Source: Ornithodoros turicata (lineage: Eukaryota; Arthropoda; Arachnida; Ixodida; Argasidae). From it: a stretch of 64,000 nt of DNA. Within the stretch, counting starts at the first letter, position 1. Every line of letters begins with the position of its first letter. The stretch lies in the NCBI RefSeq assembly GCF_037126465.1, contig NC_088203.1, positions 104,060,409-104,124,408 on the forward strand, read 5' to 3'. A program made the translations under genes and the position numbers. The notes under the pieces were generated by a model that made no database searches, was not told the origin of the DNA, and saw only the letters and a list, made by a program, of their open reading frames with translations. Shown piece by piece: positions 1 to 64,000 of the stretch.

Positions 1-56
1 GTCATCCTCGTGCGGGCTCGACCTCATCAATTCTAAAGTTCTTAAAAACACGAAAG

Positions 57-1499
57 ATGCGTCCTCATTATACCTGTGTGCCATTTTTTTCGCAATCCCT
101 CGAGCTTGGGGAAGTCCCGAGTGACTGGCGGCAGGCAAAGGTCATTCCCGTTTTTAAGTGCGGAGACAGGTCATCATACCTGAATTACCGACCCATTTCA
201 TTAACGAGCATATGCTGCAGGGTACTCGAACGTATTATTTATTCTGCACTCTCACGTCATTTGGAATCTAACACACTACTTGTTCCATTTCAACACGGGT
301 TTCGTAAAGGTTTTTCCTGTGAAACGCAATTAGCCTCATCTATCTTTGATATCACATCTCAGATGGATAACTCTACGCAGACGGACTCCATCTTTCTTGA
401 TTTCCGAAAAGCTTTCGATTCTCTGTCTCATTCATAAGCTTTCTCTCCTTAATATCTACCATGATGTCTTTCGCAGGATCCAGAGTGACCTATCCAACCG
501 GTCCCAGGCTACACTTGTTAACCATACCCTTTCTCCTGTCATTCCTGTTTTTTCCGGGGTTCCGCAGGGTTCAGTTCTTTGACCTCTATTGTTTCTCATC
601 TTTATCAATGATCTACCAAATACATTAACATCCTCTATCAGGCTCTTTGCTGATGACTGTGTCCTTTATCGTCCCATACGTTCTCCTTCTGACCGGATGG
701 CTCTTCAGCAGGATCTTAACTCGATCTACGACTGGTGTTCTGTCTGGCTGCTACCACTAAACGCTTCCAAATGCTGCTACCTGCCATTTTCTCGGTCCAG
801 GTCGACTATAACCCATCAGTATCACATTGGTCCCTCCCCTGTCACTTTTTCTACCTCCTATAAATATTTGGGTCTTACTCTTTCCACTAACCTTTCTTGG
901 TCCGACCGCATTCATGGCATCGTCAGTGAAGCAAATCGTGTCCTGGGTTTTCTTCGTCGGACTCCAAGACTAGCACCGTCCTCTGTTAGACGTCTTGCAT
1001 ACCAGACCTTGGTCCGGCCCAAACTTGAGTATACTTCCAGCATCTGGGACCCACCCCACGCTAATCATTGATAATTGGGTGTTTACGTCGCGAGACAACT
1101 GAGATGAACGCTAATCATGTCGATCTCCTTGAATCTCTTCAGAATCGCCGCCACCAGATTTATACTTTCTAATTACACTTATCCATCCAGCATCACCTTA
1201 CTTAAATCGTCTCTTGATCTGCCTGCACTCCAGCAGCGTAGGAAACTTTCTCGCCTGTGCCTCTTCCATAAACTATATTACGTATCATCGATTCGCCCTT
1301 CGTTCATATACCAGTTACATCTCATCTAGATTAGACCATTATTGTAAAATACCAGCCTATTACTTGTAACAACTCCTACTTCATGTACTCATTTTTTCCA
1401 CAAACAATCTCCGACTGGAACGACTTGCCTCAGTCACTCGTATCCATCTCTGATCATTCATCATTTCGAGACACATTGGCTACTTACCTTTTTTGTTAA
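57..1499 (+). pseudogene. LINE reverse transcriptase ORF, frameshifted
   Basis: Encodes the RT of a non-LTR retrotransposon, which copies element RNA at a nicked genomic target. Motifs read in order: LNYRPISLTS near 180-210, a DFRKAFDSLSHS block ending at a stop at 437, FSGVPQGSVL ending at a TGA at 580-582, and the catalytic FADD at 646-657. The C-terminal GFLRR/RRLAYQTLVRPKLEY block follows at about 950-1035, and a tail ending in TYLFC stops at 1497-1499. Frames change near 420-440, across the 1058-1118 insertion, and again after 1329. No endonuclease domain lies in the window; it would be upstream. Non-functional. Confidence 0.85.
1069..1107 (-). mobile_element. 39-bp mini-insertion with 11-bp TSD
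   Basis: A 39-bp segment interrupts the LINE ORF and is flanked by a perfect 11-bp direct repeat, acgctaatcat, at 1058-1068 and 1108-1118. Removing the insert plus one repeat (50 bp) puts the RT frame on both sides back into the same register, which shows that the segment was inserted after the LINE. Its core also occurs, in opposite orientation, at 32615-32648, again with an 11-bp TSD. Probably an extreme 5'-truncated retroposon 3' end whose tail is AATTATCA on the minus strand. Confidence 0.8.
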
Positions 1500-1597
1500 A
1501 TAGTGCAATATTGTCAATTTGTTTCAAGTGTTGTAAGGATGCTTTCCCCCCTCATGTATCGCCCCAGGAGGGCATTTGAGGTATTGACAATAAATAA

Positions 1598-1660
1598 TTT
1601 TGCTCACTTGAGGTTCCTTGAACGTGATATTCTGCTGACGTCACCAGAAAGCGTAGCGGG
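1598..1660. other. Short unassigned spacer
   Basis: Sequence between the LINE tail and the MITE; nothing recognised. Confidence 0.3.
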
Positions 1661-1663
1661 TTA

Positions 1664-2193
1664 CGCAGCGTTCAGACGGGGCAACTTTTCCAGCAACTAT
1701 GAGAATTTTCGAGTTGCTGGCAGTCGGCCGACACCGGCAACCTCCAGTAACTCGAGTTGCTCGGAATCGCTCCCCGACCGAAAACTTGAGAAGTTGCTCG
1801 TGCAGCATCAATCAGTGTGGGGAGCATTGCCACGTGACTCCCGATGGCGTGATGTGATTTCGTTTGTGGGTTCACGGGTAGAAACCTTGCAGCTGAGAAT
1901 TTCTTTATTATTTGTCCTTACGTTGCACAGGCATGCCAATAGCCATTTTGTAAAGATAATGATAATGATGATGATCTTTTGGCGTAAAAAAAAGACTAAT
2001 GTTTGATAAACAGCAGCTAAAGAAGAGACACCATCAGTTGGAATCGAACCCACATTCTCCGGTTACCGTAAGGTTGCTTGTGGGTGAAGCTACTGACTTG
2101 GTACGTGTGAACGCGTTCTGCATGTTGCTCATAAGACGTCAGTTCTAGTTGCTCCGAGTTGCTGATAAAAAGTTGCCCCGTGCGAACGCTGCC
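1664..2193. mobile_element. 530-bp PIF/Harbinger-type MITE
   Basis: Terminal inverted repeats of about 25 bp: GCAGCGTTCAGACGGGGC at the left (from 1665) and its near-perfect complement at the right (to 2192), continuing into CAACTTTT and the CAGCAACT words. The element is flanked by TTA at 1661-1663 and 2194-2196, the 3-bp target typical of PIF/Harbinger. There is no transposase frame. Interior copies of the CAACTCGAGTTGCT theme make it partly self-complementary, and a tRNA-like SINE lies inside. Confidence 0.75.
1950..2112 (-). mobile_element. tRNA-derived SINE (family C), nested in MITE
   Basis: On the minus strand a B-box-like TGGGTTCGATTCC (complement of 2040-2052) follows a tRNA-like head near 2110. 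The body runs to a short ATC/ATT-type tail near 1955-1985. It differs from SINE families A and B elsewhere in the window. No TSD was identified. Confidence 0.45.
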
Positions 2194-2196
2194 TTA

Positions 2197-2924
2197 GGTG
2201 TCAGTCTCAACGTTCCGCTTTGTTCTCTATACCTCAAAATAATATCTTCATTCTCAGGTGATTAGTTTGAAGAGAAATAACGCAATAAAAAGTTTCGTTT
2301 AGAACAAGATTTGCTCGAATTATCCAAGTAATGTTATCCGTAACTCCAGCACACACAGTAACCCCTCCATGGAGACACTGAATTCCCAGCTTCTTTTCAT
2401 GATTCGTTTTCCACTTCTTTCACTGTTTTCCCGTCGAACTGCGACCTCTGCAAGAAACGGAAGATTCCCATTAGAGCGCAATAATCGAGTTTGGAGCCAA
2501 CATGGCGGAGGTGTTTGGTAATTAGGTTACCAGCGAAGAAGACACAGGAGCAAGATTTCTGCCGGTTCTTTTCTCAGTGGCGCATTGCTGACTGTGCGCC
2601 GACCGTGGCGTTCGCTCTTAGATGACAGTATCGAAATCGCTGATAAAGGACGCCTTCCAAGGAACATTTTTTATGCGGGGTGACTTTTCGCGGCGGTTGC
2701 CTCGTGATCGATTCGTCCCTTTTACGAGGTTAGATAAAGGTCGATCTGAGCAACGATTGCGCCTTGGCTGGGTTGAGTCGCCCGCGGGGGCCTGGTAGTG
2801 TCTGCGCCAGTGTGGAAGATGGCGTCAGCTCCGTTGAGTGCAGAATCTAAACAAAGCGACATACTACAATGCGCGTGCGTGGAGGTGTTTTATTAGTCAT
2901 ACGCTAGCGTCGCAACGCAACTGT
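2197..2924. other. Unassigned; promoter-like patches
   Basis: No repeat family recognised. It contains two ATGGCG starts in good context. AACATGGCGGAG at 2500-2511 gives only 7 codons. AAGATGGCGTCA at 2816-2827 opens a 25-codon frame (2819-2896) beginning MASAPLSAESKQSD. Both match the YY1-type AANATGGCG motif that often overlaps starts of housekeeping genes. The stretch just upstream of 2819 is richer in CpG than its surroundings. No spliced product could be followed, so a host first exon is only a possibility. Confidence 0.25.
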
Positions 2925-2934
2925 CACTATCGGC

Positions 2935-3178
2935 TCAGTGGTTAGCGTGCTAGCCATGTCACGTCGAGACTGGGAGGTACACGGGTTCGAATCCCGGTGC
3001 CGGCTGTGCTGTCTGGGGTTTTTCCTGGGTTTTCCTCAGACGCTTTCAGACATATGTCGGCACAGTTCCCCTAGAAGTCGGCCCAGGACGCACATTCCCC
3101 CAGGGCGTCAGTCGTGACGTTGCCCACATACGTGAGGCCGACAACGGCAAGCCCTTTCAACATCACCACCACCACCAC
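2935..3178 (+). mobile_element. SINE family A, full length, 10-bp TSD
   Basis: tRNA-derived retroposon with an A-box-like tggttagcgtgc (2939-2950) and B box gggttcgaatccc (2983-2995). The tRNA-unrelated body contains GTCGGCACAGTTCCC and CAGTCGTGACGTTGCCCAC, and the tail is CAC repeats. Flanked by a perfect TSD, cactatcggc, at 2925-2934 and 3179-3188. The last roughly 43 bp of the body match the 3' end of the LINE at 3837-4509, about 86% by eye (37 of 43), which points to the enzyme source. Similar tRNA SINEs are known from ixodid ticks. Confidence 0.9.
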
Positions 3179-3188
3179 CACTATCGGC

Positions 3189-3611
3189 GGTGTACAGGAT
3201 GAGGGGAGGATGGGAGGAAAGAGTCTTGGACGGACTTCACGGGGAATTGTGCTCTGTCATCTGCTTCGAAAGACGTCCGGAAAGCCGAACCTGAGACAGC
3301 ACTATCCCGCTGTGGGATTCACTGCTGAAGACTGATCATGGGCTGTGAGCTTGTGGAGACGGCTCTCGTCACTGGAAGTGCTCTCCAAGATTTCCATTGC
3401 GCTTTCTGTAAAGCCTTTTACATAGATATCGACAAGAGGACTGAGGACATGTACCATCCTTCTTGTTGTCCTCCGTCAGTCCACGCGTGCACACTGCTGT
3501 GTAGATCAATATTTGCTCCGCGATGCTAACAAGCAAAGAATAAAAAGGAAGTAAAAGAGAAAGAAAGAAAGCGGTGCATTTAAAGTATGCACGGTCACTA
3601 ATCTGTCGGCG
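3189..3611. other. Unassigned sequence
   Basis: No gene or repeat recognised. There is a purine-rich AAGAAAG stretch near 3550-3570. Confidence 0.3.
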
Positions 3612-3836
3612 TTCTTTGCTGGCGAATAACCATGGGACGGCGTACGAATGATAGGGTTATCGCTTCCGATTCGAGGAGAGAGCGGGGCGTACGCCTTTTT
3701 GTGACAATTTGAATATACGCTAATTGCCACAAAAAGGCGTACGCCTCCCTCTCTCCTCGAATCAAAACAGATAACCGTATCGTCCGCGGCAGTGATTGGC
3801 GCACTACGTGCTATGCGGTGAAGTTCTGTTTTTAGA
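3612..3836. repeat. Fold-back element with GGCGTACGCC arms
   Basis: Inverted arms at about 3641-3709 and 3722-3790 around a 12-bp spacer. The inner 39 bp of each arm are nearly identical (AATT..CACAAAAAGGCGTACGCC then CTCTCTCCTCGA). Weaker pairing extends outward to about 3612 and 3836. One arm recurs alone at 19924-20034. It abuts the 5' end of the LINE fragment that follows. Fold-back MITE class; superfamily unknown. Confidence 0.7.
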
Positions 3837-4322
3837 GGCAACGAACGAGCGGACCAGCTAGCTTCCTCAGCACACAACAGCTGCAGCCCATCCTTAGCAG
3901 TCCCGGCCGACACTGACAGGCTCTTGGTCGTCAAACAGCTAGTTGAGGTGCGTCACCCTGGCATACAGGACATCATGCAGAATCACCGACCCTCTCTCCC
4001 CACGAAAGATCTTCCCCGTGGTATGCAGACAATGCTCCATCGATTACGCACAGGATCTGCTTTCACGAACTCTCAACTGTGCAAGATCGGCTCCAGGGAG
4101 GATTCCAGTTGCGGACACTGTAATCATCCGGAGACAATTGCGCATATCCTGACAGAATGCCGTGCATACCATGCCATGCGGGAAACCCATCTTCCCCACG
4201 CCAGGCCTGGTATACTGACGGACGTCCTCTTCCCCGAAGGTTCTTGTGCGGAACGACTTTCAAAAACTCGCGGCCTCGTGCGCTTTCTCCAAGCAACGGG
4301 CCTAGCGGAGAGACCACTCTAG
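3837..4322 (+). pseudogene. LINE ORF2 C-terminus: RNase H end and zinc knuckle
   Basis: One open frame from 3837 to 4322. It begins with GNERADQLASSA, the conserved C-terminal motif of the RNase H domain in I-type LINEs. It continues to LHRLRTGSAFTN and the zinc-knuckle-like CGHCNHPETIAHILTEC (about 4117-4170). It ends in the usual LINE tail, LSKTRGLVRFLQATGL. The RT and most of RNase H are absent: either a 5'-truncated insertion or cut by the fold-back element at 3612-3836. Non-autonomous. Confidence 0.8.
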
Positions 4323-4509
4323 TGCACCTCTCACCTACAGTGTGCTTCCGTCCCATCAGTACCGGTCATCCTGCTTCTACATCACTTTGAAGTCCTCAAC
4401 TCCCCTTTCTCCCACCTTCTTTTCCTTTTTTTTTTGGCTATAGTCGTGACGATGCCCACTTGAGTGCGGCCAACAACGGCAAGCTACCTCGACACCCCCC
4501 CCCCCCCTC
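4323..4509 (+). mobile_element. 3' UTR of the LINE, sharing its end with SINE A
   Basis: Untranslated tail of the LINE above. The final segment, 4442-4485, reads AGTCGTGACGATGCCCAC ... ACAACGGCAAGC and aligns with the 3' end of SINE A with about 6 mismatches in 43. It then enters a CACC/poly-C run (13 C at 4495-4507), where the SINEs have CAC repeats. Confidence 0.75.
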
Positions 4510-6600
4510 TGTTTTTAGAGTGTAGGACTGCGGATATTTGCGACCACCTGGCGCTCTTTTGACGTGCGTCGAAAATCTCTCCGACACGCGGTGCTGGAAC
4601 ATTAGCAATCAATTTGCATCACTGCCAAAAATAACAGCAACAACAACAATAACAGATAGATTAATGATGATGAATGGGGAAAGAAATAACAGCACTTAGA
4701 AGAAGTTGGACAGGAAATAACGATCGGCAGTCGATAGAATTTTCCCTTAATCAAACATCATTTCCATCAGAAGACCTGGCCTGACTTTTAGAATAATTAA
4801 TGCGTGTCATTCTGTGGAACGCAAGCTGTCTTAGGAGAACGGCTTTGAACTAAAACCTCTCATATTTGACGTTTACTCGAACAAGACGAAGTTCTGCTTA
4901 AACAAACAAGCACATTACGGGAATAACCTGGAATAAAAAGTGCGGGTAGAAAAGAAGTCGTGCTGCCTTGTGTAGACAGTGCAGTGAAAGGCAGTGACCG
5001 GAACGCGGCCTCAAATGCGTCTCAAGAAGCCCATTTGCACGAATGCAATTTCGAGCCACGTGGGCACCGCAGCAGACCCCCCCCCCCCCCGCCCCCGCGT
5101 TGACAGAATTCGTGTTCAGGAGGTAAGAACAATATGAGAGTGTGTAATCAGTAACGAAAACAAAATGGCGAGAAAATGCGCGACCAGCAAATCCTTTGTG
5201 CCATTCAGAGATAGATAAATATGTAGGTAACTGCTGGTCCGAACGGTTCGCTGGACGCTCGTCTTCTTGATCTTCATGACGGGCTATACTCTTCCATAAA
5301 GTAGCCAAACAAAACCTTCTGGAGGTATATGCCGCGCGCTACTGCGCCTGGATCAGTATGACGTAGAATCAGCGTTAGCGAGCAGTCGCGAAGTCTTATT
5401 TCCCACCGAAGATTCGTCTGCTACGGACAGGGCGCGGCGCGGCGTACTCTCTACGTCACGGAATGACGTCACCATCACTCGTTCGCTTGCGGCCTCTCTG
5501 AACGAGTTGAGGAGCTCTAGAGGATGCGCAGATCAAAGACATCTCTCTCGCGCAAGAGTTTAGCTCATCAAATTTTAGCTCAAGAGTTTAGGTCATCGTT
5601 ATTGCGCAAGAGCGCGCATTATTTGTTGCACAATCACCCGCGGCCAAACAGGAAAAGTTCATGGAGAGAGCTCTCAGAGATCCTTTAATTATGGATCACT
5701 CTCATCAGCCCTACTCCCGTTGGAGAAACAAAACCCCATCGCAAGACGTAACATCTCAATGATCCTCCCGTCCGCAGACTGCCATCAAATTACCCAAAGT
5801 ATTGTTCCACCCTCTTGATCCTCTTACCTCTCTACCGCAACCCATCCCCATCTGTCTGTCACAGACAACCTCCCTAAGGACCGTCTCATTGTGTGCATCT
5901 CCCCATGGTATATGTATCCTGCCTGACCATTACCTCTATTAAATACAGGGAGCTGACAGATCCAAGACCTTTCCATTCAAGCGCCTGTATTCTCGCGACA
6001 TCCCGCTTCGCGAGATTGAGTGCAGTGCGCACACAATGCGTATATTAGAGGGGACTGTTCCCGTTGCACTCTCCCGAATAACGGTGCACAGTGTGCATAT
6101 TTAAGGACGCTGCCTGCTAGATAATAGGGATGCATTGAGAGTGCGTCTGTAGAGGAGAACTTCGGACGGATGGGTGTGGGATATTACGGGCACGGCTGTT
6201 GTAGTGCGTTCTGGAGTTAGTGTGGTTAACTTTCATTGTATGAAGTGCGCCGTGTCGCATGGAGTGCTCACCCGGTGTCTTTCTTCGTTGACGGTGCATT
6301 TTTATCAATCATTTTTTAATTTCTCTATTATTTGACGCCTCCCCCCCCCTTTTTTTTTACTATGAGGCATTTTGTTCTATTTCGCTTATACATACACCTG
6401 GATATAATCCTCGAATACTGAACTGTCACTGTAGGTAGTCTTCGATCTCGCCGAGTTCTCAAAGGTGCAAGTGGCTATTAGATCAAAACCACCCTTCTGA
6501 TGTAAGTTTTTCAGTTCGAACTACCAAACAGTCAATTTCGCGAAATAATCGAAAGAGAAAACACCTTATCTAATGACACGATACACTATCGATACACTGT
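4510..6600. other. Unassigned, low-complexity patches
   Basis: No gene recognised. It holds an AAC-rich LINE-like tail near 4630-4655 and a run of 14 C at 5077-5090 followed by GCCCCCG. There is a small direct repeat of aagagtttagctcat-type words at about 5555-5605 and a C9/T9 run near 6342-6358. Confidence 0.35.
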
Positions 6601-7350
6601 AGCTAATAGAGGAGACCGGGGTGTGTTGTCACACGGCTCAACTGTCGCAAAAGTAGAGCAGCTGAGCCATTTCCCCGCTGTTTGTCAGCGGCACGAGCAA
6701 CCACTAACTGAAGAAGCTTTCTTTTTCATGTAAAGTATGGCACTGTGCACACAGCACAAGACTTGTTTCTGTCACGAGTAACTAAAATTTCCCGTTCTTG
6801 CAATTTTCAAATTTTGCGCGACACACACTAAAGCTCTAAAGAATGCGCGAGCTCGTAATGTTTATTCAACTTTCGGACATCTTTTCACGGATTTTCAGCG
6901 GAATGCGCTCCACAGTTAAGTCCACTGCTGAGGTAAAGTCATTGCGGGTGTCACAGGGGTCAGTTGTCCCATACGAGGCGGGGTAAGTTGTCACGTGTTT
7001 CAACCTGTAGAGCAACTGACAGCGCAAATTACATCCGCGAGAAAGTGCTTCAGTAGCTTTTTTAGTACCTCCTAGAGATGGTGTAATAATTTAATGCCGC
7101 TTTTTACATTTACAATGCAGGTCTACCAGCCAGTAATGGCTAGCTTGCATGAATCCTGTACAGCTAGGACAGACGTAGAAATATAAAATGTAAGGCTTAA
7201 GATAATCAGTTCTTCTCTGCTCGGTTAGTTTGTTTTCCCGTGTGCACTTCGAATGGTATTTCATTCGTTACACCTCCACAAGAGAGGTTACGAGAAAATG
7301 CAGCTGAGCCAACCTGCCCCAGCCCGTGTGATAACCTGCCCCGCTACTGA
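6601..7350. repeat. Region with recurring TTGTCACAC/GGGG motifs
   Basis: GGGGTGTGTTGTCACACGGCTC-like sequence near 6617 is echoed in complement near 7310-7345 (CAACCTGCCCC, GTGTGATAACCTGCCCC). A direct copy of GGGGTAAGTTGTCAC lies near 6978. This may be an eroded inverted-repeat transposon of about 730 bp. The ends are not exact and no TSD was found. Confidence 0.35.
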
Positions 7351-7588
7351 GGCGTATTGTCACACTTCACGACCTCCGCGCAAATCTCTTTTACAATCTG
7401 TTTTTGGAAGCCAGCTTTAGTTTAATATGTGCGTTATGTAGCCAACAGATCGCACTAAAATCCATCGTTGGTCTCATCAGCCTGACGAACGTACTTTCGT
7501 CACAGCAAAGCCAGAAGTAGAAACTGTGAAAACTCTTCTCGGTCTCCCCTACTGCTTATCGTGCGGTGTGCATGCTTGAACCTACATG

Positions 7589-7624
7589 CGAAGAGGACGA
7601 TACTGGAGACAAGGAACAAACAAA

Positions 7625-7658
<34 letters not shown>

Positions 7659-7737
7659 GTTTCTCAGAAATTTTGAAACCAATTTTGTGTGTGTGTTGTG
7701 TGCTTCTTCCTTGTCTCTGGTATTGTCCTCTTCGCAG
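7589..7737. repeat. Hairpin repeat with CA/GT complement
   Basis: Arms GCGAAGAGGAC.ATAC..GAGACAAGGAA (7589-7617) and its complement (7710-7737) pair with about 3 mismatches. The inner (CA)14 at 7629-7656 faces GTGTGTGTGTTGTGTG at 7685-7702. One strand is CT/GT-rich, like the two TSD-flanked hairpins at 31.4 and 33.7 kb. No TSD was seen here. Confidence 0.6.
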
Positions 7738-9343
7738 TACGTTATGCACCAGCTAGTCAGCACATTTCCACTCCTGTTGAACCTACAGCGCGGACCTAAG
7801 TGAAAACAAAAAGAGCTGCTACCGCACGATCTGTTCACCTGTTCAATAAGGCGGCCGCCCATTATTTACGTGCGCATATTATTCACTTTCTCCCACGACG
7901 TCAACGTCATCAGATGCTGGCCCCGTAAAACGCCCGAGACACAGATATCTTTTCGAAATTCTCCGAAGAATTTTCAACAGTGTTTTTCGTCCAAGGTTGG
8001 TTTCCGAAAATGCGACTACCACTCAGTGCTTACATCACTCCAAAACGGAAGCGTGGCACGCATATGTAGTAAGTTTTTCTCCTCCATCTGGGCGAAAGAA
8101 GCTACGAGGCTTTGCTCGGCAAAATTTTGCACACAGCATCTGCACATTCGTTACAGTGTACGAGTACGGAAACCCAGTGGCCGTAGAGCAGCTTCTCCTC
8201 TACCAGGGCTCCGCAGATACTTTTTTTTCTCGATAACCGTAACATAAAATAACCTGTAACCTAACGTAATGATTACGTAAAATAAAATGATGATACAATC
8301 TCAATGAGATGAAACGAAAACTAACCAAGATATATATCTCAATAGCCTATTACGAATGAGCTTTCTTAACGCACCTTTTGTACTGTTGAATTATTCGAAG
8401 AATCACCAAAGCGTGAGCTTCAGGCTTCCTACTCTGTGACCGATTCCCTAAAGCAAAGCTCGCACTATTCTTCGCAGCAATTTATTCGTCCCATGAACGA
8501 TTCAAATGTACAGGTTTCTTCAGAATCTTCTACAGCAGCTCCACTTTCACGGTGTTGCGCGTCTGCTTCTGAAACCGCGTCCAGGCAGGCTGCGAATCCA
8601 CTTTGCCCTAATTTCCTCATTTGCAGACACTTCTTACCAGATACACGCTCATTTGCGTGCTATGCACGCATACCATCCACCTTCTCCAGAACCCCGTGAA
8701 TGTCGGCGGCAACGCAGAGCCTATACAACCGTGCCCGGAATATAGTCTCCTCTCCCGCACATTATTCTCATCTAGAGCCAGTTTTTTAACGGGTAGCTGC
8801 ACGCGCGTGCGGGGAAGTTTGAGACTATGTTGCCTTCGGTGCGGTGGGCTTAAAAGTCACCCGCTGTTTGACGAGGTTTTGATATCACCGGGAGTGGCCT
8901 GAGATTAGGGATGAAACGCTGGTTTTTATTTGAGGGCGACATAATGGAATGGAAGGATGCTCTTCGGTATTGCAACGAAGTGAGCTTTACATTCGCGGTC
9001 TGACTTCCAGGCAACCAATGAAATATATATTCCCTCGATGGGAAGCCGGGAAAAAAGTTTGAAACAGCTTGCACGCTCACACCCACTTCTAAGCGGGCAC
9101 AAAATGCATTATGGGTAGAAGTGAGTTCAGGTAAGTAAATTCGCACCCGCTGATGTGCCACCCGCATCCGCAACTCGCGCCGCCTCATCTGGGTACACTC
9201 GCACTACCCGCGTAACGCGTTACTGGTAATTACGTTACTTGTAATCAATTACTTTTTGAGTAATTTTTCGAGTAATCAGTTACTTTACTGTGAAACTAAT
9301 AACTGCTTTTATTATCGTACATCGGGGTGCCACAGGGTGGAGG
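7738..9343. other. Unassigned; GTTAC-rich patch at end
   Basis: No gene recognised. 9205-9300 is rich in GTAATC/GTTAC words like the hAT-like ends at 15746-16579, so it may be a fragment of that family. Confidence 0.3.
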
Positions 9344-9452
9344 CCCAAGCAGCACAACATCTTGGCCCAATATTGGACCAATGTTGGCAGTGTCGGCCCA
9401 ATATTGAACCAAGATTGGACCAATATTGGGACAAGATGTTGTGCTGCTTGGG
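9344..9452. mobile_element. MITE with CCCAAGCAGCACAA termini, short form
   Basis: Starts CCCAAGCAGCACAACATC and ends in its exact complement. The interior repeats CCAATATTGG words, making it strongly self-complementary. The same 14-bp terminus bounds the MITEs at 37422-37573 and 44093-44246, whose interiors are different. No convincing TSD. Confidence 0.75.
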
Positions 9453-11574
9453 GGTGAACGGATGATTTCGGTCAACATCGTCCCAGGTCACACCTACAAT
9501 ACGGATACGTGTAAAAAAAAAAAAATGTCCGCATGGGGTGATATGTATTAACGCCCCGTAGAATACAAGACTGCCTCTGCCTTCCCCTCGCCTTTCAAAG
9601 AGACATGTTCTGCACCGGGTGTAGCTTCTCGGATGTGTCGGATCGCGCAATATTGTCTGCTGCTGACACGCAACATCGTCGGTCCACGCAAGGATCGCGC
9701 AACCCAATTTTCACTTGCCAGAAATGCCCCTAGGAAGCGATAACGGAGCCAAGAAATAGCCCCGCTCTACGAGGAAATAATTTATTACAGTGTAATACCA
9801 TTCCGGTGATATACGCGCACCATATCCGAAATTATTTATTGCGTGTCCGCCGTGTGTTTGTGGGGCTATAAACATGTTCCTTCTTAAGGACACCACGAAA
9901 AAGGTTTCGTTGGTTCCCATTAAATGCCCTGCTCCGTATACTACATGGCCGTTAACCGCTTCTAGTCGAGTTTAGAACTTTGAGAACGACGAGTAGTTAG
10001 TGTAACTATTCCTAAATCTACACTGCGCTCTGCAAGATATATGTGTACGCCCCGCATCAAATAACAATAGATATTTTATAAGAAGATATGATTCTCTCAG
10101 GCCCGAACATTAAGCAGGGATGGAGAAAGATACACGTAAAAACGAACTGAACACTATAAATTTTGCGTGGTTGCACACACTGCTTTTTGCTACGTATACT
10201 TACCGTAATATACACATACCGACACCCACATTCACGCGAATCACGTTACATAGCACGCACTACCGTCCTTACCCATTGGTGTACAAAGTATGACTCTCAG
10301 ATAAAGAATGTTTACATTGCGACCTTCCATCACAACCAAAAATCTACGATACCTTTGGGCAAAGAAGAAACCCCCCTCCTCCCCCTCATACCTTCCCGGA
10401 CACAGTGAAGCGAAACGACCACAGAATACAGCGCAAACATCATTTCCCGTGTGATACGACACCAACCACCATCATAGCTGCGTTTTCCGCAACAAATTCA
10501 CCGCACAACCCGACAATATTCACACAAGGGGGATGGATCCTTTTCAAGCCAAGTCCACCGCGACTGAGCCTCAAATAAAGAGCGAGTAAATAAAATGGCT
10601 ACCTAGGGGAAAAGGACAGTCTATTCGTGGCACCCTCGAAAAATAGCAGACGCTGTCCGAGATCAATAAAGTTGTAACAGGACATGGGCCAAGATGAAGC
10701 AAGAATTGATGTGTTTCCGATTTAGATCTACAGAACGACCACAATTTTCCGACGCTGCTCTTTTCTGTCTCTCTTGGAATGTCCATCGTTTTCCCCCCGC
10801 GGAAGACGATGAAGTTCTAGGGGAGAAAGGAAGTTCCATCAAGAGAGGAGGGATGTCTTTGAAAGTAATAAAAATGAATCGAGCAGAATTGCCATGAGGG
10901 AGAAAGGGTGACATAGGGTAAGGAGGAAGGTTCCAAAGAGGCCCGTATGAAAACAACGTACATATAGGGAAGTCTTTTCGGAGGTCGTTGTACTCGAGTC
11001 GCGCTGCGGTCATTGCGGGGGTGTCAGCTTTGAATTGTGACGATGGATGTTGAAAGCAATGCTCTTGTTTTGTCATTCTTATCCGGAACGTTGGGTTTGG
11101 AAAACCGCGATTTCTTCAGTTGGAGATTCGCAGTTGCGATTCACGTTTTGGAATGGTTTCTCGACTAGGTCATTTGGAATTCGTCGATTCGTGAAAGGTA
11201 ATACCGATGACCCGATGAAGTTGCAACGTTGAAGTAATTTTCACCCTCACACACGTTACAATTTCGCGAAGGAAACACAAAATATTTAACGCGAAGTAAA
11301 ACAATCGCGGGGATCGCGTTGCTGCTCGACCTTCAGAAGCATACGGATAAATTTGAGGATTTCTCGATTCGGTCCTCACAGCTCCTCAATTAGTTCTCCA
11401 GCCACGCAGTAATTTTCTGCGTCACACTTAACTGCCACCGCAATTGTACAGTGTTGTTTCTGCGCTCTTATGGATACGAGTGCACGTGTAAGGCGCATAA
11501 CATCACTTCTGGAGCTGCAGAGAAACACTGTTTTTGATTATGGCAACTTTGTCCTCTTTCTAGGCGGACAAACG
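9453..11574. other. Unassigned sequence
   Basis: No repeat family or gene recognised on either strand. Only short open frames without recognisable motifs. Confidence 0.3.
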
Positions 11575-11640
11575 CCTCTCATTCCTTCCTGCTATCCTCA
11601 TTCCACTTCTGTGTGGCGTTTATAGCCACAGTTGCGAAAT
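11575..11640 (+). mobile_element. SINE family B 3' fragment
   Basis: Contains the SINE B tail words CTCATTCCTTCCTGCTATCCTC and TATAGCCACAGTTGC found in the longer copies at 23.1, 26.2 and 32.2 kb. The tRNA head is missing. Confidence 0.5.
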
Positions 11641-12077
11641 GATGCTTTGGTCACGTGAAGGCTTCGGTACTGTCCGCGTTTACTTTGGCACCAAGACAGT
11701 ACATTTCAGCTATCGACGATAGCATCCTTCTTATCTCCTCCCGAAGAAAGAAGGGTGTCAGGCTTCACCAGCCCTGTCATCCCCGTTATCACCCGGTTTC
11801 CTTTCTTTCTCGACTTATCGGGTTGTTAGCCAATCACACAATAACGCGTTTTGACTCCTTAGAAATTTTCCATTTGTTGCTGCAAGTCCATTAGCGGGTG
11901 TACTGTGACCGCAGGCCACTACTTCTGGTTGCTGCTCTTCCAGTGGTGAATCACCCCATGTCATAGTCACAACAACAACAACAACAGCTTCATTGCAAAA
12001 ATAACAACAACTATTTGTTGTTGTTAGTTTTTCCGTGGCTGGCATTGGGGGACGTAGAAGTGAACCGCCCAGCTTCA
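11641..12077. other. Unassigned; AAC-repeat tail
   Basis: (AAC)n near 11969-11988 and again near 12000, followed by GTTGTTGTT, so a short hairpin is possible. Possibly LINE tails. No gene. Confidence 0.3.
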
Positions 12078-12089
12078 CATCCCGGGTGT

Positions 12090-12230
12090 CTGAGGAAAAG
12101 ACATATGTCGGCACAGTTCCCTTAGAAGTCGGCCCAGGACGCACACTCCCCCAGGGCGTCAGTCGTGACGTTGCCCACCTACGTGAGGCCGACAACGGCA
12201 AGCCCTTTCACCACCCACCACCACCACCAC
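12090..12230 (+). mobile_element. SINE family A, 5'-truncated, 12-bp TSD
   Basis: Begins within the SINE body just before CATATGTCGGCACAGTTCCC, so the tRNA head is lost, and ends in a CCACCA tail. Perfect TSD catcccgggtgt at 12078-12089 and 12231-12242. Confidence 0.9.
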
Positions 12231-12242
12231 CATCCCGGGTGT

Positions 12243-13640
12243 AGTTTTGGAATAATGCGAGGGGACACTGGACAACGTCGTCAATGAGGTATGAGACTTG
12301 ACCTGCAAGTGATTATCTCGATACAGTTTAAAACTTTAGACTGCTCAGGCAGCCAATGGTATGCGGATTATCGTGCATTCTATGGGAAGCGTTCTGTCTC
12401 CGGAGACGGCCTACCTGCCCTCTCTCATACCATATTATGACGTCACGGCAAGTGGGACACAGCGCCTGCTCACCCATGCCGGCGTCGTCAAATTATAATA
12501 TACTGAGGCATATTATATACGATGTGCTTTGGGGACGTTTTTCGTGAGAGTGTGGCTTTTGTTTTGTTGACCACCGACACTGGCTCACTTGCTTTGCTCT
12601 GTCCTGTACGGAAGACTTGGAAGGTTGCTACAAATGTCACTGTACACAATGATCAGCTTTGAGTCTTCAGCAGGGTTGTTTGGATTTTATCCGATGGATT
12701 TTTATTTTTTCCACACAATTTAATCCGGATTTTTTATAGATTTTGTCCAGAAGCTATGTGAAAGACAATCTTAATTCAACGTCACGCGGAAAACTACCGC
12801 TTTATGTTATTGTAGCGTTGGCTGTTTATAAAAGCCCAGGTACGCGCAACATTAACTTCTTTTTTAGCTTTGTAACTTTTCAACGTCACTTTTTGATCTT
12901 TTCAGATTTACCTTTTTTCCCGTTTTCTTCTACTTCTGCCCATTTAGGGAGAGGCTTTCTTCTGCTTCCTGGAGACATTGTAACTGAAGTACGGCAGCTA
13001 ATCCAGGCGTGTAGCTTCTACACCATTCACCCACGCGTGCATGGGACTCCTTTCGGAAAACAGTGGAAATTCACTCAGTGTTACAGGGACAGACAGTTTC
13101 ATAAACCGAAACTATGAGAGGTCACCCGAAATCAAGAAGAACAGCAAAACACATTTGTTTTTACTCTGCGTCACATTTCTAGGCTTGTCTATATTCTCCA
13201 AAAATATGCAAAAATATCCCGGTTTTAATAAACAAAAAAAAAAGCCCACTGGAGAGGGTCTTTTTAAAATTATACGAATTTTTTTTAAACCCTGGTCTTC
13301 AGTAATTGCATGAACGGAAACGTAACTCTGTTTTTGCCCAATATGTCCTGGAGTTATCGTCACATTGCGTGGCCTGTAGCTGGGCCAAGGCTGTTTGACG
13401 AAAATTACGACTTTGACGATACTCTCTGCAGGACATGATGAATTGGAAGTCCTCCGCGTTTAGCAGTAGGGGAAAGAGTCCTGGTCTCCTGAGTTTTTTT
13501 TTTTTTTTTTGTTTGTGCAGTCGACACTTTCGTGGCCTTCCGTCACATTGCCCGAGCGGCTATAGGTAAGTCAAAGCTGGTGCTCCGGGTGCACTGTGCC
13601 TATGCAGGCCTCATCTTGGTGTCTGCACATAGGTCATATA
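12243..13640. other. Unassigned sequence
   Basis: No gene or repeat recognised. A T-rich ATTTTTATTTTTT patch lies near 12690, and a poly-T run at about 13494-13510. Confidence 0.3.
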
Positions 13641-13851
13641 CAGGGTGTTCAAAATTAAGCTTTCACTAGCACTTTATGAATTGGCGAACAAAAGAAAACT
13701 GGCTGCTATTTTTCTGTTTCTTGAGTAAGAAACAGGTGCTACATAATTAGCAGCACCTGTTTCTTACACAAGTAGCGTAAAGTTTTCATCCGGTTTCCTG
13801 TCATCGCTGTGTTTGCGTAACGCTCGTGAAAGCTTAATTTTGAACACCCTG
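13641..13851. mobile_element. 211-bp TA-target MITE, CAGGGTGTTC termini
   Basis: Perfect 26-bp TIRs starting CAGGGTGTTCAAAATTAAGC, flanked by TA on both sides (13639-13640, 13852-13853), as for Tc1/mariner. The centre is a second palindrome built on TAAGAAACAGGTGCT. No coding capacity. Confidence 0.85.
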
Positions 13852-13853
13852 TA

Positions 13854-15737
13854 CATGGTTTGTGGAGCTTTCAAGAATTACTTTGTAAGGATTTATTTCT
13901 TCCCATATTGTTTGTAGCAGTTACGTATAGTGCTACGCCCTGTTAGATCTATCTGCGACGTTTTTCAAAGTTTGATTTTTAACAGCTTTTCGTATGACGT
14001 TATCAACACGTAACTTGGGGAAAAGCAGCGTGATATAACGTCATTATTACGGACACTGTAACCGCCCGTTTCATTTTTTTTTATCACTAACGTCAACATG
14101 GAGCGCTCTTTTGTGTGAATCCTACCACTCCCATCCCTCCCTACTCCCCAGCGTCAGACGGGCGCTTACAGGTTTCTAAAAATGTCGGATACTTCTTTAT
14201 GGGTGGCCTTTGTGTCGTAAATGGCCATAGAAAATAAAATTAAGAACCAGAAACTGCGCGAGGATCAAGCGAAACTGGCAAACCGACACGTGTTACTTGA
14301 CTCGCCATCATCTCTCGTGCTGTAGCTGATACCGCACTCCTTTCAGTCCGTGAAGGTGTTATTGTATATTCAGACGTTCACAGACCATTTGGTTTTCTAT
14401 CGCCTTCTTCACATATTCTCTCCGTGTATCATATCATTGCCCTTCCCGCCTGTGTGTACTGGTTCTGATATCGGGTATAGTGTTCTTTCCGCATTCCCTT
14501 ATTGAATGCAAGTGTGGCCGATACAGACGCGGTTGAAGACAAAAATTTGCACAAAGTATCGATCGTTGTCCGTCTGCGGTCACGTTGACGCTGCTCGGTC
14601 GAAGGAATATTCTTCTTTTTCGTGTCGCGGGACGTTCAAACTTTCCATTAGTTAATTAACGAGTTGATACGTCTTATGACCATTGTCCTATAAGAAATTA
14701 GTAGTTTCCTTACCAAACGCTAACAGCGTGTTCTGTAAAGAACTCCACTTATATCCGATATACCACAGTGGTCCGTGATTGGTCATTTACTCTTTCTTAT
14801 GCGAATTAACGATTCACTTAAGGATTAAGGACTTGCACGGTATTCACAAGTAAGAGGTCAGATGGCTCATTCTTTTCATCGTTATGCAACGTGACATTTT
14901 CACACACCTGTGATGGCTGTGTTCTGTGAAGGTTGACAACATTGCGGAATTCACTAATACGTTCACAAACACTGTTGCTCACCGGAAAATAGTTGGACGT
15001 AGCCTCGCAGCTTGAACTTGGGCAGATGCATGTACTTGCAGTGTTCATCATTGAAGTAGCTTGGTTGACAGGATGGTATCTTCATTTTGTCCTGGGATGC
15101 CACGATGTTGGTGCCGTCCTGGGGCGCCACGATGTTTGTGCCAAGAAGAAGTGGGAAAGCACAGTTCCTTGGTTGAGACTTGCGTTGTGTTGATGAACAT
15201 GCACTAGGTGCTGATGTCGTGGCCTTGTTGTTGTTCCTTTGCACGTTGTTGGGAGCGTGAAGGATGTGATGAGTCTTGGTGTCCGTGGAAGTGTCTTGAC
15301 GCTTGGATGTCGTGGTGTTATAGAAGATCCGTTCTCGAATTGGTTGGAATTGTTCACCTTGTGATGGAGACGTTCGCGAAAGTTCCTAGATGATGTCTTT
15401 CTTTGGGAACATGCTGTTGAAGATCTTCTCCTGGTGGGAACTTGGAGGTGACTGGATGGAGACGTGTCCATTAGGCCACAGCTTCCCTCCCACGGAAACG
15501 GAGTAAGAAGAAGGATTCACCTGTAATTCGTTCTTCATTCATTCAGCTTTTTGCTGGCGCCACTCTCACATATCATAACGCCGACCGTGTCCTTCAAAGC
15601 GACCTTAATAGGCAAGGCCTAGAAGAAGGCTAGCGAGCTGATGTTTTTGTGACAACATACTTTGTAACAAGTCACACACACGTCCGTACTGTCCACTTTG
15701 TTGGTGCTCTGTATGTTTACCTGCCTTCGTGTCCTTC
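13854..15737. other. Unassigned; possible LTR-element leader
   Basis: No gene named. A 27-bp tandem duplication lies at 15089-15115/15116-15142; on the minus strand it encodes two copies of GTNIVA(P/S)QD. A TGGCGCCAGCAAAAAG-like string on the minus strand near 15550-15566 resembles a retrotransposon primer site, with short minus-strand frames after it. LTRs could not be located. Confidence 0.3.
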
Positions 15738-15745
15738 GTTACGCT

Positions 15746-16579
15746 CAGACTTGTGCCCGTTACCAAAAAATAGGAACTAAATACCGTTACCAGTTACTTC
15801 AGAAAAAAGTAACTAAATACGTTACTCGTTACCAACATACAAAAGTAACGAGTTCTCGTTACTCACAGGTAACGAGTTACTTTTTCGTTACCGCCGCATA
15901 TTAAGGAGCCAACAAACATGCCGTCACTTGCCTTCAACTCATTGTTAATGAGAAATTGCACTTCACAAGAAGCTGATACTCGAAATTTACATCAGTGGTC
16001 TTCGTTCTCTTTCGTGTGATGACATCTGCTGCCGAAGTGGGGGTGATCGGAGGTTAGGAAAACACAAGAAAAGACATCGGTTTTCGTGCCACCGATCACC
16101 AACGGTTCCCAAAAACAGATGAGGGGCTGCGTCATAATTTAGGGCTCTCAGAAGCTTAGCAAAGACAAGAAAAGGCTAGAAGTCGAAACGCGTTTTTTAT
16201 AGCCATAGCACAATTGGTACCCATCCTTGGGAAGGAGTGATGGTCGGAGATTACGGAATCAAGAGAAAAGACAAGGGCCTTCGTTTAAGACGATTCAGCA
16301 CGTCAACAACACATCCAACGAGGGACTGCAATAATACTTTGAGTCACACGTGGTCGTGGGTCACGCAGGTCCACGCATTGCGCCACACGGAGTGCCGAAA
16401 TGAGCTCCCCCACGCTGAAGAAAAGGATTGAGTAACGTCAGTAACGAGTTACCAATTTTTGTAACTGATTCCGTTACTATTATCACTTTTTAAAAAGTAA
16501 CTGAATCGTTACTTCGTTACCAAAAAAAGTAACCGTTACCAAGTAACGAGTTACTTGTAACGAGTTAGGCACAACTCTG
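15746..16579. mobile_element. 834-bp hAT-like element, GTTAC-rich ends
   Basis: Flanked by a perfect 8-bp TSD, gttacgct, at 15738-15745 and 16580-16587. The TIR is CAGACTTGTGCC at the left and the complement of CAGAGTTGTGCC at the right. Both sub-terminal regions are packed with GTAACGAGTTAC words. No transposase frame, hence non-autonomous. Related GTTAC-rich elements lie at 41660-42248 and probably near 36.9-37.8 kb. Confidence 0.85.
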
Positions 16580-16587
16580 GTTACGCT

Positions 16588-16895
16588 CGAGGAACTGTTG
16601 TCTTTAATCGACAACTGGTGGGCAGAGCGGCGTTATGCATTTTAATGTTAACAAACGTATAATGTCCCGTCTTCTGCAACGTAATAACATCTTTTCCTAT
16701 CCAAAATACCTCTGTCTCATGTCAGCTCCTATAAATGGCTTGGTCTTCATTTTGCCCCCGACCTGCCATCGACACCGCACTATTGTCGCCAATCCTTCCC
16801 CGAGTTTCTTACGTAACAACAACAACAACAACTAAATCATGACTATGGCCTGGGGGTTTCTTACGTAGAAACGTTAAACGCCTAGCATATGTCGC
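16588..16895. other. Spacer with (AAC)n
   Basis: Contains AACAACAACAACAACAACT at 16817-16834, a LINE-tail-like repeat. Nothing else recognised. Confidence 0.3.
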
Positions 16896-17317
16896 ATTAG
16901 TTCTAGGGTTCGGAATCCCGAGCCGTTTTTACAATCCCGGGATTTCGGGATTTCGAAATGTGGATCCCAGGATCTCGGGACGGGAGCGGGATCTTTTCGC
17001 AACTCTACCCAGGATGTCGTATAGGACTGTATCCACTTGCACAACCATGCTATCACAAATTGCCATATAGTTCGCGTCTTCTGCCATCCCCACGGAACAT
17101 TCTAGTGAAAAAAAAAAAAGAAAGAAAAAATGCTCACGGGGCAAAATTTGCGCATTACATTGAGCATTCGCACCGTGCCGGAATGTCAACTGAAGTGCCG
17201 CAATGAAATGCGTCTCTTCTTGTCATCTGCTACGGAATATCTTCCTGCTGCGCCCCAGGATATTTCCCGCAGTTCGAAGTGCACGAGAAGATACATACTT
17301 ATGACGTACAGCAATTC

Positions 17318-17649
17318 TAGTTACGCAGCCGCTAAAATCAATGACGTATTTCGCATCATCCGCTGGAGTATTCTGGGGAATGTCACTTGTGTGAATACAT
17401 GGAATAATGCGGTTTGCTCGTCTTTTTTATTCATCCACAGTGACTGTTGTGTTCTATTCTGCAGCAGCAGAGTCCATAATTTTCTGAAAAGGCTGTCTCC
17501 ATTTCCTCTTTCCTTTCCTCTCTCTCTCTATATATACATATATTTGAAAACAAACCACATTATTCCATGTATTCACACAATTGACATTCCACAGAATACT
17601 CCAGCGGATGATGCCAAATACGTCATTGATTTTAGCGGCTGCGTAACTA
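17318..17649. repeat. Inverted-repeat element, about 100-bp arms
   Basis: Arms 17318-17419 and 17548-17649 are over 90% complementary by eye, starting TAGTTACGCAGCCGC and including CATCATCCGCTGGAGTATTC. The spacer is about 128 bp and pyrimidine-rich. It ends 15 bp before the first ribozyme repeat. No TSD resolved. Confidence 0.8.
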
Positions 17650-17663
17650 CCCAGCGTATAACT

Positions 17664-17836
17664 GCGCAGCTACCCAGGGCTGACGAGCCGCAAACACGGC
17701 GAAACACGTGTCCTCTGATGCTGTCGCTTCGTTCCATGAGTATCTGTTTCTCTACGTGCAGCCATAGAAGCCATCTTAATCTGCAAGTTTGAATTTCAAA
17801 CACATCTAGCGTCATTTACTTATTTCTTTCATGGCT
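17664..17836 (+). repeat. Direct repeat unit, copy 1 (ribozyme-bearing)
   Basis: About 173 bp repeated at 17952-18124 with only a few differences. It holds a hammerhead motif at its 5' side, then CGTTCCATGAGTATCTG and TTTGAATTTCAAACACATC. The offset between copies is 288 bp. The 115 bp between the copies is not present after copy 2, so this is about 1.6 units of a 288-bp tandem. Confidence 0.9.
17674..17718 (+). ncRNA. Type I hammerhead ribozyme, copy 1
   Basis: Self-cleaving RNA fold. The core CTGACGA at 17680-17686 is followed by stem II, GCCG/CGGC (17687-17690 with 17697-17700), with loop CAAACA. Then comes GAA (17701-17703), a minimal stem III formed by ACACGTGT (17704-17711), and the cleavage triplet GTC ending at 17712. 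Stem I pairs CAGGG (17675-17679) with CTCTG (17713-17717), 5 bp with one G-U. The tiny stem III is characteristic of hammerheads in Penelope-like retroelements and metazoan retrozymes. Predicted cut between 17712 and 17713. Activity is inferred from the fold only. Confidence 0.8.
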
Positions 17837-17951
17837 TTTCTCCTCTCTTTATAATTCACTGGCTTGCACTGTGGCGTTGAGGAGTGCTCAGTCGCCCTCC
17901 CAGGTGTATATCGCTCGCTGAGTGACCCCTGGTTTGCCAATCCCGAACGAT

Positions 17952-18124
17952 ACGCAGCTACCCAGGGCTGACGAGCCACAAACACGGCGAAACACGTGTC
18001 CTCTGGTGCTATCGCTTCGTTCCATGAGTATCTGTTTCTCTACGTGCAGCCATAGAAGCCATCTTAATCTGCAAGTTTGAATTTCAAACACATCTAGCGT
18101 CATTTACTTATTTCTTTCATGGCT
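17952..18124 (+). repeat. Direct repeat unit, copy 2 (ribozyme-bearing)
   Basis: Second copy of the 17664-17836 repeat, in the same orientation. After it the sequence passes into a (TA)n run near 18134-18155 instead of the inter-repeat sequence that follows copy 1. Confidence 0.9.
17962..18006 (+). ncRNA. Type I hammerhead ribozyme, copy 2
   Basis: Same architecture: CTGACGA at 17968-17974, stem II GCC/GGC (17975-17977 with 17986-17988), GAA at 17989-17991, stem III ACACGTGT, GTC ending at 18000. Stem I pairs CCAGGG (17962-17967) with CTCTGG (18001-18006), 6 bp. Stem I gains the sixth pair that copy 1 lacks; stem II loses its fourth pair (A78/C85 numbering within 17900s). Cuts at 17712 and 18000 would release a 288-nt RNA. 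Confidence 0.8.
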
Positions 18125-18768
18125 TTCCCCCCTCTTTATATATATATATATATATTGACGTTCCAAATATACGTATTCGTGAATATCAAAAGAACAAAAA
18201 GAGAGATTCTGCAGAGAGAGAGAGAGAGATTCTGCAAGGGATTTTTTATACTACTTGAGGGCTGTTCTCTGCTATGGCTTGCGTAGTTCACATGAGTCAG
18301 CAGCTAACGTCGTTGTAATGTGTCGTGGACGACAAGGTTGGTTCGGTTTCGGATTGCAAATCATATTCTTCGAGGAAGTGACGCTTGAAACAAAAAGTCG
18401 ATTGGACACCGTTCTTTCCCTTTCACTCGTACCACCGAATATTTGTTGTCAAAAAAGCCGAAATTTATAATCTCGAAATCCCGGGATTTCGGGATCCCGG
18501 GCTCCGAACCCTAATTAGTTTCCTCTAGGGTACAGCACGCATTCGAAACCGTGCTGGTTTAGGATCATAACATCTAACCTCCAATATTCTACTGGTGTAG
18601 CCCAACTAAAAGACCGCGCTTCTCTGGATAACGCGTCATTCAGGAGGCGTATCTCACGCTTTTTTTTTTGTAAACTTTTTCTATCCCTCTTTCCATCACT
18701 TTGTGTGTTCTCTTTTGAGGTGAGATAAAACGCTCCGTATTTCACTTCGGCGAGTTTTAGTTTATCGG

Positions 18769-18966
18769 TGGTGGTAGTGCCCCCCAGCGGTGGGCAACGT
18801 CACCACTAACGCTCTGGGGGGATGTGCGTCCTGGGCCGACTTCTAAGGGAACTGTGCCGATGTACGTCTGAAAGTGTTTGAGGAAAACCCAGGAAAATCC
18901 CCAGACAGCACAGCCGGCACCGGGATTCGAACCCGGGCACCTCCCAGTCTCGATGACACGACCAGT
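18769..18966 (-). mobile_element. SINE family A, 5'-truncated, 11-bp TSD
   Basis: Minus-strand copy lacking the A box but retaining a B box (complement of GGGATTCGAACCC) and the body words. TSD tagtttatcgg (18758-18768) versus tagttgatcgg (18967-18977), 10 of 11. The 3' tail is CAC-like and short. Confidence 0.85.
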
Positions 18967-19039
18967 TAGTTGATCGGAAAGTGTTCACGGCAACGGTTCC
19001 GAAAATATGACAAGCCAATTGCCTTATTCCTGATATATA

Positions 19040-19253
19040 CAGGTACGTTTGCTCGAACGCGTCCAGAAATTTTATTTGAAGCGAGCGATAAAAGAGAAAC
19101 GAGCGCTACTTTTCAGCTACTTGACTAAGAAACAGGTGCTTCTAATGTGAAGCAGTACGCGTTTCTTACTCAAGTAGCAGAAAAGTACCACTTGCTTTTC
19201 TTTTATAGCTCGCTTCAAATAAAATTTCTGGACACGTTAGAGCAAACACCCTG
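19040..19253. mobile_element. 214-bp palindromic TA-target MITE
   Basis: The two halves are complementary almost throughout (words CCAGAAATTTTATTTGAAGC and TAAGAAAC). Termini CAGGTACGTTTGCTC / CAGGGTGTTTGCTC with TA on both sides (19038-19039, 19254-19255). The central TAAGAAACAGGTGCT palindrome is shared with the otherwise different MITE at 13641-13851. Confidence 0.85.
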
Positions 19254-19923
19254 TATATTCGTGTCAATGTTTCTCATCAATCGTGATTCTCTAATCTCTA
19301 TTCTCCCTCCGTTATATAATGCCCCCACGGGACCCCTAACAGGCTGCAGAACAGAGGTGACTAACGAGACAGGTTCAGCGGAATTTCTTCGATTTATTCC
19401 CTAAACGACAAATAACAAACGCGCTTGCATTATGAACTGTCACATATACGTCGCACGTTAACGTACCCGCGCTGTAACAACTAGGTCGATGTCTGAACTG
19501 TACACCCTTTTGTTGGCTACGGGAGGATATTAACGTTCGCTCATTGTTAAGACGGTACGCACGGATGCACAGACTACCTCTATCGTACGCACGACTGCGT
19601 AGAATAGAGGGAGAGAGCAAAAAGAGAGTGAGTAGCTGCAGCACATCGATTTGGCTCCGTGAATCTGCATTAATGCCGGAGCCCGTTTTTCATATTTACC
19701 CGACTGGTTGTTGCACTTCCCCAAGGGGTTCCGCCCATATTTCGTTCCTCATCGTTTTGGTAGCGCCGCTTTTGAAATCCACGGGTTTCCGGCCCTTAAT
19801 TTCACGCAAGCAGGGAGAACACGTGCATTTAACGTGTCTGGTTCTACAGGGGTTTACGAACGCGAAGGCAATAGAATACTTGCTTCGTTCGTGTAAAACT
19901 CGTGAACCAAACTTATGCTGTTC
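19254..19923. other. Unassigned sequence
   Basis: No gene or repeat recognised; short open frames only. Confidence 0.3.
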
Positions 19924-20034
19924 ATAATTGTCACAAAAAAGGCGTACGCCTCCCTTTTCAACAAATCAGGGCAGATAACGATATCATTCCAGATTACGGT
20001 TGGCTAAGAGCGTGCTATGCGGTGAAGTTCATTT
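19924..20034. repeat. Single arm of the GGCGTACGCC fold-back element
   Basis: Matches the right arm of 3612-3836: AATTG(C/T)CACAAAAA..GGCGTACGCCTCCC, then CAGATAAC, then GTGCTATGCGGTGAAGTTC. The complementary arm is missing, so this is a half element or a recombination product. Confidence 0.65.
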
Positions 20035-20889
20035 TTAAGAGTGTAGGCTACATACACGAGAGTTTAAGAAGGGCTAACTTTCATCGGTTTAACAATGTGC
20101 TAATCCCGCCTTGATTAACAGTTTTGTGACCGATTGGTGCCCAGAATAGTGGAGGTGTTCATCTCTCGACGCCCTTGTAGTGTACCACGTAAACAAGGGA
20201 GCAGAACGCGCGTTCAACAAGACGCGCCGAGGGTCTTGCTCTCCACGAGGCCATCGCTTCCCTTTCTTCTTTACCCTGGGGTGATAGGAGGACTCAACAG
20301 TCGACCAGATGTAGTCGCCTGGAAACAGTTTCTGGGCGACACACAAAGGCCAGTATGAAGTTGGAGAGTTAATCGAGCGTGTCCGTTTAAGGAGCAAACA
20401 TTTTTCAACTGGGTTCGTCGACGGGTGTTGTTTGAAGTTGCGCGTTGCCGTCCTGCAGTGCGACTAACCTCCTACTTTTTATATAGAACGCACGACGAAA
20501 GATCCGCTATGGCGGAGTGTACATAGAGTTTTCCCAAATGGTTTTCTCGGAATTCCGTCTTTGTCGACGTGGGTCGTGGGGAGAGCGGCCACGTCTGGGT
20601 TGCCCAAGTTTGCCCCAGCGCTTTTCAGAGGCTTTTGACGCCGCGGTGTAATCATTTGTAAAATCCGGTGTTGCCTTTTCGGGGATGCTGAGATCGATGT
20701 AGAGGACGTGAGAGATAGTGAGGGGCTTGGGGGTCTTTTTTTTCTCGTAACGAGGTATAGATGGTGGCACTAACTTGCTGCATGCAGTAAATGAACACAG
20801 CGTTTTTTCGGCCATCCTTTGAGTAAACTCGCACATGTTTATCAACGGTATAACCGTAAGGTGATGGTGATGTGATAAAGAAAAAAATA
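20035..20889. other. Unassigned sequence
   Basis: No gene or repeat recognised. Confidence 0.3.
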
Positions 20890-21260
20890 AGGGATGTCGG
20901 TCGCTACATCATCATCAACAACAACAACAACGACAACTTTATTGCGAGATGATGGATGGGGAGTATCAACGCCAGGGACGATACTCTACCCCTATTGCTG
21001 GTAGCGATGCGGGGAATGAAATAATGAGCCCCTTCACAATAAGGATCGAAGTCCTATGGTATCCAAAAAGGTGAAGAGAGCTTCGAGGGCAGAACGTTGG
21101 TGGGCTGGATTTGGCCAGGGACCAAGCAATTTTGTGAGAGAGTTGAGGCGGGAGGCCAGCTCGTTAAGGGACCCGGAGAGTACGGTTCGGGAAGGTTGGT
21201 ATCTTGGCACATCAAGTGTTCGACAGGGCACACACTTATTGTAGGTTCAATAATCACAAC
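20890..21260 (-). pseudogene. LINE 3' end with ORF C-terminus and (GTT)n tail
   Basis: Read on the minus strand. The frame 21231-21034 ends with LNELASRLNSLTKLLG and ALEALFTFLDTIGL, the conserved tail of RNase H/zinc-knuckle LINEs, then a stop. It is followed by about 90 bp of 3' UTR, AATAAAG, and a (GTT)n tail near 20936-20915 that passes into GATGATGATG. 5'-truncated; family distinct from the LINE at 3837. Confidence 0.65.
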
Positions 21261-23100
21261 TACTCAGTGATCAGTTCGAGCAAAGATAAATAAATTCGCC
21301 TGAACGCAACCAGCATGTTGCGTATATTGAAGCAAAAATGTACATGGCACGGTGACAGCACACTTCCTTCCTATACGAGTCTCTCCCATTTAGTCCTGGA
21401 AGGGTGAGCTCTAATGCGAGCGGGAAGACCGAGAGACCCTATTAAAACCTGCCGAGCATTATTTATAGCCTACGGCAACGACAAATGGGATATGGCAGGA
21501 GGAAGCCGCATGAAGGAAATATTGCGATATGTTACAATCTACTTCGCCAGGGAAAGCTGGACCCGACTCCCGCTTACCGAGTAGGAATAATTATTACCTT
21601 ACAAAGTGGCTACGGTGTTCAAGGGGATGTAATAATTCAGCTCTGTAGTACTACTACGACACTTAGCAGCTCTCAAGCGTAGTTGGCGAGATAATATTTG
21701 TATTAAAAAGAAACGCAACCAAAGAAATAAACTTTGTTGCCTGACTACAATATGCAAACCTTCATGCATCTTACTCGTAGCAGTAAGCACTTTATCTGCA
21801 ACAAAGCCTTGTACTTCTGACAGCTACAGCCTCTCAAGAAGGCGCTTAATTGATCGTAATAACATGATAACACGTGATAGGAAACCAGATCATGCACCAC
21901 ATGGCCCGTGATACGCTACGAGCTCCCAACCTATCAAAATGCTTTTCACGGGCCGTCACGTGATGTTTGGAGCGCGCTCATCTTGAAAAAAAAAGAAAAG
22001 AAAAAGGAATAGCGCTAACGCTTGCTATGCTCAGACAAGATGCGAGTCATGTCTGAGAGATAACAACTCACAGAGGCCCTATTGACTACAATGTTCTCTG
22101 CATCTAGTGGGATGACGTCACGTTTAGGCTGCACCATCACGTGACACTAACTTGAGGTATCCGCTTGTAGCAGAGGGAGTGTGCAGAAAGAGCCAAGTCC
22201 TGGATGGCTTCACAAACATTCAAAAAATATCACTGAGAACCCCCTTTAACAGAAATCTGTCCCCTGTATATCGTGCTTTGCCTGCGATGGTGCGGTGTTT
22301 AAGGGTGAAGCGAAACGTACAGATCTTCGAGAAATTTATTGTACACATTCCGGTTCTTAATTTTACTCCGCATTACGGACAAAAACTCGTAAGTCACCGA
22401 GTTTAAACCCGCAAAATTTGAAAAGAAATGCACAACCTCGCAAGAGTCTAGTTAACAGAATGGCGTGGTTAATATCGTTCGTTATAATTCAGCGATTGTG
22501 CGTTGACCGCTTCCAGTACACTACGCCTCATACAAGGGGAACATAAAAATGAAAATCAACCATTAATCGAACACAGCTAAAATAAGTTACACGTCTGCAA
22601 AGATTGCACAGTGTTTTCCCCTTTGCGCCCCACACATCATTGGCGATGATTTATGGGAGCAACCTTTAATGCTTCCGAGTCGAGCAATATGTGCAGGGCT
22701 TGTGCAATGCGCCATATCGACGGGCTGCTCATTCTCTCATCATACTCTAATGTGTTTTTCTCTGCAGACGAAAGTTTGAATGGGGACGAAAGGAGTCATT
22801 GTTAATAACGTGAAATTCTCGTTTTTGTTGCACGTTGCCGATGTACTTTTATTTGATACCACAGTGATCGTGTATTGCACAATATGACTATTGGTAAGCG
22901 TGGGTACTGAGGGTCACCCGCACAGCTTTGCGACTTGTGGGTGAAAAACTAAGCGTAGCTGCGGGTGAAATGAAAGAGAGAGAGAGAGAGAAGCGTCAAG
23001 CATAGCGTCGACACAAGTGAATCACCCGTTTAGTTTTATATTCTGCATCTATTTTATTGTAATTCTTTTAATTCCATTTGATTAACTATTTTTTGTGCAC
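21261..23100. other. Unassigned sequence
   Basis: No gene recognised. There is a small imperfect hairpin CATGGCCCGTGA/CACGGGCC near 21900-21955 and a (GA)n run near 22975-22991. Confidence 0.3.
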
Positions 23101-23372
23101 CAGCGGCATTGCCGAGTGAATTAAAGCATCCACTTGCTGGTGAATATTTCAAAGTCATGTTGGTGCTGAAGGCTTGGAGGTGGTGGGTTCCAATCCTACC
23201 ACGGGCTGTGCTGCCCGAGGTTTTCCCTGGGCTTTCCGGCAGACCTTTCAGGCGGATGTCGTCGCAGTTCCCATTGAAGTGTAACCACCCACTCCTTACT
23301 GCTGTTTGCTCTCCATCTGTCCCCGCCTGTACCCGCTTATAGCCACAGTTGCATCGCGGCGCTAACACGAAA
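23101..23372 (+). mobile_element. SINE family B, full length
   Basis: A tRNA-derived head (CGGCATTGCCGAGTG, then a degenerate B box GGGTTCCAATCCT) is followed by GGCTGTGCTG..CGAGGTTTTCCC, a TTTCAGGCGGATGTCG body and a tail CTTATAGCCACAGTTGC..CGGCGCTAACACG. Family B recurs at 26.2, 32.2, 48.5, 58.5 and 60.8 kb. The head resembles Leu/Ser-type tRNAs (GCCGAGTGG). No clear TSD. Confidence 0.75.
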
Positions 23373-24973
23373 CGTCTAACACAGCGTCGCTACCAACTCT
23401 CGCAGCTTTCCTCCTGTCTGAAACCCTCGTCGCCTCGCGGCCGTCCGAGCTTCTGTTTCTAGAACATGCTCTCGCATTTACGGATACACGAGTGCCTCTT
23501 TAGTGTACATAACGGTGCCCCCCAGGTCAAGGAACTCTCTATCACTCACAACCAAAACAAGCAGCTCTCGATCACGCCTTCCTCTTTTCCTTCGTATAGA
23601 AAACCCGTATTTATTTCTTCTGTCTCCTAACTCTTTCCTCATCTATCACCATTTTCGCTACTCGCGCTCCCTGGCGGTAGCACGAGTAGATTAACATCTG
23701 TAGCAATGCGTTCTCTCTTTCTATCTGCTGTCCTGGCGAACGAGGTTTGACGTCCGCACCGTACATACATAGTATACTGAGGCTTCCCGTTTGCCGGTTC
23801 TCCATCTTGCCCGAATAGCTAAGTGGATTTTGGGGAGACAAAGATGGATGACAGCTGACGCCATGTGGCGGCGCTTCGTTCGCAGGTTGCGTCAAGGACA
23901 CGGAAAGGCGGGACATGGCTCGGCAGATGTGGTGAAGTTAGGTGTCCGAGAAGGTGATTTTTTTTTGTCCTTCCCTGTAATAGAAAGGGGTTGTTGAGGA
24001 ATGTTGGGGGAAGTTGTGCGGGCCTAGGGTTGAGATGGATTACGTAATTGGGGTGGACGGATAAGCGCAAGCTGCTTATTTGGATGGGAGCCACGGTAAG
24101 GGTTATGCGCTGCTACGGTTGAAGCAGCGAGGGATATTGATGTAGGCAGGGCAAGGTGCTACGATCGAGAGTCCGGGACGTAAAGCGAATGCACGTCGTG
24201 CTGAATAGCGAGATCTTCTAAAGGGAGGTTACTGGTCGCCGTGACTTGACAGAAGTTTCTGGAACTTAGGAAACAAATTGTGAGGACGGTAAACAATTAC
24301 CACAAAAAATTGCTTGACCTTTTATTTTCTCACTAGCGCTGTCCTAGAGTATAGGTACAACATCCGACGGCAGTATGGCCGGCGGTGTCGGCGACGCGGA
24401 CGCGCAAAAGTTAACGGTAGTGCGACTGCACGATCTAAACAGTTATGTTCGTTTAGTGAACCCGCGCGACCCACGAGTCGTAGTCGTGGTCGTGACACCT
24501 GAGAGTCATCGTACGTCATCGACTCCAGCGACCGCATCAAGAAAAGAGTCGCTACGAGTCGACTCTAGAGCACCTCCAGTGTTGAATCTTTGAATTTTTG
24601 AACGGGAGTCACTGCAACGGGGATGACGTCACGAGAGCGGCGCCGTTGTATTTTCGCCCACCAAGAGTTCGAGTTGCTCGAGTCCAATAAATGAACACAA
24701 GCGATGATAAGCAAATGAGCAAATAAATGTATTATCAAGTTTTGTTATGTCGTGTGACAATACTAGAACAGTGTTTGTGAAATCTAGCGAGAAGGACTCA
24801 TGTCTTTCTCGTGTCTTTCTTGTGTCATGTCTTCTGTCTTTCGCGAATTCATCCCGATTTTACTGCGAGTTCCGCCTTTATGACCAGATTTCCAACACGA
24901 AATGTTTCCAGGCTGTTCCGAAAGTTTCAAATGAGCTCATTGGAGGAGTGATTTCTATTCGATTCACAGTTTG
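23373..24973. other. Unassigned sequence
   Basis: No repeat recognised. A CpG-rich stretch at 24365-24600 holds a 72-codon frame starting at an ATGGCCGGCGG, but it has no recognisable domain. Confidence 0.3.
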
Positions 24974-24985
24974 ACTAAGGACAAG

Positions 24986-25064
24986 TGAGTCGTGAGTCGT
25001 GACGTTGCCCACATACGTGAGGCCGACAACGGCAAGCCCTATCACCACCACCACCACCACCACC
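24986..25064 (+). mobile_element. SINE family A, 79-bp 5'-truncated copy, 12-bp TSD
   Basis: Only the last part of SINE A survives: GTCGTGACGTTGCCCACATA, then GGCCGACAACGGCAAGCCC and a CAC tail. TSD actaaggacaag at 24974-24985 and 25065-25076 is perfect. It shows that the 3' end shared with the LINE is sufficient for insertion. Confidence 0.9.
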
Positions 25065-25076
25065 ACTAAGGACAAG

Positions 25077-26210
25077 CCATGGGATCTATGCCCGAGGTTG
25101 GGTTATGTGAAATACCCCTTTCTGATCCTGAAAGTGTCAACTAATGAAGAGCACGAAACAGAATTGAAATTTCTCACGTGTCCAGACTTGAAACGCGTAA
25201 AGCACATCGATGCAGAATATCGGAGAAAATCAAGACGGTTATTTTGAGCAGTTACGACAGCTCCCTCTCGTGTTCCCTTAAGTCAATCACACGACTTTCT
25301 TTCGTCGCTTAGCACCATAGGACCATAACCACATTTAAGTATCGAGCAACATGGTCGTGTTGCCCAAGATCGGTGTCTGTCTGTCTTATTTAGATGTAGT
25401 TTTCTTTTTTGCTCATCTTTTCTTCAAGAAGCCTCATCTCACCTTCCCTTCATCCTCTTTCCATCTGCCTGTACTCCGCACGTGGCTACACTTGCTTCGC
25501 TGTGCTATCACGCAATCAGGGTACTGAGAACACCTTTATAAGTCCATGCCCGCCACTATCGCAGATACACGAGCAAATCCCTGCAGCCCGCTTTGTAAAT
25601 GTCCCAAACTTTTCCTCGCATTGACGGCTTCCGGCAGTTGTCTCAAGCACAGTTCCTGTGAAGTTGGCCTAGGCTGCTCCTACCGTCGCCGCCACAATGA
25701 GATCCCCGTCTCACAAAGCAGAGTGTTCACGAGACAGGAGCTCTCGAGAGCCACACCGGAAAGGAGTTATATGAATAATGAATTCGTCTGGCAGAGACAA
25801 AGTGTGGGCTACATAAAGTGCTCGGGAGAGGCTCGTTTCGGAAAAGTGCATCGCAGGCGACTTGTTCACCGCTCGCACAGCTGCCGCGCCTTTCCATTCA
25901 TTTATGCGTTCGGAAGGGCCTCGGTATTGATCGGCAATTAGAACGGCTTTCCGTTCGAACTCGATATCGCGTGTATCACCAATCGCGACGAAAATTTTGC
26001 TCGTTTAGGAGGAACCTCAACAATGTGTGCCTTCGTACGTGATTGAGTTGAGTTGCAAAATGGAAGCCGAACGTTTGTTTATTTTGAAAGTGCGTATATT
26101 TGTGTACAGGGGGATTCGAATTTGCGTGCCGTCTGATTTCCCGTGCAAATATCGAGCCGCAAACGGTAAAATAAAGCAACAGTAGGATATTTTTCCTGAA
26201 TCTGACCTTT
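25077..26210. other. Unassigned sequence
   Basis: No gene or repeat recognised on either strand. Confidence 0.3.
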
Positions 26211-26515
26211 CAGCGGCAGTATGGCCGAGTGGATACAGGGATCGCTCGATTGGAGGTATCTCCAAGGTCATGCTGAAGAATGGGAGGTTGGGGCTCGAAT
26301 CTTTACTACCAGCTATGATGTCTGATATTTCCCCAGGCTTTTCCGACGAGACTTTCCAGGCAGATGTCGGCAGAGTTCCTCTTGAAGTCTGCCCAGGACG
26401 TAAATTAACTCACTTCTCTCCCACTCATTCCTGCTGTCCTCTCTCCACCCGTCTCCATCTGTACGTCGCTCATAACCACAGTTGCCTTTGCAATGCCTAA
26501 CACGGATTAAAATAA
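26211..26515 (+). mobile_element. SINE family B, full length
   Basis: Head CAGTATGGCCGAGTGGATAC with a long variable region, B-box-like GGGGCTCGAATC, body TTTCCAGGCAGATGTCGGC, and tail CTCATAACCACAGTTGCC followed by ATTAAAATAAAAG. Diverged from the 23.1-kb copy. Confidence 0.75.
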
Positions 26516-26648
26516 AAGAACTTTCCGCAATATCCACGTAAAACACGGTAACTCGCGAGACCGAACCTGAAAACAAAACGCGAGCGTATCATTTTTCTGT
26601 ATGTTTCTATTCAAGGTATAGGCTTGGGCGACGTTCAGTGATAGCGAG

Positions 26649-26753
26649 TTTTAGTATAACGTTGGTAACTTGCCTACCGGAACCAATGACAGCGTGCGTG
26701 ACTCAGAATCTTATCGGTTCATTGGGACTCCCGATAACTGTATACTAAAACTG
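26649..26753. mobile_element. Small MITE, TTTTAGTATA termini
   Basis: Ends GTTTTAGTATAACGTT and AACTGTATACTAAAAC are complementary apart from a small gap. About 105 bp, non-coding. Confidence 0.5.
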
Positions 26754-26954
26754 TATGATGCGCTTCTTTCCATACCCAGCAGCCGAATCTATCAGAAATT
26801 ATATGCTAACACATAGTGTAAGATTTCTACTCCATCTGTTTGTGGAGTAACCCCTAAAAAAGTGACGCTGCAGATATGCGGCGCTTTATCAGCATCGAGA
26901 GAGAAAACGTTCTCTTATCGGAGTTGATGAAGGATCTCAGTTTGTGATGTTCCT

Positions 26955-27025
26955 ATATCCGTCAAGTCTAATGGTTAGGACTCCGATACTGTAGGAAATC
27001 CGTGTTAAAACCTTGCCATGAACCT
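26955..27025 (+). pseudogene. Degenerate tRNA-like sequence
   Basis: TCTAATGGTTAGGACTCC matches the D-arm/A-box region of Glu/Gln-type tRNAs. A weak B-box-like CCGTGTTAAAACC follows 27 bp later. The acceptor stem does not close. A tRNA pseudogene or a SINE head is most likely, not a working tRNA. Confidence 0.35.
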
Positions 27026-27995
27026 GCCATTTTTCAGCAAGTGCCTCGCGCAGCGTCATTTCATTGACGGCTTCTTGACACTCTGCCGTGCACGTCCATA
27101 TCAGTTTGAGTGGTCTCCAAGAAGACGTCCAACGGCGTCACCCCACCATTCATTTCCGAGCGTCAATGTCATTGGGATGCAGTACAAGTGATTGTGCATG
27201 ATGGCACCCTTTCACAATGCGCACGTCTTCTATTGGATGCTGTATTCGGCAACACTCTTTGAAGATGAACAGTCACTCCCGTCAGTGGGATTGTCATTGT
27301 GGTCACCGCGTCAAGGGCCGCGCCTCCATCGCCTTTTGTCCGTCCCGTGCCCTCACTTGCTGTCGAATACAATGTTCGCGTCATTACACCGTCGAAATTT
27401 ACCACCCCGCGAAATGGTATCGTCCACTGTGCGCAGTGGAACATCTCACAGCCTCAGTAACATCAGATATTATCACGGATGACGTCAGCATATTGTTAGG
27501 GTTTTGCTTTTTTTGTGTGTGTGCGTGATAGGACTCGGTTCCACTGGATGTTTATCCCCCAAATCAATTTTTCTTCTTGATCGTTTTTTTTAGATGTCTT
27601 TGCCGCATGCAGTACACCAAGGAAAGCACAAGCAGCATAAAATTGTGTATGTACAGGCAAACTGGTGAAGGAACCCGATAGCGAAAAAAACCTGAACATG
27701 AGTAAAACACAGAAACAACAGCCCAACGCAATAGCTTTGAGCTGTCATGAGACAACAGCTCAGCTATGTGTTCGTGTTGTCTCTGTTGGGGTTGGTGGTT
27801 GGTAAAATAACAAGGGGAGGTTGAATTCGCGCAAGCGAATTCTGCTACCCCAAAAAAAGAAAGGAAACGGTACGATTGCACCACAGAAGGTGCGAGCGCA
27901 CCGCAAAAGTTCACCGGGGCGAGCGTCTCGACCGCGACCACGCAGGGCCGAGCGCGCCGTTCACATCAAGGATCATAGTAATGTCCACGCACCGT
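27026..27995. other. Unassigned sequence
   Basis: No repeat recognised. Overlapping short frames on both strands have no motif. Confidence 0.3.
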
Positions 27996-28295
27996 CTAAT
28001 ATCGGGTTTCTAGTCCAGATTTCACAATGAAAGTGACAAGAGCATTGAAGGCTGCGTCCCTGTGCTTAGCGTCCCATACGCTTAAGACTTTCTCTATGCT
28101 GAAGTCCCTGCTGTCGAGATGACCAAGGGTCTGCCTCAAGATGCCTCTTTGTGCAGCATGTTTTGGACAATGCATGATGATATGTTCAGCGTTTTCCACT
28201 GTGTTGTCTCTGTGTTTTTGCCCACGTCCGTGCTTTTTTACGATGGGACACAAGCAGCACTTCTTGCAATGTGCGTGCACCTGATACGCTAACAA
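27996..28295 (-). pseudogene. LINE ORF2 C-terminal fragment
   Basis: Minus-strand 99-codon frame containing the zinc-knuckle-like C..C...NAEHIIMHCPKHAAQR, then ILRQTLGHLDSRDFS and a VLSVWD..../FNALVTFIVKSGL end, typical of RNase H-bearing LINE tails. RT and RNase H are absent. A third LINE family in this window. Confidence 0.7.
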
Positions 28296-28865
28296 GAAAT
28301 CCAGCTACGCTGTGTAACTGTATAAGTTTCAGGGCTCAACCTGAATGCAAAATGCACTTATGAAGCGCGAAGTGGATGAAAAACACTTTGACCGGTTTAA
28401 CACTCCCATTTCGTTGGCCCAGAATGTGTTCATCCAGTTTAGTGATCTCAGTGATATCGTGACTTCGCTTCAGGATTCGTTTGGCGAGGAGGCTCTTCAG
28501 TATTTCTACTACTACATTCGAAAGAAGTAGACACCAAAGGAGTAATCTCAGCTTAAATGTGGTCCGCCAACATGGAGCAAAACAACGAGGCTGTATAAAA
28601 ATCGTTTTGGAAAGAGAAAACCTGTATAGCGCCCTCTGTTTTGCGTATTACGGGAACCCAGTAGAAGCTTGGGCAATGTGTTGTTTCCCTCGTGATGTTC
28701 TGTGGATTACTCGTTCGTATAATTACACATCTGTTACACGAGAATTGCTATCTTACGTGGTGTGATGACTACTTAGTTATTTTGTACGATATGGCTCATC
28801 TACATTAAATATTGCCGTTTATAATAAGTCGCACAGCATGATTCTAGATCATCAGCGCTATCACA
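28296..28865. other. Unassigned sequence
   Basis: No gene or repeat recognised. Confidence 0.3.
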
Positions 28866-29930
28866 TACGAGGGTATGCTGAAAAGTCCTGGTAGATACAA
28901 AGAGCCAGGCGAATAAGACGAAAAAACTGTAGGTTTGTATACCGTGAAGCGTTCATGTGCGAAATTTTCAAAGGTTGAACTTGAGTCCTGAGAAAAATGA
29001 CGAGTGCCCGTGACGAAGCAGAGTACCAACTCTCAGCGTTCATGTGTCGACATTGAAGACGTCGGAAGATCAAGAGACCTCCAACGGTGTCAACACCCGA
29101 AATTGTTCATTATGTCCGTGACCTCATTTTGGCAGATCGGCGGATCCCGGCTAAAACAATTGCGGGGCATGTCACGAGAAAATGGGCTTATAATTGATGA
29201 AGAGTGTTTGAGTGTTTGAGTGATGAAAGTATGTTTGAATGCCAATAAGAAACAACGCCAAATGGATGCCTCCAAGTGGACTTTGCAGCATTTTCAGCGT
29301 TCTGGCGGCACTTTTCTTGAGGAACTAGTTGCAGTTGATGAAACAGGGTTGCATCACTATGATTCTGAGATAAAACGACAGTCCATGGAATGGCGGCACT
29401 CGCGTCTCCGTGTACCGAAGCATCCCAGACTCAACGATGAGGGGGAAAGGCCATGGCCACGGTTTTCGGGGACAAGGAAGGTGTTTTGATGACTCTCTAT
29501 CTCCAGACTATCTCCAGTTAATACAGCATACTACTGTAGCCTGCTCTGCCGCTTATAGCGGGCTTTGAAAGAAAAACGGCGCTAGAAGCTATAAGGAAAT
29601 GTGCTCTTTTCGCAGGACAATGCACCGGCTTACAAAGCAGGCAATATCAATGCAGGCTCTGAAGGATCTGCGATTTGAATGCACTGTACACCCGCCGTAC
29701 TCGCCGGATACTGCCCTATCGGAGTATTTTTTGTTTCCAAACCTGAAAAAAAAAAAAAGAAAAAGAACGGAAAGAGATTCTCGGAGGACTCGGAGGTGAT
29801 AGGAGCAACCCAAACATATTTCGGAGGGCAGACGTCGGATTTCTTTTTTCGAGGGTTAAAGAAGTTTTAGGCCCAAGTACGCCAAGTTTAGGCCAATGCG
29901 CCAAGTACGTTGAGCTTCGAGGTAGATATG
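28866..29930 (+). mobile_element. mariner element, broken
   Basis: Left end TACGAGGGTATGCTGAAAAGTCCTGG is the typical mariner start next to a TA. Within the roughly 1.06 kb there are pieces of a mariner transposase in more than one frame. A matching right TIR was not found, so the 3' end is decayed or lost. About the expected mariner length. Confidence 0.75.
28990..29800 (+). pseudogene. mariner transposase, frameshifted
   Basis: Cut-and-paste transposase of the IS630/Tc1/mariner superfamily, D,D34D type. The N-terminal TPEIVHYVRDLILADRR is readable near 29095-29150, with stops after it. The frame 29220-29489 contains LQHFQRSGG then VDETGLHHYD with the first catalytic Asp. QDNAPAYK near 29615 holds the second Asp, and HPPYSPDTALSEYFLFPNL near 29690-29745 the third. 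At least two frameshifts and stops; an A-rich slip follows LKK. Not functional. Confidence 0.85.
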
Positions 29931-31408
29931 TGGAATTGTAATACAGGTTTATTACACTAGGCCGCGTTCTTCCTTGTCAGGTCGATAACTCTTCAACAGC
30001 CCCTCGTAGGCATTGTGCTCTTCGAAAAGAATGAAGACAGACAACCAGACGGTGGCATTTTTCGACGACTGTCTTATTCCAATCTCTCAGTTGTCTTGGG
30101 CGTTGGAGTCTGTTTCTGCTTGCCTGTTCTTATGTCGGTTTCAGCTTGGTTAATTACCATCCTGTTCTTCCTTTGTTATGTTAGGTATGGCGATTCAGGA
30201 GAGCATTGTCTGTTGAGGTAAAGTCCATGTGTCATTTACCGAGAACGGAATTGTCTCCTACAGGCAAACGTGAAACCGGATCTTGCGATGTACGCGAGCT
30301 TACCTTTTACGGGTCACTTTCCATCCCGCTGACGGTTCTGAGTCGAATACTCTGATATTTTAGCAATTAGCTGCAGAACAGTCAACTTGAGAGGACACCT
30401 GACACCGCTGCACGTCCTCAGAAAGGATAGCAGAGAGGATTTCCCTAAATTACGCTCGGACAGCACGGCTCCAGATAGATTAGCTCCGACAGTGCGGTTT
30501 CGCGCTGCTTCCTTTGATTACTGCCAATTGTTTCTGCAAGTTGCACATCAGCATTTTACGTGTGTATGTTGGGTCATTTTATTCAATCTTAGCTTTATCG
30601 CAAGTGATGCAAAATATGAGCGCGAGCAAAACTGGAAAAATAATTTTTTTTCTATAATCAAATTCAAACTCGAAAAATAATTACTCAGTGAAGGAGAGAG
30701 AAGAAAAACTATAAAAAAATGGGTTGAATTTGCGCACAAAAAGCTGGATTTACGCATTTGAACGAGAAAGATAAAGAAGAAGACAAAGCGTGCTGCATGA
30801 ACGGCGATTGAAAGACAGGATTAGGCTGGCTTTGAAGCTCCTTTGGAAACGCGACAGAATGGGTTGAAAATTTTTCTTCTCGTGAGGGTCTCAGGGATTC
30901 CTCATTTCAAGCCTCGTTTTATGAACTCTTGATAAGGGGTTTTCTTTGTCAGCACTTAAGTGCACATCAGCATACTTAAGGGGCAGCAAAAGCCTCCTCC
31001 ATAAATTTTTCATTCCTTTTCATTTTTTTTTTTTTGCGGCTGATTGTGGAACAAATAACTTGGCGCTCAAGAACGATTATCATAGCTGAACTCTAGCGCG
31101 CGAGAACAGTCTTTAATCTGCATACCCTCTAGAACTTCCTCAAATCCTCCAGAGAGCGCGTAAGCGAATGAAGGATGTTGACGAGTCAATACGCGCAGTG
31201 TACATAGCCGAGGAATGAGAACTCGCAGCTTCTCGATACGTTGATTCTACGTCACGCGGATCTGATTACGTCACGCCAGGAGATGGGGCCGATCTTCCAA
31301 GGTCACGTCATATAGCTTATGGCTGGCTGCTTAAAAATACCGTAAAGCAGCAGACAGACAGGTTCTGGTGACGGCGTTGTTTTACAGCTCCTTGCATGTA
31401 AACCCAGC
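29931..31408. other. Unassigned sequence
   Basis: No gene or repeat recognised. One 68-codon frame (30015-30221) has a hydrophobic stretch but no other support. Confidence 0.3.
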
Positions 31409-31419
31409 ACAACAAGTTA

Positions 31420-31584
31420 GATGAAATAAGGGTGAGCAGGCAAGCGAGCTGGTGAAGGTTCGACGAAGGCATACCTTGAGCTTGAGGGAACGATAACACA
31501 CGAAGAAGTAGACAAGACGAGGCTTGTCTTGTCTACTTCTTCGTGTGTTATCGTTTCCTCAAGCTCAAGGTATACCTTCGTCGG
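31420..31584. mobile_element. 165-bp hairpin insertion, 11-bp TSD
   Basis: Flanked by perfect direct repeats acaacaagtta at 31409-31419 and 31585-31595. About 43 bp of unique sequence is followed by a long hairpin whose arms of about 58 bp (words ACCTTGAGCTTGAGG and CACACGAAGAAGTAGACAAG) run to the right TSD, around a spacer of only a few bases. The layout matches the element at 33678-33845 although the sequences differ. Possibly the inverted end of a Penelope-like element. Confidence 0.75.
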
Positions 31585-31595
31585 ACAACAAGTTA

Positions 31596-32210
31596 TGCAC
31601 TTGATAGGGAACGATAAATACTTTTAATCCGCAAGTAAAATTCTGTTAAAATGGGTGCCTCAATACTAGCTCCCTCTGCATACGGTGAAAACAACCGCGT
31701 CGTCTGCTACGAATTTCTGCCATCTTGACTCCTGTGCACAGCTCGCGATGCGCTCACAAAAGTATACGCTTTTAGAGTTGAGTAAATACGCAGCAGAGGA
31801 AGTTCGAAAAAGTTGGTGATATCGTGTACACAGCATTCGTGCATGGTAAGCGTGGGAATCAACATGGCGAATCAACACCCTTTGCGGCATTCGCTTCTAC
31901 AAAGGGTGACTCCACCCTACACAGATGGAGCTCAGGCACCCTATGTTAAAAGGGCTACGGGCGACGCATGGTGAGAAATACTGTAATCCCCAGTTTTGAC
32001 TACGTAGCCGACTTGTGTACTTAGATAATTTATGTCATTCGTCTCTCCAATAAAATATTCTGAACAGCCGACTTCTCTTGCTTTAGACCCAGTGTTATGC
32101 GCACGCAAGGTAGTTTTGCCGCCGTACGCGCCGAGTAATGCGCAGTTGGTGGCCACTTCGACACAGTATTGCCCGACCATTTCAATTTTAATTTGCTAAA
32201 AACCTAACGC
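31596..32210. other. Mostly unassigned; short dispersed repeat
   Basis: About 90 bp near 32090-32180 (minus strand: GTACGGCGGCAAAAC..GCGCATAAC) resembles 61765-61860. No gene recognised. Confidence 0.35.
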
Positions 32211-32425
32211 TCGTTGGTGGTAGCCAAGGACGTACTGAAGACTGGGAGATGGTGGGTTCGAATCCTACCACCTACAGTACTGTCTGAGGTTTCCCCGGGT
32301 TTTCCGAAGACTTTCTAGACGAAGAGAAACTTCCCCCACTCCTTCCTGATGTCCTCTCTCCATCTTTACACATCTGTACGCCGCTCATAGCCACAGTTGC
32401 TTCGCGGCGCTGACGCAGAATTAAA
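32211..32425 (+). mobile_element. SINE family B, 5'-truncated
   Basis: Starts inside the head at GTGGTAGCC and retains the B box GGGTTCGAATCCT, CTGTCTGAGGTTTCCCCGGG and the tail TCATAGCCACAGTTGCTTCG. Closest to a consensus among the B copies. Confidence 0.75.
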
Positions 32426-32614
32426 AAAATACTGGGATTGTAGTTCTAGTGCTTTACAGTGACCTTAAAGGGTGTTTTTGTAAATTTTATTGAGCAGTGA
32501 CGAGACACCGTTCAGTGAAGTTATTTTGCAGGACGGCTTCTGATAAACTACTGGATGAATGAACCAGGATTCGAGCAACGCCATAAGTGTCACTTCATTA
32601 CTCCTATAAGACGG

Positions 32615-32648
32615 CAGTTGTCTCGCGACGTAAACCCCCAATTATTGA
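32615..32648 (+). mobile_element. 34-bp mini-insertion with 11-bp TSD
   Basis: CAGTTGTCTCGCGACGTAAA, then CCCCCAATTATTGA, flanked by perfect ctataagacgg at 32604-32614 and 32649-32659. The complement of the same core is the 39-bp insertion in the LINE at 1069-1107. The AATTATT end looks like a retroposon tail. Confidence 0.85.
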
Positions 32649-32659
32649 CTATAAGACGG

Positions 32660-33665
32660 GGCAGAAGAAAATAAACTGAGCTTTCGACTGATTCCTGACA
32701 TCGAAGTTGTGTCGTAATTATGACTTTATTGTAAGCGTGATTGTGATGCTTGAAGCGCAGCAAACCAGCTGTAGTATACCAAACTTAAAGGGATATTCAA
32801 TGTAACGCCATCCTAGAAAACACTGGGTACATGTTATTGCCGCATTCTTGCGTTTGACGAACAATTGCAAAGTCTGGTAACACAAGCCGTTCCCTGCGAC
32901 TTGGAATATTCAGTGACTTGCGAAGTAACTATATGTACGAATCCAAAAAAAAAAAGAAAACGTGACGGGGCGTGAGGTTTAAAGAAGGGCGGTCTGCCAG
33001 CCAGAAAGGGGGGCAAGTTGCCCCAGAAAAGTAAAAAAAAAAAAGAAAAGAAAAGGAAAGAAATGCGGTGTTGCGTACGGCCATTGTAGCGGAACTTCGC
33101 TACGATTGTAGCTTGTTCTTAGCTTCTTGTCAAAAAATAGCAAAGAAAGAAAAGCTTTGTTATTGAAAAACTAAAAAAAGAAAGCTCATCGAGAGAAAGA
33201 GAAAGAGAGAGAGGGAGAAAAATTGAACCCAGAATGATGAATAGCATCTGTGCTGTCTTCCGAATTTATCGCATCTCGGGCTTGAATAGAGAGCGGCTCA
33301 GTCGATACATATGGCTTCGTAGCTCGCTTCGGCAGAGCAGCTTGGAGCCGATCCAAAGTTCTTTATGAAACCAGGGATTCGGGTCGCTCGATACTCCAGA
33401 AACCTGTACTCAGCACCAGCCATTGGTTTTAACTCGGGACGCGTCGCACACGCTGTATATTGGAATAAACCTAGTGAGGTACGACAACCCTATAGTTCAG
33501 CCAACACCACCAAGTTGCAGAGAGCCTGCTTACTCGTCGACGTGAAGTAACGACTTAGAGTCACCCAATTAGGATCTTGTTTTCAACGACCGTAGCCAAT
33601 CACGAACGCGCTTTCAGCGGGCGTAATTGTGAAGACGAGCCACCGTCAACTTCATGGGTAGCAAC
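32660..33665. other. Unassigned, purine-rich patches
   Basis: A-rich runs near 32945, 33035 and a GA-rich run near 33196-33222. No gene recognised. Confidence 0.3.
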
Positions 33666-33677
33666 TGTCGTCTGCGA

Positions 33678-33845
33678 AAATGGTTAAAAATTGGGCTGTT
33701 CGGTACAGCATACTTTAAAAGCGATAAAAGCGATATGCCGGGGAACAAGTCAACAGACGACACAACACACAGGCACAGTGTGCCTGTGTGTTGTGTCGTC
33801 TGTTGACTTGTTCCCCGGCACGGGGGTTTTATCGCTTTTAAAGTA
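33678..33845. mobile_element. 168-bp hairpin insertion, 12-bp TSD
   Basis: Flanked by perfect tgtcgtctgcga at 33666-33677 and 33846-33857. After about 31 bp of unique sequence comes a hairpin: an inner perfect 41-bp arm (GGGGAACAAGTCAACAGACG, CACAACACACAGGCACA) with a 1-base spacer, and outer arms CATACTTTAAAAGCGATAAAA. One strand is GT/CT-rich. Same architecture as 31420-31584. Confidence 0.8.
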
Positions 33846-33857
33846 TGTCGTCTGCGA

Positions 33858-34217
33858 TTAGTAAACGTCCCTCGTATTAAATAGGAAAACAAAATAAAGC
33901 GCAGCATGGTCCCATATTGTTCTTAATACCGATTTTCTGGATAGCGTGTTGTACGTTTTGTCTACAAGTTAGCTGCAATCATTTGCGAGTTTCGCAGAAG
34001 GGCGAATCGCGGTAGCAGACGAATTCGGACTTTCTATGTCGACGTAGCGAACGAGGGAGAGGAGGCAATCCTTCTGTATCTAGATGGCGTTGGTGCAGCG
34101 ACCATAGCACAACCTTGTGGGCGATCAAAGCGGAACTTGGCTCATCATTCCAGCAGTTGTTTCTCTTCAGGGTGTCTTGCTAACGCGACTGAAAGCGGTT
34201 AAGTTATTAGTGAGTTG
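33858..34217. other. Unassigned sequence
   Basis: Nothing recognised. Confidence 0.3.
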
Positions 34218-34369
34218 TAGTACATCGTACGCTATCACCTTTGTGTACGTATAATGGATAACGTTGATGGTTCTGCGCATGCCCATAAGAGAAAGAGAGC
34301 TTCGCGCAGTGCGCAGAACCATCAACGCTATCTGTTACGTACGCTATTGCCTTTGCGTACGATGTACTA
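34218..34369. mobile_element. 152-bp inverted-repeat MITE
   Basis: Ends TAGTACATCGTACGC and GCGTACGATGTACTA are complementary, and a second inner pair is GTTGATGGTTCTGCGCA. The ends fit a TA target. Non-coding. Confidence 0.7.
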
Positions 34370-34861
34370 TAAAACTCTGTATTTTGTAACGCGGGCAAAC
34401 GCAACACTGAAAGCGAAACGTGCCACGTGACGCTTTCCGTTACGCCGCATTCGTGATGTCAGCAGAAGAGTGAGAGGAGAGAGAGAGAGAAGAGATAGAG
34501 AGATGAGGAAGCGACATGCGTGATTATAGGTGGGCTCGTGCCTCATAATTTCTTGACGTAAGTCATAGAGAAAATTCCCACGGGCACATCCGGGTACGGC
34601 TTTACGGTGATGCAAAAAGCAATAGGCTGAGCTTTGCGGACGTCGGGCAAAGTGCGTGACCGAGATAAAAGCGATTGGAGCATAGTTTGGCCCAGCATTC
34701 GCGTCTTCGATGGTTCTCCAAGAAAGACAGCTGAGACTGACGCCACGACACAGTTAGAAACAATTGGAAATCGTGAACACTTTAAAGCAGTAACTTTGAC
34801 GCCGAGAGCTTTGTAGGTCCGTCCATAACAGTTGTGGAGAGAGAAGAATAGTCTGGAACTA
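34370..34861. other. Unassigned sequence
   Basis: Short GA-rich run near 34480-34500. Nothing else recognised. Confidence 0.3.
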
Positions 34862-35508
34862 CAGGGTTAGTCTAGCAAACATTACACATTTCGATCGCAT
34901 TGTAAGAATAGAAGACTCCGTTTATCCTGCCGCAAACTTTGCGGGCTCATAGCCATTTCTCTGAAGTTGAATTGTATTGTTTTTCTAAGCGTTACGGTCG
35001 TGTAGAGAAAAAGTAAAAAAATAAAGTAATATTTCACCCCATGCATTTTCAATGGCCTATATCACACAAACATCGTCATTTTTCTTGAGCCTGCTTCACG
35101 TTTACATCACTACATACACGTGGCGCTGCCTACAACAATGCGACATGCTGACGTTATGCATTAATCACCCTCTTATGATGTTTTTTTTCCTCTTTTTGGA
35201 TTTCCTCTAATTGTATGTTGGTTTCCTCTAATTGTACGCCACCTGTGTGTGGTGATATGAAAACGAAGTGCACATATGGAAAAATTGGCGGCTTTTGAGT
35301 GAGATAGGTCATAGAAAATGCATGGGGTGAAATTTTGTTTGATTTTTTATATTTTCTCTACATGTCCACAACGCTTGTAAAAAAACAAAAAACAATAAAA
35401 CTTCACACAAATAATGGCTAGCAGCCTCCAGAGTTTGCGATGGGATGAACGCAGTCTTCTAATTTTACAGTGCAATCAAAATGCGTAATGTTTGCTAGAC
35501 TAGCCCTG
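34862..35508. mobile_element. 647-bp MITE with long TIRs
   Basis: CAGGGTTAGTCTAGCAAACA at the left; the right end is its complement with one change. Pairing continues with gaps for more than 200 bp, through GTAGAGAAAA and TTTCACCCCATGCATTTTC. No transposase. The TSD is not clear; a TA is present only on the left. Confidence 0.75.
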
Positions 35509-36296
35509 CAGTACGGGCGCCGGAAGATCAGGATCGGAAGATGGTTACCGCATTTTTAAACGCTTTTGGCAGAATGCCCAAGGACCGGGTGGGTGTACAC
35601 CACCACTGGCCACACAGTCCACGTCACCCTCTCCATCAATCTACGGGACATTAAAGTTACCCACATAAAGACGGTTCCATTACCCGTACAAATTTATGCA
35701 CCGCCCTCGCCTTACAAATTAAGGCGCACTTTCGATTAGCGTCGCCCGAACGTGTGTCTTCGATAACAACATTTGGACCATTTTAGGCGGGAGAGCCAAA
35801 AGGAGGGAGGGACAGTATAAATGGCCGCTTCTTCTGGCAGCCTGAAACTGGATCAGTAGAATTTATCACAGAACGCGCCCCAAAGTCTGTTGCGAGTCCA
35901 AGATGAATGTAGAAAGCCTTCTCTTTTCCTTCTACTTCGCCGATGGAGCAAACATTTGTTTTTGTGTATTCATTCTGTCAACCGAGGGAAGCCATTTACA
36001 CCGTTTGCGTTCTGCGCACAAGTAAGACTGAGGAAAAAAAGTGGGAAACAAAGCGATGTGTACTACGCAAAATGTAGTACACATCGCCGTGCAATTGCTC
36101 CCCATCGAGTAGGTGAAAGTTTTGTTTCACCGGTTGTGTTGGCGTCAGCCGTATACAGTGAAATCAACTAAAAGAGCACTGCGAAGTCGTGAGTAGGAAC
36201 TATAGATTAAGCCGAAAGGGACAGTCTTGGGGGAAAAGTCACTTGAAAATCGAACTACCGAATGTTACAGGTACAGTCATTCAGGGCAAATACTAA
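35509..36296. other. Unassigned; short perfect hairpin
   Basis: At 36053-36087 a 14-bp perfect stem (GCGATGTGTACTAC) with a 7-nt loop. Otherwise nothing recognised. Confidence 0.35.
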
Positions 36297-36626
36297 TGGC
36301 GTATTCCATTGGGAGAGCAGATTTTGCCCCGCGCTGGGTTGGGTTTGAGTGCATGCTCCTGGCGGGGTCACACGGGTTTGCTTCGTCAATGGAATGCTAA
36401 CAGTCGTTCGAGATACGATGCACGCGCTGCGCATAGCACGTGAGCCCGTGCTTTCCTGGGGTAGCTTTGGTCTCGTGGGTAAAAAACTATTGCTCTTTCG
36501 AGCAAACGTTTTGCCCTTGCTCCGCCAATGAAACATTCAGCGTCAAACACGATTCTGCCACTGGAACAGTTTTTGTCCCTTCCCGGGGCAAAAAATTTGA
36601 CCCAGCTTTGCCAATGGAATGCGCCA
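36297..36626. mobile_element. 330-bp PIF/Harbinger-type MITE, TAA TSD
   Basis: TIR TGGCGTATTCCATTGG / complement of TGGCGCATTCCATTGG. Flanked by TAA at 36294-36296 and 36627-36629. The interior has TTTTGCCC words in both orientations. Non-coding. Confidence 0.8.
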
Positions 36627-36649
36627 TAACTATACTCATGTTCAACTTA

Positions 36650-36918
36650 AGAAGGAAAAGAAATCTAGTCCGTCATCTACATACGCCTTTGGAGGTAAGA
36701 AGACACAATAGCGCGCCAGGAGAGAGACTGCAGACCCCGCCATGGGGGAGTTCTGGTGTAGTGTCATGCGGCCAGTCTTAACAGCCAATAAGGAGGCAGA
36801 GTGAGTGTGATGGATTATATTATCTGGCGGAGGAGGGAGAGTGACGTCTCGGTGTTCGGCCATCCTATCCGCGGCGCAGTAATATTTGAGAGCTGACGGA
36901 CTAGATTTCTTTTCCTCC
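36650..36918. repeat. Inverted-repeat element, GAAAAGAAATCTAGTCC ends
   Basis: GGAAAAGAAATCTAGTCCGT at about 36654 has its perfect complement at about 36892-36914. Interior about 215 bp, no motif. TSD not resolved. Confidence 0.55.
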
Positions 36919-36929
36919 TTATATAATTG

Positions 36930-37830
36930 TGTTACAGCTATAAGTAACTTAGTTACTCTACAGTTACTTTCGAAAATGGGGAAGCAAGGACTACTAAAAC
37001 TTTCTGCTAAATTATTTACTAATGCGACGCGAACTAGTTGTGCAGGTTGTACTGGAGCAACAGCTGCTGCTCCAAGTTTGTTTCTGTATGTCTATCCAGC
37101 TTTATTCCAAAGCATCCCTACGAATGCTGAACAGCCGCCCAACAGGGACATAGACGGGATCAACGCTTCTTCCATATAGCACTTAGCAGCGCTGACCACA
37201 AAACTGTTTTCTTGTCATCAGAGTAAAGAAAACGTTTTATATTGTAGCAATATCAAAAGTAACTTTAATCTCAGCCCCTTACGAGGCTAGAGTGCCATCG
37301 TTGTACTTATCTGCGAGGATACTATAGGACTGTATCTTAGCATAGTGAGGTAGTGAGGTGGGTACCCTCCATGCCTGGACCACCCCCGAATGCAGTGGAC
37401 GCGCCACGCGCTTGCTTTTCACCCAAGCAGCACAATGTACTGAAAGTCGAGTGCAATAGGGGTGGACGGGTAGGTGGAAGGCCTTGAACAGACTCCTGAA
37501 ACTGAAGAACATTGATAAGACACATACCGTCCACCCCTATTGCACTCGACTTTCAGTACATTGTGCTGCTTGGGCAATAGCGGTAGTTGTTTTTCACACT
37601 GGTATCACACACTAGTATCATATCACACTGGTTTCATACTGGTATCATTGCTGATAGCTTCACGGGCAGTTGTGTGAGCCACGGATAACATGCTATCTAA
37701 ACTAAATTAGTATCTGAAAGTATCTAGTTATTGTAACTAGTTAATGAAAACGTAACTAGTGTAAAAGTTACAGCTGAAAGTTACTTTCGTAGGAAGAGTT
37801 GCTAGTTACTTCTAACTAAGCTACTTCCTA
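36930..37830. mobile_element. Probable GTTAC-rich hAT-like remnant
   Basis: GTTACTCTACAGTTAC words at 36938-36975 and GTAACTAGTTA words at 37725-37830 bracket about 750 bp, as in the element at 15746-16579. Exact ends and TSD not found. A CCCAAGCAGC MITE is nested at 37422-37573. Confidence 0.45.
37422..37573 (-). mobile_element. 152-bp MITE with CCCAAGCAGCACAA termini
   Basis: TIRs of about 48 bp: CCCAAGCAGCACAATGTACT, then GAAAGTCGAGTGCAATAGGG. The unique centre contains GGTGGAAGGCCTTGAAC. It is the same element as 44093-44246 in the opposite orientation. Confidence 0.85.
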
Positions 37831-38903
37831 AGACTGGAAAGGGGTCGTAGCACTTGGCTCCATCTTATGCCGGATAAGTAGAAAAGAAGTCTATTTGAAT
37901 CGATATTTTGAATTGAATTGTTGAATGTTTGATTAGTTGAATTCTTTATTTTCACATTTTTTTATAATGTGCATGCACCAGAGCAAAAAGTCGTGGCAGC
38001 AGCATGACGGGACTCTGTCCTCTTCTTGCGACAGCGGCAGCCGTAAGGAGAAGCACGACTTCTGTGAACCTGTATTCAAAATTTTACAGCAAAAGAGGCT
38101 CAATAGAAGCGTAGAAAACTGGCACCGCGAATTCCGAGACTGATTCGGCTGTGATATTACGGCAGGCATCTTCGTCAGCGATGTAGCTACAGGGGAGGTC
38201 ACGTGCCTATTACAGCCAATATGGCTGACCGAGGCTCTCGCCTCTTTGACGTCAGAGCTCTACGCTGTAGTGTGCATGAATATATGAAGTTTAGGTAATT
38301 AGTTGGCCGGTAGTTACATGCGCTTTCCCCACAGGATTATCGTATTACCTGCGGAATACCGGTCTCCTCAGTAGCCGGTGACATCGTGGGCGGGATGGTG
38401 GAAGACCTCTGACCTCTGACCCCACATCGCCTTACTCTAACTACCCCAGGAACATGACTACCCACTAATGAATTATTTAACGAGGAATAGCAAGTCGTCC
38501 TTTCTGGCCGACTTTTCCTGTTAAAATAAATACATACCCCCCCCCCCCCTCCCCGACACACACTCAGGATTTCCGTCTGACCAGGCCGTGTAACCCGCCT
38601 GCAAAAGTGGCATCACTGCTGTTCTCACAACGTTTTTTTTTTATTATAAATCTGTAAAGGATATAGCACCCTGTATATAGGGACCGCTCTGACCCTCAAA
38701 AGAACAGCTGGAATATTTCTCAGCATCTCTATAGCGCAGTAACAATGCACCCGTATTGCCACATCTTTCTGAGAGTTGCGCCTACGTGGAGCGATATGCT
38801 TTGTTGAGCAGCCCATCTTTTGCCATGTTCGGAAGAGCTAATCGAAAGAGAGGAGAGATGATACGTGTCAAGGACAGGCGAACGCTATTATAATCGTCTA
38901 TTA
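37831..38903. other. Unassigned; C-run
   Basis: Run of 13 C at 38537-38549. No gene or repeat recognised. Confidence 0.3.
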
Positions 38904-39499
38904 CCGTAATTTGACGCGTATCAGCCACGTCTTATGCGCGGTTTTTTTTGTTTTTTTTTTTGTTTTTCTCACGGGCGCTCTGCGGCTTATCTGCCAGTAC
39001 GGCTCATCTGATGACTATTTTGCACTGATATTTTCCACATACCCCGGTTTTAACGAAAGGGCCGACAGTGTCTCTGGAACAGCACCGCACTGCTAATGCG
39101 TGAACAATGCGTAACAGTGGTGCGTCCAACCTCGAATAGACTGACCTTCTTGGTGCCTTCCCCCAAGCAGCTGGTGACCAGCGAAAGTGGTGACAGTGAT
39201 TCATGTCTTCTGGAAGGCCACTGACCCGTCGATATATATAAAACGCAAAACAAGGGCGCAATCGGATCATGGTAGAAAACTAGAACTGACATCCTTCGTT
39301 GTATACTAGGCCGACCCCGGAGTATGGACCAACGGGATTATAGCCTTCTCTATGGTCTCTTTGTCGCACAAATCAGTCGCGTCGTATTGCCCGCGGCTTA
39401 TCTGCGAGTGCGTCGTATCTGCCCGAAAATTTTCAAAACGTTCCTAAAAACGGGTCCTCCGGCTTATCCGCGCTGTGACTTATACGCGTAAAATTACGG
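38904..39499 (+). mobile_element. 596-bp TA-target element, TAAGCCGC family, copy 1
   Basis: Ends CCGTAATTTGACGCGTAT and ATACGCGTAAAATTACGG are inverted repeats flanked by TA (38902-38903, 39500-39501). Sub-terminal GCGGCTTATCTGC words recur in both halves. The copy at 47042-47572 is in reverse orientation. No transposase. Confidence 0.8.
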
Positions 39500-39501
39500 T
39501 A

Positions 39502-40358
39502 TCGATGCCTTCTCCTAGGCGTTATTACATTTTCAATTTCTTACCTCGTACCACTGAGCGCAAAGGTAAAAATGACACTATACGCTTCGCACTCACACAC
39601 ACACACACACACAGAGAGAAAGGGTCAGCTAACTGAGTGACGCAAACTATCCTTTCTTTCGTACATTCCTATTGCACTGACGACGACATGTATCTGTTCG
39701 ACTGCAGCCCAAATTCCCGTACAACTTCATGCAGCATCCAAACACACATCAACGCATTGGACACCGCACAACCAACCAATTGCATCTCATCGGTAGAGCG
39801 GAAATGACGCCGTTTCCGACCGCTGACTTTTATCCAGCTGGATGGCCGTCGGTGGCAGGATGGGAAAGAAAAACTGCAAAGACGGGGGCTGCATGGGGTA
39901 TAGGTGAGAGCGGCTGTGTGTTTATGTTCGCACGTTTTCCGCTCCCGTGGCTTCGCTTGTGTCGGTCGGCTGATGGGATTACAGTGTTGACGATTGCAGG
40001 CTAAAGGTGGAACAGATGAGGTTGCCGAAGCGTGGTTGCAGAGATTGCTCCCCCCGCGCCGCCATCGTTTGTTTGTAGCAGAAGCGTTCCGGAGAAATGG
40101 CTCCATGATAGGGCGAATTGATTCCGTGTTGACGTAAGCGACGAACGTGACGTTTATAGTGATATTTTTCTTTTTTCATTTTATTTCATTCGATGAGACC
40201 CTTAAAGGCCCGAAGACATTACATAAGTGGAGGGGGGGGGGGGGGGCAGGTTCAGAATGATATAGAAGAACGAAGCAAACCACGAAATAACTTCGAGCCA
40301 ATTAATTGCCACATAGACTGAATGTGTAGTTACAATATGAAAATGTATAACGCAGATA
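39502..40358. other. Unassigned; AC and G runs
   Basis: (AC)n at 39594-39612 and 15 G at 40232-40246. No gene recognised. Confidence 0.3.
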
Positions 40359-40997
40359 TTAGGAAAGAATAATGCAAGTTAAATAATATTTATGAAGACT
40401 CGGGACTCGGCCCTGGAGACCCTTCGCCGTATCTCCGCCTGGACTTCGCCTCGACAATCTTCGAGAGGTGGCATCTCCCGCTGCACGGGCGGCCTCCGTC
40501 TTATTTCTGTGCAGTTTGCTGCGCCGGTGAGTGCTGGCTCGGTGGAGTTCGGATACACGACAGGTGGGGCATAGTTGTCTCTTCCTCCTCAGGCAACAGA
40601 AAGGGTGGGTCCAGGATGGCGCTCCGCGGAAAGGAGCCGGGGTCATGCCTGTGTCGTGGGTTGGGTGGAGGGGACGAGGATGGCTTGACCACTTGCTGCG
40701 GGAGGCCCAGCCTGCGGGGAGGCCTCCGGCGACCACCATCGTGGTAGCAGTCGAACGACGGCAAGGGCGGGAGGGGGGTGAACACCATGACTGGAAGCCT
40801 AGGTAGCCCGCAGATAGCGGGCATAGTCTACCATAGACTGCTGAGCGCGAGGCAAGGAAGGTATGCAGCTTTGGCACCTGCAAGGAGACACATGGGGAAT
40901 GCAGTAAAGAGGAAAACCCCCAAGCTGCGAGTACCTGAAGAGGTTGACTCCCAAAAATGATAGCGGAAGACTGCGAAACAGAAATCGCCAGTGACAA
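40359..40997 (-). pseudogene. Minus-strand ORF with CPTC motif, repeat-derived
   Basis: 212-codon open frame, Ala/Pro/Arg-rich, unusually long for this window. It includes QLCPTCRVSELHRASTHRR and LHRNKTEAARAA. A similar block (LLCPTCMVPEIHREAHRR, LHCTKTEAACHARAADN) is encoded on the minus strand at 50996-51346 inside the LTR retrotransposon. The two probably derive from one repeat or accessory ORF. The N-terminal half is in a different frame from the best-matching region, so the sequence is likely degenerate. Function unknown; the two Cys might bind metal but no full finger is visible. Confidence 0.4.
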
Positions 40998-41001
40998 CTA
41001 A

Positions 41002-41437
41002 TACACCTGTCACACGGGCATTTTCGATCCTGCTCGACCGAACCTGCTTGAACCCAATGCAGATCGGATGGTGCTACACGGCCGCTTCCAAGCAGGATCG
41101 AACTTTGATCCTGCTTGACTCAAGACAGTTTCCATAACAGGATTGAGAATTTCAAGACGGCTCGACGGCCGCCATTTGCATCCTCGACCCCGGTGAACTG
41201 TCATAACATGCGCGCGAAGCTACAAATGATGCTTACATCGGTATACGATAAATTACCACTAATATCGCTGTTATATAGGAAACGCGAAATTAATGAGTTC
41301 CGTTTATTCATTTGCACAGGTCAACCATTCAATGCGCATTGAAAGTGGCCGTGTAGCAGCGTCAAAACTCGAGCGTGCTCGGGAAGTTCAATGCAGATCG
41401 GATTCGAGAAGGATCGGAATGCCCGTGTGACAGGGGT

Positions 41438-41438
<1 letters not shown>
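41002..41438. mobile_element. 437-bp PIF/Harbinger-type MITE, TAA TSD
   Basis: TIR TACACCTGTCACACGGGCAT / complement of TACCCCTGTCACACGGGCAT. Flanked by TAA at 40999-41001 and 41439-41441. Sub-terminal GATCCTGCTCGA and ACACGGCC words occur in both arms. Confidence 0.85.

Positions 41439-41440
<2 letters not shown>

Positions 41441-41476
<36 letters not shown>
41441..41476. repeat. (AC)18 microsatellite
   Basis: Uninterrupted AC dinucleotides immediately after the Harbinger-like MITE. Confidence 0.9.
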
Positions 41477-41482
<6 letters not shown>

Positions 41483-41659
41483 ATTCCAGCACGTGTCAGA
41501 AAACGCCCCCACATATTAAACCATTTTTTTTTTACTACCATGTCGTGCTCTGTGGCGGGCAGTACCTTCTGCAACGTACATGTCGCCGTGTAACATTAAA
41601 GGCTGCAGAACTAAACCTGCATGCTTTTGTCAACAGAATCCTATTGTTGTGCTGTTTTG

Positions 41660-42248
41660 CATAGATCGAGAAGTTACCCGTCAAAAAGAACTCGTTACTA
41701 GTTAAGTTACCGTGTGAAAAATGTAACTAAGTTAATAACGAAGTTCTTCAGCCTGAAATGTAACTCGCTGTTCGGAGTTACTTAAAAAAGAATGAATTAC
41801 TTCCAAGTTACCTGGGACACAAAATAGCACTACGCAGGTGCAGCGCGCGTGAGCAGTTGAGTTAGACCTTGAGTTGCCTGCGGAGGAGTGCAACACGCTT
41901 AGATCGTTTTCGTTTATATCCTACAATTCGAACGCTTTGCATCTTACTCCTGTGGGCGCGCAATGGTTCAGCTTCATTTCAATGACAGCGGTTCTTATTA
42001 CCTGAATAGAATACTGTCATTGATTGAATATCACGTCTCATGGCATAAAATGCCATGAAAGAACCGGAGAGAAAGCAAGAAAATAAGTGGACGTCAGTGA
42101 AAGGCGAATTAGAAGTAACTTGGAACTTAGCTTAAGTTACTTTTGCAAAGTTACTTGAAAAAGAAACGAGTTCCTCTGAAAGTTACCACGGCGCAAAAGT
42201 ACCGAGTTACAAGTTACAAGTTACAGTAACGAGTTACTTCGAACTCAG
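41660..42248. mobile_element. 589-bp hAT-like element, GTTAC-rich
   Basis: 8-bp TSD ctgttttg at 41652-41659 and 42249-42256. Imperfect TIR CATAGATCGAGAAGTTAC versus complement CTGAGTTCGAAGTAAC. GTTAC/GTAAC words are dense near both ends, as in 15746-16579. Non-coding. Confidence 0.65.
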
Positions 42249-42256
42249 CTGTTTTG

Positions 42257-42789
42257 CGATATTAGAAAGTTTTAGAGTACGGTACAGCCAAGCGCTTTGG
42301 AGCCCTAGTGAAGTTTGGGGTCTTCACTGGGCATGCTCCGAACCCAATCTGTGTTTTCTGTTTTGGGGGCGCACGCTATTCTTCGAAAATAGTGAGGGTA
42401 ACCAGACTCGCAATCAGACTCAGAATCAGATAATTAATAAATACATAAATAAAAAGAAACGAAGAAGAAGCATACATCGCTTGTGTAACATAAATTTAAT
42501 GACGCTATTTTGGAGAAAACATGCATTTTCTAATATACATGTCATATATACGTACAGAAAATAATTACTGCAGCCACCGTTTGACAGTACTTTCGTTTTG
42601 GTTGCGATGGGGGATCTTATTCTCAAACTCTGTCTTGTTGCGTCTGTTTGAGTACGCCGTATTCCCCGCTTATTGGGTACGCTATGTGCCTCTATTTGAA
42701 AACTGCTATTGGCTGACCTTCCTTGGAGTTTAACCCGATAACTCCCCATTCCTCATCTTAAAAATAAAGTTGTTGTTGTTAGCCTTATT
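42257..42789. other. Unassigned; LINE-like tail
   Basis: AAAAATAAAGTTGTTGTTGTT at 42761-42780 looks like a LINE 3' tail on the plus strand. No ORF C-terminus was recognised upstream. Confidence 0.35.
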
Positions 42790-42919
42790 ATTAAACTTAT
42801 TATCAACACTTATAACACTAACGCTGATATTAAACTTATTATCAACACTAAACCTTTTCGTCAGGGGGTATAAGGTTTCCTAACACTAAACCTTTTCGTC
42901 AGGGTGTATAAGGTTTCCT
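42790..42919. repeat. Two adjacent tandem duplications
   Basis: ATTAAACTTATTATCAACACT at 42790-42810 and 42829-42849 (39-bp offset), followed by a 38-bp unit AACACTAAACCTTTTCGTC... at 42844-42881 and 42882-42919 with one difference. Confidence 0.85.
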
Positions 42920-44092
42920 AGACCGTATAGCGGAAAGAACGATGCCATGTTAGAGCCAAACCGTTACTGCTTACTTCTTATCACCAATGGCTCCTGATGA
43001 TGAGCACACAAACGTAGACAAGCGAATCAATAACAAAGAAAGCCGATCACCCAAACGACGGCAAGGAAACACACGAGACGTTCCCTTTTATGGCAGATGA
43101 CAGGCACGGAATCTGCAACGAAGCCATCTCGCAGACGACGACGACGACTTTACAACATTCGGGAAAATAGTCTCTCTCTCGCTGTACGTCATGATGATCG
43201 AGGAAATGGCACGCAGAAGCCAACAATGGGGGGCACTTCATAGCTAGGCCTTCTTAGAAGAAGCCAATTTATTGTGTCGGCTCCACCCTGGCTTCGCACT
43301 GGAGCCGTTTTCGTGATGATGATGATGAAATAAGAAAAGGACGGAGTGAGTGGCCATTTTTGTGCGGGAGTCCTGAGACGTCGGGGGTTCCTGTTCGGTC
43401 GCAGGACAAGAAAATATACCCTACCGGCGAAGCACGGCAACGCGATGGACGGAATTACGATATGCCGCGCCGATAAACGGTTACGTTGCAGTGTTATGTT
43501 CGCGAACACGTACAAGGGGATAGTTCTTCTTCCAAAACGTACATCGGAGATAACTTTCAATCTATGTCTGATATATAGCCACGGAAGAAAGGGGAAAGAG
43601 AAAAAAAAAACGAGGGAGAGAGGATGTATATGGGACGAGGTTTTAGCATATTCCGGGCTTTGTAAATGTATACGTTGCGCGAGGAAGTCAATCAGTGGTG
43701 GTTGCACACGTCTTTATAGGGGGAACTTTAACGAGGCTCATCTGTCTAGGTCGATTGTAGCCCTTACAGTGTTATGCAGAGAACTGTCAAAATGAATGGA
43801 AACCATTTAGCAGATCATCTCTCTCATCAACCTAGTAAATACCGCGTCTGAAAAGTTCCTTCAATTCCCTTCATCCTCATAGCGTCTCAGAAGCGCTTAC
43901 ACGCTTTTCCTACCTATCTTGCGGATACCTTTGCGTACTGCATATTTTCCAGTACGATGAAACAGCCGTTACATCAAGTGTCCGGACGGATAGGTCGTGC
44001 GAAGTCGAGCACGTTTGCCGCGACTCTTGCGAAATTTCCCAACCCTCTTTTCTACAAGATTTGCACGATGATTTCTAGCAGAGAGCGGTTTC
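42920..44092. other. Unassigned; chance open frames
   Basis: Overlapping open frames on both strands (43189-43707 minus, 43346-43795 plus) have no recognisable domain and composition unlike a protein family. (GAT)n near 43313-43328 may be a retroposon tail. Confidence 0.3.
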
Positions 44093-44246
44093 CCAAGCAG
44101 CACAATGTACCGAAAGTCGAGTGCAATAGGGGTGGTCGGTATGTGTCTTATCAATGCTCTTTAGTTGCAAGAGCGTGTTCAAGGCCTTCCACCTACCCGT
44201 CCACCCCTATTGCACTCGACTTTCAGTACATTGTGCTGCTTGGGTT
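44093..44246 (+). mobile_element. 154-bp MITE with CCCAAGCAGCACAA termini
   Basis: TIRs as in 37422-37573 with one substitution (CCGAAAGTC) in the left arm. Centre TATGTGTCTTATCAATG and TTCAAGGCCTTCCACC. No clear TSD. Confidence 0.85.
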
Positions 44247-44401
44247 CTTGCTCCCGTCCTGATTATATTTCATCACGCCGTTATCATATCCACAACATCG
44301 AGCTACCACTGATACGACTGCCTGTCTTTCTTCCCCAAAACTGACTGGATATCCCATTGACTGGATCTTCCTCCTCCAACGCGTTGCTCTCCCGTGGTAG
44401 T

Positions 44402-45144
44402 TAGGGTTCGCGGTCTTCAGTATTTACCGAAAAGCACCGATAAAGGGACGCCTGTAAATTTTTTACAAGTTCGGTGGAAATAATTATTCACCGATTGTCG
44501 TCGAAATGTCGACTTCGAATGTCTTGATGTCATTTCCTGTCCCTTCGCTCTGAACTTGTTGGCAGCGGACAGTGGACACGATGTAGCTCTTGAAAGAACA
44601 GATATTTGGTCTTTAGCTTCTCACGTGGTCTTGCCTAAAGTCAGGATCCAGGGCAGTTACAAATAGATCTGTATGATGAGAATAGGTACGTTCGGTCAGG
44701 AAGTGCTCCAGCTAGAGCCCAGAGACCATGGAGTGTACCAGTGCAAGCTTTTCGCCTATTCCACAAACGCTGAAAACTAAGACACGGACCGACTGAAAGA
44801 TTTGCCTTCCATAAGAAAGCCCCGATGCTAATTCCTAACAGTGCAAAGAGCGGTGTGCGATCTCACCTGCATCGCTAACATGTACCTCACAGACTTATAT
44901 ATCAAACCCTGATTTTAACAGTTGGCATTGTAATGGGAAAAAAGAAGAAACCCCACGACGACATCAAGTGTTGGTTCAATGTATGCATGGAAAACTCCCG
45001 TCACATTCCTCGCCGGTTTCCACCGGGTGTCTTCACGTTTCAACATATTACCACCGAAAAACACCGATTCCGGGTGAGCAAAATAGCCACCGATTTCTCC
45101 CACCGAATCTCTAAGAAATTAAGCGCCGAAAACCGTGAACCCTA
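44402..45144. mobile_element. 743-bp hAT-like element, TAGGGTTCGCGG termini
   Basis: Left TAGGGTTCGCGGTCTTC; right complement TAGGGTTCACGGTTTTC. Sub-terminal ACCGAAAAGCACCGA / CACCGAAAAACACCGA words. Flanks gtggtagt and attgtagt match at 6 of 8, a decayed 8-bp TSD. Terminal TAGGGTTC is shared with the 1.6-kb element at 16904. Confidence 0.6.
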
Positions 45145-45152
45145 ATTGTAGT

Positions 45153-46990
45153 CAAACAACATAGTGAGATACCATGATATTTACCTTTCCACTCGCTTTT
45201 TTTTTCCCTTTGGCCTAATAAATATATACCCCCCCCAAGGTGTTTACTTCAGTATGCTCCTCGGTCATGTGTTTTCCCTTCCCCACCCCGACGTTTATCT
45301 TAATAAATAAGTAAATACGTTTTAAACGTAGTCGTAAAAATGGTATGGCAAGCACGTGAGCGACATAACATTCTGGTTGTCTGGATGCTGAGAATTCTCG
45401 TCTAGTCGCCGTCTCCAAGTTGTATTTTGTGCCGCATTGCACTCGTTCCTTTTTCTCGCTTTAAATGTGTCGCTCCCTTCTGTATAGGAGCTTCATTTCT
45501 TTTGCATTGTTCGATCTCAAGTATTTTTCTGCACTGAAGGCTGTTCTCGAATTTCAGTTGAGTTTATGCGGAATCTAGCGCGCATCACTTCAGCGCTTTC
45601 TTTCTTCCTTTTTGCTCGAAAAAAGCGCGTTATTTTTCGTTGCTTCGCTCTTATTTTACGTGGCAAGGGTGCAAAAGAATGCTTCTGTGTTTCCAGAAAA
45701 ATCCACGGCCAGCGGAGATGCGATTTTAGTACTCCTACGTTTCCTGTGAGCCTGAGGAATGCGAAACCTTCTAGCGAGCCGGGATGCAAGTGGAAGTGGA
45801 TTGCGAGGTTTTAGAAAGGAGATACCGAGGATTTTGCGTTTCTCGTCTCGTTTATTAGATCTATGTTTGTGCGTGTGTGTACGTCTTTGTAGGCGCGAGC
45901 TGTAAGACGATGCTGCCAAAGTCAGGCTTTTCTCGGATCCATCGTCGTAAAGTTTAGTAGTTTAGGAAAAAGCCCCGAATTGGAGAGTCATCAGAGTCAT
46001 CTGGGATATTGTTTATGGACGGTGTTGTCTTTTCAGATTGCCTGGGACACACTACGAAACGTGTCGTAGGCGCTGATACTGACGGGTGTGTATGACCTCG
46101 CGGTCTTGTTTCTTAGGCAATATATACACAGTTTTTAAGCCAGCCTCACACCCAGCGCTTTTGCAGTCACTGTTTACTGCCCTAGTCAGAAAGGAGCAAA
46201 GTGATACCAGGAAGGAAGCACACGACACGTGTACATTCTTTCTTTCTGGCTTGGGCGGTGAACAGTTTTCAACGTGGCTCCACCGGGTAGTCGGCGCTGC
46301 GCTTTCAGTATGGCGGTGTCCACGGGAAAACGATGTATAGGCCTGTGCGAATACTTTCGGGCTTTCTTGAGTACTGAAGCGAATACTTGTACATTTAATT
46401 CGAATCCGGAATCTAACTTGGATCCGTATCCGAATTTGGAATCGAAGCGACGGCCCTTCCGAACAGGACATATTTGAAGCTGGACTCGCAAGCCCCCCCC
46501 CCCCCCCCCCCAAGAAAAAGAGAGAAAAATAAAAAGAAACACGCCAGAAGCGAGAGTATAAAACAAAGCGAGTGCTGCTTCATAGGAAGAACCGCATACA
46601 CACATAACGTACGTACAAATACTGCATATCCGTACACATTCTGCATATGTGTTCGGTTCGCTTCGTGTTCACTTCGTTAACTATTCGTTTCGTAATATGC
46701 CCATGACCGTCCCCGTAGATATTGGTCATAGAGCGAATTGTCATACTAACGAACAGCATATGATACAGAGCACAGAAAACACTGTATGTAACACAGCGCC
46801 GTGTTATTATCTACTGCAAAGCAGTAGGCATTGGTGAACAATGGACACTAGTTAGCATACTATTCATTTCATGTTAACGAGCTACGTACACACAAATACG
46901 CAGTCTTCCCTTCATCTACCACTTTGTCTCGTGTACTTTTTGCGATATTGCTGGTTTTATTTCTAGCCGTATATGCTGTCCTCTTTTTCT
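45153..46990. other. Unassigned; long C-run
   Basis: 20 consecutive C at 46493-46512. No gene or repeat recognised. Confidence 0.3.
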
Positions 46991-48055
46991 ACACTCTAAG
47001 GAAAAAAAGGAGTCATTTTACTCCTTTTTGGGAGTACGTATTTTCACGCGTATAAGCCGCACCGCAGATAAGCCGCAGGACTCGTTTTTAGGAACGTTTT
47101 GAAAATTTTCCGGTAGATAAGCCGCACTCGCAGATAAGCCGCAGGCAATACGAGACGACTCCTATGTGCGACAAAGGAGACCATAGAGTAATGCCATAAA
47201 CCCTGTGGTCCATACTCCGGGATCGGCATAGTGTACAACAAAGGAGGTCAGTTCTACAGTTCTACCAAGACCGGATTGTGCGGTTGTTGGGCGCTTTTCA
47301 TGCATTGAAGGATCAGTGGTCTCCCAGAAGGCATGAATCACTGTCACCACTTTCGTTAAAGCTGCATGGGGGCAATCTACTCGAATGCTGACCCATCCCT
47401 GTTAGGCACTGTTCGTGCATCAGCCCTGTCGACCTTTCCTTAATATCAGTGTATGGGGAAAATACCTGAAAAAAAAAGTCATCAGATAAGCCGCACCGGT
47501 GGATAAGCCGCACAGCGCCCATGAGAAAAAAAAATCGCGCATAAGCCGCGGCTAATACGCGTGAAATTACGGTAAATGTATTGCCACAAAAAATAGTTCC
47601 TTTCGGGAGTAAATGCACGGGAGTAAATGAATGTCACAGAGTGGAGACTGCATTTCATGCTCTGTTCTAAGAGTCCCAGGAACGAAATTAGTGTGCACGC
47701 ATGAAAATACTTCGAATCAAACAGTCAACAGTGATATGTCGAGTGATATAAAATCTTACGACATATACATAGGGCACAATTTGCGATAAGAGAAGAGCTA
47801 ACTGTTTCTTACTCTGTGGGGGTGGAAAATTGCTAAGTTGGCTGAGTAATACAGCCTTATGACATCAAATTGACCAAGAGCACACAGATTAACATAGACT
47901 GTTGCATTCGGAAGACCATTTGTGAAGTTCAGTGACGATTTGCAGTCCTGGGAAGTAAATGTCGGGGTTAGGGAACTAAAATGGGGAGTATTTGCAGTCT
48001 AGGGGACTAGAAGCTGCAATTACTCCCCATTTTTCTCCTTTTTGTTTCTTAGAGA
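46991..48055. mobile_element. Outer element with ACTCTAAG..AAAAAGGAG ends
   Basis: Left ACTCTAAGGAAAAAAAGGAG near 46992 and right CTCCTTTTTGTTTCTTAGAGAGT near 48034-48056 are complementary. GGGAGTAAAT/ACTCCCCAT words occur inside both ends. It encloses the TAAGCCGC element at 47042-47572. TSD unresolved. Confidence 0.5.
47042..47572 (-). mobile_element. TAAGCCGC TA-target element, copy 2, end-clipped
   Basis: Reverse-orientation relative of 38904-39499. The right end GTGAAATTACGG|TA is intact. The left end begins TTTTCACGCGTATAAGCCGC without the CCGTAA terminus. Shares AGGAACGTTTTGAAAATTTTC and CATACTCCGG words. Confidence 0.75.
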
Positions 48056-48453
48056 GTACGTATGACGTCAATTCATATAGGAACCAGCCTCACGTGCATG
48101 TTTTCCATGCCTGCTTCATTGGAACACTGTATACTTTTCTTTTCTTTTTTCCGTTCGCCTTGTGCCGTTCTTGGGCACGTAATATAAAGATTATTATTAT
48201 TATTATTATTAATATTGGCTTCGATTTCAAAATGAGCATTCGCACAGACCTGGCAGCTATTCATAGCGTCCGGAGGCAGCAACAACAAAGAAAGTGACGC
48301 CATCTGGTTGTGTCAATCTAAGTAATTCAGAATTGTTCAATGTACATATCTCGTTCGGCTTATGAGCAGTCGTTCGACTCATGTGTTGGTGGAGACCCAA
48401 CACGACTCTTCTTACGCAATTTGCTTATACGGCTAACAGGTACGAGGCACACC
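48056..48453. other. Unassigned; (ATT)n tail
   Basis: AATATAAAG(ATT)7 at about 48181-48211 resembles a retroposon tail. Nothing else recognised. Confidence 0.35.
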
Positions 48454-48730
48454 CAGCGGCGTGGCCGAGTGGATACGGCATCCGTTTTTCTTGGGGGTCA
48501 TTTCAATGTCACGGAGGTGGTGGCTTCAGATCCTATCTCCGTATGTTACGTCTGAATTTCCCCCTAATTTCCCAACAGACTTTCTGGAAGGACTCCGGCT
48601 CCCCCTGAGTCGGTCGGGTCAGTACGCGTGCTATCTCCATGCTTCCCACTTCTTCGTGTTGTCCTCTCTCCTACTATCCACATCTGTACACTGCTCATAG
48701 CCGCAGTTGCTTCGCCGTACAAGCACCGAA
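48454..48730 (+). mobile_element. SINE family B, full length
   Basis: Head CAGCGGCGTGGCCGAGTGGA, a degenerate B box (GGCTTCAGATCCT), and tail CTCATAGCCGCAGTTGCTTCGC. Diverged in the middle. Confidence 0.7.
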
Positions 48731-50629
48731 CCAGAAAAAAAGAAAACAGCAAGGCTTGCTCAGGCTTGCTGGTTTGCAGTGCTATATGCGCTGTATTGTG
48801 TACAAACAGCTTTCACGAATAATTGTGTCTTTCCAGGAAAAATTGGGAACAATAGGAAGTAGTATATATACACAGGAAGGTGTTCTTGATAACAGTTCTG
48901 AAAACATGATAAGTCAATCACCTGATAGTTTTGAGGTGGCTGACATCACGTTGCTGATTTTTTTTATTTGACAGGTCGTGTGTCGTTTTTCTAGAATACT
49001 TCTGGTCCACTAAAATCCCGAATAAGTAGTGCTGTGATCCGTATCTCTGTAGAGCTCCCCGTGTTATGTAAACATTGCAGCGACTGAAGCGCCACAATGG
49101 TGGGTGCCGGCCACCCTTCGAACTATTCGTGTGCTCTGGCATATATGACAACATGTTTGTCTTGCCCACCAGTGGACAGATTACGCCACAATGACGTATT
49201 TGGCGGGGAACTCTATCGGGTTTCGTTCCGTTTTTAACCTTATCAGTGACCAGATGTCAGTTAGTTGACTGATTGAATTGATAATCCCCGAACTACCCAA
49301 CGAACAAGACACCAAATATTGATAGAAATATTTCCTGGCCTCTGAACCGATGTCAGAGGCTGAAGGCGTTATCATTGATATGTCATCTCTGCGCAGTTAG
49401 TTATTGACCGGAAACTGGCGTAGAGACAAGTGACCTTATAGAGAACCGGCCTTTCCCAAGAGTATTGCCTCCGCTATCGTCCACCTCGATCGCGGTCAGC
49501 GTCTGTCTGTGCAGCCACCTGGTACAGAATGAAGCGAAGAACGCAAGCTGTGTCGCGACAGCATTTTTTTTTTGTTCTTTCTTCTATCGCAGACCTTCGA
49601 TATCAGTTTTCCTGTGACAGGTTGATTTCGCTTCAATGATGATCGATCGCAGGGTTATTGCTGTCCCATCTTGCGTTGACCGCCCTTCAAGTGGGTGTAG
49701 GTGCGAAATTGGTGTCAAATGTTTTGCGGGTATTGTCGTCCGATTCAGTCTGCACTAAACCTTTATGTACAAACTTGTGTTGGGTGGCACAATTATGCCC
49801 CAAATAACTATTTCGAGCCTTCCAGAAGAAATTAGCACGTGATGGGGGGGGGGGGCGAGGAAGTTCTAATAAAACGTCTTGATTCATGTCTAGGGCGTGT
49901 CCTTGTTTTAGTCAGTTTACCCAGCACTGTTTATCATCCAGGAGCTTCCATGAGCAACAACTTTATTTTTACGATGATGAATACTTGTGGGTGTTTCGTC
50001 ACCAGGGGCAATACTTGGAGGATCTCGATATTCCTGGTTGCGAGATCCCCGATCCCGAAACAAGGAAAATGCTCGATTTCTTCGTAAGATGATATGTCGT
50101 GTGTAAAGACACGACATCATTCTTTAAACACTCAAGCTAACAGGTTTTCTATATCTATCCAAGTTGTTTCAGCGAACGGAAGCCACATTTTAGTTTTAGG
50201 CTTAGCTGGGCCGGCACGACGGAACACGTTGGTTAGTTTATTAGCAGGTTTATTAGAGTAACAGGTTAGTCCAAGTGCGGTGTTTGCATTTTATTCTCTA
50301 GGTTAGTCCAAGTTCGCCGTTGGCAGTTTCCCGCGCGACTGTACATTTTATAGCCAGATAACATTTATTAACAGTTTATTTTGCAACGGGGATTTCGATC
50401 GTTGTTTCGAGGTACACCCGCAATACTCTGCTCATTTGACCGCAGTAATTTAGCGATAGTTTAGTTAGGCTCATCGTTCAATGAAAATGAGCCGATTGCT
50501 TCTTCAGAAACACGTTTCTGTATAGTATCGCACAAATACTCCCCTTTGGGTGTGTCACTTTACGTCCTATAGGGTTCCCCTGTTTCGGTGCTGCCTCGAA
50601 GTTGTACATAAGTAGACATTATTTGCCTT
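48731..50629. other. Unassigned; G-run
   Basis: 12 G at 49844-49855, and a partial tandem repeat of AGGTTAGTCCAAGT near 50262 and 50302. No gene recognised. Confidence 0.3.
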
Positions 50630-50895
50630 TGTGGGAATACTTCTTCCACTTGTGGGTCCCCCTGCCCGTTCTGTCGTCGAAGGAAGACACAAGCAACCAA
50701 ATAACAAACAAACAGTTTATTACCGCACCAACCGTTCAATGCCCACATCAACGCCCGGAGCGAACCTAAGTGATGACCTAATCACACATCATTAGGTTCT
50801 CAACTTGAGAGCGATGCCCGCGGCAGTACAGAAAACACGGCATCAGTGATAGCTTCGCAAATTTATATAACATTCGAGATAATCTGTTCCCCACA
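50630..50895 (-). repeat. 3' LTR, 266 bp, TATA region deleted
   Basis: Aligns with the 5' LTR at both ends (GGGCGTTG, CGCTCTCAA and CAAACTGTT words on the minus strand). It lacks roughly 130 bp containing the TATAAAAG box. AATAAA is retained (complement of 50716-50721). Confidence 0.85.
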
Positions 50896-50914
50896 TCCCC
50901 TTACCCCCAAAACT
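50896..50914 (-). promoter_or_regulatory. Polypurine tract
   Basis: The minus strand reads TTTTGGGGGTAAGGGGA directly before the 3' LTR, the expected plus-strand primer for an LTR retrotransposon. Confidence 0.8.
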
Positions 50915-50995
50915 GGACACAACATCCATAACACAGTTTCGCTAACTCAACAAAACAGAAGGTCAACAAAGAAAGTGGTTTACGGTGCTGCACAA

Positions 50996-51346
50996 TCAGT
51001 CGGGGCGAAACGTCGTACTCAAATGTCGGGGATGTCTCCGTGGTGGTGCTCGCTCATCAGACGCAAACAGTTCGGGGCGACGTCTTGTTAACAAGGAGAT
51101 GGCTGCTTCCACGTAGTTATCGGCGGCCCTGGCATGACACGCGGCTTCTGTCTTAGTGCAGTGCAGCAATCCACGACGGTGAGCTTCCCGATGAATTTCT
51201 GGGACCATGCATGTAGGGCACAGCAAGCGTCGTTCGTCTTCGGAACTTGACGGTCGCTGGGGTGGCGTTCTACGAGCGTGAGATCGTTGAAAGACTGCAA
51301 CACACGCTGCGAGTCGTCGCGAAGCGGACTTTGCTGGGAAGACCAC
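50996..51346 (-). pseudogene. CPTC-motif ORF inside the LTR element
   Basis: 116-codon frame between the gag position and the 3' LTR. It contains RRLLCPTCMVPEIHREAHRR and LHCTKTEAACHARA, matching the minus-strand ORF at 40359-40997. Not recognised as protease, RT or integrase. Candidate accessory or captured sequence. Confidence 0.4.
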
Positions 51347-51609
51347 TTAGCGGAGGAAGCCCCAGGATATCGGTCGACCATCAGCTACTACGGTCCAGGT
51401 TGCCGTCGAGCGTGTACGAGGCGCTCCTCCTGAGCCACGTTGTCCACCTGGCCAGGCGCCGTTCCCACAATCACGGCAGGAATCATGGCTGTTCGAAGCT
51501 CTCGTCCTGGCTCCAGCAGGCCTTGCTCTTGAAGATGGCTGCATGACAAACTACAAAATAAAGAAAACCGCAAACCGTAAGGAGGTAACTCCGACCGAAA
51601 AGGGTCGGT

Positions 51610-51930
51610 TCAGCCCTCTTGGAACATCATCGCGAGCAGCCGTGACACGGTATTAATCATATTCATACATGAGATATTCCGCAGAGAGCGAACCCAGTCG
51701 AGAGTACTAGGGTCTAGTGACCGATGGGCGGGAACGTTTCTTCCCCTGGACGAGGGGTGCGAAAGATAGTCTGAGCTACTCGCAGTGTTTTTATCGTCGA
51801 CGTCTGAGAGCACAGCCCTCGAACCAGTCTCGGGATCTCCAAGAGATTTTAGAGATTGCGGTCGGTTTTCCGGTAGGTAAGTTGGGGTTTGAAACCGACA
51901 AACCGAGGAGCGGCGGAACACCATTATCAA
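51610..51930 (-). pseudogene. Possible gag remnant of the LTR element
   Basis: 106-codon frame in the internal region, ending NTVSRLLAMMFQEG. Its location after the primer site fits a Gag remnant. No capsid or zinc-knuckle motif is visible, so the call is positional. Confidence 0.3.
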
Positions 51931-52681
51931 CAGCTTGTTCAGCCGGTATCAAAAATAGCGCTACGGATAGTAACCGATCGCCTACAGATCTGGTGGATAG
52001 CCGAGACGCAGGAAGCGCGTCACTGTCATAGCGGTTCGGGTCGGTGATGGCTCGTACCAACCTGGATCAGCAGTCGTGAGAATACCCCGGGGATATTCTG
52101 CTGAACGGAATCGGACCGCGCAGAAATCGCTTGGCAATGAGATGCGACCCCGCAGCAAGCAAGTGCCAGGTGCCGAATTTAGCCGGGTGCCGAAGGCCTT
52201 TGTTAGCGCCTACTGATGCGTAAACGTGGCAAATAACAGTCCTGCAATCAGGCGGCCTGGAGGCTGCCTTGCGTTATTACGACAGTCGAACTGGTGCATA
52301 ACTTCACCAGGATGCTAAAGAGAGTGTTCGTTAAGGCAATGCAGGTGCAGGTACCTAAACAATCGTCTGGTCCTATCGGTCGTGTGAACAGTGGGACCTG
52401 GCTTCCTCAGGATCGAGAGTCGGGTAGGCTCGTAATCGGGCTCTGCAACCAAGGAATGGCACGCGGCGCAAGCAGTGCTCCAGGATACTAAATGGATGCT
52501 AGAGAACTAACAAGAAACGGCATAGCCGCTTGAGGGTCACCGGCAAAACAACCACTAAGAAGTAAGGAACCGAACCCTCCTCCAACCAAATAGACAGGAC
52601 CCGCTCACAGAGCCGCTTCCCCCCTTCGCCCTCCAAAGTCAGTGCAGCGTTCATAGCCTGCACACTCAGGCGAGCGGGAGC

Positions 52682-52702
52682 CGAGCCCCACGTTGGGCGC
52701 CA
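52682..52702 (-). promoter_or_regulatory. Primer binding site, tRNA-Lys type
   Basis: The minus strand reads TGGCGCCCAACGTGGGGC, three bases inside the 5' LTR boundary. It is complementary to the 3' end of lysine tRNA (Lys1,2 type), where reverse transcription would start. Confidence 0.8.
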
Positions 52703-52705
52703 CTG

Positions 52706-53106
52706 TGTGGGGATAGTTATCCCACTCGTGGGTTCCCCTGTCCGTTCTGCCTTTGAAGGAGGACACAAGCGACCAAAGAACAAACAAAACAGTTTATTAC
52801 CGTACTGGATCCAGCCAACAGTTCTCTGCCCACACCAACGCCCGGAGCGACCGTCTGCGTGCCAAGCCGGATAGGTCCAGAGGAAGCTTCTCCCCTAAGC
52901 TGCACGAGCAGCTTCGCTTTTATAACAAAAGTCCCGCCCACACGTGACATCACAGCTCGTGTGCGCACCGCCCACAAAACGTACCGACAAGGCACACATG
53001 ATTAGGTTATCTCAATTTGAGAGCGATGCCCGCGGCAGTACGGAAAACATGATAACAGCGATAGCTTCGCAAATTAGGTAACATTCGAGATAGTCTGTTT
53101 CCCACA
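52706..53106 (-). repeat. 5' LTR, 401 bp, with TATA box
   Basis: Minus-strand promoter end of the element. TATAAAAG is the complement of 52917-52924; AATAAA is the complement of 52793-52798. Ends TGTGGGAAAC and ATCCCCACA. Confidence 0.85.
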
Positions 53107-53110
53107 CCTT

Positions 53111-53349
53111 CTAGAAGATTATAGCAAGAAATATGAGGGCGTTCATACCATGACACGACACCACAATAAGATTTTTGTGACAATCTTCCCGTTGTGTTCT
53201 GCTATAGCGAATTTTAAAATGGGCTCAGAACGATGTGATGTGAAAAAAATGCATGTTTCATGTTTCCACCATCTAGGTTCTCCCAACGTGTGCGCATTCA
53301 CAAATGTGAGGTAGCATCGCAACATTCATTCACTGCGTATCTTTCGCTG
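53111..53349. other. Spacer between LTR element and pol remnant
   Basis: Nothing recognised. The Gag-to-RT part of the downstream gypsy element is absent here. Confidence 0.3.
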
Positions 53350-53353
53350 GAGC

Positions 53354-54013
53354 ATGTATGTACACCCGCAGGATGCGGCAGAGTGTGCACACGTTTCACC
53401 ACTGGGTACCACAATTCGGGGTTTCGCAGCCATTGCTGCTCCCCTATACGCCCTGCTGTCTAAGGACATTAAGTTTGACTGGACAACAGACTGCGCACGC
53501 GCCTTCCCATGCCTTGAGTCGGCGCTTACCACCGCCCCTGTACTATACGCCTCTTTGGCACCTGCGCACCCACAGAGGTCCATACAGACGTAAGTGACAG
53601 TTCTCGCTCAGCGTTTTCCTGACGCTCCCATGCAGCATGCTGTCACATTTGCGAAGCGCCGCCCTGACGAAATCGAGCGGAACTATACGACGATGGAGAA
53701 AGAGTTCTTACCGTTTGTGTGGGCCGTCAGGAAATTTCTCCTCTCCGGCAAACCGTTCGTAGTCGTTACCGAACACCCCGCACCATGTTGGCCCCATTCT
53801 CTGAATGACCCCTCGGGACGCCTTGGAAACTGGATTCTTCGTCTACAGGAATTCGATGTGACCATAAAGTCGGGTCGGAAGAACTCAGATGCGGATGTGC
53901 TGTCGCGCTGCCCATTGCCTTACGATGAACAACACCACGAGTCTTTACCCGAGTTGGTCACACCTCTCTGTCCTCTCGTGTCCTGTGACGCCGCCTCTTT
54001 TCGTGAGGAGTAA
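53354..54013 (+). pseudogene. gypsy RT connection and RNase H domain
   Basis: A single frame broken by one in-frame TAA at 53591-53593. IRGFAAIAAPLYALLSKD and FDWTTDCARAFPCLE belong to the RT-RNase H junction. RRPDEIERNYTTMEKEFL and FLLSGKPFVVVTEH are RNase H motifs, and GNWILRLQEFDVTIK..., ending DADVLSRCP, closes the domain. RNase H would remove the RNA strand during replication of the element. Dead copy. Confidence 0.85.
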
Positions 54014-55020
54014 CTGAAAGACCCCCAGATAATCCATCTTGACGGCACCCACCCTTCCACCCCGAAGATCGCTAATAAGAGTAGGAAGAGTAGGAACTCG
54101 ACAATGGCGTTCTATACAAAAATAACTATTGCCCTGACCGGGAACGCCACGTTTTAGACGTGCTCCCTTCCTTCCGCCCACGAATTATCAGAAGCTTGCA
54201 CGACGACCCAACGCCTGGACACCTCGATTTCTACAAAACCCTTGATAGAATTCGAATACGTAATTTCTGGCACCGCATGTACACAACGACATAGATGTAT
54301 GTGAACTTCTGTTTCTGGGGTCAGAATCGCAAACCGTCTAACCGTCGCTGAAACCTGATCCCCTCAATCCTCTTCCACCATGTCATTACCCGTTTCACCG
54401 TGTTGGCATCGACCTCCTTGTCTCGTTACCTCGTACTCCCTCTGGCAACCGCTGGGTCGCCGTAGCGATCGACCACTGCTCCCGGTACGTCGAAACAGCC
54501 GCCCTTCCATCAGGAACATCTCAAGAGATCGCAAAGTTCTCGTTAGCGACCGCGGTCGTTCGTTCTTGGCACATATATTGCAAGATATCCTGCGCGCCTG
54601 TTATGTAGTTCAGACGCTTACATCAGCCTATCACCCTCAAACTAGCGACCTCACGGAGCGATTTAACCATACCCTCGCTGACATGCTGACTCCCTACATC
54701 TCCGCCATAGTCACGACAACTGGGACTTGCTACTGCCATACGCCACGTACGCCAACAACTCTGCTGTCCAGTTCACACTCTATAGGGTCGAGAATCTCTT
54801 CATAATGTGGACACCATCTTGCCGTATCGACCTGAGCCTGCAGAAAACTCCACCCTTGCAGAGGCGACCTCCCACACTGAAAAATCCCGCTAGCTTGCCC
54901 GCTGTCGCACTGTTACGTTTATCCTTGATGGGTTCTTGATTTGGCACACTACCTGAGCAACCAGGCTGACGTAGAACGATTTCTTTTATTACCAGCACTA
55001 CTGACATACAAGCGTCGAAC
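54014..55020 (+). pseudogene. gypsy integrase, frameshifted
   Basis: Zinc-region remnant HDDPTPGHLDFYKTLDRIR near 54198-54255, with a stop in TTT*MYVNFC. Core: GIDLLVSLPRTPSGNRW and AIDHCSRYVETAALP (near 54400-54510, with the first catalytic Asp), VLVSDRGRSFLAH (second Asp, near 54540) and SDLTERFNHTLADML (Glu, near 54650). Multiple frame changes and stops. Confidence 0.8.
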
Positions 55021-55077
55021 GCCATTCACGCGCTACCCGCGTCTCTTTTTCTCGTAGTCTTCTCGCAACGTCCAAGA

Positions 55078-55308
55078 TGGTGGTGGTGGCTCGCCGCTGT
55101 CGGCCTCACAGAGGTGGGCAACGTCACGACTGACGGGGAATGTGCATCCTGGGCCGCCTTCTAGGGGAACTGTGCCGATATATGTCTGAAAGTGTCTGAG
55201 AAAAACCCCGGAAAAGTCCCAGACAGCACAGGCGGCATGGGGATTCGAACACGGGTACCTCCCAGTCTCAACGTGATATGGCCAGCACGCTAACCACGCG
55301 AGCTGGTA
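55078..55308 (-). mobile_element. SINE family A, full length, 14-bp TSD, inside gypsy
   Basis: Minus strand with A-box-like TGGTTAGCGTGCTGGCC and a B box with one change (GTGTTCGAATCCC). Perfect TSD cgcaacgtccaaga at 55064-55077 and 55309-55322. Inserted after the gypsy copy, so it dates later than that element. Confidence 0.9.
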
Positions 55309-55322
55309 CGCAACGTCCAAGA

Positions 55323-55660
55323 ACGTGTAATCCAAACTCACATGCATAATACGCACCTTTGACCACCAGGCAGCTTCCAAGTTGCGCTACAAGGACGGAA
55401 TTGTCGCCACGTAGTCTACATCCTCGGCGACCTCGTGTGGCTCTGGTGCTCCCCCCCCCCACCCGAAAACCAGGTTTATGCGAAAAGCTAATTTGTAAAT
55501 ATACCGGTCCCCCCACGTTCTTCACGTTTTTTTCTCCCACGTTCTTAAGCCTTCTGCACCTGCATCGTGGCGGCACGCGTTTCATTTCTATCAGACCAGG
55601 GCGAAAAGCTCGTCAGCACATCTGACCCTCCGGGCCACTCCGTCATCGATGAGTGAGACT
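55323..55660 (+). pseudogene. gypsy integrase C-terminus after the SINE
   Basis: GDLVWLWCP near 55425 and EKLICKYTGP near 55480-55510 are the conserved end of gypsy integrases. A C-run (10 C at 55451-55460) disturbs the frame between them. Confidence 0.7.
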
Positions 55661-55678
55661 GATGCAGGCAAACTCGCG

Positions 55679-55846
55679 CAGTGGCGGATCCAAGGGGGGG
55701 GGGGGGGGCAAGCGACTAAAAAACGCTAGGTTATACTGTTATAAATTAGGTTTCCTCCTCTCCCGGTCCCTATTACGCGCTTCTACAATAAACACCCCCC
55801 CCCCAAAAAAAAAAATAATAACGGCCCGGGTCAGCATCCGCCACTG
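55679..55846. mobile_element. 168-bp hAT MITE, CAGTGGCGGAT termini
   Basis: CAGTGGCGGATCCAAGGGGG at the left and the complement CAGTGGCGGATGCTGACCCG at the right. Interior has 15 G (55694-55708) and 10 C (55795-55804), which could pair. Flanks aactcgcg/gactttcg match at 5 of 8. Confidence 0.75.
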
Positions 55847-57240
55847 GACTTTCGTAGTGGACACTGCAATGATTATGCCATTTACATCACAGTCTGCATC
55901 AAACGTGGTCATGATGTCGTAGTATTACCGGTAGCTTGCCTTATGAGAGTTGCACACAATATCCCACTAATGATGGCGTTACATTGCCTGCATACGTGTA
56001 TACTTGTTGTGTGAAAGACAATACTTATTCTACGAGCCTCGTTCAGCCACAGCAAGAGTTGACAGATCATTATAACACGGGCAGTTGGTTGTAGACTCAG
56101 TGCTACTTGGTTCACTGTTCTTTCTGCAGTAGCCAGCGGACGCCCTTTTTGTATATCTCTGGTGCGTCGTCATGACGACCGATGGGCAGCAGGAAGAAAG
56201 GTGACCTACACGAAAACATTCCCGACCAGGCCGTGTCCAGAAACTCTAGCCGTTTAATTCACGGTGAAAGTAAGCAAGAAAACGAGACTTGCATCAGCTG
56301 AAATACGTCGAACTTCATTTATATGGCACTCGTTAATCTGACATCCTCGCTTTATGACCATACCCTAGGGAACCATATGCTCGGGAACCATATACCCTCC
56401 AGATTGCTTATCTGACAATAACCGATATTTTTTTGCGCAAGTAGTGGGTGTATTATGCCCTGGATATTATGAGCGACGATGGTTGAACAAGTGGTCCTCT
56501 TGACAAAGTTTTCTAGCTCCTACAGCTGCCCTGTGGTTTCCGACGGCATATGTCGAAGACGCACGCCCGATTTCAGGATAACTCATGATGTTTTCTTGTT
56601 ACACCAACAAATGAGCTTAAAGAGCAGTGGATTTGGCCGCTTGGTCATATTCTGATCTGCAGCGGTGGTACGCGAGCAACAGAATGTGTTCGCCACTGAC
56701 CATGCAAAAAGTATATTTGCAATATAATTGGTAAAACTACAGCTTGAAGACGTAACTAAGTTGATACTGTTATCGGATGCCCTGCGTAAAGTAACTGTAA
56801 CATGATGTCCAACATTGCCTCCTGTTTTGCAATAAATTATTTTATTTTATTGTTTTATTTGCTCCATATTAACGATGTTCGACTGTGTATCGAAACACCT
56901 TGTTCACCTTATGATTATTTTTTAGTAGTAGTAGATTGACCAAAAGTTACTACATGTGACTGCAGTTTTTCTCGTCCGTGTTTTTAACGGAGTCAAAGGG
57001 AACCCATTGGGATCTACGAAGCTCGATAGGCGTTAGCCTTTTAGGTTGTATTTTTGGAGCAAACGGACAACAAACACGCTAGCGTGTAAACGGTTTAAGC
57101 CTGGCGTCCATTCCTCGTCCTTTCTGCTTACATGACCCTTTGGTGCGATAAGCTATCTTGTCAGCAAAGCGAGACACGACACGTATCAGTGTCTTTATCC
57201 GCTTTTTTGCCCTGTACACTTTTGTCTCACGATAGACTCA
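55847..57240. other. Unassigned sequence
   Basis: No repeat or gene recognised on either strand. Confidence 0.3.
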
Positions 57241-57284
57241 CGCCCATTGTGTTCTTCTTTTTGTTTACTCTTGTACACCTTCGC

Positions 57285-57430
57285 CGCGGCTGCGCATAGC
57301 GGTCACGTGACAGTACTGTTCTAACATGGCGGCCAGTTGGTGCTGTTGTTGTGTCGGCCGGAACGCGTATTCCAGTTTTCTTCGTGAAATTTTTATGTGC
57401 GACGTCGTCGTTAGCAGTTTTCAATCCTAG
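57285..57430 (+). promoter_or_regulatory. Candidate host promoter with first-exon start
   Basis: Within 45 bp: TGCGCAT (57291-57297, NRF1-like half), palindromic TCACGTGA E-box (57303-57310), and AACATGGCGGCC (57323-57334), a YY1-type motif over an ATG at 57326. The frame runs 34 codons (MAASWCCCCVGRNAYSSF...) to TAG at 57428. Splice-like signals lie downstream at 58189-58261. The gene is not identified. Confidence 0.3.
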
Positions 57431-57779
57431 GAAAATGTGAATGAAATGGGAAGACAATGACGATGCCTTTGAAAGCGGACAACAGTACGTAACGAGTTGG
57501 AATGTTTTCGTTGCTCATATTACACAAGTGTAAGCTGCCTACGCGGATGACAGAGTCGCGGAGCGCTAGCCTCTGGACTTGAGACTGCGTCCGCAACATA
57601 GGCCCGAGTCAATAAAAATAATATGACACCTTGACCCTCCTTGACACACTCCTTGGCGCCTGGACCCTGTGACGTTGAGCCGCCTACAGTCTCAAGCCGA
57701 CGGCCAACGTTCCGTCGTGCTGGCGTCTGCACATTGTTGTGTCTCACGGCGGCTGTACGCGCATGACTTGACCATCGAA
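57431..57779. other. Unassigned sequence
   Basis: Nothing recognised. Would be intronic if the preceding promoter is real. Confidence 0.3.
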
Positions 57780-57953
57780 GGCCTGGTTTTACCAACGCCG
57801 GTTAACTTTGAACCGACATCGAGCGTTGTTAAAACTTGTTAACACTCAACGTTTTTTTGTAGACGTTAGTTGGTGACGTGATGGACGTTTCAGTAACAAT
57901 AACTCCCATTTGATATCGGTTCAAGTGTTAATCGGCATTGGTGAAACCAGGCC
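57780..57953. mobile_element. 174-bp MITE, GGCCTGGTTTTACC termini
   Basis: TIRs of about 40 bp: GGCCTGGTTTTACCAACGCC, then GGTTAAC.TTGAACCGA, paired with the right end by eye at over 80%. No clear TSD. Confidence 0.75.
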
Positions 57954-58540
57954 CAAGACAACTGTAAACTAAAATTTTGCAGTTCACCATGATCTGTAGT
58001 ATGGCACTGTATATAATCCAAAAATAATTGCAATAATCCAAATTTTTTGTAGGTAGATTTGGACGTGCACGAGGACGCTGAAAACCCAGAGTAGGATTTG
58101 CCCCACCATTTCCATTTCCCATACACAAATACCACTGATGCGCGTAATTGAGCGTGGATTGAGCGCTGCTACTCAGTTGGACGTTGTCTTTGTTTTACAG
58201 ATGAGGGTCCACATTTGACATTCCACGATGCTGCATGTAAGCCTTTCCTCTCTATTTTCAGCCAAACAGCAAACGATTTCAGGTCCGGTGTTATGTTGTT
58301 GGGCACGAGATGGTTATTTCCATCGATGTGAATACAAGCTTTGCAGCAGAGGGGGTTAACAGATGGACAGAAAATATAGGAATACCGATGCGTGGAGCGT
58401 AAAGCATCTCCCCCAGTGAGGCAGTTAGCACCATAACAGCAGCATCCGCTTGTTGGTCACAATTGCTAGCCCATGCTAAAGAGAGTCAAGATGGAAGGTC
58501 CAAATCTTACCAGTAGCCGTGCTGTCGGAACACTTGTTTA
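57954..58540. other. Unassigned; splice-like signals
   Basis: TTTGTTTTACAG at 58189-58200 followed 36 bp later by GTAAGC, then CTCTCTATTTTCAG to 58261. This pattern fits a 36-bp exon and a second acceptor. The downstream frame stays open for about 32 codons. No protein match recognised. Confidence 0.25.
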
Positions 58541-58712
58541 CAGATTGCCCTGGGTTTTCCAGTTGACTTTCAAGACGGATGTTCGGCATGCGATTCCCCC
58601 CTGAAGTCTTCTCTGGCCACTCCACTTTTTCACCCTTCTTGCTGTGGCCCTGTCTTCGTCTGCCCACGTACACCGGTTGTAGCCATAGCCACGGTGCCAG
58701 CACGGAGTAGGA
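58541..58712 (+). mobile_element. SINE family B body, head missing
   Basis: CCCTGGGTTTTCCAGTTGAC, AAGACGGATGTTCGGC and TTGTAGCCATAGCCACGG correspond to the body and tail of family B. Strongly diverged. Confidence 0.55.
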
Positions 58713-59161
58713 AAGTCTCCCGGGTCCAAAAGGAATGGTCCTGTCAAGTCGGTTGGCAGTTGCGTTCAGGTACCTACGATGCGTTTATGCTTACAAGTTT
58801 TCTGTTCCTATATATATCTTATATCTTCTATATCTATCTTATATCTTATTCTATACTATTCTTACAGGCTTATCTTATAGCCACTTGAAAATTTCACTTG
58901 AAAAACGTCAAGGAGGAGAGAAGAACAGCGTTCCTAACTATATCCCAAATTAAGCGCATGTAATTAATCATATAACTAATCGCATATAAGGTCAGTTGGT
59001 CGCCTTCGAGTGATAGTATTAGCACATCGGTATTTACAGTGTTGTTTCTGCTATAGTATATGGCGATTGGAGGCATCGGTTACATACGAAGTAGCGTGTA
59101 CCGGTTGAATCGCATAACAATGGGGGCGCATAGAGCACGCGGCGTATAACGTTGAGGCGTA
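58713..59161. other. Unassigned, AT-rich patch
   Basis: TATCTTATATCT-type repeats at about 58808-58870. No gene. Confidence 0.3.
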
Positions 59162-59163
59162 TA

Positions 59164-60039
59164 CAGGGTGTCCCAGAAAACGTGTCATTGAATTATAATA
59201 AAAAAACTACGCCACCTAGAATCATGCGGTAAAGAGCATTTGTTATTATTAGGTTTTTGCCACCTCCTAATGTGAATGGCATGTACTCCAAGTTTAATTA
59301 TGTAAATATTTGCGAACTCAACTCGGAAATTTGCCAAGTAAAGGTCACTTTTTTACCCCACCAATATGAAGAGCGTGCCGAATTCACTCAAATTCATGAT
59401 AATTCACAGTGATATTCACGAGCTATCCCATCGGAAAAAATAGCCGAATAGCATGCTTTTCGGAGCACCGGACCATAGCGCGCGATGACTTTTAGAGCGC
59501 AATCGCTCTTAGTGCGACGAAAGGAGGTTCCGAAGCCAGCCCACAGAGTGATAGAAGAAAAAGTAAAAGTTCCTTAAATTGGGAGAGGGTAAGCATTATC
59601 CCAGCGAAAGTCGGACGTGATAAGCCGTGCCTGTTTTATCTCTTTCTGCGATGTCGGGGAGGGCTGGGTTTCGAACCTCCTTTCGTCGGACTGACAAAGA
59701 TTGCGCTGAAAAATTCATCGTGCGCTATTCTGTACGACCTCCGTAGAGCATGATGTTCGGCTATTTTTTCCGATGGGATAGCTCCTGAATATCCCTGTCA
59801 ATTATCATTAATTGGACTAAATTAGACACGCTCTTCACATTGGTGGGGTAAAAGAGTGACCTTTACTAGGCAAATTTCCGACTTAAGCTCGCAAAAATTT
59901 ACATAATTAAACTTACGTTACACGACATTCACATGAGGAGGTGGCAAAAACCCAGTAAGAACAAATGCCATTGACCGCATGACTCTAGGTGGTGTAGTTT
60001 TTTATTATAATTCAATGACACGTTTTCTGGGACACCCTG
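59164..60039. mobile_element. 876-bp near-palindromic TA-target MITE
   Basis: TIR CAGGGTGTCCCAGAAAACGT, with pairing continuing about 380 bp into each side (words CATTGAATTATAATAAAAAA, TTACCCCACCAAT, GCTATCCCATCGGAAAAAAT, CGACGAAAGGAGGTT). Flanked by TA (59162-59163, 60040-60041). Only a short non-paired centre. No transposase frame. Confidence 0.9.
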
Positions 60040-60136
60040 TAGAAGTCGTGGCGGTTAAAAATAGAGCTTATGTATCCGGCCTCAAAATAAGCGCTATAAA
60101 TTTACAAAAAAATAGGGCTTATTTATTCGCCACCGA

Positions 60137-60365
60137 GGGGGATATATTTATTAGACGAAAGGGGAAAAAAAACGGAGGAAAGGTCAGCCAGACGGGACGT
60201 CGGCTTGCTATTCCGCAAAAAAAAAAAAAAATAAAGATGGAGAAAGAAGAAGAAATAAATAAAAAGAAAAGAAAAGAACGGGGAAGTAAAGACGATGAAG
60301 AAAAGAAGAATAAAATAAAAAGAAAAGAAAAGAATGAAAAAGAAAGAAAAGAAGAAGAATGAAGA
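60137..60365 (+). repeat. Purine-rich repeat, copy 1
   Basis: GGGGATATATTTATTAG, GGAAAGGTCAGCCAG and CGGCTTGCTATTCC, followed by a (GAAAGA)-like tract. The inverse copy is at 61048-61415. Apparent open frames here are low complexity. Confidence 0.6.
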
Positions 60366-60760
60366 TGAAGAGAGAAGTGCAGAAGGGTGTTTAACGGCTT
60401 AACGGAAACGCAGGAGGGCAAGTAATATTTGAGACTTATAGTACGTGGGAAGGGTTGGGATTATGATAACTGTATGAGCTTTCCTGATGCCCATTGTACA
60501 GCACGAATTTTGTGTTAGACGACAGATAAAGCTTGCGAGTGGTGTCAAGGGGTGTCAAGTAAAGACGTGTTGGGTAAATACATATTCTGCAGAGAACAAA
60601 AAATAACGTGACACCTTGAAGCGTTCAGTTTCTCAAATCTAACTTCTTGCAAATTCGATGCATTCACTGTTCTTGTTAGGATCTGCCATAAATATCTGCA
60701 GCTGAGTAGAGATTATCCATCAGGGCCGCAACAAGGCATTTACAGCGCGAAGAAGTACCA
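60366..60760. other. Unassigned sequence
   Basis: Nothing recognised. Confidence 0.3.
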
Positions 60761-61038
60761 GCTCCCGTGGCATAGTGGTTATGATGATCCACGACCAGAC
60801 TAGGAGATGACACAGGCTCGAATCCTATCACCGCTCGTGCTGTCTGAGGTTATCCCTGGGTTTTCCGAAGACTTTCCAGACGAATGTCAGCGCAGTTCCC
60901 CATGAAGTCGGCCCAGGACGCATACTAAACCCCCTGTCTCTGGCCGCTCTTCTTGGCCCCGTCTTGCACCCCAACCAGTGGGCTGTCACTGCCGCTCTCC
61001 TCGGTATTCTCCGAGTCTCAGGACTCGTGAACTGCATG
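60761..61038 (+). mobile_element. SINE family B-related, variant 3' end
   Basis: Head CTCCCGTGGCATAGTGGTTA, B box GGCTCGAATCCTA, body TTATCCCTGGGTTTTCCGAAG and GAAGTCGGCCCAGGACGCAT. After about 60925 it departs from the family B tail and ends near a GAACTGCATGTAACGG. Confidence 0.7.
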
Positions 61039-61047
61039 TAACGGTGT

Positions 61048-61415
61048 GCTAGTGTTTATTCTCTTTCTTTCTTTCTTTCCTTTTCCTTTCGTTTTGTTTC
61101 TTTTTGTTTCTCTTTCCTTTTCCTTTCTTTGTGTATCGAGTTATCTTTGCTTTTCCTTTCTTTTTGTTGCTTTTTGTTTTTCTTTCCTTCCTTTTTTCTT
61201 TTGATTCCCCCGTTTTTCTTTTTTCTTTCCTTCCTTTTCTTTTTGATTCCCTTTTTTCTTTTTCTTCTGTTTCGTTTTTGATTCCCCTTTTTGTTTTTTC
61301 TTTCTCCTTCCTTTTTCGTTTTCCCCTTCCCCTTTTTCTTTTTTTCGGGAATAGCAAGCCGGCTCTTTGCCTGGCTAACCTTTCCTTTCTTTTTTTCCTA
61401 ATAAACATATCCCCC
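61048..61415 (-). repeat. Purine-rich repeat, copy 2 (polypyrimidine on plus)
   Basis: The minus strand carries the same GATATGTTTATTAG, GGAAAGGTTAGCCAG and CGGCTTGCTATTCC words as copy 1, with a longer (GAAAGGAAAAG)n tract of about 300 bp. Confidence 0.65.
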
Positions 61416-61417
61416 CC

Positions 61418-61490
61418 TGTGACAGAGGCTCGAATCCTATCACCGGCCGGGCTGTCTGAGGTTATCCCTGGGTTTTCCGAAGACTTTTGT
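61418..61490 (+). mobile_element. SINE B fragment
   Basis: GAGGCTCGAATCCTATCACC and GAGGTTATCCCTGGGTTTTC match 60811-60870. Adjacent to the polypyrimidine tract. Confidence 0.65.
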
Positions 61491-61984
61491 GGCAGTGCGT
61501 ACACACCGAAGTCTGGCACTTTTTCGTACTTCTTTTTTTAAATTCCATTTGAGGGGACAAATTGATGTCAACTTGTCAAGCAACCCTGTAAACAAGGAGT
61601 CCGATAAACAGATGACTTTCCTGTTAGGATTTGCAAATACTACCTTTTGAGAAAATGTAATTTGTGTGAAAGAAAATAAACACAAGCCGAAACTCGCACT
61701 CAGTGGCTAAACGTCTATACCTGGGCCTTGTTTCAGCATCGTGGCGCTGCTATCGTACGTCGCTCTGTTCGGCCCATAGTTGTGCGCATGAGACATTTTC
61801 GCCGCCGTACTTGGCAGAGTTGGCGTTTCGTCGGTCTGCTTCGCCACAGTGTTGTCAATAGATGTAAATTTTCATTTTTTCGGGAGCTATAACGTCTATG
61901 TGAGAAAATTTTGTGGCATTTTACTCCTGAGGACGTACACAATTCAGGGCACACAAAACATGCGGTTGCACCTCGACTGCTTTA
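61491..61984. other. Unassigned; dispersed repeat
   Basis: 61765-61860 resembles 32090-32180 on the minus strand (GTACGGCGGCGAAAA). No gene. Confidence 0.35.
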
Positions 61985-64000
61985 TAGTACCTTGAAATTT
62001 CTCCATGAACAATGCCATGTCTTATTTTTTTTTTTTTACATTCCAGACGAAACATAAAAGTGCTCATAATTAGCTGAATGTATGCACATATGTTGTCTAG
62101 ATACTACTTTTTATTTTGCAGTGGGAACCTTGCAGAGAGGAACACCTTCAGAATTCCGTTGGGAAAACGCCAAGGGGCGTGGTTAACCTTTTTTGTTTGC
62201 ATTTTTACGGAACAAACAAGTGCTCATAATTAGGTGAAATTCTCCACACATTTTCTCTGGATAATACCCTTTATTTTGCAGTAGGGGCTGCCCAGAGAGA
62301 GACACCTTTTAGATGTCTCCATGACATATGTCATGTCTTACTTTTTTACGTCCCTGCGAAACATAACAGTGCTCATAATTAGCTGAATATAACCACGTAT
62401 GTTCCCTAGATACTGCTTTTTATAAGTACTCAAATTCTCCACATATAGTCTCTTGTACCTACTCTTTATTGGAGCCGCGCTGAAATAGATATGTACCTTT
62501 TAAATTTCTCCTTGAACAATGCCAGGTCTTACTTTTCTTTTGCACTCCGGGCAAAACATAAAAGGGCTCATAATTAGCTGAATATATGAACATATGTTCA
62601 CTAGATACTTATATTTATTTTGTTCTAGGAACCTTACAGAGCGGAAGGGGAACACGATGGAAAGTGCTGTTGTGACGCCCTACAGCTGGCTAACCTTTTA
62701 GTGACTTCCTGCTTTCGGAGAGAAGCACCTTCAGAATTTCGTTAGGAAGCAACGCCAAGGGGAGTGTAGCCTTTTTTTGCATTTGTTGGGAACAGACAAT
62801 AGTGCTCATAATTGATTGAAATTCTCCACTCGTATACTCTAGACACTGCTCTTTATTTGAGCCGCGCAGAAAGAGACAACTTTTAAATTTCTCCATGAAA
62901 AATGCCATGCCTTACCTTTTTACATTCCTGGCGAAACAAGTGATCATAATGAGCTAAATTTATGCATATAAGTTCTCTAGATGTGAAAAAGTGAACTGTT
63001 TTACACTCCCTTCGAAATGTAACAATGCTCAAATAATATATGCACACATGTTCTCTAGATATTGTTTTTTTTTTATTTTGCACTAGGAACCTTACAGATA
63101 GGAGCACCTTCAGAATTCGGTTAGGGAAAAACGCAAAGGGGTATGTGCATATTTGTATGTGCCCTTTCTTTGCATTTTTAGGGAACGAACAAAAGTGCTC
63201 ATAATGAACTGAATATATGCACATATGTTCTCTAGATACTGCTTTATATTTTGCAGCGGGAACCTTGCGGAGTAGAGACCCTTCAGAATTCCGTTACGAA
63301 AAAAAACGCCAAGGGTGTGTGTGACCCATATTTGCATTTTTAGGGAACAAACAAAAGTGCTCATACTTAGTTAAATTTCATCACATATATTCTCTCGACA
63401 CTGCTCTTTATTTTGCACTAGGCGCCGAGGCAGAAAGAGACAGCTTTTAAATTTCTCCTTGAAAAATGTCATTTTTACATGTCACTTTTTTACATTCCTG
63501 GCGAAACATAAAAGTGCTCATAATGAGCTGAATAGCTGCATATATGTTCTATAGATACTGCTTTTTATTTTGCAGCGGGAACCTTGCGGATATGAGCCCC
63601 TTCAGAATTCCGCGACAAAAAAAAAAAAAGAAAACGCCAAATGGTGTGTGTGACCCATTTTTACATATTTAGGGAACAAACAAAAGTGCTCTGAAAGTGC
63701 ATGTGCACTGAAAGTCTGTGAGCTGAAACTTTCTAAAGAGCATGTAAGCCTCCGCGGCAGTTGGAAAAAATCAACTTCCGGTTTTCCCGGACTGTCCCTT
63801 TAAAAACCCCAAGGGGTTAGGCTTACCCTTTTTCCCATTTTTGGCCAAAAAATAAAAGTGGTCGAGTCGATCTAGAAATAAGCACACAGAATCAGCAGAT
63901 CGTGAGCTTTAATTTGAACCCAAATTCGAGGTCGACAGAGAACCTTCCAGTTTTCGCCTTGAAAAAACCCAAGGGGTTAGGCATACCCTTTTTCCCATTT
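61985..64000. repeat. Diverged tandem array, unit near 160 bp, runs off window
   Basis: The anchor GTGCTCATAAT(T/G)AG(C)TGAA recurs at about 62059, 62220, 62368, 62565, 62809, 62943, 63020, 63196, 63356, 63514 and 63686, mostly 140-196 bp apart. Two unit types occur: one with GGAAAACGCCAAGGGG and GCATTTTTAGGGAACAAAC, the other with TTTAAATTTCTCCATGAA and ACATTCCTGGCGAAACATA. The last part repeats CCAAGGGGTTAGGC at about 63810 and 63972 (162-bp offset). No coding function. Confidence 0.85.

Follow-up and report, generated by a model that had tools for sequence, protein, structure and literature searches.

A hammerhead ribozyme pair in a tick genome: probable insertion of a metazoan retrozyme with Penelope-like anatomy

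Two candidate hammerhead ribozymes (HHRs) on the same strand, 288 nt apart inside a direct repeat, raise the question of what element they belong to and how that element moves. They lie in a 64-kb stretch of DNA from the tick Ornithodoros turicata (64,000 nt, hereafter the window), where the original prediction assigned them to a metazoan retrozyme or to the terminal repeats of a Penelope-like element (PLE). LINEs and PLEs are the candidate movers of animal retrozymes, with PLEs called a strong candidate, in the available part of Cervera and de la Pena (2020; PMC7229834). As we read the sequence, the pair is probably one insertion of a metazoan non-LTR retrozyme, moved as an RNA circle by PLE machinery. 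The sequence itself contains hammerheads with covariation, tandem units, two preferred 3′ ends that in the fetched loci mostly pair as A with B, insertions whose units diverge little, and, in the same genome, a PLE built on this plan; from these we infer HHR cleavage, ligation, circularity, and this PLE or a relative as the source of the enzyme. The hammerhead features are as follows:

17674–17718, + strand: type I hammerhead copy 1, predicted cleavage after C17712 (RF00163, 34.5 bits)
17962–18006, + strand: type I hammerhead copy 2, predicted cleavage after C18000 (RF00163, 36.8 bits)
17713–18000, + strand: 288-nt unit, u1–u288, the product expected from two cleavages (spacing of 288; period of the genome arrays)
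17665–17843, + strand: direct repeat copy 1 (repeat comparison)
17953–18131, + strand: direct repeat copy 2, 97% identical (repeat comparison)
17945–17950, + strand: GAACGA, predicted to form the 5′ arm of an extended stem I (folds of copy 2 and of the modelled circle junction)
17729–17734, + strand: UCGUUC, predicted to form the 3′ arm of this extended stem I, u17–u22 (same fold)

When checked against the Rfam covariance model RF00163, both copies scored above its gathering score of 34, and they were the only Rfam matches in the window at the gathering threshold, which bears out the claim of two type I hammerheads 288 nt apart in a direct repeat. Each spans the complete type I model (1–45), with stem I, CUGACGA, stem II, GAA, ACACGUGU and the cleavage-site C. 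Stem I has five pairs in copy 1 and six in copy 2, as had been noted; as a correction, the fourth pair of stem II is lost in copy 2 (A.C). The core pattern (CTGANGA, 13 N, CGAAA, 5 N, GTC) is exact at both sites and occurs nowhere else in the window even with one mismatch; two or more matches arose in 1 of 100 dinucleotide shuffles, a comparison in which the window copies, being duplicates, are not independent. The exact HHR patterns had no match in viral or prokaryote sequence collections, and an Rfam HHR search of 14 control prokaryote genomes gave 0 matches. The direct repeat is present at 179 nt and 97% identity, rather than at the 173 bp first given, and its copies show three differences within or beside the HHR; beyond these, they diverge only towards the repeat's 3′ end. 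In computed folding of the window HHRs, a rival fold was more stable than the hammerhead (−13.0 and −14.6 versus −7.4 and −7.7 kcal/mol), and the 288-nt RNA folded no better than shuffles (z −1.16), with no unusual structure. The GAACGA that precedes copy 2 is missing before copy 1, as would be expected if the insertion is 5′-truncated.

Further copies of the repeat, looked for across the genome (1.07 Gb), were readily found: the insertion gave at least 190 matches from the best 39 of 1783 candidates, many of them tandem with a period of ~288. Many matches span query 44–536, corresponding to window 17663–18155. With the unit numbered from the base after predicted cleavage (u1 = 17713), the window copy is a 5′-truncated insertion of ~1.7 units, running from u241 to u141:

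17665–18155, + strand: retrozyme insertion, 5′-truncated, ~1.7 units, ending at site A with a TA tract after it (repeat, genome matches)
17745, + strand: site B (u33) in unit 1, not an end here (second preferred 3′ end in genome copies)
18141, + strand: site A (u141), 3′ end of the window insertion (preferred 3′ end in genome copies)
18137–18155, no strand: (TA)n tract at the 3′ end of the insertion (sole tract of (TA)≥5 in the 64-kb window)

Position 17664 was dropped as a fixed 5′ end, since 5′ ends vary among copies. No target site duplication was seen by eye outside the TA tract in the listed flanks. Immediately left of the insertion lies an inverted repeat (17318–17649; 99-nt arms at 96%, 134 nt between them), which is unsupported as part of the element, since the element has no match in the 600 nt on that side; it may represent flanking sequence copied in as filler at the 5′ junction, or else an independent hairpin element.

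The family agrees with the metazoan-retrozyme reading in its 288-nt type I HHR units, arranged in short and long tandem arrays and dispersed genome-wide. In the available part of PMC7229834, metazoan non-LTR retrozymes likewise have type I HHRs (here RF00163 matches in both copies, with covariation), small tandem units of 150–450 bp (here a 288-nt period at many loci), dispersed copies, and PLEs in the same genome. The words "tick" and "Ixodes" are absent from the main text of that paper. The HHR repeats of newt and axolotl, as described in the same part, share the very short stem III with a palindromic loop suited to cleavage as a dimer, in units of ~330 and ~350 bp versus 288 nt here. Plant LTR retrozymes (PMC4918200, PMC7761336, available parts) are similar in being non-autonomous and in the model of a circular RNA processed by HHRs, but differ in having type III HHRs, LTRs, a primer binding site and 4-bp target duplications; the window HHRs match the type I model, not type III. 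Among the fetched loci, the longest blocks hold ~27 units (L033) and ~29 units (L045), and there are at least five HHR families, three of them with C at position U4 of the core. A whole-genome Rfam search that scored 74 of 204,865 loose candidates gave at least 72 matches. A further retrozyme-like family has a 233-nt unit and was seen in L031 (182–700) and as a ~55-unit array at G000 C3:106824423–106837050.

The 3′ ends were typed in two samples, the first comprising the window and 38 regions around the best matches to a query containing the A end, the second 20 loci around exact B ends, taken in listing order from contig C1. Over both, 95 of 100 3′ ends fall at u125–141 (A) or u25–33 (B), with a TA run, scored within 16 nt of the end, beside 90 of these 95. 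Sample 1 contributed 58 3′ ends within sequence (40 A, 14 B, 4 other) and the B-anchored sample 2 contributed 42 (17 A, 24 B, 1 other); as the query of sample 1 contains the A end and sample 2 was picked by exact B ends, these counts do not estimate the genomic A:B ratio. TA runs followed A ends in 38/40 and 16/17 cases and B ends in 13/14 and 23/24 (samples 1 and 2), and preceded 5′ ends in 6/55 and 2/43 (8/98 overall). Genome-wide there are 489 exact A ends and 248 exact B ends (0 in reversed-pattern controls), and 47 of the 93 TA tracts of at least 16 nt in 217 kb of fetched loci lie at exact A or B ends. On the unit, A follows site B by 108 nt; counted round the circle, B comes 180 nt after A. 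The 5′ ends are scattered and coincide with the cleavage site in 1/55 and 1/43 cases (those inside head-to-head insertions counted), which argues against linear cleaved monomers as templates. A retrozyme-like satellite that spread with no reverse transcription, through unequal crossing-over or rolling circles of DNA, and whose inverted arms arose by later rearrangement, would suit the long arrays (~29 units in L045, ~55 in the 233-nt family) and their internal homogeneity; it is very improbable in view of the hundreds of dispersed exact 3′ ends with TA, the variable 5′ ends, the opposite arms that are identical in five insertions and the retroelement DNA captured between the arms in L060/L061.

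Neighbouring minus/plus blocks at most 250 nt apart were taken as head-to-head pairs, and the 31 insertions of this kind comprise 26 A–B, two A–A, no B–B and three with an untyped end. Sample 1 accounts for 16 pairs (12 A–B, two A–A, one B with an untyped end, one untyped) and sample 2 for 15 (14 A–B, one B with an untyped end), with none in 9 of its 20 loci. An exact-motif test on C1 below 188.66 Mb (100 A ends and 36 B ends of the CCATGAG type) gave 0 A–B head-to-head pairs within 12 kb, five A–A pairs at four loci and no B–B pair; tail-to-tail neighbours were five A–B, one A–A and one B–B. This test is a poor one, since the exact A motif is missing from every partner in the B-anchored loci, and L031, L038 and L043 use the CAATGAG form of B; pairs of exact A with CCATGAG B do occur, in L011, L013 and L042. 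In the fetched retrozyme loci A–B pairing mostly prevails, its strictness limited by the contrary exact-motif result on C1. L060 and L061 are two copies of a composite in which retrozyme arms surround 1.66 kb of other retroelement DNA with an LTR-retrotransposon integrase and a second fragment (DUF5641), and which resembles the capture of DNA between PLE repeats.

L1-style twin priming produces an inversion with two priming sites. Movement of the retrozyme by a LINE in this manner, rather than by a PLE, would fit inversions of this form, and a retroelement reverse transcriptase (RT) remnant is present in the window. Both outer ends, however, are preferred internal positions, the PLE of the same genome has the same plan, and no poly(A) tail occurs in the listed 3′ ends, so that transport by a LINE appears improbable. 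PLEs themselves form head-to-head copies with a tail on one arm, for which the authors of PMC3846280, in its available part, favour self-priming on an antisense template. Such an origin of the inverted arms, in place of priming from both cut DNA strands, was suggested there for rotifer PLEs, and palindromic junctions of this type are seen in L060 and in the flank of L010; with A and B as outer ends in 26/31 pairs, nearly always with TA runs, we regard it as unlikely. Priming from both strands at a TA target directly explains A–B outer ends with TA runs. Two 3′ ends, TA tracts and A–B head-to-head pairs are not described for metazoan retrozymes in the available part of PMC7229834, and the tick family differs further in its common U4C variant. 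A literature search joining "retrozyme" and "head-to-head" found no paper.

The units of an insertion, often including those of its opposite arms, have a haplotype in common, as though a single RNA circle had served as template. Full-unit divergence is 0.0054 on the same strand of a locus (950 pairs, 703 of them from L033 and L045), 0.0154 between opposite strands (82 pairs) and 0.0439 between loci. Adjacent full-unit pairs diverge by 1.1% (n = 137), and the longest arrays are nearly uniform (mean divergence of 0.08% in L033 and 0.16% in L045). The nearest unit lies solely within the unit's own locus for 137 of 174 units, but units are monophyletic in only 13 of 27 loci and the arrays of L014 and L029 are heterogeneous, both of which count against a single template. 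In 15/16 cases the distance between opposite arms is below their mean distance to other insertions; the arms are strictly mutual closest in 7/16, with four ties, and another insertion is closer in 5/16 (L013, L019, L036, L038a, L046). The arm consensuses are identical across the full unit in L011b, L025, L030, L031 and L042. Homogenisation within arrays may contribute to the low divergence, although it explains identical inverted arms less easily.

The genome copies also bear on whether the hammerhead matters to the element. Free variation of core bases, which would speak against a functional ribozyme, was found only at u257 (U4), where 246 units carry T in 89 and C in 157; the remaining core columns are at least 97% constant. 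At the level of insertion consensuses, U4 is C in 23 and T in 17 (n = 40). Median array divergence is 0.7% for C (15 loci) versus 2.5% for T (13 loci), and the U4-to-C core variant dominates the younger copies sampled. Variable columns number 1/45 in the HHR versus 41/243 outside it in C4 copies, and 6/45 versus 44/243 in T-type copies, where the HHR is thus not exceptionally conserved (rank 97 of 288 windows); over all insertions its rank is 112, or 28 when u257 is left out. Covariation is pronounced: in 14 HHR rows from five families, 96.4% of cells are paired, 43 of them changed on both sides, and the score of 0.548 compares with a shuffled mean of 0.145 (0/500 reach it) and with at most 0.09 when slid. 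All three helices covary among families, and the inner pairs of the palindromic stem III do so too, in keeping with action as a dimer; palindromic stem III was noted earlier for Aedes and others (PMC3088659, available part). The template might instead be an uncleaved multimeric transcript, with the HHR dispensable for transposition. HHR mutants of an anole PLE leave insertion in vitro unaffected (PMC11167929), and the dominance of C4 in younger sampled arrays, the heterogeneity of L014 and L029 and the unexceptional conservation of the T-type HHR lean the same way, while the near-uniform L033 and L045 arrays, the single variable HHR column of C4 copies and the covarying helices lean towards a circle. 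We treat a multimeric template as a serious but minority possibility.

The same genome carries a PLE of comparable plan. A genome search for GIY-YIG gave at least 150 matches (150 scored of 3506 candidates), with frames of up to 981 aa and many minus/plus neighbours; one copy, L067, has a PLE frame with RVT_1 and GIY-YIG. The closest relative of a PLE protein of this genome is from the soft tick Ornithodoros turicata (58% identity), with Ixodes next among named matches. PLE end A, TTTCTCCCCTATCTA(TA)n, occurs 79 times in the genome and end B, CCTAAATTTTGTAG..(TA)n, has 175 matches, some double-counted, with 0 for the controls of each. Site B lies ~39 nt after A, unlike that of the retrozyme, 108 nt before A. 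The second arm ended at B in 10/10 fetched head-to-head pairs, chosen for an exact A on only one arm. On C1–C5, 26 of 43 exact PLE A ends (25 of 93 B ends) have an exact head-to-head partner of the other type within 12 kb, where about 0.0008 per end would be expected by chance; 17 A ends and 68 B ends are without an exact partner, and exact A–A, B–B, tail-to-tail and same-orientation pairs are all 0. Artefacts of assembly or library fold-back could be suspected behind the head-to-head structures: the flanks of the PLE copy in L067 are inverted (1–182 and 6208–6389, 182 nt at 100%) with end B on both sides, either an inverted duplication or an assembly fold-back, and those of the A–A insertion L046 also look inverted by eye. 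Fold-back, however, gives identical ends, yet A–B makes up 26/31 retrozyme pairs and is the sole PLE type on C1–C5, and an artefact is extremely unlikely. A short HHR-like motif lies 91 nt before end A in L067 and is present in 10/10 fetched PLE arms; in our reading it is a minimal PLE hammerhead, but the PLE has no HHR at Rfam level, which weighs against the proposed mobilisation. L067 2149–5769 encodes a GDSL-esterase-like ORF1, one TGA and then an in-frame RT/GIY-YIG ORF2, with possible recoding at the TGA; Athena PLEs are among the other retroelements known to have GDSL ORFs (PMC5408684, available part).

The likeness of the retrozyme to PLEs covers head-to-head copies, an optional second 3′ end (the "tail") on one arm, two internal starts, an AT-rich target, partial tandems and the capture of foreign DNA (PMC3846280, PMC11167929, in the parts available). 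It differs from them in having a 288-nt unit without PLE protein. Searched by tblastn with the PLE ORF1 and ORF2, the whole window gave no match (best E 0.30); Pfam scanning covered two of the six frames of its 10–25 kb segment. The statement that no Penelope RT lies in the window agrees with the tblastn result, and terminal repeats of a PLE are not borne out for this locus, but the hint of a PLE has substance in another form, as the anatomy of the insertion is PLE-like and the PLE of the same genome shares its two-ended plan. PLE remnants occur in 16/58 retrozyme loci, a raw count, and at two places on C1 an exact retrozyme A end faces an exact PLE end across one TA tract. Homology between PLE and retrozyme termini was considered and set aside as weak and only suggestive (reached by 84 of 2000 shuffles). 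This PLE or a relative would, on the shared anatomy, be what moves the retrozyme.

A cycle can be proposed in which tandem copies would be transcribed and HHRs, probably aided by dimers formed through the palindromic stem III, would cut the RNA into 288-nt units that a host ligase would close into circles. The PLE RT/GIY-YIG protein would then cut both strands of TA-rich DNA, and reverse transcription would start at a point within the circle, usually around u141 (A) when primed by one strand and around u33 (B) when primed by the other, and run several times round it. Simple or head-to-head inverted arrays would result, with outward 3′ ends next to (TA)n. A PLE protein is known to cut and extend both strands of AT-rich DNA from two internal start sites; for the anole PLE in vitro, however, the start site was the same for top and bottom strand, without the strand difference suggested by A–B pairing in the tick retrozyme (PMC11167929). 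This absence and the distances between arms weigh against the model and against a strand rule. Much less likely is a detailed version in which one PLE complex, perhaps a dimer, acts on one circle with A and B assigned by strand, the telomerase-related RT itself lengthens the TA tract, and U4C has spread by selection for a slower, circle-sparing ribozyme; if this were true, the (TA)n tail left by an insertion could be the target for the next retrozyme or PLE.

The tick genome provides an anatomical test of the retrozyme mobiliser, as retrozyme and PLE share TA tracts, two 3′ ends and head-to-head pairing; the resemblance of units within an insertion to copies of one template is part of the same test. 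Sites u33 and u141 are defined sites for in vitro work, and the pairing raises the question of whether the two strands use different starts of PLE reverse transcription. The frequent U4C variant is a natural test of the hammerhead activity that a retrozyme needs. Elsewhere in the window, at 583–1071, 3822–4322 and 53594–54013, are remnants of a retroelement RT (RVT_1), of a zf-RVT candidate that falls below cut-off and of an LTR-retrotransposon-type RNase H. A MITE-like hairpin lies at 19047–19247 (97-nt arms at 86%, 7-nt loop), with a match to a miRNA model below gathering, and part of a sequence that resembles it by eye is found in the flank of the retrozyme locus L019.
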